Shown here: one piece after another, positions 1 to 64,000 of the stretch
Numbering within the stretch: position 1 is the first letter of the stretch
How the letters are laid out: the number at the start of each line of letters is the position of its first letter
Source: Pectobacterium parmentieri
Lineage (GTDB): Bacteria; Pseudomonadota; Gammaproteobacteria; Enterobacterales; Enterobacteriaceae
Assembly: GCF_001742145.1 (NCBI RefSeq)
Contig: NZ_CP015749.1
Span: 3,038,001-3,102,000 of the forward strand
DNA length: 64,000 nucleotides
Direction: 5' to 3'
Made by a program: the position numbers and the translations under genes
The notes under the pieces: generated by a model
What the model was told of the DNA's origin: nothing
Database searches by the model: none
The model's input: the letters and a program-made list of their open reading frames with translations, nothing else

Positions 1-58
1 GCCTTATTTTCATCGCATAAGATGGTAGAGTACAGTTAGATTCCATCGATAAAAGCGA

Positions 59-325
59 TATACTCGTCATACTTCAAGTTGCATGTGCGTTGGCAATACT
101 CGGCTCATTCTGAGCCTCGCCCTGGAGGGCCGCCGCTAGCGGCGTTCAAATCGGCTTAGCCGATTTGTCCTCGCTCACCCCAGTCACTTACTGATGTAAG
201 CTCCTGGGGATTCACTGCGTCGCCGCGTTATTCGGCCTTACGGCCTCCCCCTCCGGGGTCAGCGCAAGCGCTGTTCAAAAACGCCTTGCCGTTTTTGTCC
301 TGAAACTCGAATTATTTAGGGTATA
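59..325. repeat. Intergenic MITE-like repeat with imperfect terminal inverted repeats
   Basis: The ends at 59-83 and 301-325 are imperfect inverted repeats of each other (18 of 25 positions match when one is reverse-complemented). The interior is packed with short palindromes, such as AAATCGGCTTAGCCGATTT near 148-166 and the arms around CGGCCTTACGGCC. This organisation is typical of non-coding, mobilisable enterobacterial intergenic repeats (ERIC/MITE-like). No ORF inside looks like a gene. The right end stops 7 bases before the ATG of the LysR gene at 333, so that gene's leader and probably its promoter lie in or before the repeat. Family membership is inferred from structure only. Confidence 0.7.
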
Positions 326-332
326 GATAAAG

Positions 333-1211
333 ATGCGGTATTCACCAGAATCCTTGCTGGCTTTTATCACCACCGTTGATGCAGGCTCGTTTTCTGCCGC
401 CGCTCGACGATTACATAAAAGCCAGTCCACCATCAGCGCCGCGATAGCGAATTTGGAAACCGATCTGGGGCTGACGCTATTTGATCGATCCGGTCACCAG
501 CCCGTTCTGACGCTGGCGGGTAGAAAAGTGCTTTCTCACGTACAGGCCATCTTATCCGCCAGTGAGGAGCTGGATGAGCTGGCGATCCGTTTGGCCGACC
601 ATATCGAACCCCGTCTGACGTTTGTACTGTCCGATATCTGGCAGGCCACCCATTACGAACCCGTGATTCAGCGTTTTGCACACAACTTTCCCGATATTGA
701 ATTTGAATGTCTGGTTGCGGAAGGCGATGACGTCATCGATCTACTACAGATGGATCGCGCACATGTCGGGCTACTGCGCGCCCAAACGGATTACCCGCCC
801 GATATCGCCGCCGCACGTTTGCAGGTTAAGACCGAAATGGCCGTCTTCGTGTCAGCCGCCCATCCACTCGCGACTGAGAAAACCGTCACCCGTAGTCAAC
901 TCGCGACGATCCGTCAGCTTTATCTCAATACCTATAAACGCAGTGACCGGCCGCAGCCGGAAGGGATCGTCTGGTCTGCGCCGTCCTACCTTATGCTATT
1001 GGAAATGGCGCAGCAGGGGCACGGCTGGAGCATTCTACCGCGCTGGCTGGTGGCACAATATGACCGACAAAAACTGGTAGAACTGCCCGTTGCAGGCTGG
1101 CCACAGTGGATTGACGTCGATGTCGTCTGGTCTAAACCCCATCCACCCGGTCCTGCTGGGCTGTGGATGATCGACAATCTCCTTGCTCAGCAAGAGAGTA
1201 CACCGTCGTAG
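333..1211 (+). CDS. LysR-family transcriptional regulator
   Basis: This 292-residue protein has the LysR layout. An N-terminal winged helix-turn-helix lies at about residues 5-64 (LLAFITTVDAGSFSAAARRL, then KSQSTISAAIANLE). A C-terminal periplasmic-binding-like effector domain lies at about 90-285. The effector and target genes cannot be read from the sequence. The neighbour downstream is fumA, about 490 bases away, so co-regulation is not implied. The ATG at 333 has no clear Shine-Dalgarno sequence because the terminal repeat of the upstream element ends just before it. The family call is firm; the function is unknown. Confidence 0.85.
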   Translation: MRYSPESLLAFITTVDAGSFSAAARRLHKSQSTISAAIANLETDLGLTLFDRSGHQPVLTLAGRKVLSHVQAILSASEELDELAIRLADHIEPRLTFVLSDIWQATHYEPVIQRFAHNFPDIEFECLVAEGDDVIDLLQMDRAHVGLLRAQTDYPPDIAAARLQVKTEMAVFVSAAHPLATEKTVTRSQLATIRQLYLNTYKRSDRPQPEGIVWSAPSYLMLLEMAQQGHGWSILPRWLVAQYDRQKLVELPVAGWPQWIDVDVVWSKPHPPGPAGLWMIDNLLAQQESTPS

Positions 1212-1240
1212 CGCGGGGAAAGTCACAGCAGTAATCATAC

Positions 1241-1265
1241 GAGCCACACCGCAGTGGCTTTTATG
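1241..1265 (+). terminator. Probable Rho-independent terminator of the LysR gene
   Basis: AGCCAC (1242-1247) pairs with GTGGCT (1254-1259) and is followed by TTTTA. It lies about 30 bases after the LysR stop. The stem is short and the T run modest. Confidence 0.45.
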
Positions 1266-1696
1266 ATGAGCCTGCTTTTTAGCGATGAGATAAAAAGCCG
1301 ATAACGGTTCCTTTATATCGCCAGTTAATAGCATTAAAGTTTAAATGGTTATTGTTTTTAATTTAACCGTTTACTTAACTTAATTAAGCCAATTAAAAGA
1401 GGAATATTTTCACGCTCACTCTCGTATTGTTTCCTGTATCCCCACACGCAGGAAACCTGTGCTGTGCCGCCGTTCGGCATCTCCGCCTCAGGGAAAAAAT
1501 AACCCGTCACATCATTATTATTGTGATGTACCAAAGTGGTACTTCCCGACAAAAAACCATACTATTATGGTGATTACTACTTTTGTATTCGAGACATTCC
1601 TGTCGTGCTGCGTAATACGCCTTACCTTAATAATAAGACGTTGAATCCTATAAAGGTCGGAATTTATTAATTAATGCCATTGCAAGTGAGAAAAAA
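1266..1696. promoter_or_regulatory. Long leader/promoter region of fumA with a 15-bp inverted repeat
   Basis: About 430 bases have no convincing gene; the short ORFs here lack ribosome sites and family features. The clearest structure is the palindrome GTACCAAAGTGGTAC at 1528-1542, which could be an operator or a short hairpin. The region is AT-rich near the fumarase gene. I cannot assign a specific regulator. Confidence 0.4.
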
Positions 1697-3340
1697 ATGT
1701 CGAATAAACCCTTCTATTACCAAGATCCTTTTCCACTAAGTAAAGATGACACCGAATATCGCCTGCTGAGCAGCGATTTTGTCTCTGTCGCGCAATTTGA
1801 AGGTCAGGACATCCTGAAAGTCGAGCCAGCGGCGTTGACCCTTCTTGCCCAACAAGCCTTCCACGATGCGTCTTTCATGCTCCGCCCCGCTCACCAGCAG
1901 CAAGTTGCCGATATTCTTCACGACCCGGAAGCGAGCGAAAACGATAAATACGTTGCTCTGCAATTCCTGCGCAACTCCGAAATTTCCGCCAAGGGCATCC
2001 TGCCGACCTGTCAGGATACCGGTACGGCAATCATCGTGGGTAAAAAAGGTCAGAACGTCTGGACTGGCAGCAACGATGCCGAAGCGCTGTCCAAGGGCGT
2101 ATACAACACGTTCATTGAAGACAACCTGCGTTACTCACAAAACGCCGCGTTGGATATGTATAAAGAGGTCAATACTGGCACCAACCTGCCCGCGCAGATT
2201 GATCTTTACAGCACCGAGGGCGAAGACTATAAATTCCTGTTCGTCACCAAAGGCGGCGGTTCTGCCAACAAAACCTACCTGTATCAGGAAACCAAAGCGC
2301 TGCTGACGCCGGGTAAATTGAAGAGCTTCCTGATCGAGAAAATGCGTTCACTGGGCACTGCGGCCTGCCCGCCGTACCACATCGCGTTTGTCATTGGTGG
2401 CACTTCGGCGGAAACCACGTTGAAAACGGTGAAGCTGGCTTCGACCAAGTACTACGACGAACTGCCAACGGAAGGTAATGAACACGGCCAGGCGTTCCGC
2501 GATGTGGCACTGGAACAGGAAATTCTGGAAGCGGCGCGCGATCTGGGTCTGGGCGCGCAGTTCGGCGGTAAATATTTCGCGCATGACGTGCGGATTATCC
2601 GCCTGCCGCGCCACGGCGCATCGTGTCCGGTCGGCATGGGCGTGTCCTGTTCCGCTGACCGCAACATCAAAGGCAAGATCAACCGCAAAGGCGTCTGGCT
2701 GGAGCAGTTAGAGCAGAATCCGGGCAAATATATTCCTGAGCACCTGCGTGAAACGGGCGAAGGCGATGCGGTTAAAATCGATCTGAACCGCCCGATGGCC
2801 GAGATCCTGAAGACGCTATCGCAGTATCCGGTATCTACCCGCCTTTCCCTGACGGGCACCATCATCGTGGGCCGTGATATTGCTCACGCCAAGTTGAAGG
2901 AGCGTCTGGATAACGGCGAAGGCCTGCCGCAGTACATCAAAGATCACCCGATCTACTACGCCGGCCCGGCGAAAACGCCGGAAGGTTACCCATCGGGTTC
3001 ATTAGGCCCAACCACCGCAGGCCGCATGGATTCCTACGTTGATTTGCTGCAAGCTAACGGCGGCAGCATGGTCATGCTGGCGAAAGGCAACCGCAGCCAA
3101 CAGGTGACCGACGCGTGCCATAAACACGGCGGTTTCTACCTCGGCAGCATCGGCGGCCCGGCAGCGATTCTGGCGCAGAACAGCATCAAGAGCCTGACCT
3201 GCGTGGAATATCCGGAGCTGGGAATGGAAGCCATCTGGAAAATCGAAGTCGAAGATTTCCCTGCTTTTATTCTGGTCGATGATAAAGGCAACGATTTCTT
3301 CCAGGTGATTCAGAGCGCCACGTGCGTGAAATGTGGCTAA
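1697..3340 (+). CDS. fumA: Fumarate hydratase, class I (iron-sulfur)
   Basis: This cytoplasmic TCA-cycle enzyme converts fumarate and malate reversibly and belongs to the oxygen-sensitive [4Fe-4S] class I family. Its 547 residues match the E. coli FumA/FumB length (548). The N-terminal half has the catalytic/cluster-domain motif [12 protein letters not shown] (about 100-112). The C-terminal half carries the swivelling domain with [20 protein letters not shown] and an extreme C-terminal CVKCG. The gene stands alone with a long leader and is followed by a strong terminator at 3366. FumA and FumB cannot be separated by sequence alone; the reaction is the same. Confidence 0.93.
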
Positions 3341-3365
3341 ACAAGCCATAGCATGTTCATATACC

Positions 3366-3393
3366 AACGCCCCGACCATCGGGGCGTTTTTTA
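3366..3393 (+). terminator. Rho-independent terminator after fumA
   Basis: AACGCCCC (3366-3373) pairs with GGGGCGTT (3381-3388), followed by TTTT. It overlaps the 3' end of the convergent norR gene, whose stop is at 3391-3393. Confidence 0.85.
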
Positions 3394-4926
3394 TTTGATG
3401 CCCAGTCGCTTCGCCAGACGATGCAGGTTTCCGCCGTCCATTTCCAATTCTCTGGCGCAGGATGACCAGTTGCCTTGGTGGCGTGCCAACGTTTGTTGGA
3501 TAATCCGACGCTGATAATCATCCGTTGCCTCCCTCAGGCCACCGCTGATGAAATACGCGGGCACTGTCTCAATAGCATTCGACGATGCTATTGAATAAAC
3601 CGGCTGGGAGGGCAGTTCGAGATTAAAATGCTCAGGGCCTAAAAGCACCTCGCCCGATTCCTGTCCCGCTCTCGCCAGTACGGTGGCGCGGTAAATGGAA
3701 TGTTCCAGTTCACGTACATTCCCCGGCCAATCGTACCGCTCCAGCAGCGCGCCCGCTTCTGCAGTCAGCGCCAAACGCACTAATCCCAACTGCACGCGGC
3801 TACGTTCACAGAAGAAACCTGCCAGCAGCGCCACATCCTGACTGCGCTCACGCAGCGGTGGTACAGACAGCGGGAACACGCTCAACCGGTGGAATAAATC
3901 GGCGCGGAAAGCGCCATCCAATACCGCTTGCCGCAGGTCTCGGTTGGTCGCCGCCAGCACGCGCACATTCACTTTCAGGCTGCTGTCATCCCCCACGCGC
4001 TGTAGATCGCCGTACTGCAAGACGCGTAGCAGCTTCGCCTGTAGCGTTAACGACAGCTCGCCAATCTCATCCAGAAACAGCGTGCCGTTATCCGCCATTT
4101 CAAACTTACCGGTTCGATGGTGAATCGCACCGGTAAACGCCCCTTTCACATGACCAAACAGTTCACTCTCGGCCACCGATTCGGGCAGCGCAGCGCAGTT
4201 TAGATAGACCAAAGGATGATTCGCGCGACTGGAGCCATGATGGATCGCCCGCGCCACCAACTCTTTACCGACGCCAGTTTCCCCCATGATCAGCACATTC
4301 AGATCGGAACCTGCGACGATATTCACTTCTTTCTTCAACCGCTGCATCGGCTCCGACAGGCCAACCATTTCCTCCACGCTTTCCGCCGCTGGGCTTTCAG
4401 CGCGTACCGGCGCGGGCAACTGCCGCTCAAGACGCTCCATCAGCAGCGCATTGCTCAGCGCCGCCGCCGCCATCGCTCCTACCAGCCGCAGTTCTTCATC
4501 GCTAAAATGATCGAACTGACACGGGTCCATGCCGTCCACGGTCAGCGCACCGATCAGGTTCTGATTGGCAAATAGCGGCAGGCCAACGCAGGCGTGTACC
4601 TTAAGATCCTCTTGGCTGGGGATCAGACCGTCATACGGATCGGGAAGGTGGCTGTCCGCCGGAAAACGCACCACGTCACCGGCACGAGCAATCGCCTCTA
4701 ACCGAGGATGATCGGACAGGCGAAAGCGTCGCCCCAGCACGTCCGGTGCCAGACCATCGATCGCCAGCGGGCGGAATAGCTGATTTTCGTAACGCAGCAG
4801 CGCCGACGCATCGCAGCGCAACAGTTGGCGCAGGCTGTTGATCAAACGCTGAAAACGATCCTGATTCGACAACCCCATTTGCAGTTCGATAGCGATGCGG
4901 GCAAGAGCGTTAATGGAAAGCGTCAT
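3391..4926 (-). CDS. norR: NorR, nitric oxide-sensing sigma-54 activator
   Basis: NorR senses NO through a non-heme iron in its N-terminal GAF domain and then activates sigma-54 transcription of norVW. The GAF domain covers about residues 20-175. The AAA+ domain (about 185-420) has Walker A GETGVGKE, the sigma-54-contact motif GAFTGA and the [11 protein letters not shown] region. The C-terminal helix-turn-helix is [25 protein letters not shown] chose ATG 4926 ([16 protein letters not shown]) because it matches the E. coli N-terminus and has AGGA seven bases upstream. A start at 4956 would lie inside a NorR operator. The gene is divergent from norV, as in E. coli. Confidence 0.95.
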
Positions 4927-4930
4927 GGTG

Positions 4931-4988
4931 TGTCCTAATGACATTGCCTGTGTCATTAAGACAATAGATAAAGAATGTCATTTTGACA
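4931..4988. promoter_or_regulatory. Three NorR operator sites in the norR-norV intergenic region
   Basis: Three 13-bp sites share the pattern TGTC-N5-GACA: TGTCCTAATGACA (4931-4943), TGTCATTAAGACA (4951-4963) and TGTCATTTTGACA (4976-4988). E. coli norVW is known to need three NorR enhancer sites with a GT-N7-AC core, and these fit in number, spacing and location. The first overlaps the norR ribosome-binding region, which suggests autoregulation. Confidence 0.88.
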
Positions 4989-5030
4989 ATCATTATTTAT
5001 TAAATCGTTATAAATCAACATAGTAAAAAC

Positions 5031-5046
5031 TGGCACGCTTCCTGCA
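5031..5046 (+). promoter_or_regulatory. Sigma-54 promoter of norVW
   Basis: TGGCACGCTTCCTGCA matches the -24/-12 consensus TGGCAC-N5-TTGCA with one mismatch. It lies 48 bases before the norV ATG and about 43 bases after the last NorR site. The AT-rich stretch between them, near AATCAACATAGTA, could bind IHF. Confidence 0.88.
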
Positions 5047-5093
5047 ATCTCTACAACATATTTTCCCGCATATGATTATTGAGGTTTCAGAAC

Positions 5094-6611
5094 ATGACGA
5101 TTCACGTTAAGAACAACATCCACTGGGTTGGACAACGCGACTGGGAAGTCCGTGATTTTCACGGCACGGAATACAAAACGTTGCAAGGCAGCAGCTATAA
5201 CAGCTACCTGATCCGCGAAGAGAAAACCGTACTGATCGATACCGTCGATCACAAATTCAGCCGTGAATTTGTGCAGAATCTGATGGCGGAAGTGGATCTG
5301 AACACGATTGATTATATCGTGATCAACCATGCCGAAGAGGATCACGCCGGGGCGCTGAGCGAACTGATGGCGCGTATTCCCAACACGCCAATTTACTGCA
5401 CCTACAACGCGATCGATTCCATTACCGGCCATCACCACCATCCTGAGTGGAATTTCCACACGGTCAAAACCGGTGACACGCTGGATATTGGCAACGGCAA
5501 GCAGTTGATCTTTATCGAAACACCGATGCTGCACTGGCCGGACAGCATGATGACCTACATGACCGAGGATGCCGTGCTGTTCAGCAACGATGCATTCGGC
5601 CAGCACTACTGCGATGAGCACCTGTTTAATGACGAGGTGGATCAAACCGAACTGTTCGAACAGTGCCAGCGCTATTTCGCCAATATCTTGACGCCGTTCA
5701 GCCGTCTGGTAACCGCCAAGATCCACGAAGTGCTGGGCTTCAACCTGCCACTGTCGATGGTTGCCACCTCACACGGCGTGGTATGGCGTGACGACCCTGC
5801 CCAGATCATCCATCTGTATCTGAAGTGGGCAGACAGCTATCAGGAAGATCGCATCACGCTGTTTTACGACACCATGTCCAATAACACCCGCATGATGGCC
5901 GACGCTATTGCGCAAGGTATCAACGATGTCGACCCCGGCGTTGCAGTAAAAATCTATAACGTCGCCCGCCACGACAAGAACGAGATTCTGACGCAGGTCT
6001 TCCGCTCGAAAGGTGTGCTCGTCGGTTCATCCACCATGAATAACGTGATGATGCCAAAGGTCGCTGCCATGCTGGAAGAGATCACCGGCCTGCGTTTCCA
6101 AAACAAGAAAGCTTCGGCGTTCGGTAGCTACGGCTGGAACGGCGGTGCGGTAGACCGCGTTCAAACCCGTCTGATGGACGCCGGTTTTGAAACTACACTG
6201 GCGCTGAAAACCAAGTGGCGTCCTGACGGCTCAGCGCTGGAAATTTGCCGCGAACACGGCCGCGAAATTGCCCGCCAGTGGGCGCTGCATCCGCTGGATG
6301 ATACGCCTGCCCGTCGCGTCATTTCCCCCACAAAACAGGTCGCCGCACCGCAAACCGCAGCCGCTGTGAGCGCCCCTGCCGAAAGCGCTTGTGGCTGTAG
6401 TGAAGTGGCTGCGCCATCATCAACAGCACAGCCAGCAGCCACGTCAGAAAGCGGCTGTATGCAGTGCAGCGTATGCCAGTGGATCTACGATCCGGCACTC
6501 GGCGAGCCAATGCAGGATGTCACGCCTGGCACCATGTGGTCTGACGTACCCGACAGCTTCCTCTGCCCGGAATGTGGACTGGGTAAAGACGTTTTCAATC
6601 CGATTCGCTAA
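5094..6611 (+). CDS. norV: NorV, anaerobic nitric oxide reductase flavorubredoxin
   Basis: NorV reduces NO to N2O in the cytoplasm under low oxygen. The N-terminal metallo-beta-lactamase-like di-iron domain contains HAEEDH (residues 79-84). The flavodoxin FMN domain follows (about 255-395, [16 protein letters not shown]). After an Ala/Pro/Ser-rich linker comes a C-terminal rubredoxin with two Cys-x2-Cys pairs (CSVC and CPEC). The start is ATG 5094 with GAGG upstream; an upstream TTG at 5079 would add five residues not present in E. coli NorV. The linker carries extra cysteines (ACGCS, GCMQCS), longer than in E. coli. It is followed 10 bases later by norW. Confidence 0.96.
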
Positions 6612-6621
6612 GGAGAGGAGG

Positions 6622-7770
6622 ATGAAAGATATCGTGATTATTGGCGCGGGCTTTGCCGCCCGCCAACTCATCCGGCAGTTGCGTAAACTGGATGCTCACA
6701 GCCCTATCCGCCTGATCGCCGCCGACAGCGGCGATGAGTACAACAAACCGGATTTAAGCCATGTGATGAGCCTGCAACAGCACGCCGACGATCTGACCAA
6801 AATGCACGCCACCGCGTTTGCCGAAGAAAACCGTATTACGCTGCTGGCTAATACGCGCGTTACCGCGATTGATCGCCATGCACAGCAAGTCGTCTGCGGC
6901 ACAGATCGTTACGATTACCACAAGCTGGTATTCGCGACCGGGGCCAGCGCCATCGTGCCACTGATTCCGGGGCGCGAACACATGCTGACGCTCAATAGCC
7001 AGCAGGAATACCGCATCCACGAAACTCGACTCTGGCAGGCCGAACGCGTGCTGGTGCTCGGTGCCGGGCTCATCGGCACTGAACTGGCGATGGATTTGAG
7101 TCGCGCCGGAAAGCGGGTCACACTGGTTGACTGCGCCAGTAACATTCTGTCCGCATTGATGCCGCCTGAAGTCAGCGCACGCCTGCAATTCACCCTGACG
7201 CAGCAAGGCGTTTCACTGCAGTTGAATACGACGGTGCAGCAACTGGAAAAAACCGAAACTGGTGTGCAGGCGATATTTACCGATGGTCGCACGGTCGAAG
7301 TGGACGAGATCATCTCTGCAATCGGTTTGCAGGCCAATATGCAACTGGCGAAAGCGGCAGATTTGGCGGTGCGGAAAGGCATCCAGACCAATGCACAGTT
7401 GCAGACCACCGATCCGCAGATTTATGCGCTGGGTGACTGTGCGGAAATTGGCGGTAAGCTGCTGCCTTTCCTGCAACCGATTCAACTCAGCGCTATCACG
7501 CTGGCGAAAAACCTACTAGGTGCCAGCGAAGCGCTGACGCTGCCACCGATGCTGGTTAAAATCAAGACGCCGCTGTTCCCTCTACAGATGGCTGGCGATA
7601 CCACTGGCGACGATTTGCACTGGCAGCAGGAATGGAACGAGCAGGGGATGGTGGCAAAAGCGCTGGATGACCAACAAAGGCTGCGTGCCTTTGTGGTCGG
7701 CGGTGAGCGGATGAAAGAGGCATTTCCGCTGCTGCGACAGCTTTCCACGATAAGTTCAACCACAGCCTGA
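6622..7770 (+). CDS. norW: NorW, NADH:flavorubredoxin reductase
   Basis: NorW passes electrons from NADH to the rubredoxin domain of NorV. The 382-residue protein has an FAD-binding GxGxxA motif at the N-terminus (IIGAGFAARQL) and a central NAD-binding motif (LGAGLIGTELAMDL). The later GDCAEIGG segment is typical of this pyridine-nucleotide-disulfide oxidoreductase family. ATG 6622 follows AGGAGAGGAG and matches the E. coli start (377 residues). The open frame extends upstream to 6391 inside norV, but that part is a shadow of norV. norVW form one sigma-54/NorR transcript. Confidence 0.95.
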   Translation: MKDIVIIGAGFAARQLIRQLRKLDAHSPIRLIAADSGDEYNKPDLSHVMSLQQHADDLTKMHATAFAEENRITLLANTRVTAIDRHAQQVVCGTDRYDYHKLVFATGASAIVPLIPGREHMLTLNSQQEYRIHETRLWQAERVLVLGAGLIGTELAMDLSRAGKRVTLVDCASNILSALMPPEVSARLQFTLTQQGVSLQLNTTVQQLEKTETGVQAIFTDGRTVEVDEIISAIGLQANMQLAKAADLAVRKGIQTNAQLQTTDPQIYALGDCAEIGGKLLPFLQPIQLSAITLAKNLLGASEALTLPPMLVKIKTPLFPLQMAGDTTGDDLHWQQEWNEQGMVAKALDDQQRLRAFVVGGERMKEAFPLLRQLSTISSTTA

Positions 7771-7875
7771 CGCGGAAAAATAAATAATGCATTTAAAATA
7801 CATATTTCTGGTCAGCTAGCGTGTGGATTAATAGAATACGGCTATCGCTTTTAGAATTTACGGACCGAGGTAACG

Positions 7876-8736
7876 ATGCAAGATCTCATTTGTTATAAGA
7901 AGATGCCACAGTGGAACAGCCAGACGCTGCCTGCCGCGTTTCAGGAAAAGCACAACACGCAGGAAGGTACCTGGGCAAAACTGACCGTGCTGAAAGGGGA
8001 AATGACCTTTTCTATGCTGACCGAAGATGGTGATACGCTGGAGACATTCCACTTCACCGAGCAGAACCAGCCGCCGTTTGTGGAGCCACAGGCGTGGCAC
8101 CGCATCGTATCGTTCTCTGACGATCTTGAGTGTCAGCTTAGCTTTTTCTGTTCGGCGGAAGATTTCTACCATAAAAAATACGGCCTGACGCGTACCCATT
8201 CCGAAGTAATCAACGCAGTGCAGCACATCAAGCCAGGCAAAACGCTGGATTTAGGCTGTGGCGGCGGGCGTAACTCGCTGTATCTGAACCTGCGCGGATT
8301 TGATGTGACCGCCTGTGATAAACACGAGCAAAGCATTGATTCGCTGAATAACATTATCAAGAGCGAAGCACTGGATAACATCCGGGCGGGCGTTTACAAC
8401 ATCAATCTGGCAGAAATCAAAGAGCAATACGACTTCATCCTGTCGACCGTCGTATTGATGTTCCTGGAACGCGACCGTATTCCGCACATCATCAGCAATA
8501 TGCAAGACAGCACGGTTGATGGCGGCTATAACCTGATTATCGCCGCGATGTCGACGGAAGATTGTCCGTGCCCGATGCCCTTCTCGTTTACCTTTAAAGA
8601 AGACGAGTTGAAGAACTATTACGCCGATTGGGAAATCCTTAAATACAACGAGGACATGGGCGAACTACACAAGACAGATGCGCAGGGTAATCGCATCAAG
8701 CTACGTTTCGCGACGCTGCTGGCAAGAAAACCCTAA
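7876..8736 (+). CDS. tehB: TehB, SAM-dependent tellurite-resistance methyltransferase
   Basis: The C-terminal about 190 residues form a class I methyltransferase with the SAM motif [14 protein letters not shown], followed by [12 protein letters not shown]. It is homologous to TehB, which volatilises or detoxifies tellurite. The N-terminal about 90 residues ([14 protein letters not shown]...) are a small cupin-like DUF1971 domain. It is present in the long, Haemophilus-type TehB (286 residues) and absent from the 197-residue E. coli form. No tehA exporter gene is adjacent. The physiological substrate may not be tellurite. Confidence 0.85.
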
Positions 8737-8771
8737 GCACCGGTGAGTTGTTATAGCATCAGTCATAAAAC

Positions 8772-8797
8772 AAAAGGGCCGATTAATCGGCCCTTTT
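8772..8797. terminator. Bidirectional terminator between tehB and ribB
   Basis: AAAAGGGCCGATT pairs perfectly with AATCGGCCCTTTT. T runs occur on both strands, which suits the two convergent genes. Confidence 0.88.
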
Positions 8798-8819
8798 GTC
8801 TACATGATTTCCGCAAAAA

Positions 8820-9473
8820 TCAGCTAGCTTTGCGCTCTGCCGCAATGCGGTAAGCGACCAGATCTTCGATCGTCAGCACCAGCATGTCGTGCTGTTTGGC
8901 AAACGCGATCACTTCCGGCGCGTGCGCCATTGAGCCATCATCGTTCGTCAGTTCACACAGTACGCCAGACGGCTTCAGGCCCGCCAGCGTCATCAGATCA
9001 ACCGTTGCTTCCGTGTGACCACCGCGCGTTAATACGCCACCCGGCTGGGCGCGCAACGGGAACACATGACCAGGGCGATTCAGATCGCTCGGCTTCGCAT
9101 TATCCGCAATCGCAGCACGAATGGTGGTCAAGCGATCTCCAGCGGAAACCCCCGTCGTCACGCCTTCGGCGGCTTCGATGGTTACGGTGAACGCCGTTTG
9201 GTAATGGCTGGAATTCTTCTCCACCATCATCGGCAAGTCCAACTGCTGGCGACGCTCTTCCGTCAGGCACAGGCACACAATGCCACTGCCGTGACGGATC
9301 GTCAGCGCCATTTGTTCAACGGTCATGTTTTCAGCGGAGAAGATCATATCACCTTCGTTTTCACGATCTTCATCATCCAGCACCAGCACACCGCGGCCAT
9401 GACGCAATGCATCAAGTGCGCGTTCTACGCGTTCGGTAGGATTGCCAAATTCAGAAAGTAATGTCTGATTCAT
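8820..9473 (-). CDS. ribB: RibB, 3,4-dihydroxy-2-butanone-4-phosphate synthase
   Basis: RibB converts ribulose 5-phosphate to 3,4-dihydroxy-2-butanone 4-phosphate plus formate, supplying the xylene-ring carbons of riboflavin. The 217-residue protein carries [10 protein letters not shown] (acidic metal-binding loop), RHGSGIVC and RPGHVFPL...[11 protein letters not shown], all diagnostic. I chose ATG 9473 ([10 protein letters not shown]), which matches E. coli; the frame runs five codons further upstream. The gene has a long leader containing an FMN riboswitch, so expression should fall when flavin is abundant. Confidence 0.96.
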
Positions 9474-9601
9474 GGTAAAAAACCTCAATGTTATTATGAA
9501 TTACCAGAATCAGGGCGAGCTTGAGGAGTAACCACTACCACTGGTTGCATAGTAATGGCTAACAAAAATAACGCGAGCGGGCATATAGCCCGACAGATAC
9601 C

Positions 9602-9797
9602 GTTACTCTCTCCCATCCGGACTCTAACCGTCGGCTCCGGAATTACACCGGATCTGCTGACCTCACGTTGCTAAACTGGCAATAAAAACCGGAAAACACA
9701 ACGTAAGCGCTCGCGGGCTTCCAGTGCGCAGAACCTTATTCGTTCATACGTTCACTGGTTTACCGCCGGTGGGGAATTACACCCCGCCCTGAGAATA
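9602..9797 (-). promoter_or_regulatory. FMN riboswitch (RFN element) in the ribB leader
   Basis: Read on the minus strand, the leader has the conserved RFN blocks in order. CTTATTCTCAGGGCGGGGTG with CCCCACCGGCGGTAAA lies at about 9760-9797. AGCCCGCGAGCGC follows near 9711. GGTCAGCAGATCCGGT, TTCCGGAGCCGACGGTTAGA and GTCCGGATGGGAGAGAG run down to about 9605. This is the classic FMN aptamer, located about 130 bases before the ribB start as in E. coli. Confidence 0.95.
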
Positions 9798-9986
9798 AGC
9801 AGATTTACTATAACGCTAATACCTCGATAGGGCAATTGATCCGCTACAGGAAATAGGGCAAAACGTATGCTGGAATACAGTAAAATTATGCTGAATATGT
9901 GCAAAGCAGATGTCGGATTTCATTTATAGCCATTACACTTGCTCTTGCTATAGTATTTACTTACATAACCTAATCAGGAAAGCGAC

Positions 9987-10268
9987 ATGATTGACCCAAA
10001 GAAGATTGAGCAAATCGCCCGTCAAGTGCATGAATCCATGCCAAAAGGTATCCGGGAATTGGGTGATGATGTGGAGAAGAAGGTTCGTCAGGTCTTGCAA
10101 GCACAACTGACCCGACTGGATTTGGTGAACCGTGAAGAGTTCGATATTCAGACGCAGGTTCTGCTCCGCACTCGCGAGAAGATTGCCCGTCTGGAACAGC
10201 GTCTGACCGAGTTGGAAGCGAAGTTGTCTGCGGAAGAAAAGCCTGCCACCGTAGCGGAAAACGATTAA
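9987..10268 (+). CDS. ubiK: UbiK, ubiquinone biosynthesis accessory factor
   Basis: This 93-residue protein matches the YqiC/UbiK (BMFP) family. UbiK works with UbiJ in the soluble Ubi complex for aerobic coenzyme Q synthesis. The N-terminus is [21 protein letters not shown]. The C-terminal half is a predicted amphipathic coiled coil ([22 protein letters not shown]). The start ATG follows an AGGAAAG ribosome site. It is divergent from ribB, the same neighbour as in E. coli. Confidence 0.93.
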
Positions 10269-10280
10269 TCGTCACCCGAT

Positions 10281-10308
10281 GCAGCGCCCTCTTCAGGGCG
10301 CTGCTCAA
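10281..10308 (+). terminator. Probable terminator after ubiK
   Basis: GCAGCGCCCT (10281-10290) pairs with AGGGCGCTGC (10295-10304) around a four-base loop. The T tract that follows is weak (TCAATT). Confidence 0.55.
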
Positions 10309-10368
10309 TTCCAGGCGCGGCAATAGCGGCAGACAAATTTCACACCGCAGAATGTCAGAAGAAAGGAC

Positions 10369-11622
10369 TCAGTGAGAAACCAGTTCAACGTGCCTGCGCG
10401 GCAAAAACAGCCACAGTACGGCCAGCGTGATTAACGCATACAGCGATTTCCAGCCGATCATCAGCAACAGCGCACAGCAGAGCATGCCTCCGATTACAGC
10501 CATCACTCTGGCCTTTCCTTGCAGCAAACGCCATCCCGCTAGCATACACAGCAGATAGATCAGTACAAAAATGCCGTTCGCGTACACAATCAGCATATCC
10601 AACGGTAACCTGAGCCAGTAAATCAACAGGCAACACACCAGACAGCAGATCACCACAACCGACAGGGCATTCACTGGTGCCTGCCCTGCGGACAGCTTAG
10701 CCAATGCACTGCCTTTCGGTGCCTGCGACCAGACTAAACGGGCAAAACCCTGCGTGTAGATATTCACGCTGGCAAAACAGGCCAGATACCCGACAAAGCA
10801 GGCGATCCACAGCGCGTGCTGACCAAACAATTGCACGACGATCCCCGGCAATGATGCCGTTGCAGCAATCCCTTCCCCATAAGCCTTAAAATGCAGTACG
10901 GCTACCGTGCATCCCCAATAAACCGCCCCTGCGACCAGCATGCCGATGAGTAAAGCCCGTGGAAAATCACGCTCCGGCACCCGAAACTCCGTCGCCATAT
11001 GCGCAAAAGCCTCAAGCCCAACGAAGCACCAAAACATGACCGCCAACGCGCCGAAGGTGTTAGACCATGACAATTCATTCACTGACGGCCAAGGGATATG
11101 CGCAGGCGTGATTTCCCCCTGCCACCAGATCGCGGCGACCAATCCCACCACGAGCATCGCAATGACGATCTGAATGTTGGCACTCGATCCAGCACTGCGC
11201 AGGCCAAGCAGCCAGATACCGCCCAGCGTCAGTAACTGTACGCAGAGCAGCCCCAATTCGTTCCAGCCAAATGCCGCCTGCCAAAACCCGGCAGCAATCT
11301 GCAAGGCTGCAGGTAGCCCAAGAGGGATAACGGAAAGGAAGAGCCAGCCGGTTACACGTGCCATTCGCGGCCCGAAGGCCAAATTAACAAAGTGCGCGGC
11401 ACCGCCCGCATTAGGAAAATGTTGCCCCAGCGCAGCGAAACCAATGGCAATAGGGAAAACAAACAGGATCAAAATCGGCCAGGCCCACAGGCTGTCTTGC
11501 TGTGCCAACTGCGCGACCAGCGCAGGAACCGCAAATACCCCGGTCCCCAATAGCGAGGTAGAAAGCAACCCAACGCCTTGAATCAGACCAAGCTCTTGTT
11601 TTAATCCTTTTGCTTCACTCAC
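10369..11622 (-). CDS. yjeH: YjeH-type L-methionine / branched-chain amino acid exporter (APC family)
   Basis: This 417-residue inner-membrane protein has about 11-12 hydrophobic segments. The first segment holds the APC-superfamily signature GVGLLSTSLLGTGVFAVPAL, and the protein aligns throughout with E. coli YjeH, which exports methionine, leucine, isoleucine and valine. The motifs FWCFVGLEAFAHMATEF and IACFVGYLACFASVNIY are shared. It starts at ATG 11622. Its position between ubiK and zipA differs from E. coli, where yjeH is far from both. Substrate identity is by homology. Confidence 0.85.
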   Translation of the reverse strand: MSEAKGLKQELGLIQGVGLLSTSLLGTGVFAVPALVAQLAQQDSLWAWPILILFVFPIAIGFAALGQHFPNAGGAAHFVNLAFGPRMARVTGWLFLSVIPLGLPAALQIAAGFWQAAFGWNELGLLCVQLLTLGGIWLLGLRSAGSSANIQIVIAMLVVGLVAAIWWQGEITPAHIPWPSVNELSWSNTFGALAVMFWCFVGLEAFAHMATEFRVPERDFPRALLIGMLVAGAVYWGCTVAVLHFKAYGEGIAATASLPGIVVQLFGQHALWIACFVGYLACFASVNIYTQGFARLVWSQAPKGSALAKLSAGQAPVNALSVVVICCLVCCLLIYWLRLPLDMLIVYANGIFVLIYLLCMLAGWRLLQGKARVMAVIGGMLCCALLLMIGWKSLYALITLAVLWLFLPRRHVELVSH

Positions 11623-11673
11623 AACATGTCACCCTTTTCTTACTTTTTACACTACTGCCGGATCGAAGGATAA

Positions 11674-11700
11674 AAAAAAGCCTCCACTAACGGAGGCTTC
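11674..11700 (-). terminator. Rho-independent terminator downstream of zipA
   Basis: On the minus strand AAGCCTCCGTTAGTGGAGGCTT is followed by a run of eight T. It sits between zipA and yjeH and separates their transcription. Confidence 0.85.
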
Positions 11701-11772
11701 TCTCTCACCCACTGCATTCACAAATTTCATGCTTTCACATACGCTTTTTATGTTTTCACATAGATAATGCTA

Positions 11773-12795
11773 TCAAGCGTTGGCTTTCAACACATCGCGA
11801 ATACGGGCTTTGTAGGATTCAACCTTCTGCGGCGTCATCATACGACGCTCATCATCTTGCACCACACCGCCGACATCGTCAGCAATACGCTGCGCAGACT
11901 GTAACATCAGTTTAAAGTTTTGGCTGGCATCGCCATAAGACGGCACCATCATGAAAATGGACACGCCGGGCGTCGAGAATTCGGACATCGCATCCACATT
12001 AAACGAACCGGGTTTCACCATATTCGCCAAACTGAACAACACTGGCCCTGCGCCAGCCGGGTTCACATGACGATGGAAAATGTTCATTTCACCAAACTGG
12101 AAGCCAGCTTGAAGCAGGCTTTGTAACAGCACCTCACCGCCAATCACTCCCCCCTGATGCGCCACCACGTGCAGCACCAGAACGGCTTCTTTTGCCGCGG
12201 CGGGTTCAACTGGCTCCGCGGGTTGCAGAGGCTGCGCTGGCTGAACCTTCTCATGCAGTGAATGCGCTGCAGGCTGCTGCGGTGCAGATGGCGATGCATC
12301 ATACGCAAATGATTCACGCGGGGCACCCATGCCAGGCTCAGCAGTAGAAGGTTCTTTCGGTTCGGCGACCTGCGGATTAATCTCGCCACGCACTGGCGCA
12401 CGCGGAGAATCCACTGGCATTGCTTCATCCAGCAAAGGGTCATAAGACGAAACGGGAGACAGGTTTTCGAACGGCGATTTCGCCGCTGAACGCGCATCTT
12501 CGCGTGCACTATAGTGATGAGACGACGCGTTGTCAGACGGCGCGTTATCAAAGGACGAACTGCTAAATGAAGGCTCATTCTGCTGCGAGCGAGCCCCCTT
12601 CACGCGAACTTCGCCAACGCCTTCGTCCAGATCGTCAAGCGGCGCTTCATCCCGCGTTTTCTTTGCTCGTTTAACCGGGCGGTCACGAAAAAGGGACGAG
12701 CGCTCTTTACGGCTAGTCCACAAGCCGTGCAGTAAAAGCGCTATTATAGCGATCGCGCCAACAACGATTAATATCAGACGCAAGTCCTGCATCAT
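11773..12795 (-). CDS. zipA: ZipA, cell division protein
   Basis: ZipA anchors FtsZ protofilaments to the inner membrane at the septum. It has an N-terminal membrane anchor ([22 protein letters not shown], residues about 4-25) and a basic patch ([20 protein letters not shown]). A long Pro/Ala/Glu-rich flexible linker runs to about residue 200. The C-terminal FtsZ-binding domain holds [16 protein letters not shown] and [20 protein letters not shown] chose ATG 12795 (MMQDLRLI), which matches E. coli; the frame extends 14 codons upstream. ligA, the usual downstream neighbour in E. coli, is not here. Confidence 0.95.
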
Positions 12796-12998
12796 TGCTA
12801 TCCCAATTGTTCTAACAATACATTGCCACCACGGCAAATACTTATACTACTAACTCTATTTGCCTGAGTACACAAGTGCAAGCCTGCGCGGTACTTTATG
12901 GCAATAAAGATAGATAGAACGCATTTTTTTGCTGTTTTTTCATCCAAATATGGGCTAGCCAGCATAAGATCATCCCGATATGATGCCTCAACAAACAA

Positions 12999-13811
12999 AT
13001 GACTGAGAACATTGTCACAATGTCTTCCGAAAAACCGCCTTACGGCAATACAGCAGACCAAACTCGCAGTGGTATACACTATTTTCTTGCCGGATGGCGC
13101 CTGATCTCACTGCCTGGTATCCGACGTTTCGTTATCCTTCCTTTACTCATGAACATCGTGCTGATGGGCGGCGCTTTTTGGTGGCTTTTCACCCGGCTTA
13201 ATAACTGGATCCCCCAGATCATGAGCTATATACCGAGCTGGCTGCAATGGCTTAGTTACCTCATTTGGCCACTCGCCGTACTCTCCATATTGCTGGTATT
13301 CAGCTACCTATTCAGCACTATCGCCAATTTTATCGCCGCCCCGTTTAACGGCTTATTGGCAGAACAGTTGGAAGCAAAATTAACCGGCCAAACGCTGCCG
13401 GACAGCGGCATACTCAGTATTGCCAAAGACGTCCCGCGCATCATGACGCGTGAGGTCCAAAAGCTGACGTATTACCTGCCACGCGCGATTGTATTACTGC
13501 TTCTCTACTTCATCCCTGGTATTGGGCAGACTGTCGCTCCGCTTCTGTGGTTTCTATTCAGCGCGTGGATGCTGGCAATTCAGTACTGCGATTATCCTTT
13601 TGATAACCACAAAGTGGGCTTCTCCACGATGCGGCAGGCATTACGCCGCCACAAAGTCACCAATATGCAGTTTGGCGCATTGGTCAGCCTGTTTACGCTG
13701 GTGCCTTTCTTGAATCTGGTCATCATGCCCGTTGCAGTATGTGGTGCGACGCAGTTGTGGGTGGATCGCTATCGGGATCTGTCCGCGACGCTACCGAAAA
13801 CAGCACCATAA
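12999..13811 (+). CDS. cysZ: CysZ, sulfate uptake membrane protein
   Basis: CysZ is an inner-membrane sulfate channel that supports cysteine synthesis. The protein aligns along its length with E. coli CysZ (253 residues): [60 protein letters not shown] and [11 protein letters not shown]. It has four or more hydrophobic segments. The start is uncertain: ATG 12999 (270 residues) or ATG 13020 (MSSEKPP), neither with a strong ribosome site. It is divergent from zipA and next to cysK, the conserved enterobacterial arrangement. Confidence 0.93.
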
Positions 13812-13974
13812 AAAGACAATGTACACAGGTTGATCACGGCAAGTGTTTTCTATTGTAATGAAAAGATATTTCTTAAGAACATAACGATATAGCAATTCTT
13901 TACTTCACTGAAAAGTGTGAACGAGTATTCTCTCTACGTTCGCAAAAATTTCATACAGTTATTAAGGACAGGCT

Positions 13975-14943
13975 ATGAGCAAGATCTACGAAGACAATTC
14001 TTTCACAATCGGCCATACGCCGCTGGTTCGCCTGAACCGTATCGGCAACGGACGCATTCTGGTTAAGGTGGAATCCCGCAACCCCAGCTTTAGCGTAAAA
14101 TGCCGTATCGGCTCCAACCTGATTTGGGATGCAGAAAAGCGTGGCGTTCTCAAATCGGGTATTGAACTGGTTGAACCTACCAGCGGAAACACAGGGATTG
14201 CCCTGGCCTACGTCGCAGCCGCTCGCGGTTACAAACTCACGCTCACCATGCCAGAAACCATGAGCATTGAGCGCCGTAAGCTGCTGAAAGCGCTGGGTGC
14301 CAACCTGGTGCTGACCGAAGGCGCGAAAGGCATGAAAGGCGCGATCGCCAAAGCGGAAGAGATTGTCGCCAGCGATCCGAAACGTTATCTGCTGTTGCAA
14401 CAGTTCAGCAACCCAGCTAACCCAGAGATCCACGAGAAAACTACCGGCCCTGAAATCTGGGAAGATACCGATGGTCAGGTTGATGTCTTTATCTCTGGCG
14501 TCGGTACTGGCGGTACGCTGACCGGTGTAAGCCGCTACATCAAAAACACCAAAGGCAAAGCCATTATCAGCGTGGCGGTTGAACCTACCGACTCACCGGT
14601 AATCACTCAGGCGCTGGCAGGTGAGGAACTAAAACCCGGCCCGCACAAGATTCAAGGCATCGGCGCAGGTTTTATTCCTGATAACCTGGACCTGAAACTG
14701 ATTGACCGCGTAGAAAAAGTCACGAATGAAGAAGCAATCAGCACCGCGCGCCGTTTGATGGAAGAAGAAGGCATTCTGGCCGGCATTTCTTCCGGTGCAG
14801 CCGTTGCCGCCGCGCTGAATTTGCTCAAAGAGAAAGAGTTTGACGGTAAAACTATCGTCGTTATTCTGCCTTCTTCCGGCGAACGCTACCTCAGCACCGC
14901 ACTCTTTGCCGACCTGTTCACCGAGCAGGAACTGCAACAATAG
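13975..14943 (+). CDS. cysK: CysK, O-acetylserine sulfhydrylase A (cysteine synthase A)
   Basis: CysK is a PLP enzyme making cysteine from O-acetylserine and sulfide. The 322-residue protein has the PLP lysine in [11 protein letters not shown] (about residue 42), the substrate loop [12 protein letters not shown], the phosphate-binding [11 protein letters not shown] and the C-terminal [11 protein letters not shown]. Upstream, 13812-13974 is an AT-rich promoter region where CysB would be expected, but I do not assign a site. It is followed by a strong terminator at 14983. Confidence 0.96.
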
Positions 14944-14982
14944 CCACATTGCGCCCCTCGAACACTAAGTAAACAATGTGTT

Positions 14983-15010
14983 AAAAAAGCACCTATTTAG
15001 GTGCTTTTTT
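14983..15010 (+). terminator. Rho-independent terminator after cysK
   Basis: AAAAAAGCACCTA pairs with TAGGTGCTTTTTT around a short loop and ends in six T. Confidence 0.88.
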
Positions 15011-15375
15011 GTGGCACACTTCAAACTTTCCACCACATATGGATTGCTTTTCCGCATCAGGTTTAGTATTTAACCAAGCAATTATTTTGATGCGTGAAAT
15101 TAATATCCGACAAATGCCACGCCTCATTACCTTGTTTGTTCCCCGCGCACGATAGCCACATTGCCGTTTTGCGACCGGGGTTAAGATAATGGGTGGCGGA
15201 ATCTGCGGTGTTTGATGGTATTTTATTCAGGAAATACGTTTGACGGTTTTCTTGTCGCATCGTGGCTCGCCCCTGTAACATAAATCAGGCGCTAACCAAA
15301 CAGGCTAAAGTTCAGTGAATCAGCTAAACTTTAGTTCCACAACATTAATCTAATCCATAAGTTGGGGAAAAAAGC
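15011..15375 (+). promoter_or_regulatory. ptsH promoter/leader region
   Basis: This 365-base gap carries the pts operon control region. A clear inverted repeat, CTAAAGTT (15305-15312) and AACTTTAG (15327-15334), lies 40-70 bases before ptsH. E. coli has CRP and Mlc control here. I see no convincing CRP match and call none. The minus-strand ORF at 15063-15281 has no family features. Confidence 0.45.
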
Positions 15376-15633
15376 ATGTTCCAGCAAGAAGTAACTATCA
15401 CCGCACCAAATGGCCTGCACACTCGTCCCGCTGCTCAATTCGTCAAAGAAGCCAAAGGTTTCACCTCCGAAATCACCGTGACGTCTAACGGCAAGAGCGC
15501 CAGCGCCAAGAGCCTCTTCAAATTACAAACACTCGGCTTAACCCAAGGAACTGTGGTTACTATCGCTGCGGAAGGCGAAGACGAACAAAAAGCGGTTGAA
15601 CATCTGGTTAAACTGATGGCAGAGCTCGAGTAA
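15376..15633 (+). CDS. ptsH: HPr, PTS phosphocarrier protein
   Basis: HPr relays phosphate from Enzyme I to sugar-specific EIIA proteins. The 85-residue protein carries the phosphohistidine in [12 protein letters not shown] (His15) and the Ser46 region [11 protein letters not shown]. The start follows GGGGA. First gene of ptsHI-crr; Enzyme I follows 46 bases later. Its likely partners in this window include Crr, BglF and the glucitol-type EIIA at 50671. Confidence 0.98.
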
Positions 15634-15679
15634 CCGACGGGTCTTTTTAGTGAGCATCAGAATCGAGTAAGGTAGGGTT

Positions 15680-17407
15680 ATGATTTCAGGCATATTAGTA
15701 TCACCGGGAATTGCTTTTGGTAAGGCACTGTTACTGAAAGAAGATGAAATTCTCATCAACCGGAAAAAAATCTCTGCGGATCAGGTGGAACAGGAAACTG
15801 AACGTTTTCTGACTGGCCGTTCCAAAGCATCCGCACAGTTGGAAGCGATCAAGAAGAAAGCGGGCGAGACGCTGGGCGCAGAGAAAGAAGCCATCTTCGA
15901 AGGCCACATCATGTTGCTGGAAGATGAAGAGTTCGAGCAGGAAATCATAGCCCTGATTAAAGATGAACATGCTTCCGCCGATGCCGCCGCGTTTTCCGTT
16001 ATCGAAAACCAGGCCAAAGCGCTGGAAGAACTTGATGATGAATATCTGAAAGAACGCGCCGCAGACATGCGTGATATCGGGAAGCGTTTGCTACGCAACA
16101 TTCTCAATATGACCATCGTCGATCTGGGCGATATTCAGGATGAAGTGATTCTGGTCGCAACGGATCTGACGCCGTCAGAAACCGCACAGTTGAATCTGGA
16201 CAAAGTGTTGGGCTTCATTACCGATATCGGTGGTCGCACATCTCACACCTCCATTATGGCCCGCTCGCTGGAACTGCCTGCGATCGTCGGCACGATAGAT
16301 GTCACTCGTCAGGTCAAAAACGGCGACTATCTGATTCTGGATGCGGTCAACAACAAGATCTATCAGAATCCGACTGCGGATAAGATCGAAGAATTAAAAG
16401 CCGTTCAGCAGCAATATCACGCTGAAAAATATGAGCTGGCTAAATTGAAAGATCTGCCGGCTATCACGCTGGACGGTCATCAGGTTGAAGTTTGTGCCAA
16501 CATCGGTACCGTGCGTGATGTGGCGGGTGCGGAGCGTAACGGCGCAGAAGGCGTTGGCCTGTATCGTACCGAATTCCTGTTCATGGATCGTGACTCGCTG
16601 CCGACCGAAGAAGAGCAATTCCAGGCGTATAAAGCCGTTGCTGAAGCCGTTGGCGCACAGGCGGTTATCGTCCGTACCATGGATATCGGTGGCGACAAAG
16701 ACTTGCCTTACATGAACCTGCCGAAGGAAGAGAACCCGTTCCTTGGCTGGCGTGCTATCCGTATCTGTCTGGATCGCAAGGAAATCCTGCATGCTCAGTT
16801 GCGTGCCATTCTGCGTGCGTCCAACTTTGGCAAACTGCGTATCATGTTCCCGATGATCATCTCCGTGGAAGAAGTACGTGAGCTAAAAGCTGAACTGGAG
16901 ATGCTGAAAGCGCAGCTACGCGAAGAAGGTAAAGCCTTCGACGAAAGCATTGAGGTCGGCGTGATGGTTGAAACACCTGCCGCCGCCGCTATTGCTTCTC
17001 ATTTAGCCAAAGAAGTCGACTTCTTTAGTATTGGGACAAATGACTTAACCCAGTATACTCTGGCAGTTGATCGCGGTAATGAGCTGATTTCTCATCTCTA
17101 TAACCCGATGTCCCCCGCCGTCCTTACCCTGATTAAGCAGGTCATCGACGCGTCTCATGCCGAAGGCAAATGGACAGGGATGTGCGGTGAGCTCGCCGGT
17201 GACGAACGTGCTACACTACTGTTATTGGGAATGGGTCTGGACGAATTCAGTATGAGTGCGATCTCTATCCCGAGCATCAAGAAAATCATCCGTAATGCGA
17301 ATTACGAAGATGCGAAGGCGCTGGCGGATCAAGCACTAGCTCAACCGACAGCACAAGAGTTAAGCAATCTGGTGAGCCGCTTTATTAAAGAAAAAACGCT
17401 CTGCTGA
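15680..17407 (+). CDS. ptsI: Enzyme I of the PTS (phosphoenolpyruvate-protein phosphotransferase)
   Basis: Enzyme I takes phosphate from PEP and passes it to HPr. The 575-residue length is standard. The phosphohistidine lies in [22 protein letters not shown] (His about 189). The C-terminal PEP-binding barrel has [23 protein letters not shown] and the active-site loop [10 protein letters not shown]. It is in an operon with ptsH upstream and crr 150 bases downstream. Confidence 0.98.
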
Positions 17408-17443
17408 TTCTGCTTTACCTAATAGGTTTCAAGGTGGCAATCA

Positions 17444-17482
17444 GCACCCCCGACAGTCGATACCGTCGCCGTCGGGGTAGCG
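17444..17482 (+). promoter_or_regulatory. Hairpin in the ptsI-crr intergenic region
   Basis: CCCCGACAG near 17447 can pair with CGTCGGGG near 17472, giving a GC-rich hairpin without a T run. It may set the relative amount of crr mRNA or mark a crr-specific transcript start. This is inference from structure. Confidence 0.35.
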
Positions 17483-17557
17483 AAAAAACGCCAATGCCAC
17501 AACAACTTGAAAGATTAGGGTATACGCTGGCCCAATATTAATGCTTAGGAGAGAATC

Positions 17558-18067
17558 ATGGGTTTGTTCGATAAATTGAAATCTCTGGTTTCTGACGATA
17601 AAAAAGACACTGGCAGCATCGAAATCATTGCCCCGCTGTCCGGTGAAATCGTCAATATTGAAGATGTTCCTGATGTCGTTTTTGCAGAGAAAATCGTCGG
17701 TGATGGCATTGCGATCAAGCCAACTGGCAACAAAATGGTTGCACCGGTAGACGGCACCATCGGCAAAATTTTTGAAACCAACCATGCGTTTTCCATCGAG
17801 TCTGACAGCGGCATTGAGCTGTTTGTGCACTTTGGTATTGATACCGTTGAATTGAAAGGCGAAGGCTTCAAACGCATCGCCGAAGAAGGCCAGCGCGTGA
17901 AGAAAGGCGATCTCGTTATCGAGTTTGACCTGGCTCTGCTGGAAGAAAAAGCGAAGTCTACTCTGACACCAGTGGTTATTTCCAACATGGATGAAATAAA
18001 GGAATTGACCAAACTGAGTGGTACGGTTGTTGTCGGTGAAACACCGGTTATCCGTATCAAAAAGTAA
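17558..18067 (+). CDS. crr: EIIA-Glc, glucose-specific PTS component and catabolite regulator
   Basis: EIIA-Glc phosphorylates glucose and trehalose-type EIIB domains, excludes other sugars when unphosphorylated, and activates adenylate cyclase when phosphorylated. The 169-residue protein has the active-site stretch [20 protein letters not shown] (phospho-His about 91) and the second active-site His in TNHAFSIES. The start follows GGAGAG. A terminator follows at 18105. Confidence 0.97.
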
Positions 18068-18104
18068 GCCTTTCCTCTACGGATGGTTTACTACGTTTGC
18101 ACGA

Positions 18105-18132
18105 AGCGGCACCAGGATGGTGCCGTTTTCGT
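18105..18132 (+). terminator. Rho-independent terminator after crr
   Basis: CGGCACC (18107-18113) pairs with GGTGCCG (18119-18125), followed by TTTTCGTTT. It abuts the 3' end of the convergent sensor-kinase gene. Confidence 0.8.
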
Positions 18133-18133
18133 T

Positions 18134-19501
18134 TCAGGCTTTCCAGCGCGGTATACACAGGCGAATAACTAATCCGCACTGCTCACCATTATCCGCCTCA
18201 ATATGCCCACCGTGCGCCAGCACAACCTTTCGGGCTATCGCCAGCCCCAATCCATAGCCCTTGCCAGACAGCGGCGAATCAACACGAATGAAAGGATCGA
18301 AAATACTGGAGAGCTTACTTTTCTCTACGCCAGGCCCCTGATCGACAACCTGAATCATCCATTCCTGCTCATTGCCAATGAGCGACACGGCAACCTGCTG
18401 AGCGGGAACAGAAAAACGTAGCGCGTTGCGCATGACATTATCGACCGCCCTGCGCATCAACTCCGCGTTGCCTTTGACCGTGTAGTCTTCGTTTTCATCC
18501 GCCGCGAGCAGGATTTCAACGCCGGTGACCTGTGCTTCATAACGCGCATCGTTTACCACGGCTGTCACTAATCCCAGCAAATCGAAATAAGCCTCCTCAA
18601 TGCCGGAATGCTCCGTGCGCGATAGCGTCAACAGTTCACCAATCATCTTATCCATCAGCAGCGCTTCACGTTCGATACGCTGCAAGGAGTTCTCCAGGTT
18701 GTCTGGGTTCTGCCTCACCAGCCCGATGGCAAGCTGCAAACGCGCCAGCGGAGAACGTAGTTCATGCGAGACATCATGAAGCAGTTGTTCGCGCGCGCTG
18801 GCCAGGCTGTCCAGCCGTTCGACCATGGAATCAAAATCACGTGCCACGTCGCTGATTTCATCATGGCGCTTACGCATCACTGGCAGCAGGCGCACGTTCA
18901 AATCGCCTTGCGCGACCTGATCAAAACCGGCACGAATCTGGTTCAACGGGCGAGCTAAACTCCATGCCAGCACCGAACTAAATAGCAACCCGCCAAGCCC
19001 AGCAATGATGACAAACGGCGCTGGCACATTGAGAAATTCAACGGGACGAGGAGGACGAAATTCGCTGCGCAGCAACTCGGCGTCATAACGTATCTGATAC
19101 CACCTTCCCGCTGGGCCACTAACCTGCTTGATAACGTAAGTAGCCCGCTGCGTGCCACGTTTATCTGGTGTGAAAGCATCGTCGAGCAACGCGTTCTGCG
19201 GTGAGGAGACGAGATCCTGTTCCGACAGAGGGAACGGTGACGCCGTAATGGAAATGTATTGTTGCTCCTTTGCTGGCAGCAGCGATATCACATCGTTGAG
19301 TTCAACCAGGCCGCCATGTTGTAACGCCGCAGCCACTATTTCTGTTTGCATTGTCGCAATGCGCGACACCACAATCTCTTCCAGCGGCTTATGGCGATCT
19401 CCGTCCAGAGAAAAAGCCAACCACAGCAGTTGAGACATAACGAGGAACGTCAGCCAGAACCCCAGCAATATCTTCCAGAAAAGCCTTCCACGAATCATCA
19501 T
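18134..19501 (-). CDS. CpxA-like sensor histidine kinase
   Basis: This 455-residue kinase has an N-terminal membrane segment (about 10-30), a periplasmic sensor region (about 31-155) and a second membrane segment (about 160-180). A HAMP domain follows, then the phosphoacceptor H box VSHELRSPLARLQ. The ATPase motifs are the N box NVMRNALRF, G1 VVDQGPGV and G2 GYGLGLAIA. It resembles CpxA in overall sequence, but the periplasmic domain is different and the signal is unknown. Its ATG shares one base with the stop of the response-regulator gene, so the two are translationally coupled. The divergent macAB genes are the likely targets. Confidence 0.88.
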   Translation of the reverse strand: MMIRGRLFWKILLGFWLTFLVMSQLLWLAFSLDGDRHKPLEEIVVSRIATMQTEIVAAALQHGGLVELNDVISLLPAKEQQYISITASPFPLSEQDLVSSPQNALLDDAFTPDKRGTQRATYVIKQVSGPAGRWYQIRYDAELLRSEFRPPRPVEFLNVPAPFVIIAGLGGLLFSSVLAWSLARPLNQIRAGFDQVAQGDLNVRLLPVMRKRHDEISDVARDFDSMVERLDSLASAREQLLHDVSHELRSPLARLQLAIGLVRQNPDNLENSLQRIEREALLMDKMIGELLTLSRTEHSGIEEAYFDLLGLVTAVVNDARYEAQVTGVEILLAADENEDYTVKGNAELMRRAVDNVMRNALRFSVPAQQVAVSLIGNEQEWMIQVVDQGPGVEKSKLSSIFDPFIRVDSPLSGKGYGLGLAIARKVVLAHGGHIEADNGEQCGLVIRLCIPRWKA

Positions 19502-20181
19502 CAGCGAATCCGGTATCCGACGCTGCGCACGGTTTCAATCGTCATCGTGTTGCCCGGTAATGCCCCAAGCTTCTGACGAATATTGCTGATATGTACGTCT
19601 ACGCTGCGGTCATAAGCCTCACGGCGACGCCCCAGACATTTTTCGGACAGTTCATCTTTTGACACCACCCGCTCAGGAAAACGCAATAGCAGTTCCAGCA
19701 AATTAAACTCAGATGCCGTCAGATCAAACGGCTTCCCGCGCCATGCGCTGATGCGCGTCGCAGGGTGCAATACCAGTTCACCACTGGCCGCTACGCTTGC
19801 GTCCCGTTTCGTACTCGGCTGCTCGTCATAACGTCGTAGCACCGCCCTCAGTCGCGCTACCAGTTCACGCGGGTAGCACGGCTTGGGCATATAGTCATCC
19901 GCCCCCATTTCCAGACCGATGACCCTGTCAATATTATCCCCTCTCGCCGTCAGCATAATAACCGGTAACTGCTCGGTTTTTCTGATCTGGCGTAGTACAT
20001 CAATCCCACTCATATCCGGTAGCATGACATCCAGAATCATCGCGGTGTAATCCCCCGACATTGCGCCATCGATGCCCTCTTTGCCCGTCAGCACCCGGGA
20101 AGTCAAAAATCCTTCCGCATTCAGATATTCACAGAGCATATTACCCAGCTCTACGTCATCATCGACCAGTAAAATATTCAT
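19501..20181 (-). CDS. OmpR/CpxR-family response regulator
   Basis: This 226-residue protein has an N-terminal receiver domain with the acidic pair DDD (9-11), the phosphoacceptor Asp in MILDVMLPDMSG and the conserved Lys in YMPKPCYPRELVARLRAVLRR. A C-terminal OmpR-type winged helix contains LTASEFNLLELLLRFPERVVSKDELSEKCLG and DVHISNIRQKLG. It is closest to CpxR in style but is not in the usual cpx context, and it lies head-to-head with macA. It probably controls its own operon and macAB. Confidence 0.9.
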   Translation of the reverse strand: MNILLVDDDVELGNMLCEYLNAEGFLTSRVLTGKEGIDGAMSGDYTAMILDVMLPDMSGIDVLRQIRKTEQLPVIMLTARGDNIDRVIGLEMGADDYMPKPCYPRELVARLRAVLRRYDEQPSTKRDASVAASGELVLHPATRISAWRGKPFDLTASEFNLLELLLRFPERVVSKDELSEKCLGRRREAYDRSVDVHISNIRQKLGALPGNTMTIETVRSVGYRIR

Positions 20182-20426
20182 ATTCTGTCCTTATTAATCG
20201 GATCCCTACATAATTCGATTTGCGGAAAAAACACACAAGCAACGTGAAATATAACGGTATATATGTTGTATTCTCAGGTCTGGCGTTAATATTCGCAGCC
20301 AGATTTACGTAATCCTTACCATTTCTTTCAGCAAAGATTACCGCTACCTTTACAGACTCGGGGTAAATTACCCTTCTGCGTTATTTACTTCCGTTCAGAC
20401 GCGTTTATTAAGGACGACTTCCCCTG
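20182..20426. promoter_or_regulatory. Divergent control region between the two-component operon and macAB
   Basis: This gap contains GTAATC (20309-20314) and GATTAC (20336-20341) as an inverted pair. It also has TTTAC/TTAC motifs spaced by 5-7 bases (20305-20320), loosely like CpxR direct repeats. These are candidate binding sites for the adjacent regulator, not proven ones. Confidence 0.4.
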
Positions 20427-21623
20427 ATGCAATCACGATTCTTTACACGACGCCGTACGATGATCGCACTTGGTCTCATTGCTACTGCCGTGCTTATTCA
20501 TCTGTTTTTCAGCAAACCATCGCCGGTACCAAACGCGATCACCACCGCCGCAGAGATCGCGGATCTCGAACAAACGGTCCTCGCCGATGGAAACATTGAG
20601 GCGCAGAAGCAGGTTAGCGTCGGCGCTCAAGCCTCGGGGCAAATCAAAGCGCTGCACGTCAAACTCGGCGATAAGGTGAAAAAAGGGCAACTGATCGCCG
20701 AGATTGATGACCTCACCCAGCAGGACACATTAAAGAATGGCGAAGCGGCGCTAAAAAACGTTCAGGCCCAGCGAGCAGCCAAACTAGCGGAATTGCGTAA
20801 TAACGAATTAAGCTGGCAGCGTCAGCAAATGCTGATGAAACGCGGCGTGGGCGCACAGGCCGATTACGATAGTGCGAAGGCAACGCTCGATGCCACCAAA
20901 GCCAATATCGACGCGCTAGACGCTCAAATCGTTCAGGCGCAACTCACCGTGAACACCGCCAAAGTGAATCTGGGATATACCCAAATTCGCTCGCCGATGG
21001 ATGGCACGGTGGTGGCGATTCCGGTTGAAGCAGGCCAAACGGTAAATGCGATCCAGACTACGCCAACCATTGCCAAAGTCGCCAATCTGGACACCATGAC
21101 CATCAAGGTAAAAATCTCAGAAGCCGACGTCGTTAAGGTGAAAACCGGCATGCCGGTCTGGTTCAGCATTCTGGGTGAACCGAATAAGCGTTATGAAGCG
21201 ACGCTGAGTTCGATTGAACCCGCTCCCGACTCCATCAACACAGACTCGGCAACCACATCATCCAGCACAAGCAGTTCCAGTTCCTCATCCAGCACCGCAA
21301 TTTATTACAACGGTCAGTTCGATGTGCAAAACCCTGATGGCGTATTGCGTATTTCGATGACGGCGCAGGTCAATATTCTGCTGTCTTCGGTGAAAAATGC
21401 CATCGTCGTCCCTGCGACAGCGTTAACCTTGCGCAATGGCATGTGGTACGTGCAGATCGTCAATGCGAACAAGAAGATTGAATCACGCCTGGTCACGCTT
21501 GGCCTCAATGATAACGTGCGCACCCAGATCCGTTCAGGACTCAGCGTCGGGGAGCAGGTCGTTGTCAGCCCCTCTCCCGGCGATGTAACCTCCACGCATC
21601 CCGGCCCACCGATGGGGATGTAA
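20427..21623 (+). CDS. macA: MacA-like periplasmic adaptor of a tripartite ABC efflux pump
   Basis: The 398-residue adaptor links MacB to a TolC-type outer-membrane channel. It has an N-terminal membrane anchor (about 11-28) and a biotinyl-lipoyl-like half (VSVGAQASGQIKALHVKLGDKVKKGQLIAEID). A coiled-coil hairpin covers about 95-185, followed by the second lipoyl half (YTQIRSPMDGTVVAIPVEAGQTVNA). A beta-barrel/membrane-proximal domain ends the protein. An unusual Ser/Thr-rich tract (about residues 274-292) interrupts the beta-barrel region just before AIYYNGQFDV. macB follows after three bases. Substrates may be macrolides, peptides or other compounds. Confidence 0.88.
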   Translation: MQSRFFTRRRTMIALGLIATAVLIHLFFSKPSPVPNAITTAAEIADLEQTVLADGNIEAQKQVSVGAQASGQIKALHVKLGDKVKKGQLIAEIDDLTQQDTLKNGEAALKNVQAQRAAKLAELRNNELSWQRQQMLMKRGVGAQADYDSAKATLDATKANIDALDAQIVQAQLTVNTAKVNLGYTQIRSPMDGTVVAIPVEAGQTVNAIQTTPTIAKVANLDTMTIKVKISEADVVKVKTGMPVWFSILGEPNKRYEATLSSIEPAPDSINTDSATTSSSTSSSSSSSSTAIYYNGQFDVQNPDGVLRISMTAQVNILLSSVKNAIVVPATALTLRNGMWYVQIVNANKKIESRLVTLGLNDNVRTQIRSGLSVGEQVVVSPSPGDVTSTHPGPPMGM

Positions 21624-21626
21624 CGC

Positions 21627-23576
21627 ATGTCCACATCTTTGCTTAAACTCACCGGCATCACCCGCCGTTTTTCCAACGGTGAACAGGACGTTACCGTTCT
21701 TAAAGACATTAATCTAACCATCAATCAGGGCGAAATGGTGGCGATTGTCGGTGCGTCAGGATCGGGAAAATCCACGCTGATGAATATTCTCGGCTGCCTG
21801 GATAAACCGTCCGCCGGTGACTATCAGGTGGCAGGACGCGCCGTTGGCGAATTGGATAACGATCAATTGGCCGAACTGCGCCGCGAACACTTTGGTTTTA
21901 TTTTCCAACGCTACCACCTGCTTGGAGACCTGACTGCTCTCGGGAATGTCGAAGTCCCTGCGATTTATGCAGGGAAGAGCAGACTGACGCGCCGTCAACG
22001 GGCAGCCGATCTACTGACCAAACTTGGGCTGGAAAATCGCCTTCACTATCGACCCAGCCAGCTTTCCGGCGGCCAACAGCAGCGCGTAAGTATCGCACGG
22101 GCGCTAATGAACGCAGGCGGCATTATTCTGGCGGATGAGCCAACCGGGGCGCTGGACACCCATAGCGGCAACGAAGTCCTGAGCATACTTCGCGACCTGC
22201 ACAAGCAGGGCAACACCGTCGTGATCGTCACGCACGATATGACGATCGCCGAACACGCGCAGCGCATCATCGAACTGCGCGATGGTGAAGTGATTGCCGA
22301 TCGGCAAACGCGCCCCGAAGAAGCCACTGCACCGTTACCTGAAACCGCGTCTCCTACCACCTCGGCCCTGAATCAGTTCAAAGATCGCTTTATTGATGCC
22401 TTTAAAATGGCGCTGCTGGCGATGAATGCGCAGCGGATGCGTACCTTTCTGACCATGCTCGGCATTATCATCGGCATCGCGTCGGTCGTCTCGGTAGTTG
22501 CACTGGGAAAAGGTTCGCAGGAGCAGGTGCTGGCCGATATCAACTCGATGGGCACGAGCACGCTGGAGATTTTTCCCGGCAAAGACTTTGGCGACATGGA
22601 TGCCAGCGCTATCCAGACGCTGCGTGCCAGCGATATTCAGCCACTGACACAGCAGCCCTACGTGCATAGCATCACGCCTTCAATCGCCACCAGCGTCACC
22701 ATGCGCTACGGCAATATTGCCGTTTCCGCCAGCGTTTCTGGGGTTGGCGAACAGTTCTTCACCGTGCGCGGCTACACGTTGGATCGCGGCGTGCTTTTCC
22801 CGCGCAGCAGCGTCGATCAACTGGCGCAGGATGCAGTGATTGACAAAAATACGCGCGATAAGCTCTTTCCCCACGGCGAGGATCCCATTGGGCAAGTGAT
22901 TTTGCTGGGCTCACTACCCGTGCGGATTATCGGTGTCGTCAGCAGAAATCAGGGTGGCTTCGGCAGCGATGAAAATCTGAACGTCTGGGTGCCGTACACC
23001 ACGGTGATGAAGCGCATGGTCGGGCAGTCCTACCTGAGAAGCATCACGGTGCGGGTAAAAGACAATATTGATATGAACATCGCCGAGCAGAACATCACCA
23101 CGCTGCTAACGCAGCGGCACGGTACGAAAGACTTCTTTATCATGAACACCGACAACATCCGCCAGATGATCGAGAAAACCACCACTACACTCGCGCTGCT
23201 GGTGTCAATGATCGCCCTGATTTCGCTGCTGGTCGGCGGTATCGGCGTGATGAACATCATGTTGGTATCCGTCACAGAACGAACCCGAGAGATCGGCGTT
23301 CGTATGGCGGTTGGCGCACGCACCAGCGACATCATGCAGCAGTTTCTCATCGAGGCCGTGCTAGTTTGCCTGTTCGGCGGCATCGTGGGCGTAGCGCTAT
23401 CGTTGGGAATCGGCGTGCTATTCGCACAGTTCAGCAGTAATTTTTCGATGATCTATTCCAGCGCCTCGATTATTGCCGCGTTCCTGTGCTCCAGCCTGAT
23501 CGGCATTATCTTCGGCTTCTTCCCTGCTCGCCGCGCGGCACGGATGGAACCGATTCACGCGCTGGAGCGGGAATAG
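21627..23576 (+). CDS. macB: MacB-like ABC efflux permease/ATPase
   Basis: This 649-residue fusion has an N-terminal ATPase (Walker [10 protein letters not shown], signature [15 protein letters not shown], Walker [15 protein letters not shown]). A MacB-type membrane domain follows: one helix near 270-300, a large periplasmic domain, then three C-terminal helices (about 525-640). It carries the FtsX-like segment [28 protein letters not shown]. It partners the upstream adaptor and probably a TolC encoded elsewhere. Expression is probably set by the adjacent two-component system. Confidence 0.92.
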
Positions 23577-23579
23577 TCA

Positions 23580-24461
23580 TCAGTCAAAGACCCCGGTGGA
23601 CAGATACCGATCGCCGCGATCGCAGGCGATCGCCACAATCACGCTGCCGGGGTTTTCCGCCGCAAGCCGCAGTGCGCCAGCCACCGCACCGCCGGAACTG
23701 ACGCCGCAGAAAATGCCTTCCTGACGCGCCAGTTGCCGCAGCGTATTCTCTGCGTCCACCTGTGTCATATCCAGAATACGATCGACCAGATCGGCGCGGA
23801 AGATGCCCGGCATATAGTCAGGCGTCCAGCGGCGAATGCCGGGAATATGGCTTCCTTCCGCAGGCTGTAACCCTACCGTACAGATTTCAGGATTCTGCTG
23901 CTTCAGATAGCGGCTGACGCCAGAGATCGTACCGGTTGTCCCCATGCTGGAAATAAAATGAGTCAGCCTACCCGCCGTCTGTTGCCAGATTTCCGGACCA
24001 GTGGTGAGAAAATGCGCCAGCGAGTTATCTGGGTTATTGAACTGATCGAGCGTTTTACCCTCTCCCGCCAACACCATCTGTTTCGCTCGATCGCGCGCCC
24101 CTTCCATCCCCAGTTTACGGTTGACCAATACCAGTTCCGCACCATAAGCGCGCATCGCAGTCTGGCGTTCATAGCTCATATTGTCCGGCATCAGTAGGCG
24201 TAGTCGGTAGCCTTTCACCGCCGCAATCATCGCTAATGCAATGCCGGTGTTCCCGCTGGTTGCCTCGATCAGCCTGTCACCGGGAGCGATATCTCCGCGA
24301 TCCTCCGCCTGCTGGATCATAGAAAACGCAGCACGATCTTTTACCGATCCGGCAGGATTATTCCCTTCCAATTTCAGCCAGATTTCGCTGTTTAACCCCT
24401 GCGTCACACGCTGTAATCTCACCAGTGGGGTGTTGCCAATACACTGCTCAAGCGTCGTCAC
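23580..24461 (-). CDS. cysM: CysM, cysteine synthase B (O-acetylserine sulfhydrylase B)
   Basis: CysM is a PLP enzyme that can use thiosulfate to make S-sulfocysteine, which matches its place after the thiosulfate/sulfate import genes. The 293-residue protein has the PLP lysine in [41 protein letters not shown] and CGVSSGGAVAGALR. I chose GTG 24461 (VTTLEQCIGNTPLVRLQ), which has AGGA eight bases upstream and matches the family start; a frame extension to 24485 exists. It ends three bases from the convergent macB stop. Confidence 0.95.
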   Translation of the reverse strand: MTTLEQCIGNTPLVRLQRVTQGLNSEIWLKLEGNNPAGSVKDRAAFSMIQQAEDRGDIAPGDRLIEATSGNTGIALAMIAAVKGYRLRLLMPDNMSYERQTAMRAYGAELVLVNRKLGMEGARDRAKQMVLAGEGKTLDQFNNPDNSLAHFLTTGPEIWQQTAGRLTHFISSMGTTGTISGVSRYLKQQNPEICTVGLQPAEGSHIPGIRRWTPDYMPGIFRADLVDRILDMTQVDAENTLRQLARQEGIFCGVSSGGAVAGALRLAAENPGSVIVAIACDRGDRYLSTGVFD

Positions 24462-24510
24462 AAATTGAGTCCTAAAAAAACCCACGCGTGCGGCGTGAGT
24501 GAGATAAAAG

Positions 24511-25377
24511 TTAGTGTTTATTCATTTGCCGTTTTACGCGCCACTGCAAGGCACTTTTGATAAACAGCGTCAGTATCGCCATCACGGTTAACAGCGCCGC
24601 CGCGGTAAACGCTCCTACGCTGTTATAATCCTGATGCAGTAATTCAACCTGTAGCGGCAGCGTGTAGGTTTCACCACGAATTGAACCCGACACGACGGAT
24701 ACCGCGCCAAACTCGCCAATCGCCCGGGCATTGGTCAGCACGACGCCATAGAGCAGCGCCCAGCGGATATTCGGTAACGTCACCTGATAGAACACCTGCC
24801 AGCCTGACGCACCAAGCAGCACGGCAGCCTCTTCCTCCTGACTGCCCTGGCTCATCATCACCGGAACCAGTTCCCTGACCATAAACGGGCAGGTCACAAA
24901 TATTGTCACCAGTGCAATGCCCGGCCAGGCAAACATCAACTGTAGCCCCTGCTCATCCAGCCAGCCGCCGACCGGGCCATTGGTGCTGTAAAAGAGTAAA
25001 TAGAGCAAACCGGCGACCACCGGCGAGACGGCAAAAGGAATATCGATCAGCGTAAGTAAAAGTTGCCGCCCCGGAAACTGAAAGCGTGTGACCAACCATG
25101 CTAGCAACGTGCCAAACACCAGATTCACCGGTACAACAATCGCGACCACCAGCAGCGTGAGGCCAATCGCATGCAGCATGTCAGGATCGCTCAGATTACG
25201 CCAGACGCCCCCCAGTCCGTGCGACAGCGCAGCGGCAAAAATTGACACTAAAGGGATGACTAGCATGATGAGCGATAATATCACGCCCAACGCAATCAGC
25301 GCGGCTCTCGCCCAGTTGCGCGCCTGCCGAACAGGATGAGATTGACGTCGCGGCATCGAGGTAGGGATCTCTGCCAT
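24511..25377 (-). CDS. cysW: CysW, sulfate/thiosulfate ABC transporter permease
   Basis: This 288-residue inner-membrane permease has six hydrophobic segments and the EAA-type ATPase-contact loop (EEEAAVLLGASGWQVFYQVTLPNIRWALLYG). It pairs with CysT to form the channel. It overlaps cysT by one base and is followed by cysM after 49 bases. In E. coli the ATPase gene cysA lies between cysW and cysM; here it is missing from that place. Confidence 0.93.
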   Translation of the reverse strand: MAEIPTSMPRRQSHPVRQARNWARAALIALGVILSLIMLVIPLVSIFAAALSHGLGGVWRNLSDPDMLHAIGLTLLVVAIVVPVNLVFGTLLAWLVTRFQFPGRQLLLTLIDIPFAVSPVVAGLLYLLFYSTNGPVGGWLDEQGLQLMFAWPGIALVTIFVTCPFMVRELVPVMMSQGSQEEEAAVLLGASGWQVFYQVTLPNIRWALLYGVVLTNARAIGEFGAVSVVSGSIRGETYTLPLQVELLHQDYNSVGAFTAAALLTVMAILTLFIKSALQWRVKRQMNKH

Positions 25378-26210
25378 TACACGCTCCGGGTCCGTTGACC
25401 AAAACGGCTTTGCAGCACGTTGACGGCAAACAGTATCAATAAGGACGCGGCTAACACAACGGAGGCAATCGCGCTGGCAGCAGGGAAATCAAATTCCTGC
25501 AAACGGATAAAAATCATCAGCGAAACCACTTCTGTCTGCCAGGCAATATTCCCCGCAATAAAGATAACCGCGCCAAATTCACCCAGACTGCGGGCAAACG
25601 ACAGCGCGGTGCCGGTTAATAGCGCTGGCGTTAACTCTGGTAAAATGACATAACGAAAACACTGCCAGCGATTCGCCCCCAGCGTCTGTGCCGCCTCTTC
25701 GTATTCCGGCCCCAGATCTTCCAACACCGGTTGCACGGTACGCACCACAAAAGGAATGCTGGTGAACGCCATCGCAACCGTAATCCCCAGCCAGGTATAG
25801 GACACCTTGATGCCGTATTCTGCCAGCCATGCGCCGTACCAGCCTGTTGTTGAAAACAGCGCAGCCAGCGTCAGCCCTGCCACCGCGGTGGGTAGAGCGA
25901 AGGGTAAGTCCATCAATCCATCCAACAGCGCTCGGCCGGGAAAATGGTAGCGCGTCAGAATCCACGCCATTAACAGGCCAAAGCCCGCATTAAAGACCGT
26001 CGCCAGCCCCGCCGCCAAGAGCGTGACCTTGTAAGCCGCCACCACCTGTGGGTTGGATATCACCGCCCAGTACTGCGCCACACTCATCTCTGAGAGCTGC
26101 ATCGCCAGTGCACTTAGGGGCAGTAACAGAATCAGACAAACGAACAGCAGACTGCTGCCCAGACTCAGCGCGAATCCCGGCAGCACCCGCTTACCTGAAC
26201 CCAAAGACAT
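25377..26210 (-). CDS. cysT: CysT (CysU), sulfate/thiosulfate ABC transporter permease
   Basis: This 277-residue permease aligns with CysT/CysU: six membrane segments and the EAA loop EYEEAAQTLGANRWQCFRYVILPELTPALLTG. It overlaps its neighbours cysP and cysW by one base each, so the three are translated as a coupled unit. Confidence 0.94.
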   Translation of the reverse strand: MSLGSGKRVLPGFALSLGSSLLFVCLILLLPLSALAMQLSEMSVAQYWAVISNPQVVAAYKVTLLAAGLATVFNAGFGLLMAWILTRYHFPGRALLDGLMDLPFALPTAVAGLTLAALFSTTGWYGAWLAEYGIKVSYTWLGITVAMAFTSIPFVVRTVQPVLEDLGPEYEEAAQTLGANRWQCFRYVILPELTPALLTGTALSFARSLGEFGAVIFIAGNIAWQTEVVSLMIFIRLQEFDFPAASAIASVVLAASLLILFAVNVLQSRFGQRTRSV

Positions 26211-27238
26211 TACTGACGACCAGACGCCAGCAGTTTATCCAGTTCACCACCGGTGTCGAAGTGGGTTTTCATCACCTGTGGCCACGAGCCAAACTGATCT
26301 TCTACTCGAAACAGCGTGGTTTCTGGGAAGCGAGATTTTAGCGTTTGCGCCAGTTCGGGATTATTCACGCGGTAGTAAAAATCGGTGATCACCTTCTGCG
26401 CGTCTGGACTATAGAGATAATTCAGATAGGCTTTTGCCGCCTGCTCCGTGCCATTCTTCTCCACATTCTTATCGATCCACGCCACTGGGAATTCCGCCAG
26501 TACGTTGACCTTCGGAACGATCACCTCGTAGTTCTCGGCACCGTACTGATTACGAATGTTATTCACCTCGGATTCAAAGCTAATCAGCACATCGCCCAAC
26601 TGACGCTCCACAAACGTGGTGGTTGCGCCACGACCGCCGGTATCAAATACCGCGACATTCGCCAGAAAACGCGTTATCCATGCACGAGTTTTGGCCTCAT
26701 CGCCACCGTTGGCTTTACTGGTCGCACCCCAGGCCGCAAGGTAGGTATAGCGGGCATTACCGGAGGTTTTCGGGTTCGGGAAAATCAGTTTCACATCATC
26801 ACGTACCAGATCGTTCCAGTCGTGAATCCCTTTGGGGTTACCTTTACGAACCAGAAAGGCCATGGTGGAGTAAAACGGAGAGCTGTTATTCGGTAAACGT
26901 GCCTGCCAGTCAGCGGGAATCAGTTGCCCGCGATCGTGTAGGATCTGGACGTCCGTCACCTGATTGTAGGTCACCACATCGGCTTTCAACCCTTGCAAGA
27001 TAGCCAGCGCCTGTTTAGAGGAACCCGCATGTGATTGTTTGATTGTTAGCGGATCGTTGGGATGCTGCGACAACCACTGCTTTTCAAAGCCTGGGTTGAG
27101 CGCCACAAATAGCTCACGAGACACATCATAAGAGCTGTTCAGCAACTCGGTAGCGGAGACAGCGCTCTGCCCGCCCAACAGCAATGACAGCGCCAGAGAA
27201 CCCTTCACCAGCCAGCCTTTCACCTGTACTTGATTCAT
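26210..27238 (-). CDS. cysP: CysP, periplasmic thiosulfate/sulfate-binding protein
   Basis: This 342-residue binding protein has a signal peptide (about 1-29, cleaved after SAVSA). It shows the Sbp/CysP signatures [23 protein letters not shown] and [21 protein letters not shown]. It is very close to E. coli CysP throughout. It is the first gene of the operon cysP-cysT-cysW-cysM. The upstream region 27239-27500 should hold the CysB-dependent promoter. Confidence 0.95.
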
Positions 27239-27500
27239 CTTATGTCCTGCCAGAGTTAGCGCCTATTCGGTAGGCTTTGTTATGGGAGCTATCGTGTGAA
27301 TAACCGATATTGGAATGCGCGTAGTAGCGCAAATCAGTGTAGGGGAAGTGCTGGTTAACATATAACCTTTATATATAATATTTCGGAGTTTTTAAGCGCG
27401 AAAGGGCATAACACCACAACGAGAGATAACGGCAAAAAAGAAGAAAAAGAAAAGAGAAAAACGCAGCAAGATAGGCTACGCAGAGGAACAGAAAGTATTG
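27239..27500 (-). promoter_or_regulatory. cysP operon upstream region
   Basis: About 260 bases without a gene. There is an AT-rich stretch near 27358-27385 (TATATATAATATTTCGG) suited to a CysB-activated promoter, and a purine-rich tract at about 27430-27462. No binding site is assigned. Confidence 0.4.
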
Positions 27501-27522
27501 ATGCCTGCACAAATACAGGCAT
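27501..27522 (-). terminator. Hairpin downstream of yfeX, possible terminator
   Basis: ATGCCTG (27501-27507) pairs with CAGGCAT (27516-27522) 20 bases beyond the yfeX stop. The T tract on the minus strand is interrupted. Confidence 0.45.
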
Positions 27523-27541
27523 CAGGAAAATGCGTCAGATC

Positions 27542-28441
27542 TTACAGTGACAAAAGCTTCGCCAAAGACGGCGCGAAGAAGTAGCTGCCGCTGACGGCAC
27601 GCGTAAAGCGCAACATATCGTCACGTTTGCCGTCACGATCGCCGAACATACTCAGCAACTGCTGTTCAATGTTATGCAGACGCGCACAGTAGGCGACGAA
27701 ATAAAGCCCGTTCTTCCCGCTGGCGGTGCCATAAGGCAGGCTCTGACGCAGGATTTTCAGCCCTTTGCCGTCTTCCTTTAAATCCACGCGGCTGAGGTGC
27801 GACGTTACAGGGCGTTCATCGGAAGACAGCTCTTCGTTATCCTGCTTCGTGCGCCCGATTATCTGTTCTTGCTGTTCCACGCTAAAACGCTGCAACTGCT
27901 TCAGATTGTGTTCCCAGCGCTGGGTAAACACGTAGCTGCCACCGGCATCCGGCTGGTCTTCAGGGATAATTGCCACGGCGTGGCGTGCCTCACCCTGTGG
28001 GTTTTCCGTACCGTCGATAAAGCCGCTTAAATCGCGATCTTCTACCCAGCGGAAACTGTGTGTTTCTTCTTCGATACGAATCGCGCTACCAAACGCGGCC
28101 AGCGCCGCCTGTGCCAGCGTGAAGTTAACATCATGGCGGAGCGATTGGATGTGGATCAACAGATCGCGCTGCGTTGCTGGGGCGAGCCCTTTACCCAACG
28201 GCGTAAACGATTTCAGTTCCGTCGCGCTGTGGTTGCAGTCCAGATCGCGCCAAACATCGTTACCAAACGCCAGCACCGCACCTAACCCAGCATCGGGGTA
28301 CTGCTGCTGTAAATCTTGTAATGTCTGACAGAATTTTTTGCATCCCTGCCGGATAGCATCAAACTCTCCCTGAATCATCGCTTCCATAAAAATGGCAAAA
28401 CGGCGGTGTTCCAATAAAATACCGCTTTGAATTGGTGTCAT
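27542..28441 (-). CDS. yfeX: YfeX, Dyp-type heme peroxidase
   Basis: This 299-residue protein aligns along its whole length with E. coli YfeX, a cytoplasmic dye-decolorising-type peroxidase. It was proposed to recover iron from heme, but is better supported as a porphyrinogen peroxidase. It has the GxxDG motif in [15 protein letters not shown] and the distal Arg/heme-ligand region [20 protein letters not shown]. It is followed on the same strand by cysP and preceded by yfeY, as in E. coli. Confidence 0.93.
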
Positions 28442-28611
28442 TTCTGCTTCCTCAAGCGTCAGTTTTTTCTTTTGTTGTTATGGTTTACTACTGTGGTTAC
28501 AACAAATACGGCGACCGGAAAAAAGATCGGGCGACACGAGTATCATACCGGAAGCCGCCTGGCTTTTACCTTGCGTGAAGACAAATTAGTCCGTTAACGT
28601 CAAAACGCCCT

Positions 28612-29229
28612 TTATAAAACGGATGGGTTACGCGCCTGTGCGTGCCACACGATTTTGCTCACTTTCCAATTTTTCAGGATATCGTCGGGCGGCATTAAAC
28701 CTTCCGGGCCGCTCCACTCGCCGGAATAAACGTAGCTGATATGCGTGCTCTGCGGTGCCGCACATTCAACACCCTGCGCATCATCACCTTGTCCCAACTG
28801 GCAAGACTCAAAGGCTTTGCTGTAGGTATTGCTAAAGGCATCACCGATTTTCACGCCACCTGCGCTGCCAATCGCCGGATCCATGACTTCAACTTTGCGC
28901 ACGCTACCCTTCGGCTGGCCGCTGATGACCATCTTCACCTCTTTGCCATCAAGTGCCTGATAAAACGCGACCAGTTGACCGTTGGATGTCCCCATTCCGC
29001 TACGCAGTTGATAACTGCCATCCAGCGCATTCTGTAACGCGCCTTCGGACAGCGGCGTACCCGCATTAATGCCACCGACACCTTCATCGGTAACCTCCAG
29101 CGAGCTGCCGAACCAGTTAAACGGCGATAGGCTGGACCAGGAAAAATTGGACAGCGTACTGCATCCGGTCAGCAGTAGCGGTAAACCCAACACGAGCGGT
29201 AACCCCAAAGACAGCGGGCGAAAATTCAT
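28612..29229 (-). CDS. yfeY: YfeY-type RpoE-regulated lipoprotein
   Basis: This 205-residue protein has a lipoprotein signal (LVLGLPLLLTGCS, lipobox Cys about residue 23) and aligns with E. coli YfeY, known for sigma-E dependent expression. Conserved stretches include NWFGSS, ALDGSYQLRSGM and SGEWSGPEGLMPPDD. Function unknown; probably anchored in the outer membrane. It marks the backbone boundary before the inserted iron-uptake block. Confidence 0.88.
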   Translation of the reverse strand: MNFRPLSLGLPLVLGLPLLLTGCSTLSNFSWSSLSPFNWFGSSLEVTDEGVGGINAGTPLSEGALQNALDGSYQLRSGMGTSNGQLVAFYQALDGKEVKMVISGQPKGSVRKVEVMDPAIGSAGGVKIGDAFSNTYSKAFESCQLGQGDDAQGVECAAPQSTHISYVYSGEWSGPEGLMPPDDILKNWKVSKIVWHAQARNPSVL

Positions 29230-29377
29230 AGTGTGTACTCCTCAAAATTGAACGGCTTCCGTCATCAGCCCTCTGACAAGATGGGAGTTGGAGTCTGCAA
29301 GCGACGAAAAGTGCCGTAAAAGACGGGATAATCCTGCGGAAGATTATAGGGGGCATGGGACAAGAAACCTACCAGAA

Positions 29378-29410
29378 CCGCAGGCCCTCCGAGAACCGGA
29401 AAGCCTGCGG
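29378..29410 (-). terminator. Possible terminator after the receptor-protease-ABC operon
   Basis: CCGCAGGC (29378-29385) pairs with GCCTGCGG (29403-29410) just after the ABC gene stop, with further pairing inside the loop. No strong T run follows on the minus strand. Confidence 0.4.
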
Positions 29411-29416
29411 GCAACA

Positions 29417-31090
29417 TCAACTGCGCGGCGAGGCGAAATCCGTTAAGTCATAACGATGTGGGAACAGATCGTCCAGTTCTGTCTGGTGCGTAATAGCCAC
29501 CACGGTACACATCGGCAACGCCAACTTGACCAGCGCCAGAAGCTGTCTGGCAGAGTCATGATCCAAATTACTGGTCGCTTCATCCAGATAGAGCGTATCC
29601 GGTTTGGCAATCAGCGCGCGGGCAAAGGCAACACGCTGCCGCTCGCCGCCGGAAAACACCCGATCCCAGTTCAGTTGCTCATCCAGACGATCGCGCCATG
29701 CACCCAGCCCGACGCTATCCAGCGTCTGGCGCAGCATCTCGCTATCAGCCAGCGGTGGGTGTGGATAGCAGAGGATCTCCGCCAGCGTCCCCTGGCCTAA
29801 ATAGCTTTGCTGTGGCAACAGCAGGCTGCGCCCTTCGAGCGATTGCCACCGGCCATCGTAATACGGCCATAAACCATGTAGCGTGCGCAGCAGCGTGGAT
29901 TTCCCTAACCCGCTGCGGCCAGAAAATTTACTCCAGCTACCCGCTTCGCAACTCAGATCCACATTTTGCAACAGCGGAGAGCCCTGTGGCGTAGTAAAGG
30001 AGAGCTGTTCAATGCGTAAATCCTGCCCTACTGGCGCATCGGCCTGTTCGGACTGATGACGTTTGATTTCTTCCTTGAACTGGCTCAAACGCGCCATACT
30101 GGCGGACAGAATCACAAATTCCTTGTACTTATGGATAAACCAGCTCAGCGCACCGTGCACCTGCGCAAACGCCCCGCGAATCTGCATCAATCCGCCCAGC
30201 GTCACTGTTTTACTCAAGAAGGCAGGCAACGCCGCAAAGACCGGCACAATCTGGCTCACACGCATATAACCCGTGGTGAAAAAGCCCAGATTACGTTCGG
30301 CATTCATAAAACGCCCCCAGTTCAACACAATGGCAGAGAAATGACGCTGAAGATGACGTTTCTCTTGCGCTTCGCCGCCGTACAGCGCGATTTGCTCAGC
30401 ATTATCATGCTTACGCAGCAACGCGGCGCGGAAATCTGCCTCCGCTTTTTGTTTATCGTAATTAATATCGTGCAGGCGTTTCCCGACCACATGCGTGATC
30501 AGACTGCCGATCAGCGTATACAGAATAGCGATCCAAACCAGATAACCTTTGATTACCCACTCTTCGCCAAACAACATAAAACGCTGAACGCCCGATAACC
30601 CCCACAAGATAACGACAAAAGAAAATAAGCGTGCCGTCACGATCAAAAACTCCACCACCAGGCTAACGGCTTTGTCGACAAACAGGTTGATATCTTCGGC
30701 AATACGCTGATCGGGGTTATCAATCTTGCCCGCCACCGACATACGATAAAATGCCCGCTTCGCCAGCCAGCTCTCCACCAACTCTGCGGTTAACGCACTA
30801 CGCCAGCGAATAATCAGCAGTTTGGTAAACCATTCCTGATACACGATCGACCCGATATAGAGCAGGATGTAAATACCATATTCTTTCATCAGGGAAAGCA
30901 ACAAACTGCCGTCAAATGCCCCTAACGCATCATAAAACGTTTTACTCCACTCGTTTAACAACACGTTGAGATAGACGATCATCCCGCCCATCCCGATGGC
31001 AATGAACAGGAGTAACCAAGCCTGCCAACTTCGTTTGCCGCCCCAAAAGGGACGACAGAGATCGACAAACTGCACCGAGATCTTCTTCAC
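29417..31090 (-). CDS. YddA/FusD-like ABC transporter (fused SbmA/BacA-type membrane domain and ATPase)
   Basis: This 557-residue protein has an ABC_membrane_2-type domain with several membrane helices over about residues 1-330. It includes DNPDQRIAEDINLFVDKAVSLV, the motif shared with E. coli YddA. A C-terminal ATPase follows, with Walker A SGRSGLGKSTLL, signature FSGGERQRVAFARAL, Walker B DTLYLDEATSNLD and H loop AITHQTE. YddA-like proteins accompany M16 proteases and TonB receptors in the PqqL and Fus systems. There they are thought to move peptides or released cofactor into the cytoplasm. Its start overlaps the protease stop by four bases (ATGA). Import direction is inferred. Confidence 0.82.
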   Translation of the reverse strand: MKKISVQFVDLCRPFWGGKRSWQAWLLLFIAIGMGGMIVYLNVLLNEWSKTFYDALGAFDGSLLLSLMKEYGIYILLYIGSIVYQEWFTKLLIIRWRSALTAELVESWLAKRAFYRMSVAGKIDNPDQRIAEDINLFVDKAVSLVVEFLIVTARLFSFVVILWGLSGVQRFMLFGEEWVIKGYLVWIAILYTLIGSLITHVVGKRLHDINYDKQKAEADFRAALLRKHDNAEQIALYGGEAQEKRHLQRHFSAIVLNWGRFMNAERNLGFFTTGYMRVSQIVPVFAALPAFLSKTVTLGGLMQIRGAFAQVHGALSWFIHKYKEFVILSASMARLSQFKEEIKRHQSEQADAPVGQDLRIEQLSFTTPQGSPLLQNVDLSCEAGSWSKFSGRSGLGKSTLLRTLHGLWPYYDGRWQSLEGRSLLLPQQSYLGQGTLAEILCYPHPPLADSEMLRQTLDSVGLGAWRDRLDEQLNWDRVFSGGERQRVAFARALIAKPDTLYLDEATSNLDHDSARQLLALVKLALPMCTVVAITHQTELDDLFPHRYDLTDFASPRS

Positions 31091-33867
31091 TCTTTCACCT
31101 CTTGTGGCAAGGCGATGTAAAGCACCCGGTTATCAGAGTTATAGATCTTCGCCGACATGCCGCGCACGCCTTCCAGTGTGATGCTGTCTGCCAGTTTAGA
31201 TACGCTGCTCAAATAGCGCGGATCGTCATAGTGGCGATAGCTCAGCAACAAGCGACGTTGTATGGTGGTCAGATCGCTCTGACGCCCTTTTTCCGCACGG
31301 ATGAATTGTGCTTTTTGCTCATCCACATCCTGCTGCGTAATCTTTGACGGCAGTTCAGCGAAAGCTTGTTCAGCCAGCGTCCACAGCTCCTGCGCACGCT
31401 CAGGTGCACTGGTGAAGCTCACCTCCGTCTCAATGCGCTGTTTTTTATCTTCCAACTCGCTATCGACACGCATGCGATAAATACCGAGTGCATCATCACG
31501 CAGGCTCGTCTTGAGATATTTACTCGCAATGTTACGAGCAATGCTCACCTGTACCGCAGCCTGCGGCGTCCACATATGCGGTGTGAAACTCCAGGTCAGG
31601 ATATCGGCACGCGGTTCAATATTGATGGCAGAAGTTGCTTCACGTTTACCCGGAAGCGCCAAATGTGACTTCACGTCGCTAGCAGGCTGGCGCGGAATGG
31701 TCGCCAGATAACGTTCAACCTGTGGCAACAGTTGTGCCGCAGGCATATCCGCGATCAGATAATAAGTCACCGGTGCAACAGCGGCTTTATGCCACTGTGA
31801 CAGCAAAGCTGGCGCAGAAACGTGCTTCAGTTCAGCAATGTCAGGCTGTTGCCAGGTGGGTCCACCAAAGCGTAATTTGGTAATTTCGCTGGTTCGCTTT
31901 CCTGACACGGACTGATCGTCATTGGCTTTCTGACGTGCCAGACTCATCATGCTCTCTTTCATCACATCCGGATCGATACCCGGTGCAACATTCAGCTCAC
32001 GGTATAACCCAAACAAACTTGCCAGTTGATCGGTCGGCGCGGTGCCACTGACGGTCAGTTGATCCGCGCCCTGATCGATACTCAGCGACAGCGTTTTTTC
32101 CTTTTTCCAGTTACTGAGCGCTTCCCCGCTCCATGTTGCTGGCCCGCTTTGATTGACCAATTGACTCGCCAGTTGTGCCTGCCACGGATTCAACGTATCT
32201 GCCATGAAGCCAGCCTGACTCGTCGCGGTGAGATACACTTTCTTACCCGCTTCCGGCACACGTAGCCATACCACGCGATCGCCGTTGCTCAACTGCCACT
32301 GCTCAACCTTCTGTGCAGCAAATGTCTTCACCGCCGTGCGCTTTCCGCTTTGCGTCACTGAAGGAAGTTCAGGAATGATTTTCTCTTTTTCCACCTGCAA
32401 CGGTGTCAATGTCGCCACCGTCCACTGCTTTTGCAATTTGATAATCGCATCTGGCTTAGGCAGCGTGAAAGGCGTTGCGCCCGGCACGCTAAACTGCACC
32501 AGCGTATCTGGCGAAGCTAACCAGCGTTGCAGATGGCGGTTCACATCTTCCACCGTGATAGTATCCAGCGCTTCCAGCGCATCTTTACCGCGCTGCTGAC
32601 TACCGACATACGGGCGATCCTGTTGCCAAACGATGGTCAACTGCTGAACCCAATCCGCAAACTCGCGTGTTTCAGGGGTATCACTCATACGCTGCGCGAC
32701 TTCACGAATGTCGGATGTGATCTCCGTGATGTCCTGCTCGTTTAACGGATAGCGTTTTAACCGCTCAATTTCTTTCAGTACGGCAGAAAGCGCAACGTCA
32801 TGGCCTCCCGGCATCACATTGGCGAAAAAGCCCAGTGCGGCGGTGGTTTTACCAATATCTGATTTACGCACCACCAGGCTACTGGCGTCTTGCGGCAACT
32901 CCGCTTGCTGTCGACGCACCTGACGGGTTACCGCAGACATCGTGATTTGCGTCAGCAAACGGTGACGGTATTCTGATTGGCCAAATGCATCTTTATCATT
33001 GAAACGGTAGACAAATGACACCTGGCTGCTACCGCTTTGACTATCCTGTAAACGCGCGACTTTGAGGCGTGGTTTCAGTAACGGTTCGTAGTAATCTTGG
33101 GCTGGCACCGCGACATCCGGCAGTGGTGCAAAATAGCGCTGAATGTCACGTTCCGCATCCGCAGGCGTGATATCACCAATAATCATCAAGCGCATATTCG
33201 ACGGACGATACCAACGCTGATAAAAATCCTGTAATACGCGGGCAGGCGTCTCGTTGATCGATGCTTCTGTGCCAATCGTTGGGCGCGAAGGATAGCGGGA
33301 ATCATGGCGAATCGCCTGTACACGCTGCTGATTCATGCGTTCTGCTACACCCAGCTTGCCACGCCACTCTTCCAAAATGATTTTGCGCTCATCATCCAGA
33401 TCGCTTTGTAACAGCTTGGCATGACCCGTCATCTGGCTCAGCGCCTGTAACGTCGCCCCCAGATCGCGATTACCTTTCGGTGGGCTCATCATATACATGG
33501 TGCGTTCGTAGTTGGTCATGGCGTTATAGTGCTGCGCGCGAACCCAACCTTGTTTGTGCAGTTCCGTGCCCACGCCTTGAGGAAAGGTGTCGGTGGCGCG
33601 AAACACCATGTGCTCCACCATGTGCGCCACACCGGATTCGTTGTCGTTTTCATCGATCGAACCGACATCAACAATCAGGCGAATATCGACCCGCGTCTTC
33701 GCCCCTTCCAACGGCACGAGGGTATAACGCAACCCGTTAGCCAGCGTCCCTTCTTTAATCACCGGTAACGGACTTTTTATTTCGTCCGCCTGGCTCACGC
33801 CCACAATGCTTCCCGCTAACAGGCAAATAACACCCGTCAGCCAATACATAATTTTATTTTTCATCAC
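31087..33867 (-). CDS. PqqL/FusC-like periplasmic M16 metalloprotease
   Basis: This 926-residue protein has a signal peptide (about 1-27, cleaved after VSQA). It has four M16 repeats typical of pitrilysin-type enzymes. The inverted zinc motif HMVEH is at residues 82-86, with the distal ligand Glu in IILEEWRGK about 80 residues later. E. coli PqqL and Pectobacterium FusC have this architecture, and FusC cuts imported plant ferredoxin in the periplasm to release iron. Here it sits 22 bases after a TonB receptor and overlaps an ABC gene. That supports the same receptor-protease-transporter logic. The protein substrate is unknown. Confidence 0.88.
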   Translation of the reverse strand: MMKNKIMYWLTGVICLLAGSIVGVSQADEIKSPLPVIKEGTLANGLRYTLVPLEGAKTRVDIRLIVDVGSIDENDNESGVAHMVEHMVFRATDTFPQGVGTELHKQGWVRAQHYNAMTNYERTMYMMSPPKGNRDLGATLQALSQMTGHAKLLQSDLDDERKIILEEWRGKLGVAERMNQQRVQAIRHDSRYPSRPTIGTEASINETPARVLQDFYQRWYRPSNMRLMIIGDITPADAERDIQRYFAPLPDVAVPAQDYYEPLLKPRLKVARLQDSQSGSSQVSFVYRFNDKDAFGQSEYRHRLLTQITMSAVTRQVRRQQAELPQDASSLVVRKSDIGKTTAALGFFANVMPGGHDVALSAVLKEIERLKRYPLNEQDITEITSDIREVAQRMSDTPETREFADWVQQLTIVWQQDRPYVGSQQRGKDALEALDTITVEDVNRHLQRWLASPDTLVQFSVPGATPFTLPKPDAIIKLQKQWTVATLTPLQVEKEKIIPELPSVTQSGKRTAVKTFAAQKVEQWQLSNGDRVVWLRVPEAGKKVYLTATSQAGFMADTLNPWQAQLASQLVNQSGPATWSGEALSNWKKEKTLSLSIDQGADQLTVSGTAPTDQLASLFGLYRELNVAPGIDPDVMKESMMSLARQKANDDQSVSGKRTSEITKLRFGGPTWQQPDIAELKHVSAPALLSQWHKAAVAPVTYYLIADMPAAQLLPQVERYLATIPRQPASDVKSHLALPGKREATSAINIEPRADILTWSFTPHMWTPQAAVQVSIARNIASKYLKTSLRDDALGIYRMRVDSELEDKKQRIETEVSFTSAPERAQELWTLAEQAFAELPSKITQQDVDEQKAQFIRAEKGRQSDLTTIQRRLLLSYRHYDDPRYLSSVSKLADSITLEGVRGMSAKIYNSDNRVLYIALPQEVKE

Positions 33868-33889
33868 TGACCTTTATTATTTTTATCAC

Positions 33890-36700
33890 TTACCATGAAT
33901 ACGTTACATCCAGCCAGAATTGACGACCCAATCCATAATTAGATTCGTTCTTGTTGGCTTTATTCAGGACATTGAGTACATCTACGCCCACTTTTAGATT
34001 CTGCTTACCTAATGGCTGGGTATAATTCACACGCCAGTCCAGCAGCATATTGTTGCCATACTGCTCTTCTTCATATACATCAGTAGAACCGACATACCCG
34101 GAACAGCGGTCATCATCTGGACAGTTAATAGTTTCAGTACGCTTCATGGCTTTATACCCACCGACATAACTTAAACGCTGTGTCCAATCTAAACGCCAGT
34201 TGGGTATTTCAGTATTCAGCTCAAGAAACGCCGTCCAGGGGCGATTGAAATTATCAGCGGGTTTATCAATCGCGCGGATCATTTTTCCGTTGTAGAGAAT
34301 ATAGCCATCGAGATCTGCCTCGGTGTCATAGTCCTTATTTGAGGAAGTACTTTTATGAATATTCGCTCCCGCCGACCAACTGAATACCGCAGAATTCCAT
34401 TCAATGGGAGAAACAGGCTTGACCATCAAACTAAACGTGTCGGACTCGGATTTACCGTTATTGGTTAATTCATAAGTTTTTGTCGCTGTATTTCTCTCAG
34501 CAGAAAATTGATCTTTTGCTTCACGGTGAACCCATTTCAACGTCCAAACGGTGTCATAAATTCGCTGCTGCGCACCGAGATTGAGTTCGTCACTGTAGGG
34601 AGTATTTAATGACGTGTATCGGTAATCAGCTTGGGTAGATGCCTTATTAAAGACCCACTCACCTGGCGTATTGCTGGAACTCGTTGACAAGGCATTACAT
34701 GATCCACGCGAATTCACATGTTCAGCGCGGCATTCGGTATAGCCCAACTTACGCGCTTCTCTCAGCTTATAAGCCAAAATATTGCCTGCATAGTAACGGT
34801 TTATTCCGCCGAAAAATTCAGTGGAACGATCGCCCCAAACATCATAGCTCGAACTTAAACGTGGAGAGATATTCATGTTTTTCATGTAATCGTCATAATC
34901 AACGCGAATACCGGATGTCACAGCCAGGCGGGAATAGGTTAATGTATCTTGTAGATAAACTGCATAAGTGCTTGCCGCCACTTTTACATCAGACGCTTCA
35001 TATACTGTCCGTTGGCGGAAATACTGCTCACCGTCAATACACGCCGAATCGCCGTTACATACCACAGTACTTTTTCTGTTCGCAGTAGCATAAGCATAGG
35101 AATTGTTCTTACGCTGATAACGAGCCTCGGAAAAATCGGTATCAAAGCCGAAATCAAACTGGTGTTGTACACCCCAGGCAGAAAAAGGATTTAGCTGCCA
35201 ATCGTGTTTAAAATTAATGCCGGATTGCTCGGTTCTTACCGTGCCATATCCTCCCTCTTGAGCTGTGGTTCCAGAGAAACTAGATACCCAGTCAAGGCTG
35301 TCTGTTTTAAGCCAATTATAATAATCATTGCCTCTATTCTTAATAGTATTTTCGTTCTGTTTCCATATTAGCTGTGTGGCGACTTTCCCCCACATATTCT
35401 GATTATCCCACTTCAGGTTGGCATTATATCCGCCACCTTCAGCAGTAAAATTACCATCCTTCGTATTGGAACGCACATAGCTTGCACTATGGGGTGAATG
35501 CATGAGTGATAAGCTAAATTGATTTCGTTCATTAGCATCCCACGCGCCACGTAACATATAGGTTTCGGATTCGCGTGATTGATCTTCCCATCTTTGAAAA
35601 ATCGTATGCCAGAATGGGATGTCAGATTCCTTACGGCTATATACAAACATCAGCGCCGCATTATCATTAAGGGGCTGACTAACATTCAGGTTATAAAAAT
35701 TTTTGGTGAATTTAGGCTGCCTCTTAAGCGTGGTTGCGGCACTAAACGAGGCTTCCTCTTTTTTCTCCAGATGATATTTCGTCCATGATGAACGTGTTGT
35801 GCGGTAAGAGACAGAACCGGATGGCTCGGTAAACGACGGTTTTTTAAGTTTTGCATCAATGACACCGCCAGTGAACTGGCCATACTTCGCCGACACGTTA
35901 CTGTCGTAAACCGACAAGCTTTCAATCAGGCTACTGTCTATCCAAAAAGACTCAGGATGGCCAGATGGGAAATCATTAGGGCCATTCCCATTGGCGACAG
36001 CCCCAACCTCACCGACATTCACGCCTGGGTTCAGACGATCGTTGTTCGACATCCCATCGATCATGAAGTTGTTGTTATAGAACTTCTCACCGTGGAACGA
36101 AACAACGTCAGGAGCCAGTTCTCCAGGTGTCTCACTATTACGTGACGTTTCAGAGAATTGCACGTTTGGATTGGTGCGCAGCAATTCAGTAATATTTCCA
36201 TTAGCGGTCGGTTTTTTTGCGATCTCCTCGGCCACCAACTGCTGACTACCGATCTCCATCGGTCCCGGCGAAATCTGCGCTTTTACCGTGATCACATCGC
36301 CGCTGTTTTCGGTTCCCGAACGACTAGTCGCCGCGCTTGTATTTACCGTCTGAGCCTCATCCGACGCCGACATACTAGCCATTGGGCGAATGATAAACGC
36401 TTTACCGGCGTCTGCAGGCTCTGCATAAAGGTTATTACTGTTCAATAACCGATCCAAAGCCTGCTCAACCGTGTAGTTCCCTTCCAGCGCGGGGGCTTGT
36501 TTTCCTGCAACCAGTTGGCTATCAACCCCAAAGTTGACACCGGTCTGCCGCGCCAATTGTGTTAACGATTTTTCCAATGACTGTGCAGGAAGGTGTATTG
36601 ATTGTGCTGTTGCACCAAACGCCGAACTGCCTCCGCTTAACGCCAGAGTGAGCACCGCTATCGGCCAAATTGTGTTACGCATCCCCAAAAAATTACGCAT
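33890..36700 (-). CDS. TonB-dependent outer-membrane receptor with N-terminal signalling (STN) domain
   Basis: This 936-residue protein has a signal peptide (about 1-30, ending FGA). An STN domain follows at about 33-108 (IHLPAQSLEKSLTQLARQTGVNFGVD). The plug covers about 130-290 (NNNFMIDGMSNNDRLN, VYDSNVSAKYGQFTGGVIDAK). The 22-strand barrel ends in an aromatic residue (LDVTYSW). The STN domain is the mark of receptors that signal through a FecR-type anti-sigma factor, and fecR/fecI homologues lie immediately upstream. Two Cys pairs in extracellular-loop positions (CNGDSACID, CPDDDRCSG) suggest disulfide-stabilised loops. The ligand is unknown; the downstream M16 protease argues for an iron protein or peptide rather than a simple siderophore. 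Confidence 0.9.
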   Translation of the reverse strand: MRNFLGMRNTIWPIAVLTLALSGGSSAFGATAQSIHLPAQSLEKSLTQLARQTGVNFGVDSQLVAGKQAPALEGNYTVEQALDRLLNSNNLYAEPADAGKAFIIRPMASMSASDEAQTVNTSAATSRSGTENSGDVITVKAQISPGPMEIGSQQLVAEEIAKKPTANGNITELLRTNPNVQFSETSRNSETPGELAPDVVSFHGEKFYNNNFMIDGMSNNDRLNPGVNVGEVGAVANGNGPNDFPSGHPESFWIDSSLIESLSVYDSNVSAKYGQFTGGVIDAKLKKPSFTEPSGSVSYRTTRSSWTKYHLEKKEEASFSAATTLKRQPKFTKNFYNLNVSQPLNDNAALMFVYSRKESDIPFWHTIFQRWEDQSRESETYMLRGAWDANERNQFSLSLMHSPHSASYVRSNTKDGNFTAEGGGYNANLKWDNQNMWGKVATQLIWKQNENTIKNRGNDYYNWLKTDSLDWVSSFSGTTAQEGGYGTVRTEQSGINFKHDWQLNPFSAWGVQHQFDFGFDTDFSEARYQRKNNSYAYATANRKSTVVCNGDSACIDGEQYFRQRTVYEASDVKVAASTYAVYLQDTLTYSRLAVTSGIRVDYDDYMKNMNISPRLSSSYDVWGDRSTEFFGGINRYYAGNILAYKLREARKLGYTECRAEHVNSRGSCNALSTSSSNTPGEWVFNKASTQADYRYTSLNTPYSDELNLGAQQRIYDTVWTLKWVHREAKDQFSAERNTATKTYELTNNGKSESDTFSLMVKPVSPIEWNSAVFSWSAGANIHKSTSSNKDYDTEADLDGYILYNGKMIRAIDKPADNFNRPWTAFLELNTEIPNWRLDWTQRLSYVGGYKAMKRTETINCPDDDRCSGYVGSTDVYEEEQYGNNMLLDWRVNYTQPLGKQNLKVGVDVLNVLNKANKNESNYGLGRQFWLDVTYSW

Positions 36701-36771
36701 GAATTTACCCTGAATTATTTTATGTTTTCAGGAGAGAAGACGTTGCGTAGCAGAAATCGGGCAGAAGGAAA

Positions 36772-36786
36772 TAAAAATAATTATCA
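36772..36786 (-). promoter_or_regulatory. Fur-box-like site upstream of the receptor gene
   Basis: TAAAAATAATTATCA matches 12 of 14 defined positions of the 7-1-7 Fur box TGATAAT-N-ATTATCA (read in reverse). It lies about 75 bases before the receptor start, in the 120-base fecR-receptor gap. That gap should also hold the promoter read by the FecI-type sigma factor. Confidence 0.6.
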
Positions 36787-36820
36787 TTTATATTTGAATT
36801 AAGCCTTTTCCAATTGATTA

Positions 36821-37768
36821 TTAACGCTTTTTATTTTCGCTAATCCAGGAAATATAACCGAAGGACTGTCGGACGGAGATAGGAAGGGAGTGTTGCAGTA
36901 ACTCGAGTGCCTGTTGGCTGTTATTCAATGGTAGAACGCCAGTAAAGCGCAAACGCTCAAGTTCCTGACGCTGGCGTGGATCCAGATAAATCAGCCCTGG
37001 ATAGTGGCGGGAAAGTTCATCAATAACCTGAATGAACGGTGCATTTTCAAAAATCAATTGATTGTGAATCCAACCCGTTTCCGTTGATGCACTCACCGGT
37101 CGAGTAATATGGTGCTGATCGAGTCCAACTTGTTGGCCTGCGCCAAGGTCAAGACGGATATCCGGGTTCTTATTTGCAGTAATGCGAACGCGAGACTCGT
37201 CAACGCTTACCAGCGTATCTTCCCCTGCGTCACGCACGCTATAGCGAGTGCCTAAGGCTTGGGCCGTTGCCTGTGCGCTGTCAATCACAAACGGCCTGCT
37301 ACGCGGATCTTTGGCAACATGCGCGTAGACTTCGCCACGTAGCAACGTGACCGTTCGTTTCTGTGATGTAAAGGCGATATTCACAGCCGAATTGCTGTTG
37401 AGCACCAGTTCACTGCCGTCATCCAGCACAATACGTCGCACTTCACCCGCTACCGTTCGTTGGTCGGCCAACCAATAAGCATAAGGTAACTGGCTTAGCA
37501 GCCAGCCCCCTGCGATGAAAATCGCCAGAGCAACATAACGGGATGAACGTGGTTTAGGTGATGTCGAAGCAGGTGTAATTGTCGCACTTGCCCATAATTG
37601 CTGCATTTGATGATAAACCACAGGATGACGAGCATCGATCAGGCACCACTGCTGCCACTCTTTACGCAGTAATATCGCGTCGTCACTATCCTGCTCGACT
37701 TCCGAGAAGCGTAATATCCATTCAGCGGCTTGCTGCTGGATCTGCTCAAAATCAGCGTTACGCTTCAT
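36821..37768 (-). CDS. FecR-type anti-sigma/sigma regulator
   Basis: This 315-residue protein has a cytoplasmic N-terminus with the conserved anti-sigma region (AAEWILRFSEVEQ, then WQQWCLIDARHPVVYHQM). A single membrane helix lies near 84-98. The periplasmic FecR domain contains VAGEVRRIVLDDGSELVLNSNSAVN, RTVTLLRGEVYAHV and ALGTRYSVR. It would receive the STN-domain signal from the receptor and release or activate the sigma factor. Its start overlaps the sigma gene by 11 bases, showing coupled translation. Confidence 0.9.
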   Translation of the reverse strand: MKRNADFEQIQQQAAEWILRFSEVEQDSDDAILLRKEWQQWCLIDARHPVVYHQMQQLWASATITPASTSPKPRSSRYVALAIFIAGGWLLSQLPYAYWLADQRTVAGEVRRIVLDDGSELVLNSNSAVNIAFTSQKRTVTLLRGEVYAHVAKDPRSRPFVIDSAQATAQALGTRYSVRDAGEDTLVSVDESRVRITANKNPDIRLDLGAGQQVGLDQHHITRPVSASTETGWIHNQLIFENAPFIQVIDELSRHYPGLIYLDPRQRQELERLRFTGVLPLNNSQQALELLQHSLPISVRQSFGYISWISENKKR

Positions 37769-38279
37769 CCTGTTCCTGAAAAAAAATCCGACTGTGGAAA
37801 TGCACCATCGCTTTTGCCAGATATTGCTTTACGCTACTTTCGCTCACATGCAACGTCTCAGCAATCGTGCGGTAGTCGTATCCTTCCACACGCGCCATAA
37901 TGAATGCGCGCTGTACTTTTTCGTCTAGCTCATGCGTCAAAATATGCAGCGCCGTCGCCACCAGTTGGCTTATCGCAACACGGTATTCCGCAGACTGCTC
38001 TTCTTCCCCATCAACCAGCAGCGCTAATGCAGATAACGCATCTTGCTCCAACTTACGCTTACGGAACTGATCGATCATGACATGATTCGCCGTCACCATC
38101 AGATAAGCCTTCGGCTGTCGGATAGCGGAGGGATCGGCAAGCGTCAGAAGTTTAAGAAAGGTGTCATGGGTAAGATCATCTGCCTGATGGATACAGCCCA
38201 TTTTTTTACAAAGCCATCCCCGCAGCCATCCTTGGTGGGTCTGGTAAAAATCACTCCAGAAAGAAGTTAGCTGCGTCAT
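37758..38279 (-). CDS. FecI-family ECF sigma factor
   Basis: This 173-residue protein has ECF regions 2 and 4 only: DDLTHDTFLKLLTLADPSAIRQPKAYLMVTANHVMIDQFRKRK (region 2) and ALHVLT-like to VEGYDYRTIAETLHVSESSVKQYLAKAM (region 4). E. coli FecI has the same length. I chose ATG 38279 (MTQLTSFWSDFYQ); a TTG six codons upstream is less likely. Neither has a strong ribosome site. It should transcribe the receptor-protease-ABC operon. A near-perfect Fur box lies about 45 bases upstream. Confidence 0.9.
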   Translation of the reverse strand: MTQLTSFWSDFYQTHQGWLRGWLCKKMGCIHQADDLTHDTFLKLLTLADPSAIRQPKAYLMVTANHVMIDQFRKRKLEQDALSALALLVDGEEEQSAEYRVAISQLVATALHILTHELDEKVQRAFIMARVEGYDYRTIAETLHVSESSVKQYLAKAMVHFHSRIFFQEQDEA

Positions 38280-38320
38280 AGTGGTTTCAACAGGCAAAAA
38301 ACAGATGATATTAGTTTAAT

Positions 38321-38335
38321 TGATACTCATTATCA
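38321..38335 (-). promoter_or_regulatory. Fur box upstream of the ECF sigma gene
   Basis: TGATACTCATTATCA differs from the 7-1-7 consensus TGATAAT-N-ATTATCA at a single position. It predicts iron-repressed expression of the sigma/anti-sigma pair. Confidence 0.8.
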
Positions 38336-38418
38336 TCTAAGCCTGTGACGCGATGCAACACTTTTTAAACAACGCCCTTCCGAGCATCGCAGATGGGAAT
38401 GATTGTAACCACCAACAA

Positions 38419-38844
38419 TCAATATTCCCGATCTTCAATCAGGCGTTTTCCCAACGTGACGCTATCGACGATCTCGTAGTCGAGTTTTTCATACATACCG
38501 ATCACGGCGTCGTTGTCTTCACGCACCATCAGGTGGATCTTCGGACAGCCGCGGGCAATCAGTTTTTTCTCCAGACGGCTAACCAACGCGTTAGCAATGC
38601 CGCGCCCACGAAAATCAGGGTGTACGCCCAAATAGTATGCAGACCCACGGTGGCCGTCGTACCCACCCATCACCGAGGCTACGATTTCGCCGTTCACCTC
38701 TGCGACCAGAAACAGATCGGGATCGTGATTAAGCTTACGTTCGATGTCCATTTCAGGATCGTTCCACGGACGCAGCAAATCGCAACGTTCCCAGAGGGTG
38801 ATCACGGCTTCAAAGTCATCCTGCCTGAATATGCGGATTTCCAT
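38419..38844 (-). CDS. ypeA: YpeA, GNAT-family acetyltransferase
   Basis: This 141-residue GNAT protein is nearly identical in sequence to E. coli YpeA. It has the acetyl-CoA loop [25 protein letters not shown] and the conserved [15 protein letters not shown]. Its substrate is unknown. I chose ATG 38844 ([11 protein letters not shown]) to match the family; an ATG four codons upstream is possible. It is divergent from hemF; E. coli has amiA between them, which is absent here. Confidence 0.9.
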
Positions 38845-38947
38845 CACAGTCGCCATTTTGTAATAAGGTAAATCGTGATTATCGCGTGATTTTTATCAGA
38901 CGCAATCCAAAATTGCGTACCGCTATCAGGAATCACACAACGGGTGA

Positions 38948-39958
<1,011 letters not shown>

Positions 39959-39961
39959 GTC

Positions 39962-40414
39962 ATGCAGATTTGGGTCGATGCCGACGCCTGCCCTAACGTT
40001 ATCAAAGAAGTGCTGTTTCGCGCGGCGGATCGCACACAAATGCAAGTCACGTTGGTCGCTAATCAGACCATAAAAGTGCCGCCGTCACGCTTTATTAGCA
40101 CGCTGCGCGTCTCTGCAGGTTTTGACGTCGCCGACAATGAAATTGTGCGCCGCGTTGAAACGGGCGATCTGGTGATCACCGCCGATATTCCGCTGGCATC
40201 GGAAGTGATAGAAAAAGGTGGCATCGCGTTGAACCCGCGTGGCGAGCGCTATACGCCGGACACCATTCGGGAGCGCCTGAACATGCGCGATTTTATGGAC
40301 ACCATGCGCGCCAGCGGGATACAAACCGGCGGCCCCAGTGCCTTAAACCAGCGCGATCGTCAGCAGTTTGCCAATGAACTGGACAAGTGGTTGCAGCAGG
40401 TACGGAAGCCATAG
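39962..40414 (+). CDS. yaiI: YaiI/YqxD family (UPF0178, DUF188) protein
   Basis: This 150-residue protein shows the family core: [43 protein letters not shown] segment ([26 protein letters not shown]) and [24 protein letters not shown]. The Asp-rich start and TADIPLA suggest a PIN/NYN-like fold, but no function is established. It is tightly linked to hemF. Confidence 0.88.
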
Positions 40415-40471
40415 TTATTTGGGCATGGTTACAGGGGAATAGTTATTGGAACCATCATTATCTGAGCAGTA

Positions 40472-40513
40472 ACCATCCCGCCCCTTCTGCTTTCGTAGAC
40501 AAGGCGGGATGGT
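40472..40513. terminator. Hairpin between convergent yaiI and mtr
   Basis: ACCATCCCGCC (40472-40482) pairs exactly with GGCGGGATGGT (40503-40513) around a 20-base loop. It probably serves both genes, though T runs are weak. Confidence 0.5.
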
Positions 40514-40522
40514 GCATCTGGT

Positions 40523-41797
40523 TTAGCGGTAAACGGGTAACACATCAAAGCTGGAAAGAATATGTATCAGCGCGGTGCCGATGCCAAATAACAGCACCAG
40601 CGTAATCATCACATTACCCCCCCGCACGCGGAACAGCGGGCTGCCGAAACGGCGACGCGACGCGAGCGCCAACAGCGCTGGCGTAATCACCGCCCATACG
40701 GTAGCGGCCAGCCCGGCAAACCCAATCGCGTAAATAAAACCGTTCGGATACAGCAGGCCGCCGATAATAGGCGGCAGAAAGGTCACCAGCGCCGTTTTGG
40801 CTCTTCCCATTCGGCTATCGTCAAATTTCAGCAAATCAGCCAGATAATCAAACAGCCCCAGCGTGACCCCGAGAAACGAACAGGCAACGGCAAAGTTGGA
40901 AAAGACAGTGAGCAACACGTCCAGATAAGCGCTATTCAACACGCCGCCCAACGCCTGCACCAGAACATCAATATTGCCGCCCCGCTCAGCAATTCCGATA
41001 AAGTCGGGACGGGCGATGTTTCCCATCGTGCTAATCAGCCAAATGACATACATCACCAGCGCCAGCACGCTGCCAATAAACAGGCAACGCTTGATTACCT
41101 GTGGCTTGTGGCCGTAATGCTTCACCAAACTGGGAACGTTGCCATGAAAACCGAAAGAAGTCAGACAGAATGGCAGCGTCATCAGCACATACGGAAGATA
41201 GCTGGGCGCTTCTTGCGCAACATTGAATAAAACAGCAGGCTTAACATTCCACAGCAGGCTGCCGAACGTCATGAAAAAGGTCAGCACCTTCGCCGCCAGA
41301 AAAAAGGCGGTCATCCGACTCACCGCCGACGTACTCCACCACACGGTCAACGCGACAAACAGTGCAAACAGGCAACCGCCGACGCGGGCGGAGAAATCGA
41401 TCGACATCTCGGCAAGCGTGTGATGGATAATGGAACCACTCGCCGAGATATAGGCGTAGGTCAGGATATAGAGGACAAAGGCAATCGATATGCCATTAAG
41501 GACATTCCAGCGCTTGCCCAGTAGATCTTTGGTCAGCGTATCAAAGCTGGCACCGCTCGGATAATTCAGGTTAGCTTCCAGAATCATGAGCCCTGAGTGA
41601 TACATACAGAACCAGGTAAACACCAACACAGCAAATGACCAGAAAAACCAGGCACCCGACATCACCACTGGCAGGGAAAACATCCCCGCGCCGATAATCG
41701 TCCCTGCAATGATCATCGACCCGCCAAACAGCGAGGGAAGACGCTTTCCTGTACCGTTTTGTTCTACTGTATTTTCTTGCACTGCGTGTGTGGCCAT
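40523..41797 (-). CDS. mtr: Mtr, high-affinity tryptophan permease (HAAAP family)
   Basis: This 424-residue inner-membrane symporter has about 11 hydrophobic segments and aligns closely with E. coli Mtr over its length. Shared stretches include [61 protein letters not shown] and [11 protein letters not shown]. The C-terminus [11 protein letters not shown] also matches Mtr. The N-terminus is a few residues longer than in E. coli. TyrR/TrpR control would be expected, but I do not identify sites. Confidence 0.9.
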
Positions 41798-41993
41798 AAC
41801 CGATATTCGCTCGTTGGTTTTTTATCGAGTCCGAGGAAAATCCCCCCTACAGACGAGGCGGGATCATGGCATAAAACCAAAATTATTCCATTGATTTAAC
41901 TTATACCTCGGTATGGAAAATCCATGTTTTGCTAAAAATGACGTGTTATGTTGTAAGAGATTAAAGGAAAAGCAATTTTAGGATGATGACGTT

Positions 41994-42178
41994 GTGCTGA
42001 AGGCAGTGAAATCTGTTTTATTCGATATTCTTTCCATGATACTGACATTTATTCTCTGTGTTTTTTCTACGGTTATCGTCGTCTCTCTATTCCCTGATAG
42101 TCTGTTGCTCCCGCCTGCGTTTTTGGCCTCATCGGTTCATATTGGTTAGGCGATTATTTGGTCGATCAACTGCGGTAA
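41994..42178 (+). pseudogene. Frameshifted small membrane-protein ORF
   Basis: From GTG 41994 the frame codes for a strongly hydrophobic segment (SMILTFILCVFSTVIVVSLF) and stops at 42147-42149 (52 residues). If one T is added to the five-T run at about 42120-42124, the frame continues to a stop at 42176-42178 and ends in YWLGDYLVDQLR, giving about 63 residues. The protein-like sequence on both sides of the T run suggests one small membrane protein broken by a single-base deletion, or a sequencing error. The ribosome site is weak and I do not recognise a family. Confidence 0.4.
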
Positions 42179-42180
42179 AT

Positions 42181-42211
42181 AAAAAACCCAGCCAACAATC
42201 GACTGGGTTTG
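42181..42211 (-). terminator. Rho-independent terminator after maeB
   Basis: On the minus strand AAACCCAG pairs with CTGGGTTT around a 12-base loop and is followed by TTTT. It lies 25 bases beyond the maeB stop. Confidence 0.78.
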
Positions 42212-42235
42212 TCTGTATGAAGTAACGGAAATGAC

Positions 42236-44515
42236 TTACAGCGGCTGAGTTTGTGCTTCCACCACCGCCAGCGCCACCATGTTTACAATCCGGCGCACCG
42301 AAGCAATCGGTGTCAGGATATGTACCGGTTTCGAAATTCCCATCAATACCGGCCCCACCGTCACACCTTCTGAAGACGACACACGCAGCAGGTTATAGCT
42401 GATACGTGCAGATTCCATGTTAGGCATGACCAGGATATTAGCAGAGCCTTTCAACGGGCTATCCGGCATCTGCTCACGGCGGATCGCTTCCACCAACGCG
42501 GCATCACCGTGCATCTCGCCGTCGATCTGCAGTTCCGGAGCCAGCTTGTTAACCAACGCCAACGTGGCACGCATCTTCTGCGCCGTCGGGGAGTCCGAGG
42601 TGCCGAAACTGGAGTGCGACAACAGCGCGACTTTCGGTTCGATACCGAAACGACGCACGCTTTCTGCCGCCAGTAGCGTGATTTCCGCCAGTTGTTCCGG
42701 CGTTGGATCTGCGTTGACGTAGGTGTCGGCGATGAACGTGTTGCCGCTCGGCAGCATCAGCGCATTCATCGCGCCGGCAACGTGCACGCCCTCACGGTAG
42801 CCGAACACTTTCTCAACCACATCGAAATGCTCTTCATAGGTGCCAATCGTGCCACAAATCAGCGCATCCGCTTCGCCACGGTGAACCATGATCGAACCTA
42901 TCAACGTTGGATTGCCGATCACCGCGCGCTGTGCTTTTTCCTGTGACACGCCGCGACGCTTCATGAGTTCGAAATACTCGCTCCAGTATTCTTTGAAGCG
43001 CGGATCGGATTCGTTATTAACCACTTCGAAATCTTTACCGATGGTCAGTTGCAGCCCCAGCTTTTGCAGGCGCATTTCAATGACGCTTGGACGACCAATC
43101 AGAATCGGGAACGCCAGTCCCAGCGTGACCAACTCCTGCGTAGCGTGCAACACGCGAGCATCTTCACCTTCGGCGAATACGACGCGCTTCGGTTGCTGAC
43201 GCGCCTGTGCGAAGATCGGCTTCATGAACAGGTTGGTTTTGTAGACGAACTGGGTCAGTTTTTCGATATAGGCATCGAAATCTGCGATCGGGCGCGTTGC
43301 TACGCCGGAATCCATCGCCGCTTTCGCCACTGCCGGTGCAATCTTGATGATCAAACGCGGATCGAACGGTTTAGGAATCAGATAATCCGGGCCGAATGAC
43401 AGTTCCTGATCGCCATAGGCAGAGGCTACCACTTCGCTCTGCTCCGCCAGCGCCAGATCGGCAATCGCGTGCACGCAGGCCAGCTTCATCTCTTCGTTAA
43501 TCGTGGTTGCGCCGACATCGAGTGCGCCACGGAAGATGAACGGGAAGCACAGTACGTTGTTTACCTGATTCGGGTAATCTGAACGACCGGTACAGATAAT
43601 CGCATCCGGACGCACTTCTTTTGCCAGCGGCGGCAGTATCTCCGGTTCAGGGTTAGCCAGCGCCATGATTAGCGGACGTGGCGCCATGGTTTTCACCATA
43701 TCTGGCGTCAGTACACCGGGGCCGGAACAGCCAAGGAAGATATCCGCATCCGGGATCACGTCAGCCAGCTTGCGAGCACCATTATCTTCAATCGCGTAAG
43801 CGGCCTTGGTTTCTTCCATATTTTCGTCACGACCGTGGAAAATCACGCCGCGCGAATCGCACACTACGATGTTGTGTTTCTGAAGACCCAGCGCCACCAG
43901 CAGGTTCAGACAGGCGATAGACGCCGCGCCTGCACCAGACACCACCAGACGCACATCAGAAATATTCTTCTCTACAACGCGCAGGCCGTTCAGGACAGCG
44001 GCGGTACAGATGATTGCCGTACCGTGCTGATCGTCGTGGAACACGGGAATCTTCATGCGCTCGCGCAGTTTCTTCTCAATGTAAAAACATTCCGGTGCCT
44101 TGATGTCTTCCAGATTGATACCGCCAAACGTCGGCTCCAGCGCGGCGATCACGTCGATCAGCTTGTCTGGATCCAGTTCGTCGACTTCGATATCGAAAAC
44201 ATCAATGCCGGAGAATTTTTTAAACAGAACGCCTTTGCCTTCCATCACCGGTTTACCGGCCAGCGCGCCGATATTGCCGAGACCCAGAACGGCTGTCCCG
44301 TTAGAGATCACCGCAACCAGATTACCGCGAGCAGTGTATTTGTAGGCAGCCAGCGGATCTGCCGCTATTTCCAGACAGGGTGCTGCGACACCGGGAGAAT
44401 ATGCCAATGCCAGATCGCGCTGCGTCGCCAGCGGTTTAGTCGGGGAAACCTGAATTTTGCCCGGAATCGGATACTGGTGGAAATCAAGGGCGCTTTGCTT
44501 TAGCTGTTCATCCAT
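42236..44515 (-). CDS. maeB: MaeB, NADP-dependent malic enzyme
   Basis: MaeB decarboxylates malate to pyruvate with NADPH production. The 759-residue protein has an N-terminal malic enzyme part ([48 protein letters not shown]; about 1-420). A C-terminal phosphotransacetylase-like regulatory part follows (about 430-755, ending in [25 protein letters not shown]). The order and length match E. coli MaeB. In E. coli it faces talA directly; here the tetrose/tetronate cluster lies between. Confidence 0.95.
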
Positions 44516-44734
44516 TTTATGTACCTTTTCGGTTTTGTTGTGTCTGTAGGGTAAAGAGTACCCAGTATAGTGTTTACCAATGGCTACACTACCGAGGATG
44601 GCAAAAACTGAGGGGGAATGCTGGTTAATATAGTTATTTTATTTGACGGTTTTTCGTTCAGAAACCAGATGGGCGACAAAGAAAAATCGCGTAGTGCAGG
44701 CGCACGACGCGATGTAGGGAGGACAAAGCGACGA

Positions 44735-45700
44735 CTAATGTCTGGCGGATATCAGGCTTAGCACCGTGCGAGCATTACTGGCACTGGTGGCAATAACATC
44801 CACAATGCCAGAACGCAGCGCAGCCAGAATCGCCGTCGCTTTGGTGTTTTCAGAGGCAATGGCAATCACGTAAGGGATCTTGCGAAGCTGATCGAGACTC
44901 AGGCCGATAACTCGGTCGTTCATCACCGTATCGACAGGCCGCCCTTGAATATCCAGAAAGGCATATCCGGCGATATCACCAACAACGCCCTCATCCTGAC
45001 GCGCCGTGATGATCTCCTGTGAGGTAAACCAGCCGAGTTGAACCATAAAACTGTTTTCGTTCATATCGCCTAACCCCACCAATGCAATATCCGCCTTGCT
45101 TGCACGTTCAAGCGTGTCATTGATCAGACGGTTTTGCATAAAGGCAGATTTTAATGCCGGGTTTTCGACATAAGCAGGTGCGTACAGCGTTTCGCTCGTG
45201 GCATTAAATTTCCGCGCCAGATGACGACTGATATGATCGGCATCAATCAGTTCCCCATCGCGCTGCGTGCCGCCAATGCCACAGATAAACTTGCAGTGCC
45301 GTTCGGGAAAAACGCCCACGTGACTGGCGACCGCCGCCACATTACGCCCCTGCCCAACTGCCACGGACATGCCATTTTTCAAGATACTGGACAAGTAAGT
45401 GGACACCAGCGATGCCACCTGTTGGCGCTGTTCATCTTCATCATGGTGATCGATAGCAATCAGCGCACGTTTGATGCCAAAGCTCTTAATAAATTGCTGT
45501 TCAAGTTGAGAACTAAATACAGGATGGTAGCGGACATTAATTTCAACGATCCCTTCCGCCCGCGCACGTTTCAACAAACGCCCGACTTTGATACGCGAAA
45601 TACCAAAACGGCTGGCGATCTCTTCCTGCGTCTGTTGATTTTCATAATACGCAACGGCTATTTCCGTCAGTAATTCACTGTCTGAATCAAATTCGCTCAT
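44735..45700 (-). CDS. SorC/DeoR-family sugar-responsive regulator
   Basis: This 321-residue protein has an N-terminal helix-turn-helix (IAVAYYENQQTQEEIASRFGISRIKVGRLLKRARAEGIVEI). A SorC-type sugar-phosphate-binding domain follows (SVAVGQGRNVAAVA, CKFICGIGGTQRDGE, IALVGLGDMNENS, VDVIATSASNARTVLSLI). This family includes EryD of the Brucella erythritol operon, which is also linked to TpiA- and RpiB-like isomerases. It sits three bases after the TpiA-like gene and probably controls the divergent promoters at 46529-46773. Confidence 0.85.
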   Translation of the reverse strand: MSEFDSDSELLTEIAVAYYENQQTQEEIASRFGISRIKVGRLLKRARAEGIVEINVRYHPVFSSQLEQQFIKSFGIKRALIAIDHHDEDEQRQQVASLVSTYLSSILKNGMSVAVGQGRNVAAVASHVGVFPERHCKFICGIGGTQRDGELIDADHISRHLARKFNATSETLYAPAYVENPALKSAFMQNRLINDTLERASKADIALVGLGDMNENSFMVQLGWFTSQEIITARQDEGVVGDIAGYAFLDIQGRPVDTVMNDRVIGLSLDQLRKIPYVIAIASENTKATAILAALRSGIVDVIATSASNARTVLSLISARH

Positions 45701-45703
45701 GGC

Positions 45704-46528
45704 TTAACTCATTTTGGCTTCGCTTAGGGCCACGTGTTCACCCTGTTCATTCAACAATGCCGAAACACTGCGCACCAGTTGGCAGAAGTCATCCGCATTC
45801 CAGGCGGCCCTGCCGATAAATAACCCGTCAATATCTGCGCATTGAATAAGTTCACAGGTATTATGCGGATTCACGCTTCCGCCGTACAGAAGCGTAATAC
45901 AGGAAGCCGTTCTTTCGCCATAAAGGGCAACTAACGCCTGGCGCAACGCGACGTGAATATCCTGCGCTTCCTGTGCGGAAGATGGCGTCCCTCCTTCACC
46001 AATGGCCCAGATGGGTTCATAGGCGATGATGACACGTGTCGCCTGTTCCGCATTTAAGCCTGCAAGCGCAATTTTCATTTGCCGAATGACCGTTTCTCTG
46101 GAAACACCCCACGCCTTCTCTTGTGCACTGTCACCCACGCAAACTAACGGGCGCAACTGATAGCGTAGTGCGGCCTGCACTTTTTTCTGAATATCCGCAT
46201 CATTTTCTGCGAAATATTGCCGCCGCTCGGAATGTCCCAGTTCGACAAGCGTCGCACCGCAATCAGATACCATCATCGGAGACACCTCTCCGGTCCACGC
46301 GCCGTTGTCAGCGTAATGCATATTTTGCGCCCCTGTCAGGCAATTCACCTTGTGCGCAGACAGATACTCGGTCACTTCCCTTATCAAGGTAAAAGGGGGA
46401 ATCACAAAGGGCTGAGTGAATGCACCGGCAGCAGGGTTAAGCTGTTTGGATAGAACCGTACAGTAGTCGATCGCCTCCTGTCGGGTTTTATTCATTTTCC
46501 AACTCGTGCCTATCATCACTTTTTTCAT
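45704..46528 (-). CDS. TpiA-like triose/tetrulose-phosphate isomerase
   Basis: This 274-residue TIM-barrel protein has the triosephosphate isomerase catalytic residues: Lys in GTSWKMNKT, His in VELGHSERR, and Glu in IIAYEPIWAIGEG. It is longer and more divergent than housekeeping TpiA. TpiA-like proteins in tetritol clusters (EryH/LerI types) act on L-erythrulose 1-phosphate. Alternatively it may convert the DHAP made by the neighbouring PdxA2. I chose ATG 46528 because AAGGAGATGAC precedes it and the protein similarity begins there; the 73-codon upstream extension is not coding. Operonic with the regulator downstream. Confidence 0.82.
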   Translation of the reverse strand: MKKVMIGTSWKMNKTRQEAIDYCTVLSKQLNPAAGAFTQPFVIPPFTLIREVTEYLSAHKVNCLTGAQNMHYADNGAWTGEVSPMMVSDCGATLVELGHSERRQYFAENDADIQKKVQAALRYQLRPLVCVGDSAQEKAWGVSRETVIRQMKIALAGLNAEQATRVIIAYEPIWAIGEGGTPSSAQEAQDIHVALRQALVALYGERTASCITLLYGGSVNPHNTCELIQCADIDGLFIGRAAWNADDFCQLVRSVSALLNEQGEHVALSEAKMS

Positions 46529-46773
46529 GTCATCTCCTTCTTTCGCACCGTGGCTTTCGCTGTAGCGTAACAAAAGCACCCTCACCAAACTTATATTCAC
46601 ACAACAAACAAATGTTCGATCACGAAAATGCATCAAAAAGAAAAAAATTGTGCTTAATGTGATCGAATTCAAAGCTATTTCTCCAATAGACCGTAAAATC
46701 CCATAAAACAAAAGTTCAACCAATGAACATATGAACAACCAAACCATTCCGGTTTACGATAAAAGGGGAAATT
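46529..46773. promoter_or_regulatory. Divergent control region of the tetrose/tetronate cluster
   Basis: An exact 9-bp inverted repeat, TTCGATCAC (46615-46623) and GTGATCGAA (46659-46667), is separated by 35 bases. This is a plausible looped or paired operator for the SorC-type regulator. TGTGATCGAATTCAAA at 46658-46673 also matches a CRP site (TGTGA-N6-TCACA) at 9 of 10 positions. The region is otherwise AT-rich and serves both strands. Confidence 0.6.
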
Positions 46774-47778
46774 ATGTCGACCGTAAAAAAACCCGTTGTA
46801 GCTCTGACTATCGGCGATCCAGCAGGGATCGGCCCTGAAATTTCGGTAGCGACCATGATGGATAAAGACGTGTATGAAGAATGCCGCCCTTTCCTCATCG
46901 GCTCACTCCCCATCATCCGCCGTGCAATGGCCATTAAACACTGCGATTTTGCGCTCAACATCATCACCTCTCCTGCCGAAGCCAAATTCACGTGGGGTAC
47001 GTTGGATGTGCTGGAAACGGGCGAATATGATTGCGATAGCATCGAATGGGGTAAGGTCCAACAGCTTGCTGGAAAGATGTCGCTTGATTACGTCATGAAA
47101 TCCATTGAGTTAGGCATGGCGGGTGAGATTGATGTTGTGTCTACCGCCCCCATCCATAAAGAAGCGATAAAACTCGCGGGCTGCAAATTGCCAGGGCATA
47201 CCGAAATTTATCAGGTTGAAACCGGTTCGGATTACGGCCTGACGATGTTCCATGTGCAAAAACTGCGGGTGTTTTTTGTCAGCCGCCATATCGCACTGAA
47301 AGAAGCCTGCGACTACGCAAACAAAGAGCGTGTTCTTGCTTGTGTGCAGCAAATTCACCATGAATTCACCGCACTGAATATTCAAAACCCGCGTATCGCC
47401 GTCGCCGCCCTCAATCCACACGCCTCAGATAACGGCCTGTTCGGCCATGAAGAGAAAGACAACCTGATTCCTGCCGTCAAAGCCGCTCAGGAAATGGGTA
47501 TCAACGCAATAGGTCCGATTCCGGCGGATTCCGTTTTCCATCTCGGAAAACAAGGACACTACGACGCCATTCTGTCGCTCTATCACGATCAGGGACATAT
47601 CGCCTGCAAAACGCTCGATTTCGAGCGCTCCATCACCATCACTTTCGGTTTGCCGTTTATGCGCAGCTCGGTCGATCACGGTACCGCTTTCGACATTGCA
47701 GGCACAGGCAAGGCAGGTACGGTCAGCATGCTGGAATCGACGCTGGTTGCCGCACGTTACTGGAAAATGAAGCACTAA
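46774..47778 (+). CDS. pdxA2: PdxA2-type 4-phospho-tetronate dehydrogenase
   Basis: This 334-residue protein belongs to the PdxA family: TIGDPAGIGPEI near the N-terminus, CKLPGHTEIY, ALNPHASDNGLFGHEE and YHDQGHIACKTLDFERSI with metal-binding His/Asp residues. Members adjacent to DUF1537 kinases oxidise 4-phospho-D-threonate or D-erythronate and decarboxylate the product to DHAP. They are distinct from pyridoxine-synthesis PdxA. The context (kinase gene 33 bases downstream, permease, isomerases) supports the catabolic role. It is the first gene of the rightward operon; AAGGGGAAATT precedes ATG 46774. Confidence 0.88.
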   Translation: MSTVKKPVVALTIGDPAGIGPEISVATMMDKDVYEECRPFLIGSLPIIRRAMAIKHCDFALNIITSPAEAKFTWGTLDVLETGEYDCDSIEWGKVQQLAGKMSLDYVMKSIELGMAGEIDVVSTAPIHKEAIKLAGCKLPGHTEIYQVETGSDYGLTMFHVQKLRVFFVSRHIALKEACDYANKERVLACVQQIHHEFTALNIQNPRIAVAALNPHASDNGLFGHEEKDNLIPAVKAAQEMGINAIGPIPADSVFHLGKQGHYDAILSLYHDQGHIACKTLDFERSITITFGLPFMRSSVDHGTAFDIAGTGKAGTVSMLESTLVAARYWKMKH

Positions 47779-47811
47779 TGCGAGTTTCAGGTCACTGACG
47801 GAGAACACACC

Positions 47812-49530
47812 ATGACGCGATATTTGGAAATTATCAGAGGCGGTAAAGGCTGGGGCGGACCGCTACTCGTGAATGTCACACCGGGGAAAAAAATTGCCTA
47901 CATTACCGGGGGAATCCGTCCCACCGTAGTAGATCGGTTGATGGAACTCACCGGCTGGGAATCTGTGGATGTCTTCAAACACGGGGAACCTGATGAACAA
48001 GAGATCGGTTTAGTGGTCATCGACTGCGGCGGCACGCTGCGCTGCGGTCTTTATCCCAAACGAGGGATTCCGACGATCAATCTCCACCCGACGGCAAAAA
48101 CAGGGCCACTGGCAGAATACATTCGAGAGGATATCTATGTCTCGGATGTCACCCCCGCGGGTATTCGGCTACGGGCAGAGGGAAAACAAGGAGACAAACT
48201 GGGGATTGTCGCTGACGATCTCACCGGCGCGACAACGATCGGCGTCCTGCTCGCGCGCAGCGGCATGAAAACAGCGGCCTTTTTTAATACCACGTCGTTC
48301 ACGGACTGTGAATCAGACTGGCAGGCTATGGTGATCAGCAGCGATAGCCGCCCTCTGCCCAAAGCGGAAGCGAAAAACCGCGTGAGAAATGCGACGCAAG
48401 CCCTGCTGGAACGCGGTGCGGTGTATTTCACTAAACGTGTCGATACCACACTACGCGGCGGTATCGGCTACGAAATTGATGCCATGCTGGAAGTACTGCC
48501 ACAGGAAACGGTCGCGGTGGTCGTTCCCGCCATGCCACAATCGCGCCGTATCGTGGTCGGCGGCTACTCGGTCATTGATTCCGTCGCCCTGTCCTGTACC
48601 GATGTCGCCAAAGATGTTCGTACACCAGTGACGGAAACCTTTGTTCCCGGCCTACTCAGTGAGCAAACGCATCATCAGGTGAAACACATCCCCCTGTCTT
48701 GCGTGTTAAAAGGCTATAACGCCATCAGCGATGCACTGGTTCAGCAGCAGCGGGAAGGCGCTCGCGTCATTGTCGTGGATGCCATTTCACTGGCCGATGT
48801 GGAAAATATTGCTCGCGCGGTTACCAAGCTGAACTGGAATGTACTGGCTGTCGATCCCGGTCCTTTTACCGAGCGTCTGGCCTTTACCAGAGAAATGATC
48901 CGCGATGAGGAACGTAAGGAGAAAGCGCGCATTCCTCAGGAACAACAGCAGGGTTCAATTATCGTCGTCGCAGGCAGCGCAACGCCGGTCACCAAAAAAC
49001 AGCTTACCGCACTCATTGAAACCGACCCGCGCGTTTGTCACATTCCGATTGATGCCGAACTGCTGATCGATAAAGAACATTCAGCGGGTATTGAAGTGGC
49101 AAGAGTGGTCAGACAGGCTCTGGAGTGTGTGAAAACTCACGCGAATGCCATCTTCGTTTTTGAATCCGCCTTAACTGGTCGTCTACTCGATCTCAGCATG
49201 GAAGAACAGCGTTTTGGGCTGGCGCATGGTCAAGCAGCAGAAAATATTAATCAGGGTCTGGGTAATATCGTAAAAACCGTGTTGGATGCTGCGGCTTCTG
49301 AAATTAAAGGCCTGTATATGACGGGTGGAGACACCATGGTCAACGTACTCAAACAGCTCGGTGCTAACGGTATCGAGATGGTGGATTACGTTATTCCTCA
49401 AACCGATCTGGTCAAAATCATTGGCGGTGATTACGAAGGATTAATTTGCGTCGGGAAAGGCGGTTTAACCGGCCCCGAAGATATTATTCACACCATTATT
49501 GATCATATTCACCGGGAAACGATGCAGTAG
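47812..49530 (+). CDS. Fusion: glucitol-type PTS EIIB domain + DUF1537 four-carbon acid-sugar kinase
   Basis: Residues about 1-115 align with the EIIB part of Srl[54 protein letters not shown] and [16 protein letters not shown]. Both cysteines of the CGGTLRC motif (72 and 78) are kept, so it could be phosphorylated. After a short linker (about 114-128) a complete DUF1537 kinase begins at [16 protein letters not shown]. It runs through [21 protein letters not shown], a later [16 protein letters not shown] and [17 protein letters not shown] to the C-terminus. DUF1537 proteins phosphorylate D-threonate, D-erythronate and related acids. Single-domain kinases are about 420 residues; this one is 572. 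The likely reaction is tetronate to 4-phosphotetronate for PdxA2. The role of the EIIB domain is unknown. Confidence 0.88.
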
Positions 49531-49634
49531 AAAAAATAGAGCAATAAAAATCACGATAAACAATAAAACCGACGTATTGCATAGGTCTGATTAACAGGCC
49601 TGGATGTTGCTCTACCCTACACGAGAGAAACACC

Positions 49635-50660
49635 ATGAGAAATATAAACATTCTTGAAAAAATGAATAAAGTCCCAGGAGGACTGATCATTATCCCACTG
49701 CTTGCGGCGATACTGATGAATACCTTCGCACCATCGTTATTACAAATAGGCGGCCCCACAACCGCATTATTTAAAGCAGGTTCCAGTGCAATGATGGGAA
49801 TATTTCTTCTCATCTGCGGATCGTCAATTAATATTCGTCAGGCCGGACTCCCACTCTATAAAGGCACCATGCTACTGATGCTGAAATTCTGCGCGGGTGC
49901 ACTGGCAGTATGGTTTATGGGCGCTTTTTTTGGCCCTGCCGGGTTCTTCGGTATTTCTACACTGGCGTTTATTGCCTGTATCACCAGCTCAAACAGTTCA
50001 TTGTACATTGCCTTGTGCAGTAACTACGGTGATGCCAGCGATGCGGGTGCCATCTCCGTTTTTTGTATTAAAGACGGCCCTTTCGTAACCATGGTGGTTC
50101 TCGGCGTCAGCGGTTTAGCTAATATTCCGTTTGCAGCCCTGCTTTCCATGCTCATCCCGCTAATCATTGGCATGATGTGGGGCAACCTTGATGAGAAATT
50201 CAAGCAACTCTGCGCGGCGGCTCAACCACTGGTCATTATCATCATGTCGTTTGCCATTGGTGCCAATTCCAGTATGCACACCGTCTTCACTGCGGGCCTA
50301 TCTGGCATTGTTCTGGGCATTATTTCTGCCGTAACCGGATTGGTTTTCTACTTCCTGTACAACTTATTCCTGAAACGAAAAACGGCGCTAGGTGCGGCAT
50401 TGGGCACCACCGCAGCCAGTTCGGCATTGACGCCCGCCATGGTGGCGCAGGCCGATCCCACCCTCCAGATCTTTGTTGACTCCGCTACGGCGCAATTAGC
50501 AACGGCTAGCATTATCACCATGCTCACCGCCCCCGTCCTCGTCGCCTGGTTTGATAGTCGATTGAAGAAAAAAGGCATTATCCCATCGGGCGAAGAAAAT
50601 CATGCGCTACCGACCGGACAATCTCACTCACTCAATACACAGGCAGATAAGCCCAAATAA
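49635..50660 (+). CDS. KdgT-family acid-sugar permease
   Basis: This 341-residue inner-membrane protein has about ten hydrophobic segments and aligns with 2-keto-3-deoxygluconate permease KdgT. Shared stretches are KVPGGLIIIPLLAAILMNTFAP, FFGISTLAFIACITSSNSSLYIALCSNYGD, DGPFVTMVVLGVSG and GTTAASSALTPAMVAQADP. KdgT-type proteins are proton symporters for acid sugars. Here it probably takes up the tetronate used by the fused kinase. Alternatively, in this cluster it may replace the missing EIIC. It follows the kinase by 104 bases. Confidence 0.83.
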   Translation: MRNINILEKMNKVPGGLIIIPLLAAILMNTFAPSLLQIGGPTTALFKAGSSAMMGIFLLICGSSINIRQAGLPLYKGTMLLMLKFCAGALAVWFMGAFFGPAGFFGISTLAFIACITSSNSSLYIALCSNYGDASDAGAISVFCIKDGPFVTMVVLGVSGLANIPFAALLSMLIPLIIGMMWGNLDEKFKQLCAAAQPLVIIIMSFAIGANSSMHTVFTAGLSGIVLGIISAVTGLVFYFLYNLFLKRKTALGAALGTTAASSALTPAMVAQADPTLQIFVDSATAQLATASIITMLTAPVLVAWFDSRLKKKGIIPSGEENHALPTGQSHSLNTQADKPK

Positions 50661-50670
50661 GGTAGGAAAA

Positions 50671-51039
50671 ATGAGACGGATTATCTGGCAGGCAACAATC
50701 AGCACAGTGGGAGAAAATGCAGCATTATTTCTGGCAGAAAAACGTCTCATTCTTTTCAGCGATAATGCGCCTAAAGACATCGGTGATTATTGTATTACCC
50801 ATCACGATGGAGAGTTAATTCAACCGGTTTCTGTTCAGCAAAAAATAACGTTATTCGGCATCACCTATTCGATTAGCGCAATAGGGGATGTCGCCAGCCA
50901 AAATCTGAAAGAGCTGGGACACATCACGCTGTTATTTGATGGAGCAGAAAAAGCAGAATTACCCGGTACAGTTCACCTGATTGGGCCAATACCAACAACC
51001 TTGTCAGCACAGGGAAACATAACAATTTTTGAAGAGTAA
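50671..51039 (+). CDS. Stand-alone glucitol-type PTS EIIA (SrlB-like)
   Basis: This 122-residue protein aligns with SrlB, the glucitol EIIA: IIWQATISTVGENA, DYCITHHDGEL, AIGDVASQNLKELGHITLLFDG and ELPGTVHLIGPIP. The conserved active-site His in YCITHHDGEL is kept. I chose ATG 50671 because TAGGAAAA precedes it and the length equals SrlB; the frame extends upstream into the permease gene. It could pass phosphate from HPr to the EIIB domain fused to the kinase two genes upstream. No glucitol EIIC gene is present in the window. Confidence 0.88.
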   Translation: MRRIIWQATISTVGENAALFLAEKRLILFSDNAPKDIGDYCITHHDGELIQPVSVQQKITLFGITYSISAIGDVASQNLKELGHITLLFDGAEKAELPGTVHLIGPIPTTLSAQGNITIFEE

Positions 51040-51117
51040 TCATTAATGTTGGAATTAATCGATCGCGTTTTCTGATAACCCATTTTTTTAAATTAAATAA
51101 AATGTAAGGACAACACC

Positions 51118-51576
51118 ATGAAACCAATCGCTATTGGCGCAGATGATGCGGCCTGGAGTTTACGCGATACACTTACCCGCTATCTGGATTCGCTTAATAT
51201 TTCCTGGGTCGATTTTAGCAGCGATAAAAATCAGGATAACGCAAGCTACCCCGACGTCGCACATACGGTAGCCATATCAATTAAAGAAGGGACGCACGAA
51301 CGCGGGATTCTGCTGTGCGGCACGGGCATCGGCATGAGCATTGTGGCGAATAAAGTGACCGGAGTACGTGCGGCACAGTGCCATGACACCTATTCCGCCC
51401 AGCGCGCCAGAAAAAGCAACGATGCGCAGATCATCACGCTTGGCGCGCGCGTTATCGGGCCAGAACTGGCGAAAGAGATCGTCGCCGCCTGGCTGGAATC
51501 GGAATTTGAAGGCGGTGGCTCCGCACCGAAGATTGAAAAAATCAGTTATTACGAACATCAGGAAAATACCCGTTAA
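51118..51576 (+). CDS. RpiB/LacAB-family sugar-phosphate isomerase
   Basis: This 152-residue protein has the RpiB fold signature: IAIGADDAAWSLRDTL, the catalytic Cys loop GILLCGTGIGMSIVANKVTGVRAA and DAQIITLGARVIGPELAKEIV. RpiB-type proteins in tetritol clusters (EryI/DerI types) convert D-erythrulose 4-phosphate to D-erythrose 4-phosphate. The direct neighbour talA, with tktB next, could consume that product. It could also be a ribose-5-phosphate isomerase. It is the last gene of the cluster before the backbone resumes. Confidence 0.85.
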   Translation: MKPIAIGADDAAWSLRDTLTRYLDSLNISWVDFSSDKNQDNASYPDVAHTVAISIKEGTHERGILLCGTGIGMSIVANKVTGVRAAQCHDTYSAQRARKSNDAQIITLGARVIGPELAKEIVAAWLESEFEGGGSAPKIEKISYYEHQENTR

Positions 51577-51760
51577 GCGCGATGGTGGCCAGTAACCCGT
51601 TCCGGTCCGCACCGGGCGAATGCCCCTTCTTCAGGTGCTTTTCCAATTACAGTAATCAGAAAAAGCGCATGTCATTCTGCTCTCCGGTGGTGCAGTGTGA
51701 CATAGCGCTGCGGACACCATTCCGCTCATTGCTTTTTTTGATATGCCAAGGAGCTCACTC

Positions 51761-52711
51761 ATGAACCAACTCGACGCCCTTAAACAATTTACCGTCGTCG
51801 TCGCCGATAGCGGTGATATCGACTCCATTCGTCAGTTTTCGCCACAAGATGCCACCACGAATCCGTCGCTGATCCTGAAGGCTGCCACTCTACCGCAGTA
51901 TCAACCGCTGTTTGATGACGCGATAGCTTACGCACACCAACAAGGCGGCAGCCCGGAAACACGGCTCATCAACGCCAGCGACCGACTGGCGGTAAACATC
52001 GGTGCGGAAGTGCTGAAAAGCATTCCCGGCCGTATCTCCACCGAAGTGGATGCCCGCCTCTCGTTCGATCGCGGAATGTGTGTCGCTAAAGCCCGTAAAC
52101 TGATTGGGATGTATCAGGAGAAAGACATTCCACGTTCACGAATTTTGATCAAACTCGCCGCCACCTGGGAAGGCATTCGCGCGGCTGAAGAGCTGGAAAG
52201 AGAAGGGATCAACTGCAATTTGACGCTGCTGTTCTCATTCGCACAAGCGCGTGCCTGCGCCGAAGCGGGCGTATTCCTGATCTCACCCTTTGTTGGTCGC
52301 ATTTATGACTGGTATCAGGAAAAACAGCCCACCAGCCACTATCAGGCCGAAAGCGATCCCGGCGTGATCTCCGTGCGTGATATCTATGACTACTACAAAC
52401 GCCACCGCTACCAAACCGTGATCATGGGTGCCAGCTTCCGCAAAGTAGAACAGATTCTGGCGCTGGCGGGATGCGATCGTCTGACGATTTCCCCTGCGCT
52501 GCTGGAGCAGTTGAAAAACCGCGATGCCCCCATCGAGCGCCAACTGACGCCATCAACCGAAGCGTTCCACCATCCTTCACCGCTATCTGAAGCTGAGTTC
52601 CGTTGGGAACATTATCAGGATGCGATGGCCGTCGATAAACTGGCGGAAGGTATCCGCCTGTTCGCTGTCGATCAACAAAAGCTGGAAGCGCTACTGGCAG
52701 CCAAGCTATAA
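51761..52711 (+). CDS. talA: TalA, transaldolase
   Basis: TalA moves a dihydroxyacetone unit between sedoheptulose 7-phosphate and glyceraldehyde 3-phosphate. The 316 residues equal E. coli TalA. It has the family signature DATTNPSLI, the Schiff-base Lys in [13 protein letters not shown] (about residue 132) and [19 protein letters not shown] chose ATG 51761 ([10 protein letters not shown]) with AAGGAG upstream. It forms an operon with tktB, as in E. coli. Confidence 0.95.
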
Positions 52712-52726
52712 CTTTTGGAGTCAAGC

Positions 52727-54721
52727 ATGTCCTCTCGTAAAGAACTTGCCAATGCTATCCGTGCGCTGAGCATGGATGGGGTGCAGAAAGCCAAATCCGG
52801 TCACCCGGGCGCACCGATGGGCATGGCCGATATCGCCGAAGTCCTGTGGCGTGACTATCTTAACCATAATCCGGCCAACCCTAACTGGGCCAACCGTGAC
52901 CGCTTCGTGCTGTCTAACGGCCACGCGTCCATGCTGATTTACAGCCTGCTGCACCTCTCTGGCTACGACCTGCCGATTGAAGAACTGAAAAACTTCCGTC
53001 AACTGCATTCTAAAACGCCAGGCCACCCTGAATACGGCTACACCGCTGGCGTTGAAACCACTACCGGTCCGTTGGGACAAGGCGTTGCCAACGCCGTCGG
53101 TATGGCGATTGCCGAACGCACGCTGGCGGCGCAGTTCAACCGTCCGGGCCACGAGATTGTTAACCATCACACCTACACCTTCCTCGGTGACGGCTGCATG
53201 ATGGAAGGGATTTCCCACGAAGTTTGTTCGCTGGCAGGCACCATGAAGCTCGGCAAACTGACCGCGTTTTATGATGACAACGGCATCTCCATCGACGGCC
53301 ACGTAGAAGGCTGGTTTACCGACGATACCGCTGCCCGCTTTGAAGCCTACGGCTGGCACGTGGTACGTGGCGTCGACGGTCACGATGCGGACGCTATCAA
53401 GCGTGCCATCGGCGAAGCCCAGCTTGTCACCGACAAGCCGTCGCTGCTGATGTGCAAAACCGTGATTGGCTTCGGTTCACCGAACAAGGCCGGAACGCAC
53501 GACTCGCATGGCGCACCGCTGGGTGACGCGGAAGTTGCGGCTTCCCGCGAACAGTTGGGCTGGGCGCATGCGCCGTTTGATATTCCGGCTGATATTTATG
53601 CTGCCTGGGATGCCAAACCGGCCGGTCAGCGTAAGGAAGCGGCCTGGGACGAGGCGTTTGCCGCCTATTCCAGCGCGTATCCGGAACTGGCTGCCGAGTT
53701 CAAACGCCGTACCGGCGGTGAGCTGCCAGCCAACTGGCAAACTGATGCACAGAAATTTATCGAAGACTTGCAGGCCAATCCGGCGAAAATTGCCAGCCGC
53801 AAAGCGTCACAGAATGCACTGGAAGCCTACGGTAAACTGCTGCCGGAATTCCTGGGCGGCTCTGCCGACCTGGCACCGAGCAACCTGACCATCTGGTCCG
53901 GCTCGGTCTCGCTGGATAAAGACCACGCGGGTAATTATATCCACTACGGCGTGCGTGAATTCGGCATGACGGCGATCGCCAACGGGATTGCGCTGCACGG
54001 CGGCTTTGTGCCGTACACCGCGACCTTCCTGATGTTTGTCGAATACGCGCGTAATGCGGTGCGTATGGCTGCGCTGATGAAAATCCGCAGCATCTACGTC
54101 TACACCCATGACTCTATCGGTCTGGGCGAAGACGGCCCGACCCACCAGCCGGTTGAACAACTGGCCAGCCTGCGCGTGACGCCAAATATGAGCAACTGGC
54201 GTCCGGCGGATCAGGTGGAGACGGCGGTGGCGTGGAAATACGCGATCGAGCGTCAGGACGGCCCAACGTCACTGATCCTGTCGCGTCAGAATCTGGCACA
54301 GCAGACGCGTACCGCTGAACAGTTGGCGAACGTGGCGAAAGGTGGTTACGTGCTGAAAGACAGCGACGGCCAGCCGGAGCTGCTCCTGATTGCCACCGGT
54401 TCTGAAGTGGAACTGGCTGTGGGTGCGTATGACAAACTGACTGCCGCAGGCCGCAAGGTGCGCGTGGTATCAATGCCGTCAACGGATGCGTTCGACAAGC
54501 AGGACGCAGCCTACCGTGAAGCGGTGCTGCCGAAAGCAGTTTCGGCACGTGTGGCGATTGAAGCTGGTATCGCAGACTACTGGTTCAAGTACGTCGGTCT
54601 GAACGGCGCGATTGTCGGCATGACGAGCTTCGGCGAATCGGCTCCGGCTGAGTTGCTGTTCGAGGAATTCGGTTTCACCGTCGATAACGTGGTCGAAAAA
54701 GCGCAGGCGCTGCTGAAGTAA
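52727..54721 (+). CDS. tktB: TktB, transketolase
   Basis: This thiamine-diphosphate enzyme exchanges two-carbon units in the pentose phosphate pathway. The 664-residue protein has [15 protein letters not shown], the ThDP/Mg motif [18 protein letters not shown] continuing to DDNGI, the pyrimidine-domain stretch [17 protein letters not shown] and [17 protein letters not shown]. The start ATG 52727 follows TTTGGAG. It is named tktB by its maeB/talA context; TktA and TktB catalyse the same reaction. Together with TalA it can absorb erythrose 4-phosphate from the neighbouring cluster. Confidence 0.94.
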
Positions 54722-54776
54722 ATCAGCGATTCCGTAAACTGACGATGCAGTAAGACAGCGATATCGCGCCCAAAAA

Positions 54777-54818
54777 GATCACAAACCGCCCAATTGTTTG
54801 TGATCCAGATCAATTAAT
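54777..54818 (+). promoter_or_regulatory. CRP-like site and inverted repeat upstream of the bgl operon
   Basis: TGTGATCCAGATCAAT at 54799-54814 matches the CRP consensus TGTGA-N6-TCACA at 8 of 10 core positions, and its centre CCAGAT is close to the ideal TCTAGA. It overlaps an exact inverted repeat GATCACAAAC (54777-54786) / GTTTGTGATC (54796-54805). That repeat could also act as a weak tktB terminator. Confidence 0.6.
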
Positions 54819-54903
54819 TCACTCGATCACATTGCATAGCTCCAGCGCCGCATGCTGATATTGCGGCGCAACACGACACGTTGCATCAGCCTATTTTTAT
54901 CGC

Positions 54904-54932
54904 GGCGTGCTACTGCTACGGCAGGCAAGACC
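54904..54932 (+). promoter_or_regulatory. Ribonucleic antiterminator (RAT) site for BglG
   Basis: The 29 bases match the E. coli bgl RAT in its key blocks: the TTACTG-like GCTACTG, then GGCAGGCAAGACC (E. coli CGCAGGCAAAACC). The last six bases, AAGACC (54927-54932), are also the first arm of the following terminator. BglG binding and termination are therefore mutually exclusive, as in bgl/sac systems. Confidence 0.8.
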
Positions 54933-54991
54933 AAAGTAAAAATGCATTTCCTCTTTTTAAGAGGTGCATTTTTATTTTGGTCTTTTTTTTT
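54927..54991 (+). terminator. Leader terminator controlling the bgl operon
   Basis: A long stem runs from AAGACCAAA...TGCATTTCCTCTT to AAGAGG...TGCATTTTTATTTTGGTCTT and ends in a run of nine T. It sits between the RAT site and bglF, 32 bases before the gene. Confidence 0.88.
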
Positions 54992-55022
54992 GGCCTAATT
55001 GGCGTCAACACAGGGTAAAACT

Positions 55023-56942
55023 ATGAATTATCAAAAACTTGGAGTCGACATACTCGCATTGAGCGGCGGCAAGCAGAACGTCAGTAAACTGACCCATTGC
55101 GCCACCCGCTTACGCTTTGAGTTCAACGACAACCATGCGGTACAGGCAGACGCGATTGCTAAACTCCCCGGCGTCATTAGCGTGGTCGATCGCGGCGGTC
55201 AGTTTCAGGTGGTGATCGGCAACGACGTTCAAATCACCTACCGGGCGATTTTGAATGAGATTGGCGAAATGAACGGCCAGCGCCACACAGGTAGTAAGGA
55301 ACAGCAGAAGAAAGGCGGCATTTTCTCGCAAATCATCAGCGTGATTTCCACCACCTTCACCCCCGTCATTCCGGCAATTACGGGCGCGGGGATGATCAAA
55401 GCGCTGCTGGCAATCCTCAAGCTGACGGGGTTAATTTCCGCCGACAGCACGACCTATCGTCTGCTGGATACCATCTCCGATGCGGCTTTCTTCTTCCTGC
55501 CCGTGCTGCTGGCCTACGGTGCCTCCATCAAGTTCGCCTGTAACCCCATTCTGGCAATGACGATTGCTGGCGCCTTGTTGCACCCGAATCTGGCCCAGCT
55601 ACTGGCATCAGGCGGGCCGATCAGCTTTATCGGCATTCCGGTACGGCTGGCGGACTACGCCGGATCGGTGTTACCGATCATTCTCACCGTGTGGATCATG
55701 TCCTACATCGAGCAATTTGCTGAAAAGATCTCGCCGTCCATGATCAAATTTTTCACCAAGCCGATGATCGTGCTGCTGTTTACCGCACCGCTCGCGCTGG
55801 TAGTGATTGGGCCTTTCGGTATTTTACTCAACGATCTGGTCGCCAGCGGTGCTGCCATCATTGACGGAAAGGCAAGCTGGCTTATTCCGATGTTGATGGG
55901 CGGCCTGCAACCGTTCCTGGTGATCACCGGTACGGCCTGGGCGATGACGCCGATTGCCACCTCGCAGCTTACCCGTAACGGTTTCGAGATGATCAACGGT
56001 CCCGGCATGCTGGCGTCCAACATTGCGCAGGGTGCCGCCACGCTGTGCGTCGCGTTTAAAACCAAAAACAAAAATCTGAAACAACTGGCCTCTTCAGCAG
56101 GCTTCACCGCCCTGCTGGGGATCACTGAGCCTTCCCTGTACGGGGTTACGCTGAAACTGAAGAAACCGCTGATTGCTGCCATGATCGGCGGGGGCTGTGC
56201 GGGTATCTATGCGGGTTTAGCTGGGTTGGTTCGCTACGCTTTCGTTTCACCGGGGCTGGCAGCGCTGCCTGCTTTTATTGGTGAAAACCCGATGAATATC
56301 GTACATGCGCTGATCACCTGCGCCATTGCGATTGTCGTCACGTTTGCGCTTACCTGGATCATGGGATTCGACGATCCGGTGGATGAAACGGACAATGCTC
56401 AAGCAGACTCAGCCCAAGCAGACCCACACCACCCAGCACCGTCAGTTAATACCACACAAAAATCGCAGGCCATAGCAGGTCACACTGAACCACAGGCGAT
56501 TCTCAGCCCGCTGTCCGGCAAGCTGGTCGCGCTGAATGACATCAACGATGACGTATTCTCACAGGGATTACTGGGGCAAGGCGTGGCGATTATTCCTGAC
56601 AACGGTGAAGTCGTCGCGCCCGTCAGTGGGGAAATCATCACGTTCCTTGAGTCCAAACATGCCGTCGGTATCCGCGCGGATAACGGTCTGGAATTACTGA
56701 TTCATGTCGGGCTGGATACGGTGAACCTCAACGGCAAACACTTTACGGGTTACATCAAACCGGGCGACCGCGTCACCGCTGGCGACAAATTAATTAGCTT
56801 CGATCTGCATGAGATCACACGTTTAGGGTATGACCCGATTACGCCAGTCGTGATCATCAACAGCGATGACTACGCCAGCGTCGTCTGCACCGTGCCACAG
56901 CCGATCGCACAGATGGATACCATCATTAACGTGAACGCCTGA
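55023..56942 (+). CDS. bglF: BglF-like beta-glucoside PTS enzyme EIIBCA
   Basis: This 639-residue PTS permease imports and phosphorylates beta-glucosides. EIIB is at about 1-85, with the phospho-Cys in SKLTHCATRLRFEF. EIIC covers about 105-460 (LLGITEPSLYGVTLKLKKP). A Gln/Ala-rich linker follows, then EIIA at about 490-635 (SPLSGKLVALNDINDDVFSQG, phospho-His in LELLIHVGLDTVNLNG). I chose ATG 55023 (MNYQKLGVDIL) with AGGG upstream. First gene of bglF-bglB-bglG, controlled by the RAT/terminator leader. Confidence 0.92.
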   Translation: MNYQKLGVDILALSGGKQNVSKLTHCATRLRFEFNDNHAVQADAIAKLPGVISVVDRGGQFQVVIGNDVQITYRAILNEIGEMNGQRHTGSKEQQKKGGIFSQIISVISTTFTPVIPAITGAGMIKALLAILKLTGLISADSTTYRLLDTISDAAFFFLPVLLAYGASIKFACNPILAMTIAGALLHPNLAQLLASGGPISFIGIPVRLADYAGSVLPIILTVWIMSYIEQFAEKISPSMIKFFTKPMIVLLFTAPLALVVIGPFGILLNDLVASGAAIIDGKASWLIPMLMGGLQPFLVITGTAWAMTPIATSQLTRNGFEMINGPGMLASNIAQGAATLCVAFKTKNKNLKQLASSAGFTALLGITEPSLYGVTLKLKKPLIAAMIGGGCAGIYAGLAGLVRYAFVSPGLAALPAFIGENPMNIVHALITCAIAIVVTFALTWIMGFDDPVDETDNAQADSAQADPHHPAPSVNTTQKSQAIAGHTEPQAILSPLSGKLVALNDINDDVFSQGLLGQGVAIIPDNGEVVAPVSGEIITFLESKHAVGIRADNGLELLIHVGLDTVNLNGKHFTGYIKPGDRVTAGDKLISFDLHEITRLGYDPITPVVIINSDDYASVVCTVPQPIAQMDTIINVNA

Positions 56943-56950
56943 TCGCCAAC

Positions 56951-56981
56951 AGAAGCATTGGGTGCCCTACCCAATGCTTCT
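56951..56981 (+). promoter_or_regulatory. Hairpin between bglF and bglB
   Basis: AGAAGCATTGGGT pairs exactly with ACCCAATGCTTCT around a five-base loop. The following T content is low, so it may act as a partial terminator or an mRNA stabiliser. Confidence 0.5.
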
Positions 56982-57007
56982 ACCGTCTTTCTTGATGTGA
57001 GAAAAAT

Positions 57008-58435
57008 ATGCACTATCAACAGCAAAAACACTTCCCGGCGGGCTTTCTGTGGGGAGCCTCAACGTCAGCTTATCAGGTAGAAGGGGGCTGGCAGGCTGAT
57101 GGAAAAAGCCCGTCGATCATTGATCAGTGTCAGCATCCGGAAAATACCGCTGACTTCACCGTAGCCAGCGACCACTACCATCGGTTTAAAGACGATGTGC
57201 GGCTTTTCGCAGAATTGGGGCTGAAGGCTTACCGTTTCTCTATCGCCTGGACGCGTATTCTTCCCAACGGCACCGGTGCCGTAAATCCGCTGGGCATCGC
57301 GTTTTACAACAGCCTGATTGATGAGCTGAACGCGCACGGTATCGAACCGGTCGTCACGCTCTACCATTTTGATTTGCCTTATTGTCTGGAAGCACAGGGC
57401 GGCTGGCAGAATCGCGCCACGATTGACGCTTTTGTTCACTACGCCCGCACGCTGTTTACGCATTTCGGCGACAAAGTTAAATACTGGCTAACGATAAATG
57501 AGCAGAACACCATGATTCTGCACCCCGGCGCGATTGGTCTGCCGGAAGGTGGCGTTTTGCCCTCCAAGAAAGTGCTGTATCAGCAGAATCACCACATGAT
57601 GCTGGCGCAGGCGCAGGTCATGGCTCTGTGTCACGAACTCGCGCCCAACGGCCTGATTGGTCCGGCAATCAACACCACCTCCATGTATCAGGCCACCAGT
57701 AAGCCGGAAGATGCCATCGCTGCGCACAACTGGGAAACGCTGCGCTGCTGGAGCTTTCTGGATGTTGCCGTGCATGGCCGCTACAACGCGCTAGCCTGGC
57801 GCTATCTGGAAGATCGTGGTCTGGCACCGGAGACATTGCCCGGCGATGACGACATCCTACAGTCCGGCAAGCCCGACTACGTGGCGATTAACTACTACTC
57901 CACCGCCACCATTGCCGCCAGCAAAGGGGATGCATCGGACGTCAGCGCCCGCGCGGGCGATCAGCAAATCATGCTGGGCGAACCCGGCGTCTATCGCGCG
58001 GCGGAAAACCCGCACGTTGATAAAACGCCCTATGGTTGGGTCATCGATCCCGTTGGTTTGCGCTTAACATTACGTAAAACCTACGAACGCTACCATCTGC
58101 CAATACTGATTACGGAAAACGGCATGGGCGCACCGGATAAGCTTGAGGCCGATGGTACAATCGACGATCAATACCGCATCGATTTTATTGCCCGTCATAT
58201 TGAACAAATGCAGCTCGCCATCAGCGATGGGGTTGATCTGATTGGCTATTGCCCGTGGTCAGCAATCGATGTGGTCAGCACTCATCAGGGCTACGGTAAA
58301 CGTTACGGATTTATTTATGTGAACCGCGATGAATTCGATCTGAAAGATCTGCGCCGCATCAAAAAGAAAAGTTTTTACTGGTATCAGGGTGTCATAGAAT
58401 CAAATGGCGCGCGGTTATTTCCCAACGTGCCATAA
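57008..58435 (+). CDS. bglB: BglB-like 6-phospho-beta-glucosidase (GH1)
   Basis: This cytoplasmic enzyme hydrolyses the phosphorylated beta-glucosides delivered by BglF. The 475-residue GH1 protein has the N-terminal FPAGFLWGASTSAYQVEGGW, the acid/base Glu in WLTINEQNT and the nucleophile Glu in ILITENGMG. The C-terminal phosphate-site region includes KKSFYWYQGVI, as in 6-phospho-beta-glucosidases. Confidence 0.92.
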   Translation: MHYQQQKHFPAGFLWGASTSAYQVEGGWQADGKSPSIIDQCQHPENTADFTVASDHYHRFKDDVRLFAELGLKAYRFSIAWTRILPNGTGAVNPLGIAFYNSLIDELNAHGIEPVVTLYHFDLPYCLEAQGGWQNRATIDAFVHYARTLFTHFGDKVKYWLTINEQNTMILHPGAIGLPEGGVLPSKKVLYQQNHHMMLAQAQVMALCHELAPNGLIGPAINTTSMYQATSKPEDAIAAHNWETLRCWSFLDVAVHGRYNALAWRYLEDRGLAPETLPGDDDILQSGKPDYVAINYYSTATIAASKGDASDVSARAGDQQIMLGEPGVYRAAENPHVDKTPYGWVIDPVGLRLTLRKTYERYHLPILITENGMGAPDKLEADGTIDDQYRIDFIARHIEQMQLAISDGVDLIGYCPWSAIDVVSTHQGYGKRYGFIYVNRDEFDLKDLRRIKKKSFYWYQGVIESNGARLFPNVP

Positions 58436-58451
58436 CACTGATGCCCCAGTA

Positions 58452-58519
58452 CCCCGTATTAAACGGGGATAAGCCCTACTCTGAATCACTCATGTTGCGG
58501 GGAGATAACCCGCGACATG
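58452..58519 (+). promoter_or_regulatory. Two hairpins between bglB and bglG
   Basis: CCCCG/CGGGG (58452-58468) and the stronger CATGTTGCGGG (58491-58501) with CCCGCGACATG (58509-58519) lie in the 146-base gap before bglG. Neither is followed by a T run. They may limit or stabilise the bglG part of the mRNA. Confidence 0.45.
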
Positions 58520-58581
58520 AAAAAGATAAGAAATGGGTTATTATTTCACTCACGTTCCCACTGATATCACTCAAGAAACGC

Positions 58582-59433
58582 ATGATGGCTGAACCGATAA
58601 AAGCAATAAAAATACTGAACAATAGCCTGGTGTTATCTTCTGATGCAGATAACAACGAAATCATTGTTATGGGGAAAGGGATCGGCTTTAACAGCAAGAC
58701 GGGAGATATTCTCGATCCAGCCAAAATTGAGAAAACCTTTATTCTTAAGGATGGCACGTCACCACGCGAATTTGCCCGTTTGATTGAGCACGTCGGGGAA
58801 GAATATGTCCACATCGTGAATAAGATTATTGATGATGCGAACCGGCAGCTTCATGGCCGCTTGAGCGAGCAGGTCTTTTTTACGCTGATCGACCATATCA
58901 GCTTTGCGATTGAGCGTTATCGCAAAGGCATCAGCATACAAAATCGTCTGCTTTATGAGGTAAAGCGGTTCTATCCGCAGGAATTTGCGATTGCTTCGCG
59001 GGCGCTCAACGACATTAACCAGCAAATGACGCTGGAATTGCCAGAAGAAGAAGCGGGTAATATCGCATTTCATTTGGTCAACGCACAAACCGACGTCCAG
59101 AATATGGAGAACACACTTCAGTCGGTCAAGATGCTGAAAGATATCTTTAATATCATTCAGTACAACTTCCATATCGTGATTGATAAAGAATCGATTAACT
59201 ACTCACGCTTCCTGACGCACATGCAATTCTTTATCCAGCGCCTGTTAGAAAATAGCCTGATTCATTCAAATGATGATTTTATTTTTGATCAGGTCACCAA
59301 AGAGTATCCTGATGCCTATAAATGCAGCAGACTGATCAAAGATTATATTCATAACCTGCTTAATATCGACATTTCTAACGACGAAATGCTGTACCTGATT
59401 ATTCATATCGTTCGCATCACTCCGGAACAATAA
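58582..59433 (+). CDS. bglG: BglG-like transcriptional antiterminator
   Basis: This RNA-binding antiterminator is about 283 residues long. The CAT RNA-binding domain is IKAIKILNNSLVLSSDADNNEIIVMGKGIGFNSKTGD. PRD1 contains LIEHVGEEYVHI and LIDHISFAIERY; PRD2 contains FLTHMQFFIQRL and MLYLIIHIVRI, all with regulatory His residues. ATG 58582 or 58585 fits the family; the frame runs back to 58441 but that part is not family-like. It lies at the 3' end of the operon instead of in front of bglF as in E. coli, so it depends on read-through of the terminator it controls. Confidence 0.9.
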   Translation: MMAEPIKAIKILNNSLVLSSDADNNEIIVMGKGIGFNSKTGDILDPAKIEKTFILKDGTSPREFARLIEHVGEEYVHIVNKIIDDANRQLHGRLSEQVFFTLIDHISFAIERYRKGISIQNRLLYEVKRFYPQEFAIASRALNDINQQMTLELPEEEAGNIAFHLVNAQTDVQNMENTLQSVKMLKDIFNIIQYNFHIVIDKESINYSRFLTHMQFFIQRLLENSLIHSNDDFIFDQVTKEYPDAYKCSRLIKDYIHNLLNIDISNDEMLYLIIHIVRITPEQ

Positions 59434-59452
59434 CGCGCTTCCAATAAGCGAT

Positions 59453-59474
59453 AAACGCCTAATCGGCGTTTCTG
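59453..59474 (+). terminator. Probable terminator after bglG
   Basis: AAACGCC (59453-59459) pairs with GGCGTTT (59465-59471) 20 bases after the bglG stop. Only a short T run follows. Confidence 0.55.
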
Positions 59475-59669
59475 TAGCTGCTGCCCCTCGTTCTGATGGC
59501 CGTATTAGTACGACACCCATCCCTGACAGCCCCCGTCAGAACCGGGTATTATCAAGGAGGGTAACGCAGCGATTACTGAAGATTTCATCGCATTTTTGGT
59601 TGCTGAGCATGTTAAATCGATAAGGTATTAGCTAATATCAGCCTTATAGAAAAATGATGGAAATTTTTT

Positions 59670-60701
59670 GTGACAACGATTGCCGATATCGCTCAAAAAG
59701 CCGGAGTGGCAGCATCAACCGTTTCTCGCGTGCTTAATAACGATCCTACCCTGTCCGTAACCAAAGAAAAGCGTCAACTCATTAAGAAAATTGCTGATGA
59801 GTTGGCATATTTATCGCCCACACAGCGTAAACAGCAGAAAAAAAGGTTAGAGAACTCGCTTGTGGTACGATCTCATTTCAAAATGGATAATGACAATGCA
59901 TTAAATCTCGCCGTCGTCCACTTTCTTACGCCCTCAGAAGAACTCAACGATCCTTATTTCACCGCGATGCGTATTGGTATTGAAAACCGCTGCCACCATT
60001 TTAATATTTCGTTGCGCAATCTATTCACCACAAATTTATCATCCAATAGCCAGACTTTAGCTCAAGCGCAAGCGATCATTTGCGTAGGTCACTTTAGCGA
60101 TAACGATATCGCCTTAATCTATTCATTAAATAAGAACTTGATTTTTATCGACTCAGCCCCCTTCGATAAACAATGCGATGCCGTGCTTTTTGATCGGGAA
60201 GCGGCTGCACGCGAAGTCTTACATTATATTGTTAATAGCGGAGCCCAACGCCCCGCGTTTATAGGGAACAATGAGAGCCGACTGCATGTATTTCAAGAGA
60301 TAACCCAAAAATACAATATCTACCACGAATCGAGATGTAAGATCAGCCAGCTATTCTGTATTGAGTCCGGCTATCAGGCGATGAATGAGTTGCTGCAACA
60401 AAAGGAATGGCCTGATGTCGTATTCGCAGCGACAGACATTATCGCTATTGGCGTGTACCGTGCGATTCAAGAGAAAGGTATTTCAATTCCCAGACAAATA
60501 AAAGTGATCGGAATGAATGATATCCCCACGGCACAGCACCTCAATCCCAGTTTGACCACAATGCGGCTCTACCCTACTGAAATGGGCGAAGCCGCCGTCG
60601 ATCTATTTTTAGAGTTGGTAGCGGGACGCTATTATAAGAAACACGTACAGGTTGGTTATGAGATGGTCTGGCGCGAAAGTTTCACACTCAACTCGATGTA
60701 A
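59670..60701 (+). CDS. ganR: LacI-family repressor, probably of the galactan locus
   Basis: This 343-residue protein has a LacI N-terminal helix-turn-helix (TTIADIAQKAGVAASTVSRVLNNDPTLSVTKEKRQ). A periplasmic-binding-like effector domain follows, with VVHFLTPSEELNDPYFTAMRIGIE, PDVVFAATDIIAIGVYRAIQEKG and LTTMRLYPTEMGEAAVDLFLELV. It resembles EbgR/GanR-type beta-galactoside regulators. It starts at GTG 59670. It is convergent with the galactanase gene, and the gan locus of Dickeya has such a repressor. The symbol is by context. Confidence 0.78.
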   Translation: MTTIADIAQKAGVAASTVSRVLNNDPTLSVTKEKRQLIKKIADELAYLSPTQRKQQKKRLENSLVVRSHFKMDNDNALNLAVVHFLTPSEELNDPYFTAMRIGIENRCHHFNISLRNLFTTNLSSNSQTLAQAQAIICVGHFSDNDIALIYSLNKNLIFIDSAPFDKQCDAVLFDREAAAREVLHYIVNSGAQRPAFIGNNESRLHVFQEITQKYNIYHESRCKISQLFCIESGYQAMNELLQQKEWPDVVFAATDIIAIGVYRAIQEKGISIPRQIKVIGMNDIPTAQHLNPSLTTMRLYPTEMGEAAVDLFLELVAGRYYKKHVQVGYEMVWRESFTLNSM

Positions 60702-60776
60702 CGGTGCTGATATTATAATACGTCCCCTTCTATTTCTTATCTTTATAAGTAAAGTAAGCCATGCGGCCGGAGAGTG

Positions 60777-62300
60777 TCAATTAGCGGTTATTTTCCATAG
60801 CTGATTCAATCCTCCGTTATCATGCCACTGAATACCTGATGCGCCATTTTCTGTCGAACGACTACTGACATCCAAAAGCTTCCCGCTATTTCTATTCATG
60901 ATTTTATAATAGCCATCTCCAGCATCCAAAATCAGCCATTGCTGGCTAAAATGGCCGGTGTTATACATTTGGAGAATTTGCGCACCATCCTCATTGGCAC
61001 TGAAATTAACATCAATGTACTTCCCGCTATTCACATTCACCAGATTGAAGTAACCATTACCCATCGCGTTAAAATAAAAACGCTGGCTGTCCCAGTTACC
61101 ATCACTGTATTGTTCAAGCAATGCGCTATCTTCATGTGAACCACCCTCGACATTGAGCGATTTACCACTATGTCGATTAGCGATCTTATAACGTGCTCCA
61201 TTGATAAAATTGATCTGCGACTCGGCAAACGCATCCAGTGCCCGGGTAAATTGCAATACATTATTTGAAACTCGTGTCGTCGTACCTAATGTGTAGCCAT
61301 CCGGCAACACGCTGGCATTCCCCGCAGGTTCCCAATAAAAAACCCCAATCCCTTTATTTCCCGGTACCGCTTTAACGAGATTAATCGTATCCTTAATCGT
61401 CCAGTAACTATCCGTTGGGTTCGTTTCCAAACCGCCAACTTCAACGACCATGACTTCCTTACCATATCGGCTCGCCATATCATTAAGATTGCTAGCCAAT
61501 GAACCAGTAAGCTCCCAATAATTTTTCCCCTCCCAATAGGGGTAGAATGAAAAACCAATCACATCGGTTTTCCCACCGTGCGTGGTGAGGAAATTGTCAA
61601 AAAACCAGCGAGCGTTTGAATTATTATTCCCATGCGCCAAATGGCTGATCACCTTAGAGGAAGGGCTGACCGCTTTAACCGCATCATAGCCTGTATTCAG
61701 TAACTGCGTTAAATTGGCAAACCGACTGGTACTGCCTTCCGGCAGTAAAATCCCTGGGTTCATTTCGTTACCAACCTGCACCCATTCAGGCGTCACGCCT
61801 GCGGATAGCAACGCAGTCATCACCTCATGTGTGTGATTATAAACAGCCGTCGTTAATTGGCTAAGATTGTAGTTCTTCCACGCGGCTGGCTTGATTTGAT
61901 GACCAGGGTCTGCGAAAACATCGCTGTAATGAAAATCGACCATGACGCGCATTCCCATCGCTTTGGCACGCTGTGCGGCATCCACCACACGGGTTTTATC
62001 CGTGTAGCCGAGCATCGTCCAGGTCGTATTATCTTTATGCCATAACGCGCTGGGATCGGGGTTAACAAAAATACGCAACCGCACGGCGTTTATGCCGTGA
62101 TCGCGTAATATCTGCAACACATCACGCTGAGTTCCGGCATCATCACGCCAGGTAACCCCCCGATCTTCCAATTGCTTTACCCAACCAATATCTGCGCCAT
62201 AAGCAAACGGCTGTGCCGCTTTAGCCAGATTGGTCGCCATAAATCCTATAAATAGCATTAACAATACAGAGATCATTCCTGAATAATTATTCTTTTTCAT
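60777..62300 (-). CDS. ganA: GanA, secreted endo-beta-1,4-galactanase (GH53) with ricin-type lectin domain
   Basis: This 507-residue protein has a signal peptide (about 1-28, ending AKA) and a GH53 catalytic domain over about 30-355. Diagnostic stretches are GADIGWVKQLEDRGV, NAVRLRIFVNPDP, MVDFHYSDVFADPGHQ and the acid/base site WVQVGNEMNPGILLPEG. The nucleophile is likely in EVMVVEVGGLETNP. The C-terminal about 140 residues are a ricin-type beta-trefoil with three repeats (KIANRHSGKSLNVEGGS, NLVNVNSGKYIDVNFSA, KIMNRNSGKLLDVSSRS) and QxW-like endings. Galactan side chains of pectin are the expected substrate. ATG 62300 follows AAGGAG. Confidence 0.9.
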   Translation of the reverse strand: MKKNNYSGMISVLLMLFIGFMATNLAKAAQPFAYGADIGWVKQLEDRGVTWRDDAGTQRDVLQILRDHGINAVRLRIFVNPDPSALWHKDNTTWTMLGYTDKTRVVDAAQRAKAMGMRVMVDFHYSDVFADPGHQIKPAAWKNYNLSQLTTAVYNHTHEVMTALLSAGVTPEWVQVGNEMNPGILLPEGSTSRFANLTQLLNTGYDAVKAVSPSSKVISHLAHGNNNSNARWFFDNFLTTHGGKTDVIGFSFYPYWEGKNYWELTGSLASNLNDMASRYGKEVMVVEVGGLETNPTDSYWTIKDTINLVKAVPGNKGIGVFYWEPAGNASVLPDGYTLGTTTRVSNNVLQFTRALDAFAESQINFINGARYKIANRHSGKSLNVEGGSHEDSALLEQYSDGNWDSQRFYFNAMGNGYFNLVNVNSGKYIDVNFSANEDGAQILQMYNTGHFSQQWLILDAGDGYYKIMNRNSGKLLDVSSRSTENGASGIQWHDNGGLNQLWKITAN

Positions 62301-62401
62301 TCATTTCTCCTTGAGATAACACGCTTAAATGGTATTGATTACATAAACATCCTGTACAGAAATAATAGCGCTCGATAGTTATAAAAAATAAATTTCACAT
62401 A

Positions 62402-62436
62402 GAAAAACAAACAGCCAATATTAATATCATTGGCTG
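62402..62436 (-). terminator. Rho-independent terminator after ganK
   Basis: On the minus strand CAGCCAAT pairs with ATTGGCTG around a nine-base loop and is followed by TTTGTTTTTC. It separates the transporter genes from ganA, which then needs its own promoter in 62301-62400. Confidence 0.65.
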
Positions 62437-62520
62437 CTTAGTTAATTTTCTGAACTTTTCCCGCGAATTCAACATTACATTTTCGATGAAGTTACCCTCA
62501 CCATGACAGACATCTATTTT

Positions 62521-63606
62521 TTAATTAATTCGCCTTCCATTTTCATCAAAAAAATGCACATTTTCACTACGACAGGTAAGCGGAATCGTTGAGTAAGGCG
62601 TAATACTGTTGTCACCCGACAAATGCACCTTAAAATGACTCACACCAGAGTAAGCACCAAAAATATACGTCGCATTACCCAACCTTTCAGTGACTTCACT
62701 GTTGATAGACAAGCTGACATCGCCACCATTCGGGTCAATACTCAGGTGCTCAGGGCGAATACCCACGGTGATTTTCTGATCGGCATGCAACCCGTGGTTA
62801 GCAAGATTAACGGAAAACGTATTGAGCTTATTGATCAAGATACTCACTACATTTCCTTCAATCTTTATCACTTCACCTGGTAGAAAATTCATATTCGGCG
62901 AACCGATAAAACCAGCGACAAAAATATTTTCTGGCTTATGGTATAGCGCCATCGGTGTGCCAACCTGCTCAATATATCCTTTGTTTAACACCACGATTTT
63001 ATCTGCCAACGTCATCGCTTCCACTTGGTCGTGCGTCACATATACCATCGTGTTACGCATTTCCTGATGAAGCCGGGCAATCTGTAAACGCATTTCCACG
63101 CGTAATTCGGCATCAAGGTTCGATAGCGGCTCATCGAATAAGAACACTTTAGGATCGCGTACAATCGCCCGCCCGATCGCAACGCGCTGACGCTGACCGC
63201 CAGACAGTTGCTTCGGTGTACGATCCAACAAGGCTTCGAGCTGAAGCGTCATCGCCGCCTTTCGCACCATTTTTTCGACTTCGGCTTTAGGGTGTCCATT
63301 CATTCTTAACCCAAATCCCATATTTTCAGCCACTGTCATATGTGGATACAGCGCATAGGATTGGAAAACCATCGCAATACCTCGCTCTGCGGGATCAAAA
63401 TGGTTAACTAGACGGTTATCAATATGAATTTCACCCTCCGTGATCTCTTCCAGTCCAGCGATCATTCTCAGCAACGTCGATTTACCACATCCCGATGGGC
63501 CAACGAATACCACAAACTCACCAGAATTAATTTCAAGATTGATACGATGGATCGTTTCCGTCTTATCGTAACGTTTCACTATATTTTTTAGTAAAATATC
63601 AGCCAT
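62521..63606 (-). CDS. ganK: Carbohydrate ABC transporter ATPase (MalK/MsmK family)
   Basis: This 361-residue ATPase has Walker A GPSGCGKSTLL, the Q loop MVFQSYALYPHM, signature QLSGGQRQRVAIGRAI and Walker B KVFLFDEPLSNLD. The H loop is VTHDQ. The C-terminal OB/TOBE regulatory part contains GIRPEHLSI. It energises the oligogalactan importer whose permease gene lies 36 bases upstream. The symbol is by analogy to the Dickeya gan locus. Confidence 0.85.
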   Translation of the reverse strand: MADILLKNIVKRYDKTETIHRINLEINSGEFVVFVGPSGCGKSTLLRMIAGLEEITEGEIHIDNRLVNHFDPAERGIAMVFQSYALYPHMTVAENMGFGLRMNGHPKAEVEKMVRKAAMTLQLEALLDRTPKQLSGGQRQRVAIGRAIVRDPKVFLFDEPLSNLDAELRVEMRLQIARLHQEMRNTMVYVTHDQVEAMTLADKIVVLNKGYIEQVGTPMALYHKPENIFVAGFIGSPNMNFLPGEVIKIEGNVVSILINKLNTFSVNLANHGLHADQKITVGIRPEHLSIDPNGGDVSLSINSEVTERLGNATYIFGAYSGVSHFKVHLSGDNSITPYSTIPLTCRSENVHFFDENGRRIN

Positions 63607-63642
63607 GTGAACCTCAAACGTTAATTTGCCATTGAGAGCGTA

Positions 63643-64000
63643 TTACTTTACCGCTCCCGTCATGCTGGCGATAAATTGCTTCTGCATGGCAAAGAAGATA
63701 AGTAAACTGGGAAGTGTAGAAATCACTGTTCCAACCATAATAAGTCCAAAATCTGGAGAATAAGCGGAAGCAAAACTCGATAGCACCAGATTAATCGTTT
63801 TTAATTCGTTAGATTGAAGGACAATAAGCGGCCAGAGAAAGGCATTCCATGACGTCATGAAAACAATAATAAAAGCAGCAGAATAACTGGCACGCATAAT
63901 TGGTACATAGACATACAGAAAAATTTTCCACTCAGCGACGCTTTCCACACGCGCCGCATCGATCAGCTCTCTCGGAAACGTTTTAGTACACTGCCTAAAG
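63643..64000 (-). CDS. ganG: Carbohydrate ABC transporter permease, MalG type (partial, runs off the window)
   Basis: The 3' part of a MalG-type permease: about 119 codons are visible and the reading frame stays open to the window end (FPRELIDAARVESVAEW upstream of an internal GTG). The EAA loop (PRELIDAARVESVAEWKIFLYVYVPIMRAS) and two to three membrane segments are seen, ending in QKQFIASMTGAVK. It pairs with ganK; the partner permease and binding protein should lie just beyond 64000. Confidence 0.85.
   Translation of the reverse strand, partial: FRQCTKTFPRELIDAARVESVAEWKIFLYVYVPIMRASYSAAFIIVFMTSWNAFLWPLIVLQSNELKTINLVLSSFASAYSPDFGLIMVGTVISTLPSLLIFFAMQKQFIASMTGAVK

Follow-up and report, generated by a model that had tools for sequence, protein, structure and literature searches.

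A glucitol EIIB domain joined to a DUF1537 sugar-acid kinase in Pectobacterium parmentieri, beside an EIIA gene and in a genome without a detectable EIIC

Main finding

An operon of the soft-rot bacterium Pectobacterium parmentieri encodes a protein in which the EIIB domain of the glucitol phosphotransferase system (PTS) is joined to a complete DUF1537 kinase, together with a separate EIIA-glucitol protein, in a genome where the membrane component EIIC-Gut is not detected. Judged by sequence, the relay from EIIA to EIIB is complete, and selection has maintained it although its transporter was lost or was never there. The best reading, to which we assign a probability of about 0.48, is that the protein would be an ATP-dependent sugar-acid kinase whose activity is gated by PTS phosphorylation. 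An earlier, sequence-only reading of the window (the whole 64,000-nucleotide stretch of contig NZ_CP015749.1 that was analyzed) had recognized the fusion but overlooked two things, the EIIA-glucitol gene in the operon and the absence of a genomic EIIC-Gut.

The fusion gene and its operon

The features discussed below are the following, in window coordinates.

44735..45700, minus strand: SorC/DeoR-type sugar-responsive regulator (PF04198, 3.1e-81)
45704..46528, minus strand: triosephosphate isomerase paralogue, starting at an internal ATG (PF00121, 1.8e-76; NF000722 over cut-off)
46774..47778, plus strand: PdxA-type phospho-acid dehydrogenase (PF04166, 2.2e-97; NF002992, 590.5 bits against a cut-off of 470)
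47812..49530, plus strand: whole fusion gene, 572 amino acids, a single open frame without internal stop
47827..48186, plus strand: EIIB-glucitol domain of the fusion, residues 6-125 (Pfam PF03612, EIIBC-GUT_N; E 8.3e-48)
48199..49485, plus strand: DUF1537 kinase of the fusion, SBD_N at residues 130-355 (PF07005, 2.2e-58) and NBD_C at residues 384-558 (PF17042, 8.7e-29)
49635..50660, plus strand: KdgT-family permease, the sole transporter gene of the cluster (PF03812, 3e-109)
50671..51039, plus strand: EIIA-glucitol gene, starting at an internal ATG of the 50602 ORF (PF03829, 2.3e-30)
51118..51576, plus strand: RpiB-type sugar-phosphate isomerase (PF02502, 1.2e-50; NF004051 over cut-off)

The proposed fusion is borne out by Pfam matches far over the cut-offs, with 163 bits against 22.8 for EIIBC-GUT_N and 198.2 and 101.6 bits for the two kinase halves PF07005 and PF17042, by one uninterrupted frame, and by homologues with the same architecture. 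No stop or frameshift lies between the two parts, and the gene is likewise a single open frame in six other genomes of the genus; since it is one open frame in other genomes and genera, the fusion is not a sequencing artefact. The profile match in the N-terminal part agrees with the earlier assignment to the EIIB of SrlE, although the matched stretch is about 120 residues long and not the "about 115" first estimated. After a short variable linker the kinase begins at residue 129-130, and both of its halves are matched, as expected of the complete enzyme that had been claimed. The two cysteines said to be retained in the CGGTLRC loop are present as C72 and C78, and are the candidate phospho-acceptors of the EIIB domain. 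Among solved structures, the first part is closest to the glucitol EIIB in PDB 9x2m (E 2.9e-47, residues 4-123) and the second to DUF1537 proteins (4xfm and others).

The NCBIfam models agree with Pfam at the level of the family and place the protein in no equivalog. The fusion scores 173.3 bits against a cut-off of 458.7 for the full-length glucitol IIBC (SrlE, TIGR00825), over residues 5-124 only, and 203.2 bits against 450 for the D-threonate kinase equivalog DtnK (NF047819). Compared with SrlE, the glucitol PTS EIIB/EIIC2 protein (PF03612 plus PF07663), the EIIB domain is 63-69% identical to the SrlE-type proteins listed, shares both loop cysteines with the SrlE rows and likewise has an EIIA-Gut partner in the genome; it differs in that the EIIC half is missing, the C-terminal part is a soluble kinase and the genome is without EIIC-Gut. 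Compared with the DUF1537 kinases DtnK, OtnK, and DenK, the protein has both Pfam halves and a PdxA partner as in the D-threonate pathway, but differs from them in carrying an EIIB domain and in its distance from the DtnK cut-off. Zhang et al. 2016 reportedly describe that pathway with a DUF1537 kinase and a PdxA partner.

The order on the plus strand is PdxA-type dehydrogenase, fusion, KdgT, EIIA-glucitol, and RpiB-type isomerase. The PdxA and triosephosphate isomerase neighbors fit a route from a four-carbon acid to dihydroxyacetone phosphate (DHAP). In such a pathway KdgT would take up the substrate, probably a sugar acid of four carbons, and after its phosphorylation the PdxA-type enzyme would decarboxylate it oxidatively, yielding a keto-phosphate (DHAP, for example) for triosephosphate isomerase; the RpiB-type gene might point to the use of a five-carbon acid as well, with erythrulose phosphate as the product. 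Two other DUF1537 genes in the same genome are only 26-30% identical to the fusion kinase, so the latter probably has its own substrate. Elsewhere in the window, a 647-residue frame at 54999-56942, downstream of a transketolase-like frame, resembles by eye a beta-glucoside-type PTS EIIBCA.

Clusters with triosephosphate isomerase, PdxA, DUF1537, (RpiB), and KdgT are found in Firmicutes and Pasteurellaceae, with similar gene content and kinases 46-57% identical to this one, but without the EIIB fusion. Similar clusters lacking EIIA and EIIB are widespread: among the best 80 of 119 confirmed loci, 18 have the fusion, 61 have an unfused kinase without EIIB, which counts against gating, and one (L051) ends at a contig edge and was assigned to neither class.

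An EIIA-EIIB relay kept without its transporter

Neither EIIC-Gut profile (PF03608, PF07663) has a match in the complete 5.03-Mb genome, and none was found in 25 genomes of the genus (this one and 24 others). The genome holds one EIIB-Gut match, which is the fusion, and one EIIA-Gut match, which is the operon gene; with both in the operon and no EIIC-Gut, the relay cannot serve sorbitol uptake, and the EIIB piece therefore probably controls or feeds the kinase and is not a means of moving sugar. A survey of 17 of the 18 fused loci (the broken L050 being left out), this genome, and the unfused locus L114 found EIIC-Gut in 10 of the 18 genomes that carry the fusion and none in the other eight, several of which are drafts and one a metagenome-assembled genome, so that some of these absences may be gaps. 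All eight EIIC-less genomes have exactly one EIIB-Gut and exactly one EIIA-Gut, the latter beside KdgT. EIIA adjoins KdgT in 15 of 18 fusion loci, counting L036, whose EIIA and most of KdgT sit on another contig (L150). The locus has no EIIA in Tolumonas (L046), Zophobihabitans (L047), and Gilliamella (L049), and all three genomes have the EIIC and EIIA of a sorbitol PTS elsewhere.

In an even sample of 397 genomes across the order, EIIC-Gut occurs in 57 and EIIA-Gut in 58, and EIIA-Gut without EIIC was met only in this genome and in G672, where the match is a fragment; EIIA is thus otherwise tied to EIIC in the order, and the fusion operon is where the tie breaks. In G717, which has both the fusion and EIIC, an EIIA-Gut gene is transcribed divergently beside the dehydrogenase gene, in another place and orientation.

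The operon EIIA has two histidines of interest, H44 and H84. The H84 column, in the LGH motif, is histidine in 42 of 42 EIIA rows. H43 of SrlB is the annotated site, and the H44-equivalent is absent in six of the 42 rows (L115, L114, L157, L153, L034, and L048). The only EIIA in the genome of Pantoea sp. A4 lacks it while keeping the invariant histidine, and this counts against gating. Loss of this residue as proof of a dead relay (Pantoea A4, L114, L157) is weakened by L115, which belongs to a Firmicute sorbitol operon and is without it too.

With the relay complete by sequence and the kinase motifs intact, PTS gating of an ATP-dependent kinase is favored. HPr~P would phosphorylate the operon EIIA, which would in turn phosphorylate EIIB at C72. 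Whether EIIB carries phosphate would then alter either the activity of the kinase or the transfer of substrate to it from KdgT. Counted for gating are the EIIA-Gut gene and an EIIB-Gut domain with its cysteines kept, the placement of the genome's sole EIIA-Gut and EIIB-Gut matches in this operon with no EIIC-Gut, the rarity of EIIA without EIIC in the order, the operon EIIA of all eight EIIC-less fusion genomes, the conservation of EIIB and of the kinase columns given below, and the precedent of glycerol kinase, which lies outside the PTS and yet is under the control of HPr~P or EIIA-Glc. The readings rank with gating first, then docking to KdgT, then a PTS phosphate donor, and then a relic, a small share of the probability going to none of these.

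The KdgT permease as a possible partner

The second-ranked reading, which we consider unlikely, is that EIIB binds KdgT (with EIIA) and so holds the kinase at the membrane to phosphorylate incoming substrate, phosphorylation of the cysteine tuning the docking or being incidental. A membrane partner is the normal target of EIIB-Gut, and KdgT is matched in 17 of 18 fusion loci, though it is cut by the contig end in L036 and split into two frames in L046 and L050; the exception is L047, with no KdgT match within its 17.7 kb. Against this, docking alone would not need the strictly kept cysteine loop, and 53 of the 61 unfused-kinase loci have a KdgT match without any EIIB. In Tolumonas osonensis, the KdgT gene beside the intact fusion lies in two overlapping frames (L046:9802-10808) and may be broken.

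Docking also draws on two Lactobacillales, Tetragenococcus solitarius (L114) and G274 (L157), in which a relative of EIIA-Gut follows KdgT beside an unfused kinase. Only one of the 61 unfused loci (L114) has an EIIA-Gut beside it, L157 having been found in addition. In the EIIA tree these two group with Firmicute EIIAs, on a branch apart from the enterobacterial operon EIIAs (98/87, 96/92), suggesting repeated recruitment of EIIA-Gut to operons of this kind; with its long branches and a long-branch warning, the tree does not separate one from two recruitments for the two enterobacterial operon types. No EIIB-Gut match was found in the genome of G274, so EIIA there cannot act through EIIB, and this perhaps points to KdgT as a partner. 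An EIIA-KdgT pair without EIIB counts against gating, and the Lactobacillales pairing is the main result that a simple gating model leaves unexplained.

A stronger version, which we regard as a long shot, has KdgT standing in for EIIC, so that KdgT, EIIA, and the EIIB-kinase would form one unit for uptake and phosphorylation, a group translocator of PTS-like design with a secondary transporter at its core, with the relay energizing or timing phosphorylation of the sugar acid at the membrane. KdgT was also considered as a hidden relative of EIIC, and this was rejected at the sequence level, a profile-profile comparison of 35 KdgT with 12 EIIC-Gut proteins giving a probability of 0.3%. By sequence KdgT has no solved relative, the one match obtained (E 0.5) being at chance level.

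The kinase part and the phosphate-donor alternative

Returning to the favored gating of an ATP-dependent enzyme, an alignment of 69 fused and unfused proteins has 80 invariant columns in the kinase, among them G505, G506, and the G548 K549 G550 motif. Because the kinase keeps the residues common to its unfused relatives, ATP dependence is the simplest assumption. Less likely than docking is that EIIB~P acts as a phosphate donor, re-phosphorylating the kinase-bound nucleotide or phosphorylating the substrate itself, with PEP as the driving source as in DhaKLM. An EIIA-EIIB relay that ends in a kinase without EIIC resembles the layout of the PTS-dependent dihydroxyacetone kinase. Against a donor role, the fused kinase does not differ from its unfused relatives in the glycine motifs of the nucleotide domain.

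Two residues specific to the fused proteins raise the odds of a donor very slightly. The kinase alignment shows C546, which lies two residues ahead of the nucleotide-domain motif GKGG, and likewise H410 in every one of its 41 fused rows, but each in just 2 of the 28 unfused ones. Reading the motif in the loci gave C546 for 17 of 17 fused loci and for no unfused locus; two further cysteines at this position come from L050, where the gene is broken, and from L051, where it is cut. Because the fused proteins are a single clade, clade-specific residues are expected without such a function, and C546 and H410 may reflect kinship alone. We regard the pair as a lead and not a test, C546 being a cysteine next to a nucleotide motif in a chain with a putative phospho-cysteine domain.

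Conservation of the EIIB domain

In 19 fused proteins selected from 68, EIIB has the highest mean pairwise identity (0.749), ahead of SBD_N (0.720), NBD_C (0.708), and the linker (0.435), and EIIB is more conserved than SBD_N in 138 of 171 pairs and than NBD_C in 148 of 171. The dN/dS ratios of EIIB and kinase are 0.037 and 0.020 in the genus set (15 pairs each) and 0.083 (10 pairs) and 0.085 (15 pairs) in the wider set, G023 being left out for a differing length and pairs with zero or saturated dS dropped (leaving 13 of 15 for the linker in the genus set and 10 of 15 for EIIB and linker in the wider set). The EIIB part is under purifying selection and evolves about as slowly as the kinase.

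The CGGTLRC loop is kept in all fused rows compared, with C72 and C78 in 41 of 41. Over 22 fused and 13 SrlE domains, 36 EIIB positions including both cysteines are invariant, and seven positions split the two classes (e.g., V54 versus G and G85 versus R); this comparison was made without the divergent L034 and L126. These two loci (in G025 and G071) encode the EIIC, EIIB, and EIIA of a second, divergent PTS of glucitol type, and the cysteine loop of L034 reads NCAGSLRCG. The weakest of the four readings, that EIIB is a neutral leftover of a chance srlE fusion, an N-terminal extension needed only for folding, would fit both a single origin next to proteobacterial SrlE and the seeming completeness of the nearest unfused kinases without EIIB, but is very improbable given the invariant positions with the cysteine loop among them, the low EIIB dN/dS within the genus, and an EIIA retained in genomes that have no other use for it.

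Distribution and origin

A homologue search scored 7999 candidates and retained 2563, and among the best 120 clusters of these the first 68 (P0002-P0069) have all three domains. Source names among the listed homologues include Pectobacterium, Dickeya, Klebsiella, Pantoea, Salmonella, Erwinia, Mixta, Intestinirhabdus, Orbus, and Zophobihabitans, and fusion loci were also found in Serratia, Klebsiella, Kosakonia, Pantoea, Mixta, Tolumonas, and Orbaceae. The names given to the fusion in Dickeya and Pantoea sources (P0005, P0042) read 'PTS sugar transporter subunit IIBC' despite the lack of an EIIC part.

Carriage is patchy, which counts against gating. The fusion is intact in 7 of 25 genomes of the genus (this one included) and broken in one (G021), and in the even sample of the order it occurs in 3 of 397 genomes (G000, G674, and G717), with a close unfused kinase in two further ones; G059 and G068 appear to duplicate genomes G019 and G014. 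E. coli gave no near match to the fusion locus; in a distant search 5050 of 5426 genomes had one matching place each, in no case spanning 80% of the gene, and the ten matches listed are all srlE. A single plasmid record, from Klebsiella pneumoniae, has a match.

In an EIIB tree of 22 fused and 15 SrlE-type domains, from which, as from the EIIA tree, identical and short pieces were dropped, the fused domains fall on one side of a branch and adjoin proteobacterial SrlE. Support for the fused side is 90/89, below the tool's star level, and there are long-branch warnings; a single origin of the fusion near proteobacterial SrlE is thus favored, without proof.

Damaged versions also occur. In P0073 and P0075 (157 and 153 members) the gene is in pieces, one of 362 residues with EIIB and SBD_N and one of 348 residues with the kinase part, which suggests gene decay in some lineages; the 348-residue piece is named 'type III effector Hop protein' in one Klebsiella pneumoniae source. 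In P0122, from Dickeya fangzhongdai, EIIB and a truncated SBD_N run into the C-terminal portion of a transketolase; a deletion between the fusion gene and the nearby transketolase gene is the probable cause. Both the fusion and KdgT are broken into several frames in L050 (Pectobacterium sp. PL152) and L008 (G021), with the EIIB piece still open, and in L050 the PdxA and triosephosphate isomerase genes are likewise broken.

Relation to known systems and meaning

The excerpts of PMC12928451, PMC4921024, PMC10783003, PMC10971088, PMC5445326, PMC7954711, and PMC8809351 that were searched contain no description of an EIIB-DUF1537 fusion; in them, a gene-fusion table in PMC4921024 lists DUF1537 with the PLP pathway, and PMC10971088 cites the D-threonate work of Zhang et al. 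2016. The earlier statement that no such example had been described holds for the full-text literature searched, a mention in Zhang et al. 2016 being possible, but protein databases contain many examples of the architecture, as the clusters above indicate. The nearest parallel known by family name is a triosephosphate isomerase-EIIB-Glc fusion (NCBIfam NF011497, PRK14905), which also joins an EIIB to a metabolic enzyme, but with another enzyme and another EIIB family.

In DhaKLM and in PTS-controlled glycerol kinase, PTS phosphate acts on a cytosolic kinase without an EIIC, though these systems differ from the fusion in their PTS domains and kinase folds and in having the PTS part as a separate protein. 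PTS modules drive transport, control transcription factors, and in DhaKLM power a soluble kinase. Here an EIIA-EIIB pair has been kept without its transporter and is covalently joined to an enzyme of another superfamily, and the genomes without any EIIC make the question of its role a clean one, because sorbitol transport cannot confuse the result. If the relay drives the kinase, it would be a second PEP-dependent soluble kinase system; if it gates the kinase, it would provide direct, enzyme-level catabolite control of sugar-acid use in plant and gut bacteria.
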